Assembly (NCBI GenBank): GCA_021234155.1
Contig: JAJEKV010000222.1
Location: 124,001 to 188,000 of the forward strand
From: Isoetes taiwanensis
Lineage: Eukaryota > Streptophyta > Lycopodiopsida > Isoetales > Isoetaceae
Direction of reading: 5' to 3'
DNA: 64,000 nucleotides
Position 1 is the stretch's first letter. Each line of letters starts with the position of its first letter. This document shows positions 1 to 64,000 of the stretch, piece by piece. The notes under the pieces were generated by a model. The model was given only the letters and a program-made list of their open reading frames with translations, did not search any database and was not told the origin of the DNA. Position numbers and translations under genes: made by a program.

Positions 1-427
1 CGTTTCAAGAACGGTCTTGAAATCATTACTCACCATAGTTTCGGTCGATATGATAGTTCAGTTGAGGATGCGATCGCTAAGTAGAGGTGGTCGATCAGTC
101 GAGTTGATCAGGCGAGTTGATCAGGCGAGGAGGCTCTCGACCGGAAGAAGTCGGCGAGTCGATGCGGTTTCTTGAAAAATTCGGTGGCGAATGAATAATT
201 CGGTGTGCCACATAGGCGTTTCTTGAAAATAATAAAAATAAATATCCGTGGATGTGCTTCAATAAGAAAATTAAGTTTTTAATTTGAAATGAGCGGGATA
301 AGCGGTTAATATAGGCGGGATAAATTGTAATTTAAAATTGGATAGCAATCTGACGGTTCAGATAATGCACCCATAAGTATAAATTTGAATCGCGTCCCAT
401 AACATTGCATTCGAACATTGCAGCGAT
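1..427. other. AT-rich flank, no gene seen
   Basis: I see no coding frame that I can support here. The only local structure is a short 13-bp direct repeat (GAGTTGATCAGGC, twice in a row) near 101-129. The last 100 bases may be the upstream region of the RG-rich reading frame that starts at 428. Confidence 0.4.
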
Positions 428-535
428 ATGGCGTCCGGAGGATCTGGCGCAACGAGAGGTAGAGGCGGAGGGAGAGGCGTAGGGAAAGGTGGGCGACGGG
501 CCAACACTCAGGAAGTTCCTGAACAAGTCGGATGA
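428..535 (+). pseudogene. RG-rich N-terminal coding piece (decayed gene, part 1)
   Basis: From the ATG at 428 a 35-codon frame encodes a glycine/arginine-rich stretch (MASGGSGATRGRGGGRG...), like an RGG-type nucleic-acid-binding tail or a basic nuclear N-terminus. It ends at TGA 533-535. A +1 shift near 526 would carry the frame to a possible donor at 550/551 (GCG|GTATTT). Joining there to an acceptor at 1104/1105 gives a lysine-rich continuation. The shift is needed for the model to work, so I treat this as the broken first exon of the gene whose later pieces lie at 1105-3186. Function is unknown. The low complexity alone could be chance. Confidence 0.35.
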
Positions 536-1104
536 CACTTTCGAGAAGCGGTATTTACTATTTCTTCTCGTTACTCTGATTTTACGTGTTATTTTTTAAG
601 TTTTCTCCATTTATGTATTTGTTTTTATAAGTTTTCTATTGTCTCTGTGTATTTTCTACCTTTTATATTGTTTCTGTGTCATTTCTACTGCTTTTACTAC
701 CTTGTTTTGTGTGTTTTTGTTATAATCTTCTCCTGTACTCTGTGTTTTTTGTTTTTTGTTTTATAATGTATTCTCCAGGCTTCTCCTATATTCTCCAGTT
801 CGTATAATGTTGACCGTTTAATTAAAGTTTCTTGCACTTGTTTGTTTATTGTTTTGTTCTGTATTCAGTTCTTTCGATAAGTCTTTTTTCTAGCCTAGTA
901 TGTCTCCTATAATAAAGAGCGTCTGCAGGGCCTCTCTAAAAACGCGCTAGGCATGATTTATAATATAGATCTTCATGAACCCCTGATTGTTTTTTGCTGT
1001 CTCTGCTACTTTTCTTGTATACCATGTGTGTTTTCCGTAGTAAGGCTTCTATCAAAACGCGCTCGGCGCGATTTCATTACTCACCATATGATTGTAACTT
1101 TCAG
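536..1104. other. Probable intron, T-rich
   Basis: A 570-base stretch, strongly T-rich on the + strand, ends in ATTGTAACTTTCAG. That is a good acceptor with an upstream pyrimidine bias. It fits an intron between the RG-rich piece and the lysine-rich piece at 1105, although the donor side is not clean. Confidence 0.35.
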
Positions 1105-1675
1105 GACCTTCTAAAAATGTGAAAAGAAAAGCAAAGCCTCTTGTGAGGTCAAAGGCGACATCGGCACCGAAAAAAACCAAAACGGACGAAGATATTTCGA
1201 TTCTTGATTTGGCACACGCGTCTTGACCATAGACGATACGACCGGAATAATAAAGGCTCAGGTAGAGCCTCCGTGTCCAGAAGAAGATCTACCAGAGGGT
1301 TAAGAATGGTATGTGGGGATCTTCAAGACTAGCAGAAAGACAGATTTAATTTTCATGTCTAGAGTTAAGGAAACAGATCAAATGAAGAAACAAGGTATTC
1401 TGATCACATGCGAAGAACATGACGATTCATACTGTTCCGTATTACTTGAAGCGGGTCCGAAAAATAAAAAAGTATTGAAGAAGTTAAATTACTGCAGTGC
1501 CAGTTCCTTTAAAGAGACAAATTTAAGAAGCGAGATGAGGCCAGCAGATAACCTCTTCAAATTTTATCGGGGCGTGTGGTGAACCATTGACACCAAAAAA
1601 TATGTGAAGGTCTCTACCTGTGAGAAGAGCAATCAAGACAAGGCCATCAGCCTAGTGTGTATCTACAAACTTTAA
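1105..1675 (+). pseudogene. Decayed coding segments, lysine-rich then unknown domain (part 2)
   Basis: After the acceptor at 1104, a basic segment (SKNVKRKAKPLVRSKATSAP) runs to TGA 1224-1226. From about 1220 the frame one base over is coding-like to TGA 1580-1582, apart from one TAA at 1301-1303. It continues in frame past that TGA to TAA 1673-1675. The charged, protein-like composition across these stops (for example CEEHDDSYCSVLLEAGPKNK) suggests a once-open gene with at least two point stops and one frameshift. I do not recognise a family. Position and orientation link it to the ParB-like segment that follows. Confidence 0.45.
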
Positions 1676-1780
1676 AAGAGAAGGAAGATGCAAGTTCTAG
1701 AGGCGTGGGAACAGACGTTCTCAAGATTACAGAGATATGACTAGTGATGACGATAAAGGCGAGACGATTAGAGGCCATGA

Positions 1781-2188
1781 GCAAACTCAAGAAGTATCTT
1801 CGACCAAAGATCCACCTGGGCCTTAAGTTCACGCGATCCAATCTATGTCGATGTGCTTTTTAGATCCACGAAGGCTATGTTTGTCGCGAGAAGATACGAC
1901 AAGCAGCACGCAATGGAAATAGTCAACAGCATGATAGAAAACCCAGGGCAGGTGCCAATGCCGGCAGATGTGGTGCCTTTTGATATGAAGACGAAGAAGG
2001 TGTTGATATGGAATAAACTTGAAGATTTAATTGGCAACCCGGATATTCACTTCATGATAATTGATGGCCAAAGATTCAAAGTGGAGGGCGCAGAAGGTTT
2101 TGATCATCAAGCACAAAAACTGGAAATTAGTTATTCCATAGACTATATTCAATCAGAAATTGCGGTTCCTCAATTGGCTCAACAATGA
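1781..2188 (+). pseudogene. ParB/sulfiredoxin-like domain fragment (part 3)
   Basis: This open frame has no ATG and starts after TGA 1778. It contains RYDKQHAMEIVNSMIENPGQ, then PMPADVVPFD, and about 25 residues later FMIIDGQRFKVEGAEGF. The order R-x-x-D-x-x-H-x(6)-S-(I/M), a proline-led strand, then (I/V)-DG-(Q/N)-(H/R) is the usual layout of ParB/Srx-fold proteins, where the last motif helps bind nucleotide. I know of similar hypothetical plant proteins with MIIDGQH-type motifs but cannot verify a match. Here the expected His after DGQ is Arg, and the frame is cut off from its neighbours by stops, so it is probably not functional. The fold assignment is an inference from motif order only. 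Confidence 0.4.
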
Positions 2189-2284
2189 CAGCGAAATTAG
2201 CCGAATCAGCTGCTAACGAATGACATGGGAAAGACATTCCTATACAAAAGGTATTTTATTTTCAAGACGTAGTTAGTGGAATTT

Positions 2285-2580
2285 AAACAGCGCCAGCGCG
2301 ACGGTTGCTTTAATGTGCATTTCCTGTATCAATCGGCCAGCGCTGCTGTTAATCGGTTTGCCAAGAATCACCGCTGGTAGCGATTTCTTCATGTGCCGAG
2401 CGGCGTTTCTAAATCGTGATTAGCAACGCTGGCGGCGTTTATATTGTTATTTGTTTTGCCGGATTTACGAAGCGGCGCTGGCTCGATTTCTTCATCATGA
2501 AGAAATCGCGCCAGAAGCAGCGTTCCTGATAAAACAATGATTTAAATCGCCTCGCGCGTTTATATTGTTATTGCTTTGGC
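2285..2580. repeat. GC-rich insert with a strong hairpin
   Basis: This stretch differs in base composition from both sides, being rich in GCGGCG, GCGCCAG and CGCTGG words. It holds a hairpin at 2478-2514 with 17-bp arms (CTGGCTCGATTTCTTCA against TGAAGAAATCGCGCCAG, one mismatch) and a 3-base loop. The word CGTTTATATTGTTATT occurs twice, near 2446 and 2558. It separates two coding pieces of the same decayed gene, so it may be an insertion or an unusual intron. Confidence 0.5.
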
Positions 2581-2583
2581 GGC

Positions 2584-3186
2584 ATGTCTTTTTATTTACC
2601 TAGCGGCACATATTTTGCGGTCCGTATGTGGGCGATTGCGACGCGCTCTAACCAATGGATCGAATATGGAAAACCAATGCCGACCGGACAAAAGGGCAAT
2701 CTAAGAGTGCGAATTCAAATTACTAGAAACCTTTGTGCCAAACCATGTCTGAGGACAAAGAGTAAGGGCACCAGATCGAAGAAGAAAAAAGGGGATGCAC
2801 AAGCTAGCTCAGAAGATCAAACGGTCCCAAAGGATGCCTGCAAGATTGTTTTTTCTTCTGACTAGGTATGGGAAAAGTGGAACGAATTTTGGGACGCCTA
2901 TACGGAAAAGAAGTTGCCAGATTCATATGGCAGGTTTCCTCCGCAAGATACGTCTATTTTTTATATAGGTATCACAGAAATGAGAAAGGCACAAGGATTG
3001 GATAATGCAGAATTACTCTATGTTCTAGATAGGTGCATCAGAAAGGAAGTTGTCTACAAGAAAACGTCTGCAGCAAAGCACTTGACATCTTTCGAAGATG
3101 CATGCCAATCGCTAAAAAATATGAAAACTATGCTGAACATTCAAAATTCGAACAGGTGCTTTTACTATCCCAGACTTACAAAGTAA
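2584..3186 (+). pseudogene. Decayed C-terminal coding segment, one in-frame TAG (part 4)
   Basis: One frame stays open from 2584 to TAA 3184-3186 except for a single TAG at 2863-2865. Before the stop it has a lysine-rich linker (SKGTRSKKKKGDAQASSEDQ). After it comes a tryptophan/aromatic-rich part beginning VWEKWNEFWDAYTEKKLPDS and then a helical, charged tail. Bridging the TAG gives about 200 residues of normal composition, so this is probably the C-terminal portion of the same gene as the ParB-like segment. Whether the GTA after the TAG marks an intron start instead cannot be told by eye. No family is recognised. Confidence 0.45.
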
Positions 3187-3392
3187 AGTTACATCATTCC
3201 TAAATCCATGCATCCAATTAAAGTATGCTGCTCGAAACTCAGAGAGGGGTAGGCCTCCAAACTGATCCAGATTGAGTTTTCGCTAGTAATTGGATCAATG
3301 AGTTCGTATTGGAGGCAATGAGAGAAAAACCATATTTCACAATGATGTAGCTGTAAAAACTTTTGATCAACCATTTGTTTGGACGGATTTCC

Positions 3393-3449
3393 TTTTTGGG
3401 TTGGCCATAATGGCAAACCCTCGGAGAGGTGGGTTGATAGAATATGCCA
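3393..3449 (+). repeat. Diverged copy of interspersed repeat R1
   Basis: TTTTTGGGTTGGCCATAATG is followed by GGCAAACCCTC and GTGGGTT. This matches the start of the better copies at 7295, 10921 and 23366, where the GGGTT...AACCC arms form a short hairpin. Confidence 0.4.
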
Positions 3450-5143
3450 CTAGACATGCTAATTCAACAGAAGGAGATTGGAGTCTCTCTGCATTGAACA
3501 GTTCCGATCGAAAGCCTCTCTGCCTTATGTGGCATGATCAGAGCGGCCTCCTATGATGACACATAGATTTGCGTGTGAGAGTGTTAGGATAGCTTGATCT
3601 TGACCAGAACTCCATCACAAAATCTTCAACCTCCCCAATTCCGGCGCTATTCGCCGCCATAGCCAGTCGAATTCAACCCCAAATCGCCATAGCCAGATTC
3701 TTTCTTCTTCTCGAGACATATGTGTGATGGTATGGTATGCCAGCTTACTCGCACAACAGCTCATATTGCCCCTTCGCCAGATCTTGAAAAGGGGAAAATC
3801 TCGTTAACGCTTCTATTCTCCAGCCGGTGGGTTACGAAAGACAGAAATTCGGTTTACGGAATGATCCTTGCCCTTCGATTTCTTTGCTTGGCCATGGATT
3901 TCCACAATGGCCATGGATTCTAAAGAGGAAACCCAAAGATATTTTCCAATTGGTAAATTATACGAACCGATAGATGAATTTGGGCCTGAATACTAAAGAA
4001 CGAATGCTAGTAATCAATGATTACTATTCATAGTGGCACCCGTATTCACTGTAATTTATATAACATTCAGAGGAGCAATTTGAGGATGCTTTTCTACAGT
4101 TGTTGAACTAGAGTATGATACAACATTCTTAGTATGCTACAATGATACTATATAAGAAGCAAACAAATTAATGCAATTCATAAAAAAATTCAGTTAGACA
4201 TTCAACAACCAAGAAGATATCAAAAACCCTTTTTTTCGAAGATGTAAAGTTGGGACTAATATGCAGCCATATGGCATACATTCTTTTCTAGAATGTCAAG
4301 TTACGAGATATGTCCAGTTTTTTACTTGCATTCTCAGATTTTGATTGCAATCCAAGATTTTTACTTCCCATTCTAGAGATCTTTACTTGAATTCTGGAAT
4401 TCCTAGTACTATTACTTGCATTTTACCTTACATTTTAGTTTCTTAATTAAAAGTTTAGAGCCTAGGGGAATTGAACCCCGGTGAAACTATAGCCTAGCAA
4501 CAAATCAACAGATCGTGAAAAGGGGGTTAAACAAGAGTAGCTGTCATCTTCAAACAAGAATATTGCCTTCCTTAAACAAGAATGGCTGTTATCTAGTATC
4601 TGCCTCTGCTTCATTGCCTGAATCATGAAAAAGCTTACAAAACTAGGAAATGCAAAAGAAAATCTTAGCCTAGCAAGAACCTTTCAAAAAATCTTAACAA
4701 AGAACCGCTTAACAAGAAATCTTACAGAGAACCGCCTTGCAAAAGAACCTGCTTCAAAGCCTCGACAATATGCATTGCCTAACTATGCTTAAATCACGAA
4801 AAGAAAAGGATCAAACAGATTTTTGCCTTAAGAACCAAAAATCAAAAGAAGCAAGCATAGGGAAGTGGATATTTACACTTTTCAGCGTAGATCTTTAACC
4901 TGAATGGTAGCAAAAAAACAATGTAGAAGACTATCATCAGAAAAGCAAGGCGATATTAAGGGGAGAAAGGAGTAAACCATTTGAAACTGCAAGCTATTTT
5001 TCTGCTGCAAGAGATTCGTCTATCTTCTAAGTAAAGTGCTCAGGAGTCATAGCTCAAGATTCATAGCATAGGAGTCATCGCCAGGGAAAATGCAGACGAA
5101 TGACATGTCAGAATCTTCCCTAATCCAAACTTCACATTACAAT
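3450..5143. other. No gene seen
   Basis: There is no supported coding frame over this AT-rich stretch. At 4461-4480 the minus strand reads GGGGTTCAATTCCCC, a T-loop/B-box-like word, but I see no matching A box, so I do not call a tRNA or SINE. Short open frames such as the one at 3720 have no coding character I can defend. Confidence 0.5.
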
Positions 5144-5274
5144 AATTGCCCTTTTATTGCAATTCTGGCATGGAAGGTGTGCCAACGCACAGCAATTCTG
5201 ACGTGTCAGGTGTGCCTCCGCGTTGATGCACGTCGGCACACATTCCACGCCAGAATTGCAACAAAAGGGCAATT
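5144..5274. mobile_element. MITE-like inverted-repeat element
   Basis: The two ends are inverted copies over about 44 bp. AATTGCCCTTTTATTGCAAT...GGTGTGCC on the left pairs with GGCACACATTCC...GTTGCAACAAAAGGGCAATT on the right, with a few mismatches. Total length is 131 bp with a GC-rich centre. This is the form of a miniature inverted-repeat transposable element or fold-back element. I could not find a convincing target-site duplication. The open frame across it is a by-product of the palindrome. Confidence 0.6.
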
Positions 5275-6528
5275 CTTGTATACAGAATGAACTCAGAGTG
5301 TTTTTAGAGATGCCATGTCGTATCGAAATGCATTATAGTTATTGCATTCTAACAATTTACATGGAAAAAATATCATAATAATTGGTCAAGAGATTCCAAA
5401 TCTACTATTATACTGGGCGCAGAGACGCAGTCCAGGTCAGCCTGGGTATAGGTCAAATAAATACTGTAGTTGGAGATAGAGTTTATAGGACTATAACTAG
5501 CTTGTAATAAATGTTATATAGCATATATAATGGAATATATTAGGAATGGCCATACTTTCATTGGTCTTTCAACGAGCTTCCACGAGCGATTGCTTCGACG
5601 AGCGATTTCCCATCGGCATTCTTAGCTGTGAAAGCCTGAGAAGATACTAAGATAGCACATTTTGTGCCCATTCGTTTTGACAATCTTGAATCTATCTAGG
5701 ACCAACAGAAAAATTTCGAGGTATACCGAGGCTGCAAAATTAGGGTATGCAGTCTATCCTGGTTAAATGGCCCAATTAACCCAAGGAGTTACACTCCATT
5801 CTCACGTGAAATAGATTTTCATTTTACTGCCATCTGTTTTCTCTTGGTGTGGTTTTACAGTTCATATATATAAAAAGTATACCGTAATTTCCGATGCTCT
5901 TCAATTTGTTTGAGTTGTATTAGTGCTCGAGGTTTTTTTGGTTGAATGTGCGTAACTCGTTGCAGACAAGTGTAATTGTATCAGGCCTGTCAATTTATGT
6001 AGTTTGACTAAATTATGTACAGACCTGATTGTATCACAGCTATGGGATTTTGCTTCAGAATGAGATGAGATTTAGTATGCATGCTCGCATTGTACCTTCA
6101 ACAATTTTCATCAATAAAATTCATCAGATGATTGATACAGATTATTGCTGTTTTGCGTGTTCTTCTTTTGTCTTGCTTGTGGGATCTTGAAGTTACTTTT
6201 GGACTACAATGTATTGCCAATGCCAAGTCTAGTGGTGATGTCCTTATGTGGTTATTTATATTTGGAAACTGCTTTTAGCTGTGCTAATTTCATTTAATGA
6301 TGCTATTTTATCACTAGAGCAAAGTTTGGCTGGCCTATTATGCTGTCTATGAAGTGCTTAAGGCCATTCTTTGCTGCTAGAATTTGCAGAGGTGATGTTG
6401 CAACATCTGCAGTACCAATGAGGATTGCATGTTTGTGCACAGAGTCATCTTTATCAGGTACCTATCTCATGAAGCAAATTATGATTATTGACATGGATTA
6501 TTGATGTAGATTGTGGGTCATTGACCAG
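5275..6528. other. No gene seen; possible intron or upstream region
   Basis: Nothing is supported as coding. The region ends in a usable acceptor (TTGACCAG at 6521-6528) just before the coding-like frame at 6529, so part of it may be an intron or 5' sequence of that unidentified unit. Confidence 0.4.
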
Positions 6529-6839
6529 AGGAAGAACTTTTCCTGGAGGATATACTTTCTCATGAGAGGATTACGGAATCTGTTAAGAAGAAACTAGATG
6601 ACTTACAGCCCGGAGAAAACCTAAAATACACAAATGTGTTTGATCTCATAATGGAAACTGATATACTTTTAGATGCTTGTCGGAAGATCAAAGCTGGAGA
6701 TGAAGGAGATCCCTTGCAAGTTGAGATGAGTAGGACAGAGCTGAACTGTGTACAAGAAATCCAACAAGGCATAAAATCTGGAACCATAGACTTTTCATGT
6801 TTTAAAGTTCCAGAGGAAGCACTCAAGAGAAGGAAATAG
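6529..6839 (+). CDS. Unidentified coding exon, C-terminal
   Basis: Directly after the acceptor-like TTGACCAG, a frame of about 103 codons runs to TAG 6837-6839. It is charged and helix-prone, with segments such as EELFLEDILSHERITESVKK and DLIMETDILLDACRKIKAGD, and ends in a basic EEALKRRK tail. The composition is protein-like and no stop interrupts it. The reverse-strand frame here looks like its shadow. I do not recognise the family. It could be the last exon of a gene whose earlier exons are not visible, or a remnant. Confidence 0.35.
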
Positions 6840-7147
6840 CATGTCTAGTTGCAAGAATGATCAATTGTTTACAGAAGCTTAATACACAGCCAAGTTTCAA
6901 GTTGGGATGTTCATACAGTCTTTCAAGCCAAATTATCTCATTTTTAGAAAATATGGATTACATGTTATTACAAGGACTAAGAGCTCAACGCAGTTTGTAT
7001 GTACATATCTTCAGGGTTGTATGTTCTTGTGCGCAAGATATTCTTCTTAAAACAAACTATGAGAGGCATGTCTTGTTCCGAATTTATGACACCGAGAACA
7101 GCTTCTATGTTACTCTTAAAGTTTTCATGTTATTTATCTTTTCTTTT

Positions 7148-7221
7148 TCTACTGATAGAAAGCTGCTAATTTTCGTGCAGTTCTTCTACTGATAGAAAGC
7201 TGCTAATTTTCGTGCAGTTCC
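7148..7221. repeat. 37-bp tandem duplication
   Basis: The unit TCTACTGATAGAAAGCTGCT... of 37 bp occurs twice in a row (7148 and 7185) without visible change, which points to a recent slippage or repair event. Confidence 0.8.
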
Positions 7222-7294
7222 TCACCACTGAGTCATCAATAAACATAAAAGAAAATTGTATAACTCGAGTTTTACATCTCCCTATTGCTGCAAG

Positions 7295-7499
7295 TTTTTG
7301 GGTTGCCCCTAGGGGGGCAAACCCTCGTTTATGTGGGTATGTGGGCATATCCAGGTATATGCCGGCATATGCCTAGCATATGCTTGTGACTGCTCAAAAC
7401 TGGCTGCTGCCTGTAAACTCTCGGTCATCCAGCCCCATTCCTTCGCAGGCGTGGCTATGGCGCAGCTCGACCCTTCTTCTTCTTCCAAGCATTAGGGAA
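7295..7499 (+). repeat. Interspersed repeat R1, copy 2
   Basis: The copy begins TTTTTGGGTTGCCCCTAGGG and is about 205 bp long, ending near CTTCTTCTTCCAAGCATT. It matches 10921-11127 over its whole length with small indels. The first 25 bases fold on themselves (GGGTTGCCCC against GGGGGCAAACCC). Internal GCATATGC palindromes follow. The element class is unknown and no coding frame is supported. Confidence 0.7.
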
Positions 7500-8700
7500 G
7501 CATGTCGTTCGCTATTGACATTCCTTGTAGATGCTCGAGTTCTTATTGCTGCATTAGTTGGAGCTTTTCCAGAATCATGTCTAGACGAGGTGGGGTTTGC
7601 TTCTAGAGTTATATTTCAGCATGTAGGCTTTAATTAATGATTAAGAAAGCCCCGCACGGATTTCGCGAGTTATTCATGCAATTTCAACTCTTGCTCGGCT
7701 TTATGGAGGGTTTGCCATACAATGGGCACAAAATTAAGCACATTTGGCTTATCCTCGCATCGGTCATTACAGAAAATGAAAAGATGACGCCCTTGCAGGC
7801 TTTATCTTCTGTTGTACTGGGGCAGAATCTTCATTTTGTTAGTAGTTGGATGGAGTGAATATCAAATGTTTGTCGGCATGAACAAAAAAGGTCTTGGAAA
7901 CAGTTCAATCTGGGCCCAACCACTTAGTTAACTTCATCTCTAGCAGGGTAAATTTAAGCATTGCAAGCTAAGCAATGGGAATTTTGTTAGGTTGTAGAGT
8001 CTATCAGCATTATTTTGTATTCTTTGTTGGGGTCTTGCTCTAGTAACTTATATCAACATTTGTATATCACCCCTGCTATAATGGATTCATTCTTTTGGAA
8101 GAATAAGTGAAATGTGCATGATATATGAATAAAGCTTTGGTCTGTTGCAATGCTTTAGGAATCATGGTGCATGATCTGAGGTGAGTTCCGGAGTGTATGG
8201 AAAGAGATGCAAGAAACTGGAATACACGAGATTGATTAGAAAGCCGTCTACATAGAGTTAAATATCCACCTTCTAACGGACTAAATAAGGGCATCATGTT
8301 CTAGACAAAATTTTGAAGATGGGTATAAGGTTCAAGATTAATTAATCACCTGAATGAATGTGGGTCTGGTAAAGGGTTCATGGTCTTATTCCAAGAACTT
8401 CCAACAGGTCTTTCTTGGGCACATTTCGACCGCCTCCAAGGCCTTTGCCATATGATGCAAATTTTAAGGTACATTAGACTGCAAAGAGATGGTCTTTGTT
8501 TGCGTTTGTTTTTTGTAGCTTCAAATCCGTTCTTCATTGAGGGCCTGAATTGAATGATCACTCTAGACTCTTAGATGTGTTGATTTTGTTTGAAGATTCA
8601 GAATAAAAAAGGCTGGGCTTCCTGATTGCATTATTAGTTCAATTGACAGACGATCTTCTGGCATAACCTAACTGGTTTTCCTTTATATAGGAAAACGTTC
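7500..8700. other. No gene seen
   Basis: Short open frames near 7380-7860 lack recognisable motifs. The last 100 bases may be decayed upstream sequence of the PPR fragment, but I cannot read PPR repeats there. Confidence 0.4.
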
Positions 8701-9060
8701 ATGAGGGTTTTGTTTGCTTGCAGTCACATGGGGTTATTGCGTGAAGATTGTCATCATTTCATCTCTATGAGAGAACACAATGACTCCAAAGCTGAGAATT
8801 GGATCCAAAGCATGGCTCCAACTCCTGCATCCATTTCGTGGATGGCTTTGTTTGGTGCTTGCAACATCTATGCAGAGCAGGAAATGGCAATGTGTGCAGC
8901 AAAGTGTCTTTTGGATTTGGACTCAGATAATGCAGTATCGTATGTGCTGTTAGGCGATATTTATGCCGCAGATGAAGGGTTAAGTGGCTGCCTAGAGTAT
9001 TTTGACAAGGGTTGGGTTGAATCTCAAAGCAAATTATCTGATTTTCCAGCAAATGCCTGA
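8701..9060 (+). pseudogene. PPR protein E-motif region, partial
   Basis: The frame reads VLFACSHMGLLREDCHHFISM, then SWMALFGACNIYAEQEMAMC and KCLLDLDSDNAVSYVLLGDI YAADEG. This is the familiar end of a plant PLS-class pentatricopeptide repeat protein: (S)ACSH-GL--EG, W-ALLGAC, LLELDP-N---YVLLSNIYA, the E-motif area. Such proteins bind organellar RNA and act in editing or splicing in mitochondria or plastids. About 30 residues normally found between the FxSM motif and the AENWIQSM part are missing (after HNDSK), and no upstream PPR repeats are in frame. It is therefore a deleted, 5'-truncated copy. The ATG is internal to the domain and not a true start. Confidence 0.75.
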
Positions 9061-9197
9061 GGGAGATGTTATATCATGGAATTCTATGATTTCCAGGATA
9101 TGCCCTGGAGGAACAGTGGAGAGATGAACCGCAGTGTACATAAAAAAAAACGTCATGCAATTGGCTCCTTGTAAGGATTTAAATTATTGTCAGGGTT

Positions 9198-9827
9198 GTG
9201 GAACGCAATGCCATGTATGATAAATGTCCTTTTCTTCTATGGTCTGGCTATCAACTGCTCCAGAATTCCAGTTGGGATCATTTAACTCTTTTGTACTGTC
9301 ATATTTCTATCAAACCGATGTTCCCTGTTTGTAGAGCACTCATTTCTTTTGGATTTAAAAGAAAGGTGAATGGTACTTTCTTCTGGTGGTATATTACAGT
9401 ATACACATACGACGAGACACTCTCGAAGCATGGCATTATTTGGCTGACTCTTTATCTTATTGTGCTGGTGGGCTGCTTAAATTTATTACTTAACGATAAG
9501 AACAAGGCTGAAACTGCAGAGGCTGATGCAATTTGACCTCTCGTGAATGTGCTGAAAACAAGCACAATAGAAGCCGGACAAGATGTTGCTACTTTATTAG
9601 TGAAGGATGAATACAAGGAAATGACTGGTGGATCTGGTGCAATTCCACTTCTAGTAGATTTTCTAATCTATGGGATGTTTTGTGGTAAGAAGGATGCTGC
9701 AACAACATTGTTCAATCTTTTTATTTTCCCTAAGAATAAAACAGAGATTGTAGAAGCAGAGGCAGTCAAACCATTGATCAAACCATTGATCGGCTTGATT
9801 CAAGCATCGTGGCACAACACGAGCTAA
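9198..9827 (+). pseudogene. U-box/armadillo E3 ligase (PUB4/13-like) ARM fragment
   Basis: From about 9466 the frame reads CLNLLLNDKNKAETAEADAI, an in-frame TGA (9534-9536), then PLVNVLKTSTIEAG. SGAIPLLVDFLIYG and GKKDAATTLFNLFIFPKNKT follow. This is the armadillo-repeat core of plant U-box ubiquitin ligases of the SPL11/PUB13 type (NLS--D-NK--I--AGAIPPLV-LL--GT---GKKDAATALFNL). These proteins ubiquitinate targets in defence and flowering control. Only about three ARM repeats remain. The U-box is absent, a TGA replaces one codon, and key positions are changed (DVATLLVKDEYKE). The part before 9466 is not recognisably ARM. It is a degraded partial copy. Confidence 0.75.
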
Positions 9828-10920
9828 AGAGAAGGTAACTTTTCTTTTGTTATTGTATCCTACAATTACGGAAACAAAAGAAGTCATCTCACCATATTTC
9901 TCTTCTTACAATTTCCTTATTGAAAACTATTTTGACATTGCCACCCCCCATCGGAATAACTCTTAAATTTAAGGACGAGGACTTTTCTTGGACATAACCC
10001 TCATATTCTGCACAGTGAAGAACAGAAGACGGGCCACACTATTTGATCATAGTTTGGACTGGCTGGTAAGTGAAAATCTGGTAATTGGTTGACGAGAGTG
10101 CCTTACAATTTTTACTGCTTGGGGTAATTCTATAGCACCACAGAGTAGGGATTATTTGTTGAAGTTGAAAACATGTTTGGCAGTAAAAGTGGTAATATTT
10201 CCAACGGCGGTTATTGGTAATGAAGACATATCAAAAGATAGACCTTATTCTATGTAGTTGCTACCTATCCTCCCCACTAAGAAAACCATATGATTGTTAA
10301 ACACAAGCGAAACATGTGTGTGCACTACCCAGGCTTAAGCCATTGGACACTAATTTATATAGTTTTATGATTGTTTAGGCATATACAATTCTTCGTTTTT
10401 TTAGAACAGTGTGAAAAGACCAGCATCAGACAGGCATACGAATAAACTCAATGTCTGATACTCTCAGTATATGGAATTAAAATCCTCTAACCTATTCTTC
10501 CAATGTCTATGACGCAAAAAATTACAATTTCTAGGTTTCTTTCGTACAAGTTCGATCCAAACCCCAAAATTTTCTTATTGTTGTCTAAGCCAATATGCAG
10601 ATTTTGCATGGCCTATAAAATGAACTATACTGATTTACAATCTTTGCAAGGTCTATAAGACATTATAACCTAGCGTCAATATGTACATAAGTACTTTATC
10701 AATCTTGATTTTTTTACCATGCTTTACGTAAACGACTAAGGGAGATGGGCAACATAATATGTCAAGCTTCTGTCTTTGCAAGTGCTTGGATGCTCTATAA
10801 AAACACGAAATTCGATAAATTTTATGTGCAGAGCGGCAGAGGCAAAGATGTGACTTCGCATCTATGCCTCTCCCCTTCTAGCTAGAAGACAATCGTTGTA
10901 TTTTTGCCTTGCATTGAATT
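9828..10920. other. No gene seen
   Basis: AT-rich stretch with no supported frame, RNA gene or strong repeat. Confidence 0.5.
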
Positions 10921-11127
10921 TATTTTTGGGTTGCCCCTAGGGGGCAAACCCTCGTTTATGTGGGTATGTGGGCATATTTAGGTATATGTCATTATGCCCT
11001 AGCATATCTTTGGTGATCGCTCCAAACCGGCGTCTTTGCAGTAAACTCTCGATCATCAGCCCCATTCCTTGGCGGGCATGGCTATGGCGCAAATGGCTTC
11101 GACCCTTCTTCTTCTTCCAAGCATTTT
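10921..11127 (+). repeat. Interspersed repeat R1, copy 3
   Basis: TTTTTGGGTTGCCCCTAGGG begins at about 10921. The copy tracks 7295-7499 through CCCTCGTTTATGTGGGTATG and CGACCCTTCTTCTTCTTCCA. The GGGTT...AACCC hairpin at the start is preserved. Confidence 0.7.
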
Positions 11128-11246
11128 CCTCTGGCTTCCAAGAGCATGGCGAGTTATTTACCATCTTGCTTTGAGTTTGGATGTACAAGCAAACAAATCT
11201 TCGTAAATGATTGTGCTATGGTTTTGATGAAAATCTGAGCTTCAAG

Positions 11247-12226
11247 ATGAAGTTCCGAGGAGGTCTTGGTGGACCAACCCAAAAAGGAAATGGAGGAGTC
11301 CGTTGACATTCTGTTGTAATATCAGGTGTAGCTGAAAGATCTTTTGGTGAATGTGCTGGATTAGATGTCTTCCCTGAAAATGAAGAATTTAACTACTTGG
11401 GTATGGGGCCAGTGGCATTTGAGATGTGCATACCCACGGCAAAGAGCGATCCAGATGCTGAATCAAGTGACGACTTGCCAAACATATGTAGTGAGTATCA
11501 AATGTTTACGATAATATTTATTTTTTTAAGTATTCTTGGTTCCAAATTGCAATGACATTTCTTTGTTTGTTTAGGCACACTAAGCAGTCCCAAAAGCTGC
11601 AGAAATGCAAAAATGCCTTTCGTGGAACATACAGGTGCATCTATCATTCTTAGTAGTAAGGATGTCTTAGAAATTTTCTCGTTTTTTGGGCTTAAAGTCA
11701 GAGCTTCGGTTTTTGGAACATGCGAGAAAACTTTGTCTATTGCACGGAATCAAAAAGAAGCTAATGGAGAAATTCATCACGTGATGATGATCAGAGGGAT
11801 CTTGTGGGCATGATAAATCATGAAGCAGGCCATGACGAAATCTCTGAGGAGGCAGATTTGGTGGAATTGGAAATGAAGGCAGAAGAACATGCATCTGAGG
11901 AAAATTGTTCTTTAGAGGAGGGTATTGAATGTAGTGAGGAGGTAACGAGCATAGAATGCCAGTCTATTGAACAAGTAGACAATTGCATGGAAACAAAGGA
12001 AGAACCTTATTTTTCAAATGAGAAGGTTGGATGCGATGAATGCCTTGCTCTAAATGTTGAATGCCAGTCTGTTGAACAAGTGGAAACGAAGGAAGAACAT
12101 TTTTCTTCACATGAGAAGGTTGGGTGCAGTGATTTAGGCATTGTGGTAGTTGAAAGATCTGAAAATGAATGCCAGTCCGTTGAACAAGTGGAAACGAAGG
12201 AAGAACATTATTCTTCACATCGTTAA
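11247..12226 (+). pseudogene. Two-exon gene of unknown function with acidic repeats, nearly readable
   Basis: ATG 11247 opens MKFRGGLGGPTQKGNGGVR, meets one TGA (11304-11306), then continues in frame (HSVVISGVAERSFGECAGLD...) to a clean donor at 11490/11491 (TGTA|GTGAGT). An acceptor at 11574/11575 (TTTAG|GCACAC) restores the frame exactly, giving NIC-S-TLSSPKSCRN and then a frame to 11813. A shift near 11780 leads into an acidic region to TAA 12224-12226. That region has three imperfect repeats of the form ECQS(V/I)EQV-ETKEEH-SSHEKVGC. Such Glu/Ser-rich repeats are usual in disordered nuclear or cytoskeletal proteins, and I do not recognise the family. One stop and one shift could be real decay or assembly error. 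Confidence 0.5.
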
Positions 12227-12444
12227 TGATGGCCTCTGCCAATCTTCACTTTTCTTTCTCTAATACTGGGATGGGCTTGAAGAAAGAAGGAGGAAGAATG
12301 GATGAAGAATGGGAAGAAAAAAAATCAAGAACAAAGAAGAAGAGGAAGGAAAGGAAACCAAAAAAAGAGGAAGGTTGGGCATGCACCATTCAATCCAAAA
12401 AACCTATTCAATCTAAAAAACATGATATACCAACCTTAGAATAG
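12226..12444 (+). CDS. Lysine-rich C-terminal piece of the same gene (uncertain)
   Basis: This frame begins at the TAATGATGG overlap with the previous one and encodes a strongly basic stretch (KKSRTKKKRKERKPKKEEG), a good nuclear-localisation type signal, ending at TAG 12442-12444. It probably belongs to the same protein as 11247-12226 through a further shift, rather than being a separate gene, because the low-complexity character continues. Confidence 0.3.
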   Translation: MMASANLHFSFSNTGMGLKKEGGRMDEEWEEKKSRTKKKRKERKPKKEEGWACTIQSKKPIQSKKHDIPTLE

Positions 12445-13440
12445 TTGCTTGCAGGTAGATCAGGGTACTAGCGCCGCGGATCGCCCAAGAACCTCGAAGA
12501 AGTAGGGCAAAAAGAAGTTCCGGAAAAGCCGCGCCGCGGGTTCAAAATATTACAGGCGTCAAAAGATGGATGTCACGTCGCGCATGCGGCGTTATTTCAA
12601 ATCCGTATAAAATCGCATTATAAATACGGTCTTACGTCGCATGCACGCCCCCGTGACGTATTTTGTTATAGCGGCGTTATTTTTTTGCATCTTTTTTAAT
12701 GTGATGCTCATTAAAGTTTGTCCCTAGGCTTATTTGAACAGTCCCCGAGGCATGCATGCGATCAATCACATTCAGGATTCTATTACTACCAAATAAAAAT
12801 TGTATGGCGAAGTCGAATCGCTGTTCTCGGGACGGTCGCCCGAGACGCCCAGCGGTTTGGATGAGTTCTCCGGACCGATCTTGGATTTTTGGTCCTGTTC
12901 GAGCTGGATCCTTGAACGGAGGATTCAACGGTCGGATATATAGGGGAACTGAGCTTCGGGAGGGTGTTCATTAGCATACTGATCCCCAGTGGCGCCCGCG
13001 CCAGAGTGCCTCGAGAACGTTTTTGGGGTCCGTCTCTCACGGGGGGCCGGGACTCTCCCCCTCTTGAGGTGGCCATTCAAAGTCCTCGCCTTTGTTTGAC
13101 TTGGGGAAGGGTGCAGTCATGCTTGCCCAACAACGCTGCCCGGACCGTTCTAACCCCAACGCTTGGGTGCGGACCTTATCCAAAAATTTTGGAAATTTTC
13201 GTATCTTCGGTGATGACCATGGAAGCCAGCTGACCAAAAAACCATAATTTAATTCCATGCCATGCATTAACTACGAATTTATGAACCATAAATGCAATAA
13301 AATGCATAACTAAAAGAGTGTGCATCGAAAAAAGGCGAAGTCTTTGACCAGGGGGGCAACAAGGCGGTCGGACACATTAAAAAATTTCCACTTGAAAGCA
13401 ATCTTTCAACAAAGGTACAATTGTTTTAGAAACAAAACCA

Positions 13441-13723
13441 GTTCATTACAAGTTAGTTATGCCATCCATGTCAAATAGCTTTAGGGCTTGAGAAAAACCA
13501 AAACAAAAACCCTTCTAGAATCGGCAAGTCACCCGGGGTTTACGTTTGGGAGGCCCTCTCCTTGTCAGATTTGGTGGGACTTGCGCCGCGTGTCTTGACA
13601 TGGAGTGGGGGGTGTTGACGCTTGAGTCGGGACCCTAAACTCCCAGGAAGTTGCTTGCCCGAATTCAGTTCATTACAAGTTAATTATGCCATCCATGTCA
13701 AATAGCTTTGGGGAGCGAAATTG
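13441..13723. repeat. Local direct repeat inside the array
   Basis: TTCATTACAAGTTAGTTATG...CATGTCAAATAGCTTT occurs at about 13441 and again, with small changes, at about 13670, about 229 bp apart. Confidence 0.6.
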
Positions 13724-13836
13724 TTGAACAAGGGCATTCTCTCTATCCATATGCCTTGATCTTTGAAACACAACCATCATCACAAGCAACCAAATCTAAC
13801 CCCCAACCCGCCAAGACTAGTCTTTTGCTTTTACAG

Positions 13837-13920
13837 AATCATTTATCTTCATTCTAGTAGTTATGATGCTTTTCACGTAATCATTTATCTTCATTCTAAT
13901 AGTTATGATGCTTATATTCT
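13837..13920. repeat. 42-bp tandem duplication
   Basis: The unit AATCATTTATCTTCATTCTA... is present twice (13837, 13879) with one or two changes. Confidence 0.7.
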
Positions 13921-15799
13921 CAATGCAATCTTAGACCAAGTATAACGTCCAATGAGCCAAGGTCAACCCCAAGTACAACGATCCCACAAACTCCATTCCT
14001 TTGACCTTAGCTAACCCTTTGACCTAGACCTTCTCCTAAAAATTTCAAAATTGGGTGTCTTTGGAGATGGATTAGAATCAGGTGGTAAAAAATCAGAATT
14101 TATTTTTCGTACAATGCATTAATTTTAATTTATGAATGTCTTGCCACCGCAAAAGCCCCGACTTCTACTTGCCACATCGGAGGAGGACAGGCCCAAACTC
14201 GGCTCCGTCAGTTCCCTTGCTCCGTATTCTGGCTGCGGCTTAGGCTAGGTCCCAAGTGCAATGTAGACCAAGTCTCGGCCCCCAAAACATAAACCCTTCT
14301 AGAACACGGCAAACCCACTGGGGTTTATGTTTTGGAGGCCCCTCTCCTCGTCGGTTTACCTGCGGGACCTTGTGACTTGGCGTGGAGTGGGGGTGTTGGC
14401 GCCTTGAGCACCGGACCATAAAATCCCCGGGAAGCTGCTGCCCCGAATTTCCTCTCCCCAAGGCCCAGGGGACGGATGGGCGACCTCCCTCTCAGGAATC
14501 ACGATTTGGCTCGCCAATGGACTCGAAACGTCGACATTGCCACGGGACCAAGTTCGTGGCGGAAGACCACCCGACCTCAAGAAGCCAAAGTAGCTCACTT
14601 CCATCACACTCGTAGTCAATTGGCCTAAGATGTGGATGCGGGATACCTTCGTGGTGGGGCGTGAGTGTTTTTTCTTTTGCAAAACCGACCTTGTAACTTG
14701 CTCCTTAGGGTAATTTCGCCATTCGGACGATTTGGCGGGGGTCGATTTGCCATTCAGGGAACCTCCCGGTGCGAGCAACGACAAGACTGCTGCCCGGTTT
14801 CTACAAGGCCGACCTCGGGGGCCAGCGGTTTGACAAGTTCTCCCGACCGATTCGGAATCTTTTGGGGGCCTTCGAAGAGGGGCCCTGAACGGAGGATCCA
14901 ACGGTCGGATAGGGGAAAGACTCCGGGAGGGTGGTCATTAAGCGTCCCCCAGGGAGCGCCGAGGAAGGGCTGCCTCGGGAACTTTTTTGGATCCCGCCTC
15001 TTGGGGTCCGGACTCTCCCCTCTTGTGAGAGATCCCTGCAAGGTCCTGGCCTCGTTTGACTTGGGGAAGGGTGCCATCTCGGTTGCCCTGCAACGGGCTG
15101 CCCCGACCGTTCTAATGCTAACCCTTTGACCTAGACCTTCTCCGAAAATTTCGAAAATTGGGCTGTGTGCTGGAGATGGATCAGGAATCCAGCTGGCAAA
15201 AAATCAGAATTTATTTTCGTACAATGCATTAATTGTGAATTTATGAATGTCTTGCCCCTTGCAAAAGCCCCCGACTTCTACTTGCCACATCGGGGAGGAG
15301 GACAGGCCCAAACTCCGCCGTCGGTTCCCTTGCTCCAGTATTCTCGGCTGCAGCTTCTCGGCCAGGTCCCAAGTGCAACAGACCAAGTCTCGGTCCCCAA
15401 AACGCAAACCCTTCTAGAACCTGGCAACCCACAGGGTTTACGTTTTGGAGGCCCTCTCCTTGTCGGTCGAGGGGGACCTTGCGACTTGGCGTGGAGGAGC
15501 GGGTGTTGGCCTTGAGCACGGACCCTAAAATCCCGAAGGCTGCTTGCCCGAATTTCCTCTCCCCAAGGCCACGGGGACGGACGAGGCGACCTCCCCTCTC
15601 CGGGTGCGATTTGGCTCGCCAATGGACTCGAAGCGTCGACATTGCCACAGGGACCAAGTTCCGTGGCGAAGACCACCCGACCTCCAAGAAGCGCCAAAGT
15701 AGCTCACTTCCATCACACTCGTAGTCAATTGGCCTAAGATGTGGATGCGGGATACTGTCGTGGAGGGCGTGAGTGTTTCTTTCTTTTGCAAAACCGACC

Positions 15800-16787
15800 T
15801 GTATAGTGGCCCAATTGTAAGAATGTATATTTCTAACTTGAGATTTCTATGGTTATGTATAGGTATTGTATAAAAAAATCGTTGAAGTATTCAAAATAAA
15901 TAAATCCCCTGAAGGTAGCAAGCATTTGTGATTTGCGAGAAGTGTGGAGCATTGGCTCACATGTGTTGAGCATGATAAAGATACACAGTATGAATGGATA
16001 GATTTCCAGCTAGTGAAAGGGAAGAACATAATGAATGCAACTATAAAGAGTTGGAGTACGTTTTGAAGCAAATCAGCCTTTCAAACTAGCCAACCTGCAA
16101 CAATTAATGGTTTAGTACAAGTAGATGATTTTGAATTGCGTGTGTTGTTTAACTCTTCTTCAAACAGATCACATTGCATGAACATGTGCTCCAAAGTGTG
16201 GTGCGGCTCCTTAAACAAGACGTATAGGATATAATGGCATTTCTTTCCGTGGTTTGTAGTATTTTAGAAAAGCCTTGTAGCTAAGGTTATTGTTATATCA
16301 TAGAATATAAGAAGTAAATTGTTACTCCTAGGCAAGCAACGTGATTACGATTTCTTTGCCATATGTTTGATATCGCCAAGTTCTAAACAACCACATTGGC
16401 TTGAAGAAAATGCTAGAAACAAAAACATAGATTCATGATACAAGCCTTGGCAAAGAAAATGATTATGGGTCATTCATTAAGAAGGCAGTTTTACATAGCT
16501 GGGATTATTTTAAACACTTTATTTAAATCGGTGCCTTTAAATACAGTTATGATGGTTATGATATCAATCTTTTTAATTTGGGATTTTCCGGTTTGACTAA
16601 AAAAGTTTTTGGAATTTTTCTTAGCCCCATTTCCTATGATTTTGAAGGGTTTAGTGGCCGGGAAAAAATTCCGATATTCCAAAAATCGAAAAGAAATAAT
16701 TTGTGGTTTTAGAGTCATTGCTTTTTCGATTTAGGTCAAGTTTCTAGGTGGAAAATAATTTTCGAGATTAGGCTAAGATATTCTAAG
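15800..16787. other. No gene seen
   Basis: AT-rich and without a supported frame. Several short reverse-strand frames lack motifs. Confidence 0.5.
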
Positions 16788-17033
16788 TTAGCACTGTAAG
16801 TAGTCCTTATTTTTCACCGTGGAGGCCCGAAACACAGACAAAGCAAGGAATACAGAGTTGCCCATGCCAACGGCACCTCCTGCTAGCTGAATCGGCCCTA
16901 CTTCCTCTTCTTGCGGCACAGCAGCACCTTTGCTTGCCCTGGCCAGATCCGGATCCTTTGCAAATTGTAAAAGATTGAGAATTGCAAGGTCTGGTGTATA
17001 TCTTGGTGTAGCATGATTACTTCCAGTATTCAT
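16788..17033 (-). CDS. Possible unidentified coding segment
   Basis: This 81-codon minus-strand frame has even, protein-like composition (AAVPQEEEVGPIQLAGGAVG in the middle) and is the most coding-like frame for several kilobases. It has no recognised domain, no neighbour that extends it, and could be chance. Confidence 0.2.
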   Translation of the reverse strand: MNTGSNHATPRYTPDLAILNLLQFAKDPDLARASKGAAVPQEEEVGPIQLAGGAVGMGNSVFLALSVFRASTVKNKDYLQC

Positions 17034-19764
17034 GAGCTAGGTAAGGACACGATTTTGTTTTCATAACTCTGATTCTATTCCTTAGGGGATTTATATTTTT
17101 TCTGGCCTGGCATATTAGGCAGAATATGTTTTGAAGGAGCCCTTTTCTTTGTAAGCGTAGTTTACTATTTGCATAGAGATCGGATGCTCTTTTTTTACAA
17201 TTTATAAGCAGTTGATATATACGAATCTCTACTCACCATGTGTCTCCTCTTTCTAGGTTCTCTCTCTTCAAATAATGACAAGAGACTGACATTCGGTTCT
17301 CTGAAATGCTTGATGAGTACAAAAATCCCTAGGATACGTGCTCTTCATCCATCTGCTCCATTTTGATATGTGCTTTTCGCATGTCTCTGTCCTTGGTAAG
17401 AACCGAATCAATTTGCTCTTTGAAGTAGGCCCATTTCTTCTTTACCCATGTTGTTGTTTTATTATATTTGAAAGGGATTAGAAGGACCATTGTCAAGGGA
17501 AATAATATCTAACAAGATCTATCTTTTTGCAACATCTGTATTGGAACCTACCTGCTTTTGAAAGTCATTGCCACAGCAAAATCAACTGTGGACCATGATG
17601 AGAGGCCCAACGTAATTATCACTTTATTTGAAAATTGTTGTAATATTGTGCTGTCTGAAGTAAGCAGTCTGATTGGGAACAAATCCTAAACTCATGGTGA
17701 TAAACTAAGTCTTTGTTGCTATTTGCAGAAAAGAGTGACCATACTCTATTGTGTGTGCAAATGGAACAATGAAGCAATTAGCCAGCACTTAAAATGGTTC
17801 AATTCCATATTTTATCTTTGCCTATATGCTTTTTCCCTTGCACATGCATATGTTATATGATATTATAATCTTTTCCTAGATTCTGGGTCCTCCTAAGAAG
17901 AAGTCACCACCAAAGCTTTTAAAGTAAATATCTGAACTCTAACCGTGCTTAGGCTCTATTTAAACATGACTATCTGATTATTGACCACTTTAATCTGCAG
18001 GATAACTACTGATACTATGCAATTTGCACTGTTTATGGCCTTCCTGATCGATGCTGCCATCTATTTGCAGAAGATATGGCTGGTAAACTTAGATCTAAAT
18101 GAAGCATCATTTTTTCTTAAGAGATATAATCTATGCTCTTTAGATATATTACTCTAATGTTTTTTCACTTTTGGCCTTTTTGATCCAAAATGTGTTGGGT
18201 AATAACAAAGAATCAGGGCAGAGTTCTACTATAGCTGGCACATAAGCTGGAGTAATAAAAATACCGGATGCCTTTAAGACGGTGGAGTGAAAAGATACAG
18301 GATGTCTGTAAGATGGAGGCAACAGATGGTTGGCACTCATAGCAGGGTTTCTGATTCTACATTGGCATAGGGTTCCTGTGGATTTATTAGGATATCCTGG
18401 TGTTGACAATGAACATCTGTATATTTGTGCAGCATTGAGATTACAAACATTTAGATTGTGTAGCATCCAAGAAGGACAACTATTACTAAAAGGCTGCCTA
18501 CTGAAACTGTTGGGCTGTAAATGAGATTCTGAAAGAGATTACGAACATTGTCCGATGGAATGTTTCTAACAAGATGCATCCTTTTATAACATTTTTTTGT
18601 GTTTGTATGGCTACCTATGTGCCTTTAAAACGTCTTACTGCAGCAGAGCAACTCTGCACCATGATGAGAGGTATATTATCTATGAGAATGCCATATCTGA
18701 TACATTGGTTCAAGATATGGTGCCTTGATATTATTTTGTAGTCGCCAAGGGGCAGCAAAACTTTACAGTAGCTAGGATTTATGTTTTAAAATTGAAACTT
18801 ATGGATGCATATCCATTGCGTTTTCTTTATGGGTGTTGTTTTTTACCAGGATGGATTTAGTCATGTGAAGGCAGTGCAGAGTTCACATTCGACAAGGATT
18901 AAATCCTCTTTTTTTGGTATGATAAGGCCCTAATCTTTTAAGAGTATGCACGATATGGAAATGAGGTACTTTTCTCTAAAGCGTTGTTATCATTTATTGT
19001 TGATTGTACTGGTTCTATTATTTGCCCTTGGAGGTGTTTGGAGCAGGCTTGACAGGATGTCTCTGTTGACCTTAGTTGAAAGTTGAGGTATCAACATGCA
19101 CAACTTGCGAAATTGTTGTTCTAAATGTGAAGATAAACCACAACAAGCAACCAATTTTGTTTGATAGTACAATTCCAGGTACAATGGTTAGTTTTCTGCC
19201 TTCGTCTTTGGACTATCATTTACTTGATAAAATGACATTACTTCTCTATTCATGCACAAGGTGAGAACGATGCAGAGCAGTTTAATACATTTGGACATAG
19301 TTAATGTCACCTCCGTGCAATGATGATAAATGGAGCTTCAAATGTGTTACGTAAGTTGCACAGTTTGGAGCTTTTTAATTTTGAGTTGCATAGGGTTTAG
19401 TTGGAGTTGCATGTATTTGCAGGTTTTCCTTTTGGGGATTGGATATATCGCTAGCTAGCAGTGACACCTACGGCACCCTCAATAGGGTATGTTTGATCCA
19501 GCCTTATTAATTAACGTTCTATATCCAACATTAGGTCCCTGACTACTGCTAGAAAAACGTAGGGCACCAATAACTTAACTAATATTACACCATGCCTAAG
19601 CTCTAATTCTTTCATGCCTAAGATAGTTCGGACAGATGCGCTCAGATTTTTATAGCCTTTCAGGCATCTCAACATCTCGAATGTTTGGTGCAGGCAACTT
19701 CGCTATTGCATGATGTTGGATGCAAGTTTTTGTTAAAGGTGTGCACAAGATCCAAAGGAACACG
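17034..19764. other. No gene seen
   Basis: AT-rich sequence with long T tracts and no frame that I can defend on either strand. It could be intronic. Confidence 0.5.
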
Positions 19765-20096
19765 AACCTCTCAGGAAGCCTGACTTGCTGAAGTCTCTCA
19801 CAGATCCCAGATACCATGGTATCCTTTGTGTAGCAATGCTCAACTGGAATATGACAAGTTCTTAACAAGTTTGCAGAAATACATTGCAGAAACACACAAA
19901 TTGCATATGTTTTGGATGTATGCTCATTTGCAACCTCTCAGGAAGCCTAACTTGCTGAAGTCTCTCACAGATCCCAAATAGCATGGTAGCCATTTGTATA
20001 GCAATGCTCAACTGGAATATGACAAGTTTTTAACAAGTTTGCAGAAATTCACAAAATGCATATGTTTTGGATGTATGCTCATTTGCAAATGTTAGT
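19765..20096. repeat. 167-bp tandem duplication
   Basis: AACCTCTCAGGAAGCCTGAC... starts at 19765 and again at 19932, and the copies stay alignable to ATGTATGCTCATTTGCAA. The second copy has a 14-base deletion near ACATTGCAGAAAC. The frame RKPDLLKSLTDP is readable in the first copy, so a coding remnant is possible, but it does not extend. Confidence 0.7.
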
Positions 20097-21358
20097 TATC
20101 TCAACATTGAGAATACAGCACCATGTTGTCCTCTTGCTATCATATTAGGATTTCTTATTATCTTGATGATGAAATCATTCAATTGTTGTGGGTGGATCAT
20201 GAGCTGCAGGTTTAGCGCTGTAGAAAAGGTTCGGGTTTTACAATTCTGTTTGCAACCAGACGAGCTGAAGACTGTGGATTCTTTTGTGAAGAGTCCTTTC
20301 ATTTAATCTTATGTTCTTTTTTTAGGTACATTCTTGGCTCTCCCCATCACATAGTGAATGTTCTTTGTTTCATAAGCCTAACAGCAGCATATATGCTTGA
20401 TGCTTCAAGGTTTGATGCTTTGGTTGCATATTCTTTGTAATATATTATTCTGTAGAAATCTTGATCTAAGTTTGTGGATGAGATTTTACATTTCCTTTTT
20501 CCCTCCATGTTCAGATGTTTATTTGCAATCTGTACATTAAACTTATCACTTGGACATAAAAGCAAGTGTCATGCTAGCTCTGTTCTTCCTCTAGAGAGGA
20601 GTATTGTTTGTGCTACACACAAAGGCACCATTTCCACCTTATAGTTCTATTTCTAACAAATGTTAATGCAGACTTGGTTCCATAAGCTATTTACAATGAG
20701 TTACTTCTATATTAACCATGCTTATTATTATCTTAGTCACTGTGGTTTGTTTGCTTCTCATTGGCAGAGAAATCTCAGTCCTAAAAGGTTGCCACAAGAT
20801 TGGAAGGCCTGTTTGAAAAAGCATAGGGAAAGCTATGCCCTATGCATCTTTTAGACTGTGCACTAGAGATTCAAACTGATGTACTCGAACCACATTATAT
20901 CTCCTCCTGGGCTGAATAATACTGTTGTTTTCTAAAGGATATGTACAATAATAATGCTGTTTTCTAAAGGATATGTACATTCTCTTTTGCTATTGCTTAT
21001 TTTATTGTGTGTGGGCACATATGAATAAAAAGTTGAGGCCATCTATCTGTTGTAATTGCACATGGGTAGCTGCTATTTTGCATCCTATATCTCCCTTGGA
21101 CTGCAAAATACTCTAATCTAGGGTCACAAGATAGTAGCCACCGGTATTCCAATGAAGTGGATTTGCAAGACAAGCACACGATACTTAAATCACCCATATT
21201 TTAACAAAATAAGGTAAAGTATAGTCCTCTTTGGCGTTGTTTCCTTCGTCCCATTCTAATCCAATAATAGTTTTTGAGCGTTGTTTCCTTATTCCCATTC
21301 CTAATCCAATAATAGTTTTCGTTGTAGATTTAATATACATTTCTAGAAGCCACTACAA
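20097..21358. other. No gene seen; small tandem repeats
   Basis: Two small duplications are present: GTTTTCTAAAGGATATGTAC twice near 20920-20980, and GCGTTGTTTCCTT...CTAATCCAATAATAGTTTT twice near 21231-21320. No gene is supported. Confidence 0.5.
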
Positions 21359-22666
21359 CTCTCTACTACACCTTCCAAGTTTCATAATGGTAAATGTTTG
21401 AAAAAGGCATACTCAATCGTAATAAAATCATGAGTAATGCTAGAGGCTACTCCCTCCCTCCAAGACAAACAATAGTTATGGTTGAAATACACAATTTCAA
21501 CTATACTATTATCGCTTTCACATTGCAACACAAATTGCTATCGGTTGTTAAAGCCTACCAATGCCTAACCATGGAATCATTTCGGTAGAAACGTCATATA
21601 AACAGAAACAAATACCCTATAACATTTCTACAGTTCAACATCTCAGATGAAATCCATAATTTTTTGCACAATGGTTCCTTATCTTTGAATCTTAAAGGCT
21701 TGCTCTATATTACACTTGCTCTATCTTAACCACCTCCTCAAATTGCTATTGAAGCCCGGCAACGCTTACTACGCAATATAACAATATCATCATCATCATC
21801 AACACTTACTACGCAATATAACAACACCATGCTTATACACTAGAATGATGCCTCAAATAGTCCTCCCAATCCTACAGCTTATGTAGTAATCAATCTTTAT
21901 AGTGATGCTGCAATTTGTAGTGTTTACTAAAGCATGGCATGGCCACCCTAGACTATTGTATACGATCCTATACCATTCTACCATTCAAGTGACATTCAAT
22001 AAAGTTTCCGCGCCCATTTCTTATTCCATATCTATCTTTGTCAATGTCTATGCTAAGTAGCTTTATTTACAAAATAATAATAAACTCATGCATTTTCAAA
22101 GTATGTTTTATTCTGCCCCTAGAACATTAGTGTTACAACACAAAGTATTTATTTCAATAACATGTATTATGCATTCACATTGGCTACATGTGGATGAGAA
22201 CTTCTTGCTTTCTACTAAACATTAATGCAACATCTACCCATGTTCCCTGCAACATCGACAACTTCGCACTCATGGACTTTAGTAAGACCACATACAAATT
22301 CATATCTCTACGTTCATCAACATCTCTGATTCTTTAATTTACAAATAATGATAAACGCATGCATTTTCAAAGCATGCTTAAATTTACAATACAATTGACA
22401 TCAATATACATACTTCATTCCCACATTTGTTCCTTCCATTTCCTTACAATACAATTGACATCAATATACATACTTCATTCCCACATTTGTTCCTTACAAT
22501 AGAATTAATATCACCTGCCACATCGTTAACCTTCCAAACACATAGCACTCCATCAAACCTTACTACTTCGCCCTCAACAACCGCATAGATCGCATTCAAC
22601 ATATAAAAGTTCCTCCATTTACCTCAAATCGTTACTAGGCCCGGCAACGCCGGGCACCATAACTAG
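21359..22666 (+). mobile_element. Helitron-like non-autonomous element
   Basis: The right end shows the standard plant Helitron 3' arrangement. A short GC hairpin (GCCCGGC AAC GCCGGGC, 22639-22655) is followed seven bases later by CTAG and a host T (22663-22667). A candidate left end, TCTCTACTACACC, begins at about 21359. TCTCTACTA-type starts are typical for plant Helitrons, but the preceding base is C rather than the expected A. A second half of the hairpin word (GCCCGGCAACGC) occurs near 21754, so nested or duplicated ends are possible. No helicase or Rep frame is present, hence non-autonomous. The 3' end is the firm part and the 5' boundary is a guess. Confidence 0.5.
22386..22500. repeat. 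60-bp tandem duplication
   Basis: TACAATACAATTGACATCAA...CACATTTGTTCCTT appears twice with a period of 60 bp inside the Helitron-like region. Confidence 0.75.
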
Positions 22667-23365
22667 TATGGAGTAAGTATAAATAAAGTTATCTGGCTAA
22701 TAATTAGAGTACCTTATAAATTGTAAGGGCCTCTTGGATGTAATATATTCATTGTGAACATGAATACTCATGGATGGTGGTTGCTTCATGGCTATCTCTT
22801 AGCCATTATAATTACACTTTGGTATGCTTAGATTTTGGGCATAATGTGCTTTCAAATCCCACATATTCAAGATCGTCTTCCACGCCATTCAAAATTGAGA
22901 GATGCTCTACCATAAAATGTCGAACATTAACAATGGATTCAACCTTGTAGTTTTAGAACCAAACAAATGTCTGCACACTGGGGTGTCTCATTTTCGATGT
23001 CCCTTTTGTCTCCCAATTTAGTACTAAAATTAATAAAGGTGGTTGGAAATCTTGGAGGCAATTTCAAATTTAGAAAACAAAAATAGCAATAAAAAATCGA
23101 ATTCCTTGAATCTTGGAGAACTGGGCTACAGTGCGTGCATGTGTTGAGCCTCGATAAAGAAAACTAAAACACCAACGAAATCATCATTCTTGCTTCTCGT
23201 CTTTCAATATGTTCAAGGTTTGAATGGAACCAATGGATTGTGTTTCTTTTTCCTATTTGCAACATTCAATTTATGAGTTATTAGCATATTTGAATGCCTT
23301 GCCTTATGAATTATGAATTGGGCATGGAAATAGCATTCCACTGATATGTTTGAGTCCAGTTTCTT

Positions 23366-23440
23366 GGGTTGCCCCTAAGGGGAAAACCCTCATCCATGTG
23401 GGTTTGTGGCATATTCCAAGTATATGTCAGTATATGCTCG
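23366..23440 (+). repeat. Interspersed repeat R1, copy 4 (5' part)
   Basis: TTGGGTTGCCCCTAAGGGGA, then AAACCCTCATCCATGTGGGT and GTATATGTCAGTATATGC, parallel the first 80 bases of the copies at 7295 and 10921. The copy then stops matching. Confidence 0.65.
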
Positions 23441-23572
23441 AAAACATGACTTAATGTACATATAAAGCAAGAAGCCAAAATTCTATGCATATGCTTAATC
23501 ACATTAGAGGAAATTTGAGATCTCATTTCATCCCCATAAGAATCCTCCAATGGAATGGCTACCCTCTATTAA

Positions 23573-23931
23573 CTGCAATTAATGCAGCACCTACAACTTC
23601 ATTGCTGTTGTTTTTTCCCCATAACTTTTGATCCACTTGTCAAAATGTTGCGGCGTTTGTTGCGTTAGATGCGGAATGAAAAGATCTTTCCAATGATATA
23701 TGGTTATGATGTATTTCAATATGGTCATATGCGTTAACCTTAAAAAAATATGATTTTTTGCTTATTTCTTATATATTTATATCGTAAAAGATGTACGAAT
23801 GGATTGTCACTAGATAGATCCTGTGAAGACGAACCCATTGCTACAAAAAGTTTTTAAATTGTAGTTCTAGATCAAAAGTTATAATGAAAAAATGATACTA
23901 CAGAAGTTAGTTGCAGCTGCATTAATTACAG
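23573..23931. mobile_element. MITE-like element, about 360 bp
   Basis: The left end CTGCAATTAATGCAGCACCT...CATAACTTTTGATCCA is mirrored at the right by GATCAAAAGTTATAATGAAA...GTTGCAGCTGCATTAATTACAG. The inverted similarity covers about 65 bp with gaps. The centre is AT-rich with no frame. This is the structure of a miniature inverted-repeat element. No clear target duplication was found. Confidence 0.5.
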
Positions 23932-24696
23932 GCTGCCACATAATACTGGAATGAGATATACTGGAGCTCTTCTCTTATTGGACAGTTTAAAAAGCTGACA
24001 TGGCATTTTAAGCATCCCTTAATGGGACAAAATGTGATCTCATTTTTCCTCTAATGTTTAAGACTGCGGGCCTTCATACCACCATGTAATCTCATCACAA
24101 AGGTGTACAAGGTTCCTGTAGTTTCTTGTTCTGCAATGTAATCCAGTGGATCAATACCTCATTTAGAGAGCTCCTTTGCATGGACAATCTACATAACTGC
24201 CATTAACATCCTTATCTAGAAGACCCGTTGCATGTAACATGTAACACTTATAAAATATGAAAGAGACGTCTCTATAAGTAAGACTTCTAGAGAAACAGCC
24301 TTGTGGTGCATTAAATTCCCTGATCTGCCAGTCTGGCTCATCTTAAGATTATGCTTCTAATAAGGCCAAGATTTCTCTGTGTTAGTTCTAGCACTTCACT
24401 TCACATATGCTTAATGCAAGCCTTCTCTAATGGTTAAATTATCAGACCTTATCAGCTGCAGATGTATCAGCTTAACCCATATTGTCATGATCTATCATCT
24501 GTCTAATTTAAAGACACTGCAATATCTCTTTATACATAATTATCATGCTAAAACGCATATAGTAAGAACAACTTTGTTATTATTATAGCAAATGCAGGTC
24601 TACACTAGCTGCAAGATGTATATACTTGAAGAATCACTCAGAGACTAGATCTAACTATATACATGAATGTAACGAAAGGATTCATATCTTAGCTTC
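23932..24696. other. No gene seen
   Basis: AT-rich stretch with no supported frame or strong repeat. Confidence 0.5.
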
Positions 24697-25525
24697 TCAG
24701 AAGACTACATAAGAGTATAAGATATTCATATTAAGCAACAACTCAAGCAGGATCTGCTTGAGATATTCAGGAATGTTGCTGGAGTCGTCCATCATTGAAT
24801 CAGCATGCAGATCTTTGGTCTTCCCACAAGCCACTGCATTGGCCTTGAGCAAAAGCCACAGACATGATCTGGTCGCTGGCCTTGAGGCAGAAGCTAGGGT
24901 TATGCTTCGCTCATTTTTGCCATTACTAGACTTATCCTCAGGGACATTGCAAACAGCTGCACCAATATCTGAATTACAATCTTCACCCATGTTTCCAATG
25001 TCCTAGCAAACCTTAATAGCCGAATAGATGTTGCCACATGGAATGTCCAGAGCAAGTGAAGCACACTGCAAGACGGTTCTATCATATGCATTCTAACAGC
25101 ACAGAGCAAGACTTCTACATCAGAATCGTGGCTGAGATCTTCAGCATCTTCGCAAAATAGCCGGATTTGAAGCTTCAGACTGGTCTTTATAGATCTTTCT
25201 TCCCATGAGCAGAGCATGCCTCTGCTCAAAGCAACACCAATGCACAGTGCACATCGATTATTTATTCTTACAATGGAAACCCTAAGCAAGCTGGCATAAT
25301 ACCGATAGTCCCAAATAGGTGCAGGCAATCGAATAGTACCACACATCCATGTGATTGCCTCAGCTCGTGCCCTCTTTGTGCTGATCTATCTTCAAGACCG
25401 TTTGCCCTAAAATGTGAGTAACAAATCTTTCGAGCAGAAAATGCATTTCCATCTAGAAAATGTTGAATATAACAAATATTGTTAAAGCAATATTTAATCC
25501 CCGGAACATGCTCATTACATGTCAA
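24697..25525 (-). CDS. Probable exons of an unidentified minus-strand gene, 3' part
   Basis: Three minus-strand frames follow each other in coding-like fashion. One at 25525-25268 contains DGNAFSARKICYSHFRANGL and RSAQRGHELRQSHGCVVLFD. A piece near 25080-25020 reads RTVLQCASLALDIPCGNIYS followed by AIK and a possible donor (AAG|GTTTGC). A last frame, 24990-24697, ends SSNIPEYLKQILLELLLN and stops at TGA 24697-24699. Frame changes between them need introns whose exact edges I cannot fix. They may belong to the same gene as the exons at 28586-28689 and 29963-30121. The family is not recognised, and decay is possible. Confidence 0.3.
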
Positions 25526-25597
25526 GTTATTTGTGGTAACAATAATTCAAGTGCATCCCCTTGATTTCAAAAGCATCCACTGCAATATCTTCCGGAC

Positions 25598-25615
25598 AAT
25601 ATTCAAGTCCCATAG
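25598..25615 (+). repeat. Target-site duplication, left copy
   Basis: AATATTCAAGTCCCATAG is repeated exactly at 27622-27639 on the far side of the LINE. Confidence 0.85.
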
Positions 25616-27621
25616 CCAGATCTACTGTCCTTTTCCAGGGCGAGCCATCGGATATTTTTGTAGTGGGTAGAGGAATTCGACAGGGTTGTCCCTTAGCACC
25701 CTTGCTTTTCACAATTGTGGCAGAAGTCTTGTCCCAGCTCTTCTCCGTGGCTACCCAAGATGGCGTTATTCAAGGCCTCCCAATGGACGATGGTTCTCAA
25801 GAGGTATGTAACCAATATGCCGATGACACTTTTTTGTTCCTAATTGCCGAGGCTGAGAATCTTCGTAATGCTAAGCTATTATTAGACACATTCTCCTTAG
25901 CATCGGGAGTTCTTGTAGGGTGGCAAAATGTACGACTTTTGTGGACGTTGGACAGTCCCATCCCTCCCTGTATTTTGGACTATCCTTGGAAGATTCTTCT
26001 GCATGGCAATACCACAAAGTTGCTTGGTATCCCAGTTGGAATTCATGTCTCTGCTTCAGATGCTTGGGATGAAATCATTAGTGGGTTGCAAAAGCACTTG
26101 TTTTGGTGGAATACAGCTAAACTGTCCATGCCCGGTAGAATCACTGTGGCTAAATGTGTTCTTAGTAATATAAGGTGTCTACATGGCGTCTGCTTTACTA
26201 GCTCCGCAGTGTAAGATGGAGGAGATTGTGCGTATCGTCTTTGAGAAATTTTATTTGGGGTGGAAATGAGTTAGGAGCAGTGGTCAAGGTAGCTTGGGCG
26301 AAATGCATTAGACCTAAGGCAGCTGGTGGTCTTGGTATGTTGGATTTTCACCTCCAAAGCAAGGTGATGATATCAAAGTTCATTTGGAGGATTTTCATTG
26401 GTAAGGATGATTCTCCTGGCCTGAGGTTGTTGGTGCAGTCGATTCAGCATTGTCTCCCATTTCATAAGGCCTCCATTAAGCCCCTCCTTCCTTGGGCTTT
26501 GCTTTATCATATGCATCAGGTATCCTAATGCTTCTCCCTTTCTAAAGGGGTTGCTTGCGACTTGGGACCTTGTCGGTCTCTTTTCCATATTAATCGAGGC
26601 ATGTCTTGGTTGTCCACTCCATCTTTGGTGGATTCCTTTGCGTGGGGACACTCGCAGAATGTGCCTCTAAGTGTGGTTGTTCATCCAAAGACACAACGAC
26701 GATGGGTAGTATTTGGTATCAATACTATTGCGGCTTGGTATGAGTCGATCATCTCATGTCATGGGAAGCATTTAGAACAAAGTTCTTGTTTGTACGATGG
26801 GGCCATGTAATCGGAATCATATTCTTTGCATTGTTGCCACCAGGGATTCTGGTCCCACAGTTTGAGGTAGTCATATGGGGTTGCCATCGGGATATCCGGC
26901 CGAGGCGGTTTGTGTCTTCATTGTATAAATTGCTTGTGCATTCGAAATCCTGCCTCCATCTAATAGATGGCATCTTCAGGTCCCTCACCACAATGGAAAA
27001 GTGTTTGGATATGGGTATGGGATAAAATTTCGCTTCACCCCAAAGTAGTAGTTTTGTGGTGGCAAGTGATCCATAGATGCCTCGAGTCAACAGGTTAGTC
27101 CATAAAATGGATAATCGGATTTCGAGCTACGCCCTTTATGCCCAACAAAGGGTTGAGAGTATTGAGCATTGTTTTTCTTGTGTGAGAGGCTTCGCAGGCA
27201 TGGTCTTGGTTGTTGACCCTTTTTGGCACGTCTCGATCTAGCCAACCAAATTTTGCTTGCTATCTATCCCGATGCTTGGCCCAAACAACTAAACTTGAGC
27301 TTTTCATCTCGCGCATGTGGTGGCTTTTTATGGTCAATCGAAGAGAAGGAGGTTGTTTATCTTTAAGGGCATAGATCTTGCAGATGAGGTTGTTCTTCAG
27401 TGGCGCAAGATAAAATTGTTATGGTTACAATTGTTCTTCTCTTGATCAAGAGAAGAAATCTAATCGATCGGCATACTTACCTTGATTCATTCTTTTTGCA
27501 TAGGCGGTGGTTGTGCTCAGTTGGATCGGTTTGTCCATTTGGGGTTATAATCCACGTCTTTGCATTTATGTTGCTCGGTTTCTAGTTGGTGAATAAAGCT
27601 TGACGTCCTTCAACAAAAAAA
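25616..27621 (+). mobile_element. 5'-truncated LINE (L1-type retrotransposon)
   Basis: The body starts inside the reverse transcriptase: GEPSDIFVVGRGIRQGCPLA is motif B, NQYADDTFLFL is the catalytic YADD box, and KLLGIPVG follows. A zf-RVT-type region comes next (FIWGGNELGAVVKVAWAKCI, then PKAAGGLGMLDF). The first RT frame, 25561-26214, borrows upstream host bases. Later parts are split by stops and shifts at about 26214 and 26528 and onwards, so the element is dead. The 3' end carries AATAAA, about 60 bases of tail sequence and an A-run. An exact 18-bp duplication flanks it, proving target-primed insertion of a roughly 2.0-kb copy truncated at its 5' end. It lies opposite in orientation to the host's likely minus-strand gene. 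Confidence 0.9.
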
Positions 27622-27639
27622 AATATTCAAGTCCCATAG
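27622..27639 (+). repeat. Target-site duplication, right copy
   Basis: Exact copy of 25598-25615, directly after the LINE's A-tail. Confidence 0.85.
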
Positions 27640-27777
27640 GCAAATCGCCATTACATCCCAAGTTATTTGAAATATGTGTACCATTACAACAAAATGCGCC
27701 AGGGTAATTCTAAGCACCGTGCGCCCCTCAAATCTTCAAGAGTACCAAATGGACTCATTAAATCTGACTAATAATAT

Positions 27778-27802
27778 AAAAAAAAAAAAAAAAAAAAAAA
27801 AA
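27778..27802 (+). repeat. Poly(A) tract
   Basis: A run of 25 A residues lies immediately before the direct repeat R2. Confidence 0.9.
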
Positions 27803-28062
27803 CCAACCATACAAGAAATCCATAACACCCATCACATATAATGCCATATTCTATTTAGTGGCTACCATATTGGTTCATGGTTTTAATCCATCCTTTGATA
27901 TATAAATACCTAGTTTGAATATGTTTTTAACTAATAATTTGTTTGATAATGTTTTTCCCAACAAGTTAACTTAATCAAATGCAAGCTGGATCCAAGCCTG
28001 AAATTGCCTAAGCCTCCTGTTGCGTCTTTTTTGCTAGTTTTTTTTTTTTTTTTTTTTTCCCC
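27803..28062. repeat. Direct repeat R2, left copy
   Basis: This 260-base unit starts CCAACCATACAAGAAATCC after a poly(A) tract and ends GCTAG-T(n)-CCCC. It matches 32579-32828 with only a handful of substitutions besides the T-run length. The distance between the copies is about 4.8 kb. Confidence 0.9.
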
Positions 28063-28585
28063 GATGATGTTCTTACTAAGACTACGGTCAGTTAAAGTAA
28101 AACAAGTTCACTTAAGTACACCTCATTCAGAGTAAGACCATTTTTCCCATATCTACCCTGATTTTGACATCAGGCCACATCAGGTACTCTTACTACCATT
28201 TTATGTGATATTTATTAATGGAGAATTTTTTCAAAGTATATATGGATCTTAAGAATGCAAATTTAATTTCATGCTTTATCGAGTAATGGATTTGGGTGTT
28301 TAACATAACAAAGTCAAAGGATATAAAATAGAGGTTGAATATTAGACATATTAATTCTCCAATTTCAGTAGATGTATTAGAATACTAGGCAGAGTAATTC
28401 TTTTAAATATATTACAAATCTGGAAACCATATTTAATCCAATAAGTTCAGTCACAATTTTCAAAAGGATCCTCATATGTTCTCTCAATTAAAATAAAAGA
28501 AAAGATGTTGTGCTCTGCTTGTTTATGCAACAACACTACTTATCCTTATCAGCCAGATCTTCCACTAAAAGATGAGTGATCTCAC
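28063..28585. other. No gene seen; likely intron
   Basis: AT-rich and probably intronic to the proposed minus-strand gene. Confidence 0.35.
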
Positions 28586-28689
28586 CCAATGCTGATACCA
28601 CCATAGTTATAGACCAAGTTCTGCCCCTGGTCCACGTTATGAACAGCACACCAACCGAAAATAACTTCAGGAGGGAGAGTTCTGGTTAC
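28586..28689 (-). CDS. Probable internal exon of an unidentified gene
   Basis: On the minus strand an acceptor (AAGTGCAG) is followed by 104 open bases reading VTRTLPPEVIFGWCAVHNVD and QGQNLVYNYGGISI, then a donor (ATTGG|GTGAGA). The exon joins in phase 0 to the proposed first exon at 29963-30121. Composition and both splice sites make this one of the more convincing exons in the area. I do not recognise the protein. Confidence 0.45.
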
Positions 28690-29962
28690 CTGCACTTAAA
28701 CAATGACAAAGTTAGCAATATATTGGTAACTAGCCAAGGGGCGTCAGGTAAGCAGTAGAACACTCCGGCTTATCGCCCTTCACCATATATTTTCAGCTGT
28801 ATTGGTCATGTTAACCCATAATCACAATAGGAATATATCAGGTTAAAACATGTTACAAAATTCAAAACAATCTATCATTAAGCATTCTGAGATTTGAGAG
28901 GTCACATCAGGCCCTACAAAATGTTTTTCATGGCTAAGGATCTCAATATCTATAGTGCATAGACAAAGCCAAACCGGATCTCAAAGGCCCTGTTTATCTT
29001 AGTTTCATAGTTTCTCTCGCCCAGTTAGCTACATAAGATTTCATCAACATTTCAGCCATGTATCAAATTAATGTTATTAATGAGATCAAAGTAAATTATA
29101 GATACTAGAGGTCAACAATCCGTTTCACAAGCATCATTATTGTATGAAGACTTATTCTTGAAATCCAGCATAATATGGCATCCTGTATCCACATATGTAA
29201 ACCTGGAGTATAAGGTCAGCAACACCATCTGTTCCTTTGGACTTATATAGCATTATGGAGGGCTTTTCTTGCCCATAATGCAGGCATCACATCATGGCGA
29301 TCAGCATATAATTTGCTGTTATAAAAAATCAGATCTTCAGCATATCAGAGGGACTCAGTGTTTTCCATAAACCATTAGTTAAATTCTACTTGGAAACTAC
29401 GGTCACTTCATGCTTCATCTATTGTTAAACAATGGGGCCATCATAAGTCTCCATACCGGATTGAGCTTAAAACCTAGACCAGGGTTCAACAGAGACGCCA
29501 CCAGGAGGTATACCTCTTCATTATACATCTTGTTATTTCCAGAATATTACCCTGAGTTCCAGCAAGCTTATGCTCTTGACTTAGCTAATGGATACCAGGG
29601 AACAGGAGCATACAATCCCTACCACTCTCATTCATTCCAACAAGTCGAATCATTTGTTTCTCATACAAAATGATTCTGGGGACACAACAACAAGCATCAT
29701 TTTCCAAGCAATAACTTAACATAAACTAATCCAAACGGCTGTTATCCCTATAAAACTTTAAATAATCAGCCCATATTAAGCTACGGGTGAGTAAGTGTGT
29801 ATGCTAAGTACAGGCAGATAATGTTTATTAGTGCACTGTAGACCAAAATCAGAGATATTTATGGAGGATCCGGACCAAAACCATGTATGGGCTTATGCCA
29901 TTTTAAGGTTAAACAGCAGCAAACCTTGTAGATCCGTAAACATAGAGCACAAGTTCGCAAAC
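28690..29962. other. Probable intron of the minus-strand gene
   Basis: This stretch lies between the two best exons, with a donor (CAG|GTTTGC on the minus strand) at its right edge and an acceptor at its left. A + strand frame at 29410-29673 is open but has no recognised motif. Confidence 0.35.
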
Positions 29963-30121
29963 CTGATTGGAGGTCCCGCGCCTTGCGTAGCTTGAAGCAG
30001 CTCCACCAGTTCCAGGTTTTCTGAAGAAGCTATTTTTATCCAGTTTTCTTGACGCACCACTGCTACTGCCAGCTCCCTTAGCTTTCTTTCCAGGAATTTT
30101 TTCGTAGGTACCTCTAGGCAT
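29963..30121 (-). CDS. Probable first exon of an unidentified gene
   Basis: ATG at 30121 (minus) opens exactly 53 codons: MPRGTYEKIPGKKAKGAGSS, then a basic serine/glycine-rich stretch (KNSFFRKPGTGGAASSYARR) ending TSNQ at a strong donor CAG|GTTTGC. The phase (0) matches the acceptor at 28689, giving TSNQ-VTRTLPPEV. A basic disordered N-terminus followed by a folded part is typical of nuclear proteins, but no family is recognised. Possible further exons lie at 24.7-25.5 kb. Confidence 0.4.
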
Positions 30122-30734
30122 GTCTACAATCCGCAGCTTGGAGCAGAAAAATCGAAGAGCCCTGAATGGCGCCCAGCAGATAGTAGATATCAGCCTTCTA
30201 AATGCCTTACCCGATGCCGCTCTTAGCGTCATTATAAAAAGGGAAATGTGTTTTCCTAAGCACCATAATCTTAAAGCCGCTCATCAATACAGGAGGCTCC
30301 CATTCATGGCTTTAGCATAAATTCAAGCTCCTCGAGAAGACCTAAAGCTGCAACCCACCATTAAGGAGCATTTTACCTAAGGATAATATAAATCTTAAAG
30401 TGTGTCATACATAATGTCAATTTTCCAAAAACGAGAAATGGGACACGATATTTTTGTTGCCCCTTTATGCCAAAAGATCACAAATTCCCTTGCTATTATT
30501 TTGTATCCATGGTATAAACATTGGATAAAAACAATATTCCATGCACACGTTTACAAATTTTTCAAAAAGACCAAAGGGGCAAAGGGTGTACATCTTCGGA
30601 TCTTAATCCAACCAATCATTGAGCACCCTACTCCCTCATCATCTTCTTTTTCTCCCACATCCCACCCTCGGGATGCAGGACCCATCACTTTAAAGGGGGC
30701 AGGACCCCCCTATAAAGGGAAAGGTCCTGCCACC
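30122..30734. other. Intergenic; small hairpin
   Basis: GGCAGGACC...GGTCCTGCC (about 30696-30730) folds with 9-bp perfect arms. It lies just downstream of the stop codon of the minus-strand reverse transcriptase ORF and may be part of its 3' end. No other signal is seen. Confidence 0.4.
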
Positions 30735-31865
30735 CTACTCAGAAGAAGACATCTGCCTTGATAAATTAGCTAAAATCTTTTTGACTTCATTAATATTATA
30801 GGCTAGTCCCGGAAACCTGTTACTGGAGATCAGCCTACTAATATTTTCCACCAAATCACTTTGATCAAAGCCATTATCCATAAATTCATGTATCAATTTA
30901 CACAGGTTTTCCCCTGCTGTTATAGGGCTAGTATTCACATAAAGAAAAGGTAGCACTTGAGACACAATAACCCTACTGGCATTCAAATAAGGGCGGCAGC
31001 TAGTAGCATGAACATATTTCATTACTTGGAATGGAAGTTTGTCCCTCTTGTCGTATTTGGATGTAATAAAATGCCCTGCAGCCGAGTCAATCACTTCAAT
31101 GGTAACATTCAGGAAGTTACCTTTAAATCCAATTCTCCCAAGGTTGTCCTCCTTAGGTCTATACTCGGTTTCATCTTTAATTTGCAGCAATTTCAAATTG
31201 TAGATGTTACAGCAGTCATTACAATCTTTGCCTTCCTGGAAGAACTTAGATAAATCCCCACCATTCGGTATACACAGATCATCTATGTATCTTCTGGCAT
31301 CCTTGAATCTAATAATATCTTGAAATCTGCCTCTGCTAGCAAGTCTTTCTATATGTTTCATTTCAAAGTATGAGAGGTAGAGATTGCACCATTCAGGAGA
31401 GCAGGCAAATCCCATAGGGATCCCACATGCTTGCCTCCAGACTCCATCTCCTTGAACCACATAGCAGTTATTCAACAAGCAGACATTCAGATTACAGAAC
31501 TCAATCTTGCTCAAGTATTGCCAAGACTTTCCACTTTGTCTTTTATTGTCCCATTTGTAAATAATATCATCATCTAAGATTCTAAAAGCCAGGAATACCT
31601 CCTTTCCATTCCCAGTCATGTAGTCCACAGCAATATTAATTATTTCAGTAATAACATTACAGATTCCATCTTCTCCTAGTAAGGGGATATTCTCGTAACA
31701 TTTGGAGATATCGGCTGTGAAAATATCAGAGATTTTATTGGGCAAGTCTAACATAAATTCGTAGACTGAAGTTACAATCCAATATGGATTAACATTCCCT
31801 GGTAGTAACCTATTAATTTTCTCGAGTCTCTTCTTATAGGCACGAGGAAGGGCTTTTTCTGTCAT
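30735..31865 (-). CDS. Penelope-like (PLE/telomerase-type) reverse transcriptase, open ORF
   Basis: This is an unbroken 376-residue frame. Reverse-transcriptase palm motifs are in order: A, TADISKCYENIPL (Asp52); B, ACGIPMGFACSPEWCNLYLS (about 146-165); C, RRYIDDLC with the Asp pair at 195-196; then GFKGNFLNVTIEV (246-258). A C-terminal PLE-style block follows (KYDKRDKLPFQVMKYVH, later LCKLIHEFMDNGF). A CY-E/D-IP motif A, a GIPMG motif B and an FL-(D/N)-(L/V)-TI box point to Penelope-like elements, which are related to telomerase, rather than to LINE or LTR enzymes. Only about 50 residues precede motif A, so the finger domain is short or lies in an upstream exon. No GIY-YIG endonuclease follows the stop. 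Motif C is YIDD instead of the common YVDD/YADD. The ORF is intact while almost everything nearby is broken. The first ATG may not be the true start because an acceptor-like CAG lies just inside it. Confidence 0.8.
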   Translation of the reverse strand: MTEKALPRAYKKRLEKINRLLPGNVNPYWIVTSVYEFMLDLPNKISDIFTADISKCYENIPLLGEDGICNVITEIINIAVDYMTGNGKEVFLAFRILDDDIIYKWDNKRQSGKSWQYLSKIEFCNLNVCLLNNCYVVQGDGVWRQACGIPMGFACSPEWCNLYLSYFEMKHIERLASRGRFQDIIRFKDARRYIDDLCIPNGGDLSKFFQEGKDCNDCCNIYNLKLLQIKDETEYRPKEDNLGRIGFKGNFLNVTIEVIDSAAGHFITSKYDKRDKLPFQVMKYVHATSCRPYLNASRVIVSQVLPFLYVNTSPITAGENLCKLIHEFMDNGFDQSDLVENISRLISSNRFPGLAYNINEVKKILANLSRQMSSSE

Positions 31866-32121
31866 ACATGCAGGTACAATTACCAGAGCTTATTTTTGGT
31901 GTCTGTATAAGAGAAATTGATCTACGTGCCAGCACATGGCATTTCACATTCATCAAGGGACTGATGAAACCCACTTTCCTGCATGCATAATTGAGAAAGA
32001 TGTGGAACATGTGTGACAGTATAAAAGTTAATGCATTTTGAAGGTTTCATGTATAACAATGTAAAATCAGACATAATTTGAAAGCTACCACGTAACAGTT
32101 TCAAGGCAAACAAGATGGCAA
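31866..32121 (-). other. Upstream of the PLE ORF; short open frame
   Basis: A minus-strand frame (32113-31922, containing LKLLRGSFQIMSDFTLLYMK) lies upstream of the reverse transcriptase and could hold part of its missing N-terminus, but nothing in it matches RT finger motifs. Otherwise nothing is seen. Confidence 0.25.
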
Positions 32122-32550
32122 GTGATCTCGGAAATTTTATATGAAATTAGTCTTTTGTTATTTAATAGTACACTGGATTGCAAATCTATTCTCCTAGCAT
32201 CCTACCCAGGTGCATGGGCCCTAGATAAACGGAAGGCCTTTCATCTCGGGTCTAGTTGGTTACTGTGGTCAATTTGGGAGCGTCGTAGGCTGTACATTCT
32301 CCAAGGCATTTATCCACTTGTTCCTAGAGTCATTGCTGTAGCCCAGGCTAAGATATTGATGGCTTGGGACTCTTCCTCCCTCAAGAAAGAAGTGAGAGAT
32401 CAGTATCATTAGTTCTCCTATGCTAGAGTGAGTACGTAATGCTTCAAGCTCGTGCTTCGGGAGCGTTGTCTTGTGCTTGCACAGCAAGATGAGTTTTGTA
32501 CATCTTGTAGTGTTTACCTGTGATTAATAAACTTGCTTTTTGTCCTTCGC

Positions 32551-32576
<26 letters not shown>
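32122..32576 (+). mobile_element. LINE 3' fragment with poly(A)
   Basis: The frame to TAG 32410 holds the C-terminal LINE signature GSSWLLWSIWERRRLYILQG. It is followed by about 140 bases of untranslated sequence with AATAAA, then 26 A residues (32551-32576). It is the last ~0.4 kb of an L1-type element on the + strand, strongly 5' truncated. The sequence after the poly(A) is the start of R2 and is not duplicated before the fragment. A normal target-site duplication was therefore not found. The 5' edge is approximate. Confidence 0.75.
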
Positions 32577-32578
<2 letters not shown>

Positions 32579-32581
<3 letters not shown>

Positions 32582-32828
32582 ACCATACAAGAAATCCATA
32601 ACACCCATCACATATAATACCATATTCTATTCAGTGGCTACCATATTGGTTCATGGTTTTAATCCATCCTTTGATATATAAATACCTAGTTTGAATATGT
32701 TTTTAACTAATAATTTGTTTGATAATGTTTTTCATAACAAGTTAACTTAATCAAATGCAAGCTGGATCCAAGCCTGAAATTGCCTAAGCCTCCTGTTGCG
32801 TCTTTTTTTGCTAGTTTTTTTTTTCCCC
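32579..32828. repeat. Direct repeat R2, right copy
   Basis: Near-identical to 27803-28062. It starts two to three bases after a poly(A) tract and ends GCTAG-T(n)-CCCC. Confidence 0.9.
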
Positions 32829-33360
32829 TACCAAATTTTTGTATTTATACAAGGGGAAGTTTTTGGAAATGTTTATGGATGCATTTGGGGTAAATTGCAG
32901 ACAGAGGGGTTGAAATTTGGCTTTGAAATCGTATATGAGTGGTGTTTTTTTGCTACCTATGAACAGAGATGGCAGGCATATCCCATAAGTAAGATGGCAT
33001 ATCCGATAGAAAAAATCCTTACAAATGGCTTACAAGCAATGGAATAAAAGAATTGCATTGAACTAGATTGAAGATATAGGAGCAGTATATTTTTAATTTA
33101 GTTAAATGAAGGTGTTTTAACTAATTAGGGTCACTAATTATCTGGATAATTATTCTACATTGGAGATTCTATATGCTGGCCTCCAAATCTTTGTTAGAAC
33201 ACGCTGTAAGCCGCTGATATTAACGTGGGTTGTCCGGTTTGTGCTGATGTTAACGTGGGCAACACAGATAAGCAAGCAAGGCCAAGGCAATGACGTTCAC
33301 CAGATGGAAAAAACAAAAAAAGAGGTAAAAAAAAAACACCGAGTTGACTCCTTGTAATAG
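32829..33360. other. Upstream region of the four-exon gene
   Basis: No coding frame is supported. It ends in an A-rich stretch just before the TATA box of the gene at 33405. Confidence 0.4.
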
Positions 33361-33367
33361 TATATAA
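33361..33367 (+). promoter_or_regulatory. TATA box
   Basis: TATATAA lies 38 bases before the ATG at 33405, which leaves room for a very short 5' untranslated region. Confidence 0.5.
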
Positions 33368-33404
33368 TGCCACAAAATGCAGCCTTGAGACTAAGAAGTT
33401 AAAG

Positions 33405-35183
33405 ATGGCTACTAATGCATGCGAGATTGGAGAAAAGCCTTGCAATCCAACAGAAGGATCTGACCCGCCCCCTAATAGTTCAGCCCAAATTATTCCCCCA
33501 GTTCCTGAACCCGATCAGAAGACCAATTCTGATCCTCAACCCGATCAGCTGGTCGATTCTGATCCTGCTGCATCAATGGGGCAGATCGTTTCCCCAGTTC
33601 CTGAACCCGATCAGCTGGCCAATTCTGATCCTCAACCGGATCAGCTGCCCAATTCTGATCCTGCAACATCAATGGCACAGATTGTTCCCCCACTCCCTGA
33701 ACCCGTTCAACTGACCAGCTCGGATCCTGCATCAACGCCACAGATCGTCCCTGACTGCCTTCCCGATTCTGAGGCAGAACCGCCGGCCGAAGCTGACCCA
33801 GAACCTGGTGAAAATTCCACCCCTTAAATTTTACATTATGCATCTAAAATGTACTAAAAGATCATACCTAAAACGTCTTTTGAAATGGGATTTGTGTTGA
33901 ATAAGCTACTTGCATATGCACTGACTAATGTTTTCTACCACAGACAATGACATTGGAGAAGATAATATATCATTAGATGCGTCTGAGCAGGCCGAATCAG
34001 AATCAGAATCAGGTAAAATTCCACCCCTTAAATTTCTATTTGTTGCTCCATATGAATCTAAAATGTTCCCACATGTCTATAAGGTTAGATTCCATAACTT
34101 ATCGGACTCTCTAGTGTAAAGGGAGAGTCCGATAATTAAGTTATCACTCCTAGGAGTGATAATAGTTATCAGTACTTAATTAGTTTTCAGCCAGTACTAG
34201 GAGATAATTAGTTTTCAGCCCGATAAGGTGGTTATCGGTCTTTGCCTTGGCTGATAACAAAAAATGCGTGGCCTCGGTTGTACGTCCTCGGCCAGATATT
34301 TGCACGTAAGGCCTCGATCGGCCTTCGGCCTTTGCGGGCCTCGGCCTTATGTGCAAATATCTGGCCTCGGACGTACAGCTTCGGTCGCGCATTTTTGGTT
34401 ATCAGCCTCGTTAGACCGATAACCTTACCTTAAAAGGTTAGACCGATAACCTTACCTTAAAAGTCTGTTAAAAAAGAATTTGTGTTGTTTGAGTTATAGT
34501 TGTTTGCATAGACTCACTGATAATGTTTAACTTACAACAGATAACGACAATGGAGGAGAAGGTAGTACAACATCAGATGAGCTTGAGGGATGTACAATGG
34601 ACTTGGTCCCTGTAGCAATAAAAAAATGTGTAGAGAACATTGCAAAGCGATCTGGTAAGAGCCCCCCACAAAAAAAAAGATGGGCAGGATAGCCAAGATT
34701 GTTACCAAGGCTGCAATACATATTATATGTAGGCTTGTGAGAGCAGGTTGTTGTGCTTGCTGTGGTTGTGGTCGTTGTGGTTCTAAATCTGAGGAGGTGG
34801 ATTGTTGTCAGATCGCCACCGCGGTGGTGGTCTCCATTAACGAGGTATCAACAGCCATCATTGCGGCAGACGCTCTCTCTAAGAAAGAAGCCTCGCCCAC
34901 ATCCATAGAGAAAGATCCCGTCTTTGCTGCAAAATTGTCATCTTCGATGGCCCTTCGGTTCGGGATCTCTCTGAAAGAAACCTCGTCCACACCCATACAA
35001 AAACTCCTTACCTTTGCAAAATTGCCATCCTCTAATGGTCCTTCTGCTGCAGAATCAACAGCCTTCCTGCTGCATAATCATCAGCCCAGGAGAAGGTCGC
35101 GATTTCAAAAATCACAATCAATAGCCCCAGTTGTAGTTGCAGCTTCCATCACAGAATCAATAGCCCAAGAAGATTCCACCTGA
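33405..35183 (+). CDS. Four-exon lineage-specific repeat protein, function unknown
   Basis: Exons 33405-33807, 33944-34012, 34541-34654 and 34747-35183 join in phase 1 throughout and total 1023 bases (340 residues). Donors are G|GTGAAA, G|GTAAAA and G|GTAAGA. Acceptors are CCACAG, CAACAG and GAGCAG. Exon 1 encodes Pro/Asp-rich repeats of the type VPEPDQL-NSDPQPDQL--SDPA. Exons 2 and 3 are acidic and both start with Asp-Asn-Asp. Exon 4 has a Cys cluster (GCCACCGCGRCGSKSEEVDC) and two similar blocks (KKEASPTSIEKDPVFAAKLS and KETSSTPIQKLLTFAKLPSS). The two first introns start with the same 20-odd bases, so an exon-intron unit was duplicated. No domain is recognised. Intron 2 contains a nested hairpin element. 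The last junction (92-bp intron) is the least certain: an unspliced read stops soon after 34654. Confidence 0.55.
34096..34142. repeat. Hairpin in intron 2
   Basis: AACTTATCGGACTCTC pairs with GAGAGTCCGATAATTAAGTT across a short loop. Confidence 0.7.
34141..34162. repeat. Perfect 22-bp palindrome
   Basis: The sequence centred on CACTCCTAGGAGTG and extended by TTAT/ATAA on each side is a perfect palindrome, directly next to the hairpin at 34096-34142. Confidence 0.85.
34225..34431. mobile_element. Fold-back/MITE-like element in intron 2
   Basis: This is an imperfect inverted repeat with arms of about 95 bp. GGTTATCGGTC and GGCTGATAAC on the left face GGTTATCAGCC and GACCGATAACC on the right. 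The inner arms share AAAAATGCG, TGTACGTCC and GGCCAGATATTTGCAC. The centre is a GC-rich GGCCTTCGGCC-type loop. An extra tandem copy of GGTTAGACCGATAACCTTAC follows at about 34434-34460. It is typical of a miniature inverted-repeat or fold-back transposon. Confidence 0.7.
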
Positions 35184-36642
35184 ACTACATTACTGTTATT
35201 ACCTTGTTCTAGAAACATCCATATCCAAGTTAACAAGGTATTGAAGGTTGCCCTTCGAATGACCTGGCTCTAGCTAGTTTAGAAAGAGGTTGGTGGAGCT
35301 CATTATGGCTTAAGTACTAATCTGAGTACTAATTATGGTTTGAAGAATTAAATTCAAATTTAAGTGTGTAAGTCCTTTTTATTTTTAGTTCCTGCAATGA
35401 GGCCTTCTGCTAAAAGTGTATGGAAAGGTTTCCTTTTTTTAGTGGATGACGAAGGTATTCGACTATTCTAACTTGTACTTTTTAATCTTATAATATAAAG
35501 TGGTAACACATTCTTAAAAATAAATAAATAAATCTAACTTTGACAAGGCACGTGAAAAGAATCTAGATCTCATCATGGTCTAGAATTCAAATTCAATTAA
35601 CCACCTACATGGCTCTAGAATGATCTGAAACCTCATTACGCATAGGAGTTATGTTATTTCTCTGGGGTAGCTTATTTATTGCAAAGTTAGATTGTTTTTT
35701 CATGAATAGAGGAGCTTCATTGATCCTTTCTAGGCTCCGGTATGTTTATGTGTGTGATGTATTGAGATTGAAATGTGCATGGTTGATTGATAATCATAGG
35801 AGGACGGAAGAGAATTTTACAAATTGGTTGGAACAAGCCCAACCATGGCGTACATATAGGTGCAACTATATCTCTTCATATGAGACGTGCCTTTTGCTAG
35901 GATCACCAACTTGGCAGTTTGCTCAATAGCTTACTAAAGCTGAATAGGTTAGTATTGAAAATATTTTTTCTTCTTTCGCTAAATTCTTGACATCTCGGTC
36001 CCACGCATTTCTTAAATTTGCCATGCATTCTTAAGCTCAGATCTAGAGCTTCGCCTTCAGTTCTATGGGTTTGAGTGTTTAGGATGATAGGTTAGCCTCT
36101 TATCACACTTGTAGATCAAGTAATTATTTGCTAGCTCTAGTGCCTAATAGTAGAATACTCAAAAAATTGTCAACAACTACTCAATTTTAGCCAAATATAT
36201 AAGTCAGGATATGCAATTCAAAATCCATTCACTTGAATTTCTATGAAATAATTCAAGTTGTAAAAAGTAATCGCCAACAATAAGAAGCTTATAATTCGCT
36301 TGACCTTCTAAATTAGGCATAAGCAAATATGGTCTTAAGGGCAACCCTGCTCTTAACTAGAACCATCTTGATAGGCTTGAAGCTGCTCATCTCTGGATGA
36401 ACTAGAGACCACTGCTATTCTCATTAACATAAAGAATTTAAACTTGTAGACTCTTTAAATCTAGTAGACTCTATAAACCCGATTTCTGAAACGTTGAGGA
36501 TGCATGATTATATTATACTGCATTTCTCTCCATTAATTTTGCATTCGAAGATAATAAGACAAGACACTAAGTCCTCATTCACTCCCCCTTGCTGATTATA
36601 CTTACTTCTTGCTCCTTATTTACTTTTAAGACCATTAACAAT
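35184..36642. other. No gene seen
   Basis: AT-rich. A frame at 35651-35929 is open but has no recognisable motif or splice context. Confidence 0.5.
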
Positions 36643-36843
36643 TCAGACTTGGCTTACAATCCAAAAGTCTTCTTCTTCTTCGAACATAGCCACTGATCCC
36701 TTTAATCGCGGATCAATCTTCGTGAGATCTGCATAAGCTATAGCTACTTGGTACTTGAACATATTTTCTTTTTTCATCACCATTCTCTCACAGATTTGTT
36801 TGTAATTTTGATCTGTCACATCTGCAATAGTCTCAATCTTCAA
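36643..36843 (-). CDS. Possible unidentified coding segment
   Basis: This minus-strand frame is charged and protein-like (CERMVMKKENMFKYQVAIAY and ADLTKIDPRLKGSVAMFEEE) and ends at TGA 36643-36645. Just upstream the same frame reads CSQCNKQYQLK. With the frame at 37090-37323 on the same strand it may form one gene, but intervening stops mean introns or decay. No family is recognised. Confidence 0.3.
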   Translation of the reverse strand: MKIETIADVTDQNYKQICERMVMKKENMFKYQVAIAYADLTKIDPRLKGSVAMFEEEEDFWIVSQV

Positions 36844-37089
36844 CTGGTATTGTTTATTGCATTGTGAACATAGGCCTAAACTGACCTTTGTTCTTTTGCA
36901 CTTTACCCACTCTCAGAATATAGGCTTTCCAATTTGCTAAAATTTTGCAATTTATCTGAGCCTATCACTTGCATCTGGAACTAACTATGGTCATCCGCTC
37001 CAATCTTTTGAAGCAAAGCTTCTACAAAGCCCTCTTTAGGAGATATATGTTGCTTCAGAATCCATAAAACTTTTCTTTTCTGCAACAAT

Positions 37090-37323
37090 TTATCCCTCAG
37101 AGAAATGCAAGGCATTCACCTTATAGTCATTTCTAAATAGAAATTTTTCTGCACCAAGTTCTTTGGCCTCAACAAGAATTACGATGGCTCTATACTCGAA
37201 TTTAATTGGAACCCTTTGATATTTGCACCTACAAATTTTCACCTTCATCTGTGCAAGAATAAAGTTTGCAGGCGTGCAATTCTTCATAATCTGAAATCTG
37301 TGCCAGTCTTCTCTGTTCGGCAT
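37090..37323 (-). CDS. Possible unidentified coding segment
   Basis: This minus-strand frame contains HRFQIMKNCTPANFILAQMK and KFEYRAIVILVEAKELGAEK, with coding-like composition, and ends at TAA 37090-37092. It is upstream of and on the same strand as 36643-36843. It could be an exon of the same unidentified unit. Confidence 0.3.
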   Translation of the reverse strand: MPNREDWHRFQIMKNCTPANFILAQMKVKICRCKYQRVPIKFEYRAIVILVEAKELGAEKFLFRNDYKVNALHFSEG

Positions 37324-37774
37324 GAAGTCTTCAAGAAGCCTTGCATGAAGACTGGATGAATTCTCTAGAAGAGCGTTCTTAGAATCAAAATGTTGGAGCC
37401 CCTTTGATCATGCTGAATCACCTTTAATGCCCTTGAATGAATGTGACACACCTAGTTGTTGGGTAAGTAGATACGTTATTTCTTATGAATCTTAGGCATC
37501 TACACCAAAATTAAGGAACATATTTGAGAAAAATAGAAAAGACATTTGGATTTTAGATAGATAGAGGAGATATTTTGGTCTTGTTTAGAGAAATAGATAA
37601 AATATTTGCTGTTCTTAGAAAATCCATTAGTTTAAAAAGCATGTCCTGTACAAAAATATACTCGAGTTTGTATCTTTGTTCTACGCCTAATTCCTACTAT
37701 AGAAGTAAGGAAAACCGATGTGGCGGGTAGCATGCACCAATTTCTTGCCCAGGGGATGCAGCTAAGCTATCCTA

Positions 37775-37839
37775 AGGAAGGAAGGAAGGAAGGGAGGGAG
37801 GGAGGGAGGGAGGGAGGGAGGGAAGGAAGGAAGGAAGGG
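37775..37839 (+). repeat. GGAA/GGGA microsatellite
   Basis: A pure purine tract of (GGAA)n(GGGA)n(GGAA)n is about 64 bases long. Confidence 0.95.
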
Positions 37840-38187
37840 TTAGAAAAAACCCCTCTGTATACGCATTTCCTCGTAGAAAACCCCCTCCCATAGGGCATTA
37901 TATTGCCAAAACTTTTGCACCCATGTGATACTTGTACAAGCATTTCCGTTAGTGAAAAATATATGCATCCCTTAGAAATACTTATTTCAAATGTACTAGG
38001 AAAATATATCTAACAGTGTCAGAACCCAAATCCAATAATCCCTCTTCGCATCCAGAGATTAAAAGAAGTCCTCCTATACTTGTATAATTTATTCTCCTCC
38101 TACCAACTTCCACCTCAGGACTTTGTATGGTATGAAATGCATGAAACCCATGCTTGTTTATGATGTACAAGAAATTTATCGCGGCGG
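37840..38187. other. No gene seen
   Basis: AT-rich sequence after the microsatellite. No frame, repeat or RNA gene is supported. Confidence 0.5.
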
Positions 38188-38361
38188 AACATTTCTCTTT
38201 CCCAACCTGGTGTCACCTTCAAACCCAAGTAATCTGCCCATGTCTTTGTCATGACATGAACCTAATTGGCCGCCGCAAACATTTCTCTTTCCCGACCTGG
38301 TGTCACCTTCGAACCCAAGTAATCTGACCATGTCATGTCTTTGTCATGACATGAACCTAGT
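38188..38361. repeat. 90-bp tandem duplication
   Basis: AACATTTCTCTTTCCCAACC...GTCATGACATGAACCTA appears twice (38188, 38278). The preceding words ACAAGAAATTTATCGCGGCGG recur near 50471, so this is part of an interspersed family. Confidence 0.75.
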
Positions 38362-40492
38362 GAAAATTTTCCAACATACAGCTCATTGATGTTAGTGTTA
38401 GAATATTATTGAATGTCGAAGAGAAATATTTATGCTTGAGTTCTCTCAAGAGCTTTCAAGAGCTATTGTGTAATCACTTTGGTTTTGCTTCTAATCCTTC
38501 TCAACAATTTTGCTGGTTGATAGCAGCGTGTAGAGTCAACTAGCTATGGCAATGGCTAACGAGATGAAACGTGCCATGTCGCAATAGTCCCAAGCTCCAA
38601 TTCCACAACAAATTTGACGCATCTAATAATAATCGAGAGATCATTAAGCAGCATGGCAGTTCAAACAATTTAAGTGTGGGGCTGAATTTAAATTGGAAAT
38701 ATTTATTTCCAGAGTTGGACGAAATTTAGAAGAAATTGTGAAGATAGTAAGAAGATAGGGAAAAAAGGGGGAGGAATCTTATCCATTCAAGATATTTTCA
38801 AAACCTACTCTAGGCCGCTGTGGCTAAGACGTCGTCACCCCAGTCGCCCCACAATTGGGTTACTGCAGCCTGATTCGCCGCCAGGCAGGGTCGGCCAGAG
38901 GAGGGCTGCTAATCCGGCCACAACGGAGCTAATTTGCAGAAGAATGGAAGATTTTGCAAGCAGATAAAGCATTAAGATTTGTTAAAATGACGTGCTTGAT
39001 GTCGATTAAGCAGGCTTTTCATGCAGGTCCATCATTCTAAGTTATAGTTTACCGAGATTAGCATACTATGGATCCTCTTGCTGTGATGTTGCGCTTTCGC
39101 GTTTTTTTTTTTTTGCAAGATGGAGCTCCAGTGCTGGAAGAAACAGAGCTTTTTGACCCCTTCTTTCCTTGTTTTTAAGAACAGATTGTCTGAGGCTTTC
39201 AATTTGCTCTACTTTACTGTTTCTCTGTCTCGATCTAGTCCGATTAAGGCTCCCATTAAGGGATTCAGTGCAAAATCAGAGTAAATGGTAAGGCAACGAG
39301 CTTTATACTGGATTTTGCTTAGTTCTTTTCTTTGTAATAGGCCTCTGTTGAGGTTTGTATGCAGGGGCAAGCACAGATCTGGCTATGGCAGACGTCGAAA
39401 TAGTGGGGCAAGATTTACCAGGCAAATCTTCAAGACCCATAAGCCTTGCAACCACATTTGGGGGTCTAATTTAAATTTCCGTCGGAGCAGCTATGGCAGT
39501 GCATTGGAAGTGCTTTTAGATCTTTAAGAGCTTCATTTTTCTGCCGGATTGTCTCTATGCTATCTGTGACCCCTCAAAATCCATTGAAGCCTTCAGAATG
39601 ATTTGGGCACAGTTTGATCCAGAAATTGCATCCAATCTAGGGAGATTTTTGGGTTTTGAATAGGCACAGAGGGAATCGGAGGAAGAATTCCAACTGCCCA
39701 AATCCGGCAGTGCCATCTCAGGCAGGGCTGTTCTACACGAGCCTGCCACCCTTTTTCTGCCGGAGGCAGGGCTCTGTTTCTTTGGGTCTGCATCAAATCC
39801 AGAACTCAACAACTCAACGTCACGAAATATTCGAGTTCATTAATGGCCGCCATAAATGCCCTAACGTCTAACGTCATGACTCACGAAATATTCGAGTTTA
39901 TTAATGGCCGCAATAAATGCCCTATGATCAATGAGTGCACAAGTGTCATGTTTTAAGAATTTTAAGGAACAAAATAAGGGAGAACAGAAATGGACACTGC
40001 ATTAGATAGGAAGGATAAGTATATTTAAAAAAAAAAAACCCCTAAAGGTCACTCACTGGTATAGTATGAACTCCCTTTGATTTCTTGGAGGTTGAGAAGG
40101 CTTGGAACCATCTTGTCTGATTATTTCTGGAAAAGCTTGCATGTTCTTTTTGTTTGCTTATACAGTAGATGGTTTACATTATTGCCTTTGTTTCTGTCTT
40201 CTAATTCTTGAAGATAAAGCAGGCTACCCTTCCTTCACTTTAAAAACTCATTTGGAGTTTTGCGCATATGCTTGCAGAAGTCTAAGATCTACCCAAATAT
40301 CCTGTTGAACCGGTGGTCTTGGCATACCTAATCCTCTATTGACTTTCCTGAATCCAACCCTCTATAAGCTATTTCAGGCTTTAACCCTCACACCCGCCAC
40401 ATTTCTGTGCACAGACTTCGTACAAGAACTTTCTCTCGATATGTTTTAGCCTTCAAATATGAATTTGCCCTTTTTAATTAATTAACAATATG
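38362..40492. other. No gene seen; small tandem duplication
   Basis: A 61-bp duplication (CACGAAATATTCGAGTTCAT..., 39821 and 39882) is the only clear structure. The open frames around 39285-39812 on both strands have no motifs. Confidence 0.5.
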
Positions 40493-40570
40493 TAGTCTAG
40501 TTGGTTAGACTTTCTCGTTGTCCTAGAGACCAAAGTTCAATTCCACTTTCAAATCTATGTTTTGTCTAAA
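40493..40570 (+). repeat. tRNA-derived SINE-like head
   Basis: TAGTCTAGTTGG (40493-40504) matches a pol III A box, and AGTTCAATTCC (40534-40544) is close to a B box at the right spacing. The cloverleaf is not complete and the 3' side runs into AT-rich sequence, so it is more like a SINE head than a working tRNA. Confidence 0.45.
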
Positions 40571-42251
40571 AACTCTTTTAACCTTAAAAAGAGTGCACTT
40601 TGGTCTTTTTTTACATAGTAAAAAAGTAAAGCACAATTGGTACCTATTTAAGAAAGTTGTATTAACATAAAATGGTAAATGAAGAGGAACATAGATTGCG
40701 CCACAAAGCTAATATATTGGCTTGTGATTGACATCGTCAAAGTTGAAAGTAAATTGTCTTAAACAAAACGGAATGAAGTCCCATGATGCAATACTAGTGG
40801 AGTAGTTTCTCTAAAGGATCTTAAGAGAGGATCGACTAAATCAAGGTCAAAACAGTTGCTGGATGTTTTCTTAGTATCCTCACAATGGCGTAGAACATGC
40901 GCTTAAAAAGAGTGTAATTGTTGCTCAATGCCTTGTTTTGAAAGTCAGGACAGGTGCACGTAGACTCCTTTTTTATGCTTATAGTATATGTGTTCTTCTT
41001 CCTCTCCAAGACAAAATCAACATGTTGTTTTGGCTATACCACATTTATGGACATTTTAACAACTCCTATGCCTTTGCTCTTTTCAAGATTCAATTCGTTT
41101 ATCTACTCGCAAAGTTCTATGTAATCCTTTCAAGCTATAAGCGCCTTTTTGAAGAAGTACCTCTCCTTTTGCTTGATACATGTGATTGTGGATAGGTCCC
41201 AGGGAAGAGGGGGAGGACAGGGCAAGCGGGGGGGGGGAGACAAGCTTGCAAAGTTATTTTACCCATATTTTCAATGTCTACTTCCATCATTATTATTTTT
41301 AACATATTTCACCCATGGCCAAATTATTTTGTAGCTTTCTAGGTCTTGTGTGAACAAATGTAGTTGGAGTGTTGTCAACTGCATTCTTCCGCTCTTTTAT
41401 TTCCATTCAAGGAAGCGCTTGCCCTATTGCATGGGAATGGACACCAATGTGTATGACTAGTCTAGTGTCCAAAATGCATTGTGGAAGACAATAATACATC
41501 ATTGCATCACACAACTCAATACAATATGATTGTTCTTTGCAATATACACAAGTAACCGAGACATGCTCATCACCTATTGGACCAACATCTAGCTTGACAT
41601 GAATGGAGCCTTGACTAAGAAAATAATCACAACAGAGATTCTGACATTGTAAGTGGCCACCACAATATGCAAGCCTTGCCATCCAATGAAGGAGTATTTG
41701 TATAGCTGTAAGTTGCCCACATGTCAAGATCTAGATTTTGTTGCATACCCTCCATGCTAGCTTTTGCCCTTGATGATTGGGTTATTCAAACAAGATTTGT
41801 TGAGCAAGACTTGTCCCGATCCTAGAACAAATGTTGAAATTTGGGAATAAAGTCTTAAATTTGGGGCATAACTTTGGGAACGTAGTCTTAACTTTGGGAA
41901 TTTTGAGAAACAAAAATGAAATTAAAAAAAAAACTTTGGATGTCCTAACAAGACCAAAATATTACTTTTCATTATTGGGCGTATGGCTCCATAGTGGATG
42001 CATTGGATCTACGCCACGCTTGGTGGTAAAATTAACGGCCACATATATATATTTTGCTACTAGTGCATAGATACCATAAAAAATTGGTAATATGCATAAG
42101 AAACAAAAGGAATATTTTGATAGATAAAAACCGTAAAAGTAATATTTCAGTTTTGTCCTAACAATTGACTTTGTTCAACCAAGAAGGAAACAGTTGAATA
42201 CAAGATCGAACAGAAACAGTTGAATACAAGTTTGGGCTGCTGGAGATGGCC
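40571..42251. other. No gene seen
   Basis: AT-rich. Open frames such as 40938-41195 have no recognised motifs. Confidence 0.5.
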
Positions 42252-42427
42252 AGTCGGCGCCGACTGAAGTCGCGATCGCGTTTTTTAAGGTGAGTAACAT
42301 TTTGAAATAGACTGGGTCGGCGCCGACTAGTTTAGAATGTCTTGCCATTTAGGTTATCCAATCCACCAGCAGCAAATGCATCTACTTAGAAATCCATCTG
42401 CTGGAGACAGCCAGTCGGCGCGGACTG
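42252..42427. repeat. Recurrent GC palindrome cluster
   Basis: AGTCGGCGCCGACT (42252-42265), GTCGGCGCCGAC (42316-42327) and the imperfect CAGTCGGCGCGGACTG (42412-42427) stand out in AT-rich DNA. The first and third are each preceded by GCTGGAGA-type words, so they are copies of one small unit. Confidence 0.7.
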
Positions 42428-45400
42428 CCCTTTGGCGACATTAGAATATGCATTACTAGGTAGAATGACTGTGCCTATTAGGTTATCCATCAACAAATGC
42501 CTCTGCCTGCAATCTGCAAAGAATGCCTCTGCTTAGAGTCTGCAAATTCATCTGCTTAGAATGCCTCTGCATGTTGATCTTTACCGTGATGATTGATTAG
42601 CAGGCGGCGCCACTGATCCGTTTCTGTTGAAGGAAATGTTTTTTTTCTTGCAAAATACTTCTGAAAGATTGCTATTACAAATCCCCAGAAGAAAGCATAT
42701 AGAAGGTGACGATGTGTCTATAAAAAAAAAGACTACAAAGCCAGGCCAGATATATGCAGAAAAGAAAGGGGAGGAAAAAAAAAGGGGGCTTCTATAATAG
42801 TTCTAGAACAGAGCATACTAGTTCAACACAGAGCATATGCGTTCCTTGTAATTGTTGTACATATATTGCTATTTCTTTAAGGTATTGTTATTTGTTGAAA
42901 GAAATGTATCAAATCCTCAAACTTTATTTTCTACTATGTCTTTAAACTCTATTTCCTACAATGTTTCGGTTCTATTGCTTTGTCTATTGCCACAGACATA
43001 AGAATGCTTCGTCTGTGTTTCAGTTCAATTGGTTTGTTTCAGTTTCCATCGCCGCGAACATAAGTGCCAAGGTATGTTTTAACACATATAAGGTATGTAT
43101 AAATATTATGCTAATGAATACTTTATAGCAGATTGGTGGCATGGTAGAGGCGAGAAAAAGTGCAACACACCTTGTTTACAAATTCTTGGAGAAGGAGCCC
43201 AAGAGGCATTCAACTAAAAAAAAAAAATGAGTGATTCAGACACGAATGGCAGACACTATGACAGTGGTGGTATGGATAATCAAGGTATAAAAAGAACCAT
43301 GGATTTTGAAGAAGCTCAAGAGGTGCAGGCCATGAGGCTGATGAAGGGGGAATAATGACAATGAAGGACAGACTCATCTTCTTAATAAAATCATGAAATT
43401 GAGGGGCATGACACCTGGATGTAAATGTCAGCAATTCAAAACTTAAAAAGCCAACAAGCAAGGAGACATCTAAATCAAAGAGGAAAGGCAAGCAAAAAGG
43501 CAAAGGAAGATGCAAATTTGGAGGTTCTTGAATTTTCAAAAATATTCACCTTACAAATCATTTCAGAGACCTTGCAAGAGTTGAGAATTGTACCTCCTTT
43601 AATTCCTCTTTGCAAAATAATGTTAAATCAGGTTGTCATAATTGTTAAAAGGAAGCTATAGGCAGTCATAATTGTTAAAAGGAAGTTAAATGTCTGCAAG
43701 AAAGAAAGTTTAAGAGTTGATGGGAAACAGAAAGCTGTATCTTGTCCATTACTACTACAATGGGCAGTTATTGTCAACTCACATATCAAATAAAGAGCAC
43801 ACTGGATGTATATTGGATTGAAGAGAGCCAACATTTTGAGAATGAGCTTGAAGACCCAATACAAAAGATGGGGCGTAAGCACCGCACTGACCCTTGGATG
43901 CAAGAGATAAAAGATCATTGAAACAATGTTATGCATAGACGCGCAAAAAGAAGCTGCACTAGCACAAAACTCAAATATTTTTTTTTTGGAGTGCACCGCA
44001 TGACATATTGCTCTCGATATTCAATTCATACAATTGTTAAGGCTAGCATTTCTCAAAGATGAGCATGGGTTTAGAATGAAAAAAATACTAACACAATGGT
44101 ATATATAAAAATCACCAGAAACAAGAAACAACTTCAACTCAAGTAAATATGCATTAGAAGTCTAAGACATATGCACACATATACGAAAAATCAACCTATA
44201 TAATTTACACTCTTCATGGGAACATATATGTATTTTATATGTATTTGCACCATGAAAATTTTGTAAATAACACATTAATATAACTAACATCATTAATATT
44301 AGTGAAAAAAAGAGCAATACTTTGATGTTAGTGGAAAAAAGACCAAGATGCCCAAGCGAAAAGACCCTAAGAAAAAAAATTCCCCCTTAAAAAGAAGGGG
44401 CTATGTAGTGTATTTTCTTTTTAGCATATACTTGGTTGAACTAATATAGACTTTTAACCCTTAAAAAAGGGGAGTCAAGGGCTGAAGCTGGTGAAGGGCT
44501 TAACTCTAGTAGGGCTAATTGCCTCGAATGCCATAGGTCACCGTATAGCTGAAGAAAGACCTCCTCTTAGCAAAGCTGTCAACTTCTTCACATAATCACT
44601 CTGAGCTTTCTCTTTTCTACAGAGTTTTTGATTTTTAAGTATTGTTTCTTAGAATTACTTCAGATTCTATGCACAACCATATTGGAGTTGAAGTTATTCA
44701 AGATAACAAAAATCAGAGAAGTCACAGAATCAATACTGACAATCTTTGCTGCCATGTATGGTAATATTGATGCCTCTACTTCAAGGATTGAATTTTGATC
44801 AAGCTCCAGTTATGCAACTTTTCTCAAACTCCTTTCTAATGGAAATCTAAGGCTCTATGCTCATGGAATCATACAAGTAGAATAGAGCTATATTTCATTA
44901 AATAGCCAATGCTTTTTGTTGAGAAGCTGTGGTGATTATGGTGTTTGCAAGAACGGTCAAGTAGGACATGATCGTTAAGAACCAACCAAGGTTGGGGTGC
45001 AAGTCAAATATAAGTAATAGTTGTAGTACACAGTTAGAATATTGAAACGGTGGTTAAGACTATTTTAAATATTAGACCAGTAATGTACTTCTCATGTGGT
45101 TAGCAGGCTTGCCTAACCCTCCCTACAACAATATTGGATGCTTTAATATATGCATCGACGGCTATAAAAATTTGAAAAATTACTGGAAAATAGCTCAACT
45201 TTATTGAGTTCTTTGATCAACGCAAGCCACGGCGGTCTTTTGACGATCAAGAAAATGAGCAATGTCTTGATGCCTCCAAATATGGAGAAATAGGTTGATT
45301 TTCTTGCAAATTTCATAGACATTTGGTTGCAGATGAATCGAACAGTTATAGAAGCTTTGAAAGCTTTAAAAATTGCCTCTACTTTACCAGCGGCATCCTC

Positions 45401-45553
45401 TAGTGTTTTTGGCTGGATCAATGGTCTTGGCTATGGTTTTAGGCAGGTTGGAAGGATATGTTGCTGCTTGTACATAGATTAAGTTGTTATATCTATCCCT
45501 CCAACTCAGAGAATAAGCATCCCTGGCTCAGTTCGCATCTTTAGACATTGTGC
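42428..45553. other. No gene seen
   Basis: Mostly AT-rich. The reading frames at 42754, 43425 and 43996 (minus) are low-complexity or motif-free. Confidence 0.5.
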
Positions 45554-45707
45554 TCTTCCAAGGTATGTTTTGTTCCACGATTGCATCTTCTTCACAAAGG
45601 CTTTGTTAACTTTTAAGCATGGTTTTGTGTTCTTCCAAGGTATGTTTTGTTCCACGATTGCATCTTCTTCACAAAGGCTTTGTTAACTTTTAAGCATGGT
45701 TTTTTAC
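45554..45707. repeat. 77-bp tandem duplication
   Basis: TCTTCCAAGGTATGTTTTGT...CTTTTAAGCATGGTTTT is present twice and practically identical. Confidence 0.85.
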
Positions 45708-48596
45708 TACATTCTTCTTCCAATAGAGATAAACGTGTTCCCCCTTCTTAGAGCAATGGTTAACAACAAAAGGATTATGTGCTAGGTGTTTCTACAAGAG
45801 TTTCTTTCTCGATTAAACATCTGGAACTCTCTTTTATGAGCTAGCAATATTTGTATAGCCCGACAAAACTGCTTGATTCTTGTATAATATTGAAATGCAC
45901 CAGGGAAGCTTTTTTCATTTGTATGTTCTACCCTATAGAGAACAACCCTTGATTGCACATGACTCGAGAGCTCTATATGCCAGATATACAGTGAATTAAA
46001 ATGGTAATTTACTCAGCAAATTCTCTCTACTGAATGCTACATAGCTGTTTGCAAAATACACAAATAATTGCTATTTGACAGTACATAGAAAAGACGTTAT
46101 CCTTTGATAAATAGTTGACTCATCATATCTCAAGCTCTCATATCTGCACTGGCAGATCAACTATGGTGTTGTTCAACCATCTCATTCTACGTCACCAACC
46201 ATGGTTGTAGAATGCCCATCCTTTAGTTGAGGAAGAATGTCGTCAAAGTCTTCTCCATGTTTATCAAAGGATGGCACAATGTTTGCTCTGTTATATAATG
46301 TTGCCTTGTATGGAAGGATATCTTTCACACTGTTATAAATTGACTCAATCCATCATGCTGCTAAATTTCCTGTAGAACTAAGATTGCTAGTTAGGATTAA
46401 ATTTTTTTTCTCAAAAATACTTTTACATTGCTCGGGCATACCAACTTGTTTATTGTCCCATATGAGTGTTAGTAGGATTTCAGGTTGTTTAGGTTGTCTA
46501 GAGGGTTCATCTAGGATGCCAATCACAAGGGAGACCTATTCTTGTGGCATCACATTTATGTTATATTCCAATCTTTTCCATATTCCATGATATATTCAAG
46601 TCCCAAATGTGACGACATATTGCTCATGCCATGACGACATCATATTTCACACAACGAGAGTTAAAGCAACCTTAGGTATTTAAGGTATAGATACAACTTT
46701 AGTGACTAAAATAAGCTAATCAAAATCGATTCCATGCATCTAAGATTTTATTATAGACTTCCTATATAACAAATGATGTAAACGCTTGTGAAAATGATAG
46801 GTTTCTAATAGAGTGGACGTCATATTACACAACAGTTAGTTTGTACCCGCTAGAAGTAGAATGGTTCTAGGACTTTATGATTTTGCATGAAAATTGATCA
46901 TCATTATGATAGTTGGGTTACTATAACTTTTGGTGGCATAATTTAAGGGTGCTAGGCCACCTACAACAATAACAAGGAATGCTATTCGATTGATTCTCTG
47001 TCATGGGTTAAACAAGTTGAAAATTGTTGACAAACTATCAACTATCAACTATCATATTGTACTCCTCAACTATCATATTGTAAGCGGTTATCCAACTTTC
47101 CATGTTTATTCTAGTGGGCACCATCACCGGTCGCAACGTCTACCAGGCAAACAGGGAAAGCTGCCCCAAACAACTTGCCCTGTAACAAGAAGATAAAAAA
47201 CTAGTAGAATGCATAAAAGGGTGTTACCTTTGACGATTCACCTTAGCACACCGCTCCTCAAGTTTATAGTGATCCAACGGTTGAGATCAATCTTGATCAG
47301 TGGTTTACTGGAGCCATAACACATTTCTACTTCATAACACCCTAGGCTGCTATGAAAATGGAGGGTGGTGATCGGATGGCCCAAAACTCTTGGGGCGGAC
47401 CTGAGCCATTTTGATTCCCCGGAAAAAAAAAAATCAATAACACCCAAGGTCAGGGTGTTATATCTACACCATATCACCCCGTCATGTTTGAACACATAAT
47501 CATGACAAGAGTTTTCTCGTGGGAACAAGATGTGGATTTGGGAAACTATTGGTCAATGAGCCATCATAATGAGTGATATTCTTTTTCCTCATTCACATTG
47601 TAGCATTTGTGGGATAACTTAAAATACATGAGCATGACATTTTTAGTAATAGAATTGTTATATTTTTTAAAATTATGAGATAGATTGAGAAATAACAGCA
47701 TCCCCTAGGGACGTATGAGAGAGTAATGATTCTCTAACTAACAACTTCTTCCTGCTAACGTTTGTCTAAGACATGCTAACTTACTAACACTATAGTTTAT
47801 CCTATATTTTCCTTTCTAGTGCTCGTTAATTTAAATGGGCCATGAAACAACTTGCTAATATTGTAGTTTATCATATCTTTTTCTTTCTAGGATTATGGAC
47901 CTTTTAGAATGGTGAGGTCTAGTTCATTCAAACGGACACAGGAGGCCAGGAAAAACATAGTAGAACACACATACAATACTGTGAAATGAAGTTTTGGTAG
48001 TTAGATGTATTTGTCGACAAGTCTAGAGAAGGACACTGAGATATCTCAACAAAGACCATAGACATGATTAGGACATCAAAGACAATGATATGATTCAATA
48101 GAGACCTAGAGCTCAATCTTTAAGAAAAAAATCAAATTGCAATGGAACTTTTGTAAGTGGACATAGACCCATGTGGCCAAATGTTGCCGACTATGTAGAA
48201 AATTAGGAAAGCATCGACAAAAGAAGACAAAGACTAAAGAGAAGGAAAAAAAAATGAAGACTCTGTGCGCCATGTAATAATTAGGTAGGGTCCTCGATCT
48301 GCTGCAGCGGCGGCACCACAAGCCGGATATGGGCGAGGAGCTTTGGTGGGTCTTCAAGAAAACATGGTATGTCATTTTAAAAGGATTTTTAACTCCGGTC
48401 AGACCTTGTTGTATGTTCCTATTGCCGTGTGAATCTTCTGCGTAGACTTGTGCTTGCCAGGGAAGATTTGGTGCATATTTTTCTCTATTACAGTTAAACT
48501 TTGGAGAAATATTCTCATTTCTGGCCCACAGTCTTTACAGACTGTCTTAGACCAGGGAAGCTTCCACTATAGTGTCTTACAATGATTTATGAATCA
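45708..48596. other. No gene seen
   Basis: No supported gene. Around 47240-47540 is a stretch with LTR-like words (GTGATCCAACGGTTGAGATC, CGGATGGCCCAAA) that may be an old element end. The evidence is too thin to call it. Confidence 0.45.
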
Positions 48597-48603
48597 TATA
48601 TAA
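48597..48603 (+). promoter_or_regulatory. TATA box of the extensin gene
   Basis: TATATAA lies 162 bases before the ATG at 48765. Confidence 0.5.
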
Positions 48604-48764
48604 GATGTTGCAATCAGTTCAGCATCTCATGCTTCTTCTTCTTGCTCTGAAGCAGAGATTTAGCAGAGTGAGTGAAGGCACATTTCATATTGTTGCAGAA
48701 GTAGCTCCTCCTTTAATTTGCATTGATTTGTTTTACAGGTTTGGTGTAGGGGAGCTCCAGCATC

Positions 48765-50071
48765 ATGGAGGACCACAGAGGTCCTGGGCTGATCTTGTCA
48801 GTGGCAATTCTTTTTGCCTGCGCACTAGCCGGTCCGGTTCGCGCAGATTACTATACTTATAAGTCTCCTCCTCCTCCTCCTTATCTATACAAATCCCCTC
48901 CACCACCTTCTCCATCTCCTCCTCCTCCATATGTTTATAAGTCTCCTCCTCCTCCTCCTTACATTTACAAGTCTCCACCTCCTCCTCCATATGTTTATAA
49001 GTCTCCTCCTCCCCCTCCTTACCTTTACACGTCTCCACCTCCTCCTTCCCCATCTCCCCCACCTCCATATCACTACAAATCTCCTCCCCCGCCATCGCCC
49101 TCGCCTCCGCCTCCCATACCGCTACAAGTCTCCTCCCCACCATCCCCCTCGCCCCCTCCCCATACCACTACAAGTCTCCTCCCCTCCATCACCCTCGCCT
49201 CCTCCTCCTTATCTATACAAGTCTCCTCCTCCACCTTCTCCACCTCCCCCCTATCACTATAAATCTCCACCTCCCCATCTCCATCTCCCCCCACCACCAT
49301 TATATCATTACAAGTCCCCTCCATTGCCACTACCTCCGCCTCCATACGTGTACAAGTCTCCACCATCACCTTCACCTCCACCTCCGTACCATTATAATTC
49401 CCCACCTCCGCCATCACCCTCACCCCCCCCCCCATACCATTACAAGTCCCCACCTCCACCGTCACCTTCACCTCCTCCTCCATATCTCTACAAGTCTCCA
49501 CCACCGCCCTCACCCTCACCTCCACCCCCATACCATTACAAATCTCCCCCGCCATCACCCTCTCCTCCGCCGTATGTATACAAATCCCCACCTCCCCATC
49601 TCAATCTCCTCCCCCTCCTTATCTTTACAAGTCTCCACCACCACCTCCAATGTACCACTATAAGTCCCCACCAACTCTATCATCTCCTCCACCATACATC
49701 TACAAGTCTCCTCCCCACCATCACCTTCACCTCCTCCTCCTTATCACTACAAGTCTCCACCACCTCCTTCTCCATCTCCACCTCCTCCATACTACTATAA
49801 GTCACCTCCTCCACCATCTCCTTCTCCTCCTCCCCCATATCACTACAAGTCCCCATCTCCTCCCTCTCCATCCCCACCTCCTCCATACCACTATACATCA
49901 CCTCCTCCACCATCCCCTTCTCCTCCTCCACCATACCATTACAAGTCTCCCCCTCCACCATCTCCATCTCCTCCACCACCATACTTCTACAAGTCTCCTC
50001 CACCACCACTTAAATCACCACCTCCGCCATACTACTACAAATCCCCCCCTCCACCTTCACACTATTACTAA
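48765..50071 (+). CDS. Extensin (hydroxyproline-rich cell-wall glycoprotein)
   Basis: ATG 48765 opens a signal peptide (MEDHRGPGLILSVAILFACA, then LAGPVRA), followed at once by YYTYKSPPPPPYLYKSPPPP and many more YxYKSPPPPSPSPPPP units. This is the classical extensin layout: Ser-Pro3-5 blocks to be hydroxylated and arabinosylated, and YxY motifs for cross-linking in the primary wall. The frame breaks near 49115, in 49130-49200, at about 49600 and at about 49710. Reading through these shifts restores YKSPPPP repeats up to SPPPPSHYY and TAA 50069-50071. The broken points are C-runs one or two bases shorter than the repeat predicts. Either the assembly has homopolymer errors or the gene is newly broken. 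The minus-strand frames here are shadows of the repeats. Confidence 0.9.
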
Positions 50072-50353
50072 AAGCCTCGAGTCTAGATGAGCATGGCATT
50101 GATATCAACAATAGCTTCAATACCTTCAATGCTAAATGAGAATTATACTGTACAACAATATCTTCAATTGTTTATGTCTAGAATGGACATCCAAAATGCA
50201 GATGTTATGGACTCTAATAAACTTCTAAAGGGTCTATGTAGTTTGTAGGAACTGGAATTGGACCTGTTGATCCAATAAATGTTATATTAATGTTTCAGGG
50301 GTCATCTTCGTGGAAGATGTTGAGGTTGCTTTTTGAGTATTGTCTTGCAAACT

Positions 50354-50359
50354 AAATAA
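50354..50359 (+). terminator. Possible polyadenylation signal
   Basis: AATAAA (in AAATAAAGCC, within 50352-50361) lies about 280 bases after the extensin stop. An earlier AATAAA at about 50216 and an AATAAATG at about 50275 are alternatives. Confidence 0.35.
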
Positions 50360-50371
50360 AGCCATATATGG

Positions 50372-53300
50372 ATGAAAATAAGGTGCATATTGTTTGTTGG
50401 ATTGCTACTAATTTTTATTGTATTGTTTAGTTCTGTGCTTACTAATGTTTGTTGAGTTATCACTAATATACAAGAAATTTATCACGGCGGCATTGGCTAT
50501 TGTGAACATTTCTCTTCTTCGACTTACTCCTGTAAGGGCGGATTTGTATATCTTTAGAATGGTGCAAAAGATTTTCTTGAAATGCGAGGCCTAATAGTAA
50601 AGAACTTGTGTGGGAACATTCCTATGTATCGACTTATATATGTTAAGTTTGTGTGAGTATGAATTTGAAAACTAGAGGACTTGAACCCATGTTGTTGCCT
50701 CATGATTTTGTGTCCATAGGATAGACAAGGGTTGAGGACATGGGTTTTGTTAGAACATGGTCTCTCAAATAGGCCATTGTAGTTTATGAGAGACAAACCT
50801 ATAGACATTTTCCACCTATGAACACGTATTCTTGGCTTCCTATACAATATCCCCCCCTCCCCCCCTTCTTTTTTTATTTGCTTTTTTCTCACATTTTATG
50901 GGAATGGCCCTTGGTTCAATTGCGGCTTTTTATTAATAGGGATGTAGTCACTATTTATGAGTCGACCAATGGCATACAAAGGAATATATCTGCAAGGTTC
51001 AACTAAAGGTTGTGTGCACTTCAATCATTGGACTGGAAGCTCCAGCTAAGTTAGAATGCCTCCCAGCTATATGCACCTACAGATAGTGGACTCAAGGAAA
51101 TGGGCACTTGATCAGGTAAAGAGTTTTAGGACCCATAGAAATTCGCCATATTCGAACAGGGTACAGTATTGCGGATGCAGTCCATCGAAAACTAGCTTAT
51201 GGAGCTATGGAGCATCTAAGCAAAAAACTCTGCTGGTGGTAAACCTGTGAATGCCAATGAAGCCCGTGCAACCCGACCCGTCCATGCAACCTGGAGAAAA
51301 CTGGTGAAGAACCTATGCAGCCTGCTTCTATCAGATGCCATAGCTAGCAAAGAAAAGAAGAGAAAGAGGAAGAACCCTATGCATAAAATCCTGTACATGA
51401 GGCCCAATTGCCAAATCCAAGTAAATCTGGAGGAGTTGGATCAAATTACTCACAATCTGCAACTCCAACTCTGCTGGATATCTGGCCTGATATAAGGCAA
51501 GTAGACCGGACTCTCTAGGCAAATTTCAGGTGCCGCCAAGCATTAGATTTGTCATGGATAGCTAATACTTTGGATTGATAAGTAGTGCTATTTAAGTTCC
51601 CTTTTTTTTTTTTTGTAAGGCAGGGCATAGACTTTTTGAGCAGGGCAAATCCTGGCATACATCTCCGGCTTCATCTAATATGACCTTATCTTGAATCTCC
51701 TATTTGCATTTTGTGGTTGTGGTGGAAGCTTGCAGATCTGACCAAACATGTCATTTTGGTCCTTATGTTGCTTTACTGTTAGCTATTTGCATTTTTAAGC
51801 CAATTACCCTGACAAACAGGCAACGTGTCAGAAGAAACACATCTCGAGGATGTTGTAGTAAGGGAAAGGGCCATAGGAGATTGAACCTAGGCCAGCAGGC
51901 AGAAGAGGATGGAACTCCGGACGATGAAACTGATGAAGATGGTGCTGCCTAGAAAGCTCTTCAATCTATTGTGACCGTTCTGGCATTATTAATAAAAAAA
52001 GTAAAGTTTTTTGTTATAAGTTTTTGTCGTTTTAACAAATTGTTACCGTGTTCCATGTTTCATATATATTAGTTTTTGTCGTTTCTATAACCTCAGTCAA
52101 CCAAAGTACCTTGAGAACCCCCTCCGGATCAGAATCATCTTGAATCCCGTTGCTGCTTGCCCCTTCGCATGCCACAGAATCTTGTTGATGAGAAGTAATC
52201 TACGCATGCCAAGGGGCCAAACAGCCACGACCCAGTTGAGATGAATCTGATCCAGAAGAGGGTTCATAAGATACATGATCCACATATGATATTCGGGTTC
52301 AACATTTGACACATTGCCTTGAGAACCTCCCTTTGCAACCACTGCACGCTATTGACTTTTGTTACGGTTTCTCCCTTCGCGTGCTACAAAATCTTGCTCC
52401 AAAGTAATCTTTGCATGTGAAGGGCTAAAACAATCACGGATCAGTCTAGAGGATGCAGTGGTCAAGGAAGGTTCACAAGGACCACGATCAACTATATTGT
52501 CCATATATAGTGGCATATAGCATGGCAAGAACCATCAGCTGCATCAAGGATCATCATAGTGAAGGCATCGCGTTTTGAACAATGGAACTTAGAATGTAAA
52601 CTAAGCTACATTGCCCAAAGAGGCAGGGAAAGAAAGATTGGGAAGTCTCGATCTTTTTACTCATCAACCACATAAAATCGGATGAACCCTTCCACGCTTG
52701 GGTTACAGAATCGCAAGCAACCACTAGGATTTATCATCGATGGCCACAATAAAATAGAGTACTCAAAAATCTTGTTACCTCCGTCCTTGTATAATCTACC
52801 ACGACGTCGAAGGGGAGACGTCCTCTAACTTCAAGTCACTGTGCTGCTCAAGGTCCTCCATCAATAGCAAGAGTGAGGATATTCCATGATTTGGCGCCTA
52901 ACAGCCGCTATATGGATGGACTAAGCTCAGGCACCACTTTGGCATGAAATTAGTGTATGCTCACTTCTGACGTCATAGCAACTTGCATACGAGAACTTCC
53001 ACCTCTAGAAGGAACAAGTTCTGCTCCACCTCCCATTCAGAGCCTCTTTGTATAATGTAACTTAGCAAAACAACCAAGCTACATTGAGACAAAGAGTCGC
53101 CAAAAGAGAGCGAGAGCAAAGCTCGCTCTTTCTAAAGGGGATAACAAGAATTCCCAGAAATGTATATTGTTTGCCATCGACAATAAAAGCCTGGTTAGTT
53201 GACAGCCATTCGAGAGGGTATGGAGTGGACAAAGACTAAGCCATGGTCGCACTCCAGGCGTACTCGCTTTTCGATTTTCCTATTTGACTAATCTAAAGTG

Positions 53301-53964
53301 CCACCTAAAATGAGTGAGCGAACTCGTCCTAGAGGGCACTTTACATCAAACAGGACAAACAAAAAAAAGACTAAGTCGAGGTGAAATAGATGGCTGTTAG
53401 TCCACTAATCCCAATGGCATCTGTCCCTCTACATCAGTCCTTTCTTTTCAATGGTCACCATTGTTTTATCTACTATGATGTGCAAAGGAAAGAAGGCCTG
53501 ACTAGAGGTCCAGATGTCAAAGACATTGCATGTTCAAATGTTTTGATTCACTAATACACAACTCAATGTGGCAATGCAACGGCCAAAATTCTATTAAGTC
53601 AAACAAATCCTCGTCAAATCACGTGGGTTCATGTGCACCTGATCTTAGGAAAAAATATCAAAAAAATAATATAGATAGAAGTGTATTGGAAGCTCATGGC
53701 ACAAGGTAATCGTCCTCCACCCCCATGCCTAGACCAGGATTCACCCAATCAACCTGTGGCCCAGGAGGGGGAGGCAGGTACTGGTTAATACGAGAGGTGG
53801 CAAGGGGGCAAGGGGGGCATGCACGATTGCATGTTAAGCACGGCATATTGGCGCTCCGGTATAATATATCCATCTTCCGCTGAACAGAACCTACTGCCCA
53901 GCATCCAATCCAACAAACACCTCAAATGCAGCCGATGTCCACATTCCAAGGCATACCAACCAAC
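50372..53964. other. No gene seen; old repeat remnants
   Basis: No frame is convincing. Near 50471 the word AAGAAATTTATCACGGCGG repeats sequence at 38169. Between about 52100 and 52500 two similar blocks (TTGAGAACC..., CCCTTCGCATGCCACAGAAT against CCCTTCGCGTGCTACAAAAT) suggest a diverged tandem repeat. Confidence 0.45.
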
Positions 53965-54828
53965 ACATATTCTAAACGAGGTGCACCCTGGACTACCACA
54001 GTCGTTGGATTCGTCGATCGTATGTTGGGGCCCCTAAGCACCTCTTGTTTCGCTTATAGTTATTTATGGTTGGAGGCCCCTATGATTTTGAAATATGAAA
54101 TACGATTTTGCCTAAGGTTTTGAGGGAATATCGAACCTCTATACGACTTTGCCTAAGATTTTAGAATATGAATTACGGGAGCTCGGACCTCTATCAAAAT
54201 AATTCAATGCCCTAACTAAGACTACTAATCAATATACCCAGTGAGCTAATGCGATTATTTTTTATCTCGAATCTATGTTTTTTTTTTTTATAACAACTTA
54301 TTCGATTGCTTTAGGGATATATGGTCTATGGTCTCAGGATTTGTTATTTTTACATCCATATGAAATCCCCCTGAAACCCCCTGTTATTTTGCTACATATT
54401 CTAAACGAGGTGCACACTGGACTACCATAATCGTCAAATTCATCGATCTATGACCCAGATTGTATGTTGGGGCCCCTAGGCACCTCTCATTTCACGTATA
54501 GTCATTTATGATTGGAGGCGCCTATGATTTTGAAATATGAAATACGATTTTGCCTAAGGTTTTGAGGGAATATACAACCTCTATACGACTTTGCCTAAGA
54601 TTTTAGAATATGAAATACGGGGAGCTCGAACCTCTACCAAAATAATTCAATGTCCTAACTAAGACTACTTTAACCAATATACACAGTGAGCTAATGCGAT
54701 TATTTTTTTATCTTGAATCTATATTTCTTTAATAACAACTTATTTGATTGCTTTAGGGATATATGGTCAGTTTCACAAATATTTTTACATCCATATCAAA
54801 TCCCCCTGAAACCCCCTATTATTTTGCT
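53965..54828. repeat. 430-bp tandem duplication
   Basis: Both units start ACATATTCTAAACGAGGTGCA (53965, 54394) and remain alignable through GTATGTTGGGGCCCCTA and CCCCCTGAAACCCCCT to a third partial start at 54829. Divergence is small. Confidence 0.85.
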
Positions 54829-55803
54829 ACATATTATCCCCACAACTTGCACAATATCTGTAGTCCCCATTCTTCATATCCTCCCACTGGCTCTCATATA
54901 GGTATTCGGGAGGGAGGTATACAATACCCTGCTCCTTTGGGACTCTAAGGGGATCAGAATCTAAAGCTTTGGTCAAACTAGGCATATGCTCACATTAGGG
55001 CGGATTTGGGGTCTCAAAACAGCCTCCTATCAGCCATTCCACGTCATATTTCCGCTCCCTTTTTCCCATGCCACCTAGGATACCAAACTCTCATAATTAC
55101 AAATTTGCTTGGAATATTCTTCCGGAATAAGGGGATTGCACATTCATGGCGCCATATATATTTAATTCTGTTGGTTGTCAGACAGACTGATGCAACACGT
55201 GGCGCTTCTAAAATGCCACTTGCATTATAGCATACCGGCAACTCATGACGGTGTCTCTTGGTTTGTCAGATACCAAGCGTGCGCGTCACCGCCTTCTACA
55301 TTTCAAAATTTGAATGTGTAGGTTGAAGCTTTGTATCAGATCAGACTTTCATTTCGAGGCTGCGGGCTGCATATTTAGGGATCTTCACTTCATCCTAATC
55401 TGGGCTTCCGCCCCTACAATTCAAAATTTGAATTTGCTTAATGTATAAAAGCATGGATTGTAGGAGAATGGACTTTTCGATTTCCATATGCACGTTGCAA
55501 ATTTCAAAACGAGGAGGTTAATACGGACGTTCGGCTCACCGCGAGTTTAATTGTGTTGGGGCATAAAAATTGTACACCTTCATTTGGCAGAGCGCGTGCG
55601 ATCCCATGATATGGAAGTTGCTTGTTGTCAAATTAAACTTAAACACAAGTGAGGTCGGCACTTACGTGGTTTTCTCGAGGAGGGTTTGGAGTGTTTTTTT
55701 TTAAATCCCAATTATCGACATAGTGTGACGTAGCATCTTGGTATTAAATAGTATGTTAAATTCGAATTATATCGGTGTTCATTTTCAGGTTAAACTCAAA
55801 TCA

Positions 55804-55911
55804 TAGGAATAAGGTTAAAAAAGGAAGATATTAGATATTTAGGAATAAGGTTAAAAACGGAAGATATTGGATATTTAGGAATAAGGTTAAAAAAGAAAGA
55901 TATTGGATATG
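55804..55911. repeat. 36-bp unit, three tandem copies
   Basis: TAGGAATAAGGTTAAAAA... repeats at 55804, 55840 and 55876. Confidence 0.9.
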
Positions 55912-56100
55912 GCTCAAATTTCGAGACATGCACATAATGGCATGTAATGATGGTTGATAGGGCTGGAATTCGAATCATTCCTACAATTTTCACGTCTAAT
56001 CCAGCCTATATCTATTCCAACCTAGATTGGCGCCCATTCTCCCCCCAATCTCCGCCCAATCTTCGCTAGATCCTTCGCCCAATTTCGCTAGTCCATCGCC

Positions 56101-56391
56101 ATGAAGAGATCAGCTACGGAAGAGCCGGAGGTGTCCTCCAAGAGGCGCCTATTACGGCTGGAAGAGATGTTCCCTCCGCAGTTCCCTCCGCTACCCACGG
56201 TTCTTGCTTTGAATGCCTCTAATTCCTCTGATTCCTCTGATTCCTTTGACGAGGAATCGGAGAATGAGGAATCGAGGAAATTTCGGGCGAGGAGTTCATC
56301 ACGTGTGTTCTTGAAGGTGGATAGGAGATTCTTGAGGAGAATGAGTGGTCTACCGAAGGAGAAGAAGCCGAAGATGATGAAGAGAAGTTGA
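56101..56391 (+). CDS. Short unidentified ORF, charged low-complexity
   Basis: ATG 56101 follows a C-rich, leader-like stretch and opens 96 codons (MKRSATEEPEVSSKRRLLRL, then a Ser/Asp/Glu block SSDSSDSFDEESENEESRKF and a basic C-terminus) to TGA 56389-56391. It has better coding composition than its surroundings. An overlapping frame continues the acidic character for a further 60 bases, so a shift or splice near 56330 is possible. It sits inside the proposed terminal-inverted-repeat element. Function is unknown. Confidence 0.4.
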   Translation: MKRSATEEPEVSSKRRLLRLEEMFPPQFPPLPTVLALNASNSSDSSDSFDEESENEESRKFRARSSSRVFLKVDRRFLRRMSGLPKEKKPKMMKRS

Positions 56392-57394
56392 AGACGAATT
56401 CGCTGACTTCGAGGAGCTCATGGCGTTGCTAAATGGTACATGCATGTTTTCTTTCTTTTCTTAAGCATTCAACTAACGGTTATTTCTTATTTTTTGTTTT
56501 TGCGGATGGTGAAGCGGATGAATGAAATTTGTTAGGGGCGGTGCACCTCTTTTTTTTTTTCCTTGTTCTTAGCCTCCGGCTTGCCTCGGCTTAGCCTCCA
56601 AATTTTTGCCTCCGACTTCTTACCATATGATTTGCAAGCCTCGGGATTTTTTGTTGTGAATAGTTGAAGCCTCCGTGCATTTAAATTTACAAAATGATGT
56701 TCTGATGTAAAGCCATACGGCCATAAAAAATTTTGAATGTAAAAAGTTTTTGCTTCTAATTCCATTTGAATACCTAACTTGTTTTTTTACTGTACATATG
56801 TTTTGGTGCTTATAGGATTTGTGTATATGACAAGGGCAGCTAGTGTAGGCAATTGTGTGAATAGAGCTGAATTGGATGAATGTAGGCAATTGTATAAATT
56901 TTATGAATTGATGTGAATAGTATGGAAATATGCAATTTTATGATTGGTTTATACAAAGGGTTTATACATTCTTGAAGTACAAAGGTTACGGTGTTTGTGT
57001 TTAGATACCTCTAATACAAGAAGTCTTTGACTACTTTTCACAACAGATTCCTTTAAAAATCTATTGTTGTTTAAATTATAGCAAAAATGAGTCTTGAAAC
57101 TCTTTAAGTAGTAGAAGAACTCTTTGACTAGTTAACCATTTGATGACCATTTTTTAAGAAAATATGATATGTGACATTCTTATATGCAAACATTCATAAA
57201 ATTTATGAACATTGAAGGTCAAAGCCATCCTTGTTTAAAGAGGATTCGCCTGGTGTGATCCTTGCGTAAAAAAAGTAAATAGAAACACAAATATTGAACT
57301 TACAACTTAGCGTAAACAAATAGTATTTTAATAAACCAACACTTTACATACTAACACTTTACACTTTAAATATGATATTTCTTTCTTTCCTTTT
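56392..57394. other. No gene seen
   Basis: AT-rich. A single GGTGTGATCC word at about 57254 is an outlier of the repeat family that follows. Confidence 0.5.
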
Positions 57395-58110
57395 ACTTGA
57401 AAGCTATTTTTTTTTTTTTCAAGATGGATCACACCAATTAATAATACATATGCAAAAAAAGGGACACACTAAATTCGCATGGTGTGATCCACTTTCTTAT
57501 TTGTTGTCAAATTAAAATTAAACACAAGTACTCATTCCTATTTGTATCTAAAATGCTTTACCACTCTTAAGTACATAAGTCATTATCCCTTTTCAAAGAG
57601 CATATTATTTTTCAAGAAGGATCACACCAAGCTGAATAGTATATATGCAACAAAAATAGAACACACTAAATTAAGATCGTGTAATCCACTTTCTTATTTG
57701 TTGTCAAATTAAAATTAAACACAAGTACCCCTTCTCATTAAATGCTTTACCACCCTAAGTGCATAAAGTTATTAGTCCTTTTCAAAGAGCATATCTTTTT
57801 TTAAGAAGGATCACATCAAGCATCCTATTTGCATCTAAAATACTTTACCAACTCTAGTAGTACATAAAGTTATTAGCCTTTTTCAAAAAGCAAACACTTT
57901 ATCAATAAATGAGCACGTCACATATCCACACTTAACTTCAAATAAGACACATATATATTTCTTTTATTAAAAGATAATCAAAGTAATTTTACTATAGGAA
58001 GTCATCTTTTTCCAAAAAGATCACACCAAGTGAATTTTGTATAAGCTAAAAGGTTGGAATATACTAAATTCGCATGGTGTGATCCACTTTCTGGTTTGTT
58101 GTCAATAGAT
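57395..58110. repeat. Diverged tandem units with GATCACACC/GGTGTGATC inverted words
   Basis: Each unit of about 200 bp has GGATCACACCA, about 45 AT-rich bases, then TGGTGTGATCC. TTGTTGTCAAATTAAAATTA, ACACAAGTA, ATGCTTTACCA and TTTCAAAGAGCATAT follow. Units begin near 57424, 57619, 57808 (second arm lost) and 58019. One more arm pair is at about 58776-58841. Confidence 0.75.
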
Positions 58111-59549
58111 AATAACACCAAGTCCCTCAATAGTCTCCCATTTGCATATAAAATATGTATCATTCCAAGTTATATTATGTTTTATGAACTAAACTTTTTC
58201 AGAGGGTCCCAAAGCAAAATACAAACACTTAATCAATAAGCCAACACTTTACCAACAACCAAAGCTTTATTAAATAAGATTTTTATGTTATTTTATCAAA
58301 CCTAACAATGTTTCCATATGTGACACTTTGAGTTAACTGATCCAAAGGCTCATGAAAGCGACATTTTATACAATATATCTTTGGAGCTTTTGTGTCGTGG
58401 CATTAGTAAACACCTCTAATGGAGCAAATATTTTGTAACTCATTTTTTTCAACAACCCTGGATGCACGTCTTATCAAACATTTCTTCATTGCAAGGACAC
58501 CATTCTCATAAGGCTTGCACAATTCGCTTAAAAGAGGTCATGGGACGACTTTCAATTTGGGCTCCACAACTTTACAACGTAAAACTAGATGCCCATTGCC
58601 CCGAATGTATATCTTGGAAAAGCATGTCTCTTATGTCCATATGTTAGACACAACGATGCTAGTAATGCTTTTCCCTAGTCTCAAATCCCCGACATCTGAT
58701 AAATATAGCCCAAAGAAAAATATTTGATTCAGTGAGTGAATATAAATCAAGAAGAGGGAAGAAAAAAGAAGCAAGGATCACATGACGCGAAATCTCACTA
58801 CACATTTACAAAGTGCATATGCATTTTCGCATGGTGTGATCCATGTATTATTGAGGGTGCAAATTTGCAAATATCCTCCTCTTCAAATCCCTTCCCCCCT
58901 CCCTTTTTTTTTTTTTTGCAATATACTATCCATAGCATTTATTTTGAACCCTATAGTTCTACCTATTCATTGCGTATGAATGTCGCCCGCGATGTAACTC
59001 CATAGTCACCCGTCGTTAAGGATAGCATTCTTACCCACGAGCCTATGGATAGATATCCTTCCACCGTCGCCGATCGACGGCCGTTGAATTGTAAACATGG
59101 CATGTAACGTGACGTTTGCTTGTCCGACATCGCCTCGCCCGTTGTTGCTTAACTCTATGCTCGCCCGCAAAAACACGGACACTATTGGAGACTTGGATTC
59201 CAAATGAAGAGCGAAGGCGGAGAGGATGCAATGGCGCTTAATGTGAACAATGGAAATCTTGTTGCCAAATTTTGATAAGGTGTGGTTGGTGCATGTGGGC
59301 ATGTGCACGATGGTATGGGAAAAGTAGCCATTATTTTGGTCATGATACAATTTTCTAAAAAATCACGGGCCATTAATGTGGTTGCAATGAATGCACAACA
59401 TGTCCTATGAAATTTTGCCATGTGGATGCCAAGTAAGCCCCGCTCCTCTTTCTACTTGCCAACTAATACCGACTTTAGAAAAAAATGCGCCAAACATCAT
59501 TGGTCGCGAGAAACATGACGTGGAATCCTGGCATCCAAGATATGGGCCA
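58111..59549. other. No gene seen
   Basis: AT-rich to mixed, inside the proposed element. Frames around 59006-59421 on the minus strand are open but motif-free. Confidence 0.45.
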
Positions 59550-59585
59550 TTTTGAGACCCCAAATCCGCCCTAATGTTATCTACC

Positions 59586-59991
59586 CTCAACACTGTGTTT
59601 ACCCTACCCAAAGCTGCAAGCTGATTCTTCGTGTCCGCTAATTCCACAGCCAGTCTTTTAAGCGCAAGTTCTCCTCTGACCGAGTAAGATTTCGACTTCT
59701 TTCATTTTCTAACTGAGCCTAGAGATGCCTCTTCGGTCCCACTTTTCTTTGCGGCAACCCCCCTCCCAACACTTCTAAAAATTTTGTAGCATCTGCGAGC
59801 AAGTAAGTTATAGTTACGGGTTCATCACCAAAGGCGCTTTTAGGATTGTCCACCTGCTTAACTCTTTTGTTGCTGTCACTACCACTTCCTTGCTTCCATT
59901 TTCTGCTAGCGTAATTTACAGGCTCATCCTTTACAATCTCATAATACACTTGCTTGGCAAACGTCTTGCTGAATCCATGATTTTTTATCAT
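59586..59991 (-). pseudogene. Coiled-coil coding remnant
   Basis: On the minus strand a frame from ATG 59991 (NHGFSKTFAKQVYYEIVKDE ... TYLLADATKFLEVLGGG) runs to TAG 59719-59721. It continues in frame with AQLENERSRNLTRSEENLRL, then after a shift with LAVELADTKNQLAALGRVNT, ending at a donor-like AGG|GTAGAT. Heptad-rich character implies a coiled coil. One stop and one shift mark it as decayed. It lies directly beside the right inverted repeat at 59577, and on the same strand as the kinase-like remnant further upstream. Confidence 0.45.
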
Positions 59992-60194
59992 AGTTCCTCA
60001 ATTACTGAGCAATTACTGAGCCCTCAGTAGTCATTATCTCCGCTTGTCTAGTATCACCATTACTGCAAAGGTTTTTCCCTTGAAAACCTTTCGAGGCAGG
60101 GGTTTTTTAATCCTAGTAGTAATGATTGTACTAGCCCATTGTATGGGTCCCATGACCTATTGGTCTCCGTGGACGTTAAAAAAACTATTCTATT

Positions 60195-60740
60195 CTATTC
60201 TTTCACTTGAACCCATCTCTCCAAAGCTTTAGCTCGGACTTCAGGGACTTTGCAGTCGTATACTTTATACTTGCCTGCTCTCCTACTTGGCCAGTCGGCA
60301 TTGAACTGTTTGACGTCTAAATTAGCCTCCACATCCTCTAATCCACCCCTTGTGGGCAACAACCTGGGCTTATGTCACATGCAACTCCATGAACCTCTGC
60401 AATTGTAACACCTTCTTTCCTGGCCACTTCTGCTATTGACCTTAGCCTCACAAACTCTTTTGCACGCGCTTCATTTGTTCTAGCATGTTCCTCTGCTCTT
60501 TGTAACTGTTGTGCCCTAACCTCCGATAATGTAGGTAGAGAAGGGAATACAAAGCCCTCTGGAGTTCTCAAAGAGGATGGGATGAGAAAACCCCCTGCCC
60601 AGTTTCATCAGCCCCTTCTCTTTGCTGACGAGACACAGTCTCTTGCTGATGAAATGTACTCGGTTGTTGAGACATACTTGTTGGCAAGGTTTGTAAGTAG
60701 GTTGTTTGTTTAATTTCTTGCGTATGCGCTTTATGAACTG
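60195..60740 (-). pseudogene. Helical Ala/Glu/Arg-rich coding remnant
   Basis: After an acceptor-like TTTTGCGCAG the minus strand reads HKAHTQEIKQTTYLQTLPTS, then a shift near 60567 leads to TPEGFVFPSLPTLSEVRAQQ and AEEHARTNEARAKEFVRLRS to about 60338. Another shift gives GGLEDVEANLDVKQFNADWP and ends VQVKE at TAG 60195-60197. Composition is coding-like throughout and the strand is shared with the neighbours, so this is likely one piece of the same decayed gene. No family is recognised. Confidence 0.4.
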
Positions 60741-60916
60741 CGCAAAATAAAAACAACACAATATGACTTATAAATTACAAAAGAAATTAAGTGCAGCGAA
60801 AACAAATACATATAATAGCAAGGATGTTTTATTAATGGTATGCCTAAAACAATTGTTCAATCAATAAAAATTTTTGACTTTTAAGTATAGCATACAAAAC
60901 AGCTCATAGATGCACG

Positions 60917-62524
60917 CTAAGCATGACTTGGTCCAGCTTGGTTAGCATCGTCCGCACCTAACCCAACTTGAGGAATCCAATCTGATTCCATTTGGGGTCT
61001 TATGCAATGTGTTGGAGAGCAATTCCAAGTGCTCCGCATGGTGTTCAGTAGCTGGTTCAGATCAAACTTGCGTGCCTTATCTCTTATTGGGGATTCGACA
61101 CAGTGCTTCAAATAATCGCACATGTTTCGAAACCTCTGGCTTTGTTCAGTAGTACCCATAGCCTCCAAGAAAGAATGCTTACGTGCAATAGGTATTAGAT
61201 AAAGTAGGCCGCCCCTGAGAGGTCGAAGTCAACCCTTGCAGCCACCATCTTAGTTCCATCTCTTTTGGGACCCCAAGTCTTTCATTCTCAATGGCCTTTT
61301 TGCCAGCACCATCCATGCCTTTGTATGCCCATCGCTTCACTTCCACTGGCTCGCCTATTAGCCTTTCTTCTCCCCAATCACAAATACCAATATAAATAGC
61401 CTGGGGGTCCGTGCATCCGTTCTCTTTTCAAAAGTCATAATGAAGCAGGACATTGCCCAGGTGCAAGTCCATGTGTAAATGGTGCTCTTTATGAAGCTTA
61501 AGCAAGCTGCTTAAAAACGATATAGTTAGATCACCCACTCTTCGAGCAACATATAACTCTTACTTCCTCCGTTGCTCAAGCTTAAAGACATCGACCTCCA
61601 CATTAGGCTTATATCCTAATCTTTTAAATGCATGTCTCGCAAACTCATTATCTCCATGATGTACAAAAAGAGATGCACAAGAACCCCCATTCCAATAAGG
61701 AAATATCAACCCTATTCTTTCCAATCCAGTTGTACGACCAATGCAACGCATAACAGAGCCATGTCTAACCTGCATTTGCGACTCCCTCATACATTTCATC
61801 ATGGCCTTTACTACCACATCGGGCCTCGCAGTACCTAATCGCACATCATCATTCTGAAATTTTACACAATAAGGTTCGTCTTTAAGAAAACTAGAACCCA
61901 AGATATTGCATTTGTATACCGTTCCATATATTCCTGAACCAATTCTAGTCCTGTTAATTATCTGAGAGGAATCTACCATTGCCAACCAGATAGTCTTAGC
62001 ATCTGTCTTTTTTCTTTTTTTCCCACTCTTTATCAGTCTCACCAATAGCTTGTGCCAACACTTTCTTAACCAGATGGGGGGGCTGATGGGTTTTCTTTCT
62101 AAGCTTTCGATTAATCTAAGCTATATTCCATGCAACAGCTTTATCTTTTAGATCCTCACTCAAGCGAGAACTAGTTAAATTTGCTACCGCATGAATCATA
62201 CTTCCAGTTGTGCGAGCTACATTACCATCTATCCAGACATACCTTTCAGAATCACACTTTTCAGGTTCTAGCTCTATCTTTCGAGGCCCAAAAGCTCTTT
62301 CAGCGTCTTTCATGAGAGCTGAGCGGAAGTCTAGCCATCCTCAACTCTAAGTCAGAAGGTGTGGCAGCACAAATTCGCTCACAAAGCCAATTCATCAAGG
62401 AGGGTCTTAAGGAAGACCATGGCTGTTGTGGTCTTGATCTTTTCCTCTGCATCAGAGTAGAGGACTCGGCTTTTCGGTTCATGTGAGGCTCCTCTTCTAG
62501 CCTAAGTCCTTCTTCTAGGTTCAT
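60917..62524 (-). pseudogene. Divergent protein-kinase-like gene, decayed
   Basis: Read on the minus strand, an N-terminal part (KIELEPEKCDSERYVWIDGN) crosses TAG 62116-62118 and continues THQPPHLVKKVLAQAIGETD. A shift then gives RIGSGIYGTVYKCN (glycine loop) and EPYCVKFQ (Lys of the VAIK site). In the same frame, past TAA 61560-61562, comes HLHMDLHLGNVLL (catalytic loop, D and N in place; 61452-61475), then TGA 61428-61430, then IGICDWGEE (DFG equivalent, DWG; about 61365-61382). Shifts near 61245 and 61210 lead to LLYLIPIARKHSFLEAMGTT and a C-terminal tail to 60917. The order and spacing of four kinase motifs are convincing. HxDLHxGN and DWG are not those of ordinary plant receptor kinases, so it is a divergent or atypical family. 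Three stops and at least three shifts make it a pseudogene. Confidence 0.65.
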
Positions 62525-63628
62525 GTGAGGCTCCGCTTCTAGCCTAAGTCATTCTAACTCTTATGGATCCATGCAATTTTAGAGGAAACTGTGTAGCTAA
62601 CAATATGCCAACAGTAGCAAAGCAGCAACAATACCTAAAAGTCTGGCAACAAGAAAAAAACTCCATTTTAGTGAGTGTCGAAATCGTAAGCTGTAAAATA
62701 ATTCATTAGGATTCAAGTAAACTACTAAGTTTCAAGTTCGACAGTTATAGGCACCTTAGAAATGCATTTTCTCATTTTCTTCGACAAGTTTAAGTTATGA
62801 TTTGACCCAGCTACTGGCTCCACGAGGAAACTCCCTCATAGAGGTTGGCAAACTCAACTGAACATATTGCACTTTACCATATGGCAGACTCACGGATACT
62901 TAATAAAATATACGCCAATCCCTACATTAGTGTTGGACTTTCATCGACAACACCATCAGAAGGGTATATCTTATTAAAATATCCTCTATTCTATTCTATT
63001 CTATTCTATTAAAATATCCTCTTAACCTTCCATGAGAGTACAACACCCACCTTTCGAAACCGCATGACCGAAACCAACAACGGCATCAGGAGAGGGCTAT
63101 ACACCTCAATGAAAGGTCGACCCTAGCAATCCTCGACATCGACAATGACATCCACCCTCGGCATGACACAATTCAACTGTGGCACACCAAGCGAGGATCG
63201 CTACCTCAGCCTAGGACTCGCTGAAACACTAACATTAAATCTCTCTTCAACTCCCTAACACTACTAATGTTGTCGATAAAAAGGCTATTTTCTATTTTTT
63301 TCTTTTGGTTTTTTTTTTTTCTTTATTTCTTTTTCGTCATTTTTATAACTTTACCTAAAAAAATAAGTCTGGCTTCGTCCATAAAACAAGACGCTCGCCA
63401 TCGTCACGCCCCTCGATGGAGGGGGGCAACAGGCGAGGGCCTAATCATGGACTCTATTTAGACCTAGAAAAAGAAACAACAAACAAAATCTAACTAATTT
63501 TGACCTAAAAACTAAGAAAAAGGTTATCCGAAAAGCCTGAGATATACCAGCCTAGACCGGATATACAGACATTTAAGACTTAAGATCCCTTTTGCAGACA
63601 CTGTAGGGATTTTAAGTCTTTTTGGATA
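62525..63628. other. No gene seen; CTATT microsatellite
   Basis: A (CTATT)n tract lies at about 62985-63010, bordered on both sides by ATTAAAATATCCTCT. No gene is supported. Confidence 0.5.
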
Positions 63629-63630
63629 AA

Positions 63631-63655
<25 letters not shown>
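63629..63655 (+). repeat. Poly(A) tract
   Basis: About 26 A residues follow TTTTTGGATA. It could be the tail of a retroposon, but no element was recognised before it. Confidence 0.8.
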
Positions 63656-63661
<6 letters not shown>

Positions 63662-63754
63662 AGGCCACAGTTTGTGGAGCAGGGTGCAGAAGAATTACCT
63701 TTTTCTGCACAAAAAACTCAAAACGACGCCGCACACATATAAAAAAAAAAATTT

Positions 63755-63931
63755 GCATAAGCGAAACAACTGCTTCACTTCGCGTAAGCGAAACATTTCG
63801 CTTACGCGAACATTTTTTTATTTCACGTTAGCGAAACTTCAGTTTCGCTTACGCGAAACAGTTGTTTGGCTTACGCAAAACAAAAATAAAATTTCGCATA
63901 AGCGAAACTTCAGTTTCGCTTAAGCAAAAAA
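63755..63931. repeat. Palindromic TTTCGCTTACGCGAAA repeat cluster
   Basis: At least seven copies, in both orientations, of the word GTTTCGC(T/A)TAAGCGAAAC/TTTCGCTTACGCGAAA fall in 180 bases. Longer arms (AAGCGAAACAACTG near 63759 and CAGTTGTTTGGCTT near 63859) pair as well. Confidence 0.8.
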
Positions 63932-64000
63932 AAAAAATCCGGCCGGCATCTAAAAAATATGGGAAATACGTATTTAACCTAAAATAACGTTTTTTGGACT

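Follow-up and report, generated by a model that had tools for sequence, protein, structure and literature searches.

A 5'-truncated Penelope-like element of Isoetes taiwanensis and its relatives at GAA and T tracts

Results

The window, by which we mean the whole 64,000-nucleotide stretch of Isoetes taiwanensis DNA analyzed here, carries on its minus strand the C-terminal 376 codons of ORF2, a Penelope-like reverse transcriptase (RT), belonging to a 5'-truncated element (30735..31865). An open-reading-frame check found the 376 codons free of stops on that strand, and the plus strand of the same interval is stop-rich in the frame shown. The minus-strand translation contains TADISKCYENIP, ACGIPMGFACSP, RRYIDD and FLNVTI in the order in which the earlier note had quoted them, with motifs A, B, C and D kept, in an order like that of Penelope-like elements (PLEs). 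The frame is not a chance one, since it shares 86% amino-acid identity with a copy on another contig (C908) and has 109 scored matches genome-wide. The earlier note had called the RT intact, which it is not: the frame aligns to residues 329-701 of a 701-residue relative in locus L011 (86% identical), and the copy therefore lacks about 328 N-terminal residues, fingers included. Its match to Pfam RVT_1 (23.4 bits, E 5.6e-5) falls short of the curated cut-off of 29.6 bits, no GIY-YIG domain follows the frame, and an AlphaFold prediction of the window protein alone was set aside (mean pLDDT 38.4).

Downstream of the frame on the minus strand lies the 3' end of the element body (30645..30734), a conserved region of two hairpins that ends in GAGGGTGGGATGTGGGAG. 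In 11 other copies (GAA)n comes next, but in the window copy it is eroded. The hairpins comprise 28 predicted pairs, four of which show a double change, with a weak covariation term of only -0.8. A right pseudo-LTR (pLTR; 28053..30443, minus strand) follows, recognized by homology blocks at 30443-29687, 28864-28540 and 28375-28053, and its sequence is that of the 5' region in fuller elements. The order of RT fragment, 3' end and pLTR is the layout of those fuller elements, and the pLTR terminates at the pLTR-ORF1 junction point, at the same place as the short units described below. On its other side the element stops at the truncation point, a 5' truncation such as is a feature of Penelope-like copies, and the sequence beyond it (31866..32551) matches neither body nor pLTR and lies outside the element. 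The window ORF represents the tail half of a broken member of an abundant Penelope-like family, and this copy looks dead.

Several other repeats were noted in the window. The truncated element lies between the two copies of a 273-bp repeat (27778-28047 and 32552-32824), which share 97.4% identity and the same orientation; the pair was considered as a target-site duplication, and its upstream copy lies off the element boundary. When the first copy was used as a query the second was the best non-self match at 98%, the next being at 89%. GC-rich repeats with an offset of about 1.1 kb (13000-15800) match a block at L011 1-2940, at 79-84% in the longer pieces, which adjoins the closest RT copy. A 96-bp tandem repeat (33493-33728) lies within a 140-codon frame with PVPEPDQ-like repeats, and a C-rich tandem array of about 48-bp units (48870-50060) reads by eye on the plus strand as PPPPY-YKSP-like, extensin-like repeats.

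Searching the genome (1,658,258,908 bases in 1110 contigs) gave 3436 first-look candidates and, out of these, 109 scored matches to the window protein, the window included, which makes the window copy one of many; 80 of the matches have no stop inside them. They fall into clade 1 (78 matches, at least 54% identical to the window protein) and clade 2 (31 matches, at most 47% identical), and the full-length matches have open frames of mostly about 690-730 codons. An ORF1 query returned 86 scored matches, itself included. The window frame is thus not a lone retained gene but a member of an abundant family. Relatives of ORF2 were absent from viral contigs and prokaryote genomes, as were relatives of ORF1 from viral contigs.

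The suggestion that the window copy had been retained under selection is not supported. Against L011 the window frame has a dS of 1.04 and a dN of 0.077 (ratio 0.074), most comparisons with other copies being saturated at synonymous sites. At codons with the same state in two outgroups, 9 synonymous and 8 nonsynonymous changes fell on the window branch, and 19 and 0 on the sister branch leading to L011 (Fisher p 0.0008): the family is under strong constraint and the window copy is relaxed. In simulations the frame stayed open in 38% of cases with 20 random changes and in 2% with 90, so that its openness is unsurprising in a truncated copy of fairly recent origin. A domesticated RT gene maintained by selection would account for a frame open over 376 codons, but this explanation is close to untenable, contradicted as it already is by a copy that is truncated, multicopy and under relaxed constraint on its own branch.

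The fuller relatives are about 7 kb long and consist of a pLTR of about 2.3-3 kb, ORF1, an intron, ORF2 with the RT, the conserved 3' end and another pLTR. Both clades show ORF1 (about 500 aa) together with ORF2 (about 690 residues). Introns kept in genomic copies are a Penelope-like feature, and here they were recognized by splice signals in genomic sequence only: several copies share an acceptor TAG and a branch-like CTAAC or CTAAT in the ORF1-ORF2 intron, and a donor-like GTA stands at, or just past, the ORF1 stop. Read by eye, an ATG directly follows the ORF1 stop in L011 and overlaps it in L013 and L014, and no ATG is found there in L009, L012 and L015. ORF1 had no Pfam match above chance and no PHROG match, and a profile search against the PDB gave a single weak match (E 0.42); the same search with ORF2 gave none. 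The library matches of ORF2 were generic (RVT_1 below its cut-off, a phage RT family at E 2.6e-4), and the best of them, the CRISPR-associated RT model P0005 (E 5.1e-6), is uninformative on PLEs.

The pLTRs and partial tandem copies typical of Penelope-like elements are displayed by a 34.5-kb stretch of contig C923, in which three short units, each no more than a 5' region, come after three full elements; all are arranged head to tail and separated by (GAA)n. Two of the full units share 98.0% identity. Their 5' regions are matched by one short unit at 98.5-98.7% identity, and the 5' region of the third element by another at 94.0%. The point at which the short units stop corresponds, in intact elements, to an internal GAAGAAGAA (E1, E2) or GAAGAA (E3), a site which in E1-E3 sits just upstream of ORF1. 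In clade 2 the 5' region is likewise repeated after the RT in L013 (98.2%) and L014 (93.9%). This pLTR-body-pLTR layout, judged from sequence, is that of PLEs.

A sense (GAA)>=12 tract starts at most 8 bases from the 3' end in all 11 of the other clade 1 copies read (L002-L012, mostly the best-scoring ones and not a random sample), and no (GAA)n follows the 3' end of the window copy. On the 5' side, where 1.6-kb flank windows were positioned by their distance from ORF1 regardless of content, 20/20 sampled clade 1 flanks contained a sense (GAA)>=5 run, the exact 5' boundary not being fixed in each, and runs in the TTC orientation numbered 0; region-unmatched controls (the window and ten loci) held 0 such (GAA)>=5 runs in 130,526 bases. 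To the left of the tested run a pLTR end was found in 9/20 flanks and a body 3' end in 1/20, and the remaining 10/20 had no element sequence within 220 bases; second GAA runs at the window edge of L038 and L044 fell outside this left-side test. One flank (L048) had a GAA run after a body end and another after a pLTR end, and the sequence read on C923 and C1072 contains no element ORF1 or RT before the first tract.

Clade 2 is associated with a different tract. In L013, L014, L015 and L055 its internal site consists of CTGGG and then T8. Among the 12 right-end regions read (L013, L015, L050-L059), nine (L013, L015, L050-L054, L057, L059) show T12-T25 and then differing DNA, two have T tracts (T36 in L056, T21 in L058) and lack a clear pLTR-end match, and L055 shows the internal site only. 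Both left ends (2/2) follow a T tract, of T23 and T27. The internal GAAGAA of clade 1 and the internal T8 of clade 2 stand at the same place, and each clade thus carries there a short copy of its own target tract. The fuller relatives are embedded in simple-sequence DNA, for example GAAGAAGAA or T runs, a location that is unusual and testable. Unequal recombination between GAA tracts, rather than retrotransposition, might have produced the short units and arrays, as there is a tract at every junction of the C923 array, but clade 2 copies on different contigs, with differing DNA past the T tract, share the same internal end point, which makes this origin very improbable.

Searches for an endonuclease, run with an E limit of 5 on three ORF1 proteins and two ORF2 proteins, gave no GIY-YIG match, and a profile comparison of the ORF1 and ORF2 alignments with the GIY-YIG proteins of the host returned nothing. 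Neither the C-terminal GIY-YIG of canonical EN(+) PLEs nor an N-terminal one was found in this family, the 5' exons being incompletely modelled. At least 121 GIY-YIG matches are listed for the genome, a lower bound from which a stretch in L049 is missing, and the nearest of those listed lies 73.8 kb from any of the 109 RT matches. That GIY-YIG-like stretch (L049 186-326; 56.7% identity over 60 residues, E 3.5e-15) lies in 1/20 flanks, that of a clade 1 copy whose GAA tract is about 0.76 kb further downstream. The multicopy GIY-YIG genes behind the at least 121 matches were also considered as part of the element and rejected, with no RT frame in the three loci read (L022, L023, L024; about 4.0-4.5 kb). 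They possibly represent a different transposon; in L024 a PIF1-like helicase lies upstream of the GIY-YIG gene.

These data bear on whether the family could be a PLE of the N-terminal-endonuclease (Chlamys/Naiad) type, with a GIY-YIG too diverged for Pfam or encoded in an unmodelled 5' exon, and with the tract cleaved by the element and not broken beforehand. Such PLEs were reportedly described by Craig and colleagues in 2021 as having a CxC linker, a bias to microsatellites and a presence in spike mosses. The CxC ahead of the RT is invariant in ORF2 (C99 and C101 in 10/10 aligned sequences), and the 5' exons are modelled only in part. The empty protein searches and profile comparison, together with the 73.8 kb to the nearest GIY-YIG match listed, speak against this assignment, which we regard as unlikely although worth keeping in mind.

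Discussion

The anatomy of the family, with its pLTRs, introns, 5' truncation and lack of a Pfam GIY-YIG match, supports the view that a plant Penelope-like RT with no GIY-YIG following it is present. Membership of the PLE clade is judged from motifs and anatomy. By their motifs, the four RVT_1 loci that were read look like Ty3-type elements. Compared with the host telomerase RT, the ORF2 profile aligned at motif B only, weakly (probability 4.3%); the host gene itself is in L020, and its RNA-binding domain has a further partial match at G000:C1062:4065477. No hammerhead ribozyme was found at gathering threshold in 17 sources; hammerheads are usual in canonical PLEs. The family might be a separate, deep-branching class of retroelements, sister to PLEs plus telomerase and merely resembling the former, as suggested by two ORFs with no known domain in ORF1, no hammerhead found, the lack of a PDB match for ORF2, generic RT matches elsewhere and RVT_1 below cut-off. 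The PLE-like order of motifs, the introns kept in genomic copies, the pLTR-body-pLTR anatomy and the copy ends at the pLTR-ORF junction all weigh against this placement and render it improbable.

In our judgement the window probably holds a dead, 5'-truncated copy from a Penelope-like Isoetes family with two ORFs and an intron, whose fuller members lie in tracts in a fixed orientation and would prime inside their RNA. The anatomy, the tracts at the sampled ends, the orientation and the end points at the internal tract are observed, and we infer the priming, the absence of an endonuclease and the use of breaks. An RT-RNA complex would bind the pLTR-ORF1 junction of the transcript, where the 3' end of the complementary strand of the target tract, (TTC)n or (A)n, would pair with the internal GAAGAA or U8 and so prime reverse transcription inside the RNA. 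Copying would then proceed back through the pLTR, ORF2, ORF1 and the left pLTR, after which the other end of the copy would be joined at the tract. GAA tracts are fragile, and as no endonuclease domain was found the likeliest entry point would be free ends at breaks in such tracts. According to PMC11167929, the animal PLE PAc begins reverse transcription within its RNA, close to the pLTR-ORF junction, and the start site has no homology to the cut DNA; the homology between start site and target tract seen here is unlike that animal PLE and is a point against the mechanism. EN-deficient PLEs are apparently able to prime from exposed 3' ends, according to excerpts of PMC3846280. It is possible, and we put it forward tentatively, that this is an endonuclease-less plant PLE lineage homing to fragile interstitial tracts via internal GAAGAA/U8 pairing, an interstitial counterpart of telomere-primed elements with switchable targets.

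These observations bear on target choice and the start of reverse transcription in PLEs, of which one full-length protein has, by its authors' account in PMC11167929, been obtained pure and active. Within a single genome, the two sister clades have different target tracts and carry the matching tract at each internal start point, and target choice could therefore be tested by swapping a few template bases. If true, this mode of insertion would link telomere-style priming to interstitial insertion.

The word "Penelope" is absent from the main text of the I. taiwanensis genome paper (PMC8566536) and from the I. sinensis genome paper (PMC10541799), and titles and abstract openings among the PLE literature matches listed, a scope with few subscription papers, contain no description of the Isoetes family. 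EN(-) PLEs in Selaginella and conifers are already in print (PMC9033089, PMC12477314, both in part), and conifer Penelope elements are reported as expressed in an excerpt of PMC10473749. The Dryad elements of conifers are of the EN(+) Penelope/Poseidon type in the relevant passage of PMC9033089; Dryad, compared by description only, and the Isoetes family are both plant PLEs. Canonical Penelope/Poseidon PLEs (e.g., PAc of Anolis, part of PMC11167929) share with the Isoetes family the tandem pLTR-ORF-pLTR, copy ends near the junction and a PLE-like RT motif order, whereas the Isoetes family has no C-terminal GIY-YIG or hammerhead that we found, and has a separate ORF1 and a start site homologous to the target tract. 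The Chlamys/Naiad PLEs resemble it in the CxC ahead of the RT, the microsatellite targets and the green-lineage host, and differ from it in their N-terminal GIY-YIG, none being detected here, and in the separate ORF1 of the Isoetes family. EN(-) PLEs of Selaginella, conifers, bdelloids and fungi were reportedly described by Gladyshev and Arkhipova in 2007. Such elements are also treated in PMC12477314, PMC9033089 and PMC3846280, and with them the Isoetes family has in common that no endonuclease was found, a lycophyte host and a proposed priming from a repeat-bearing 3' end. No tandem telomeric repeat, the association typical of Athena/Coprina, occurred in 62 sequences (299,305 bases), a sample of loci rather than of chromosome ends. 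Unlike the EN(-) PLEs, the Isoetes copies are located at interstitial GAA or T tracts, many of them far inside multi-Mb contigs.
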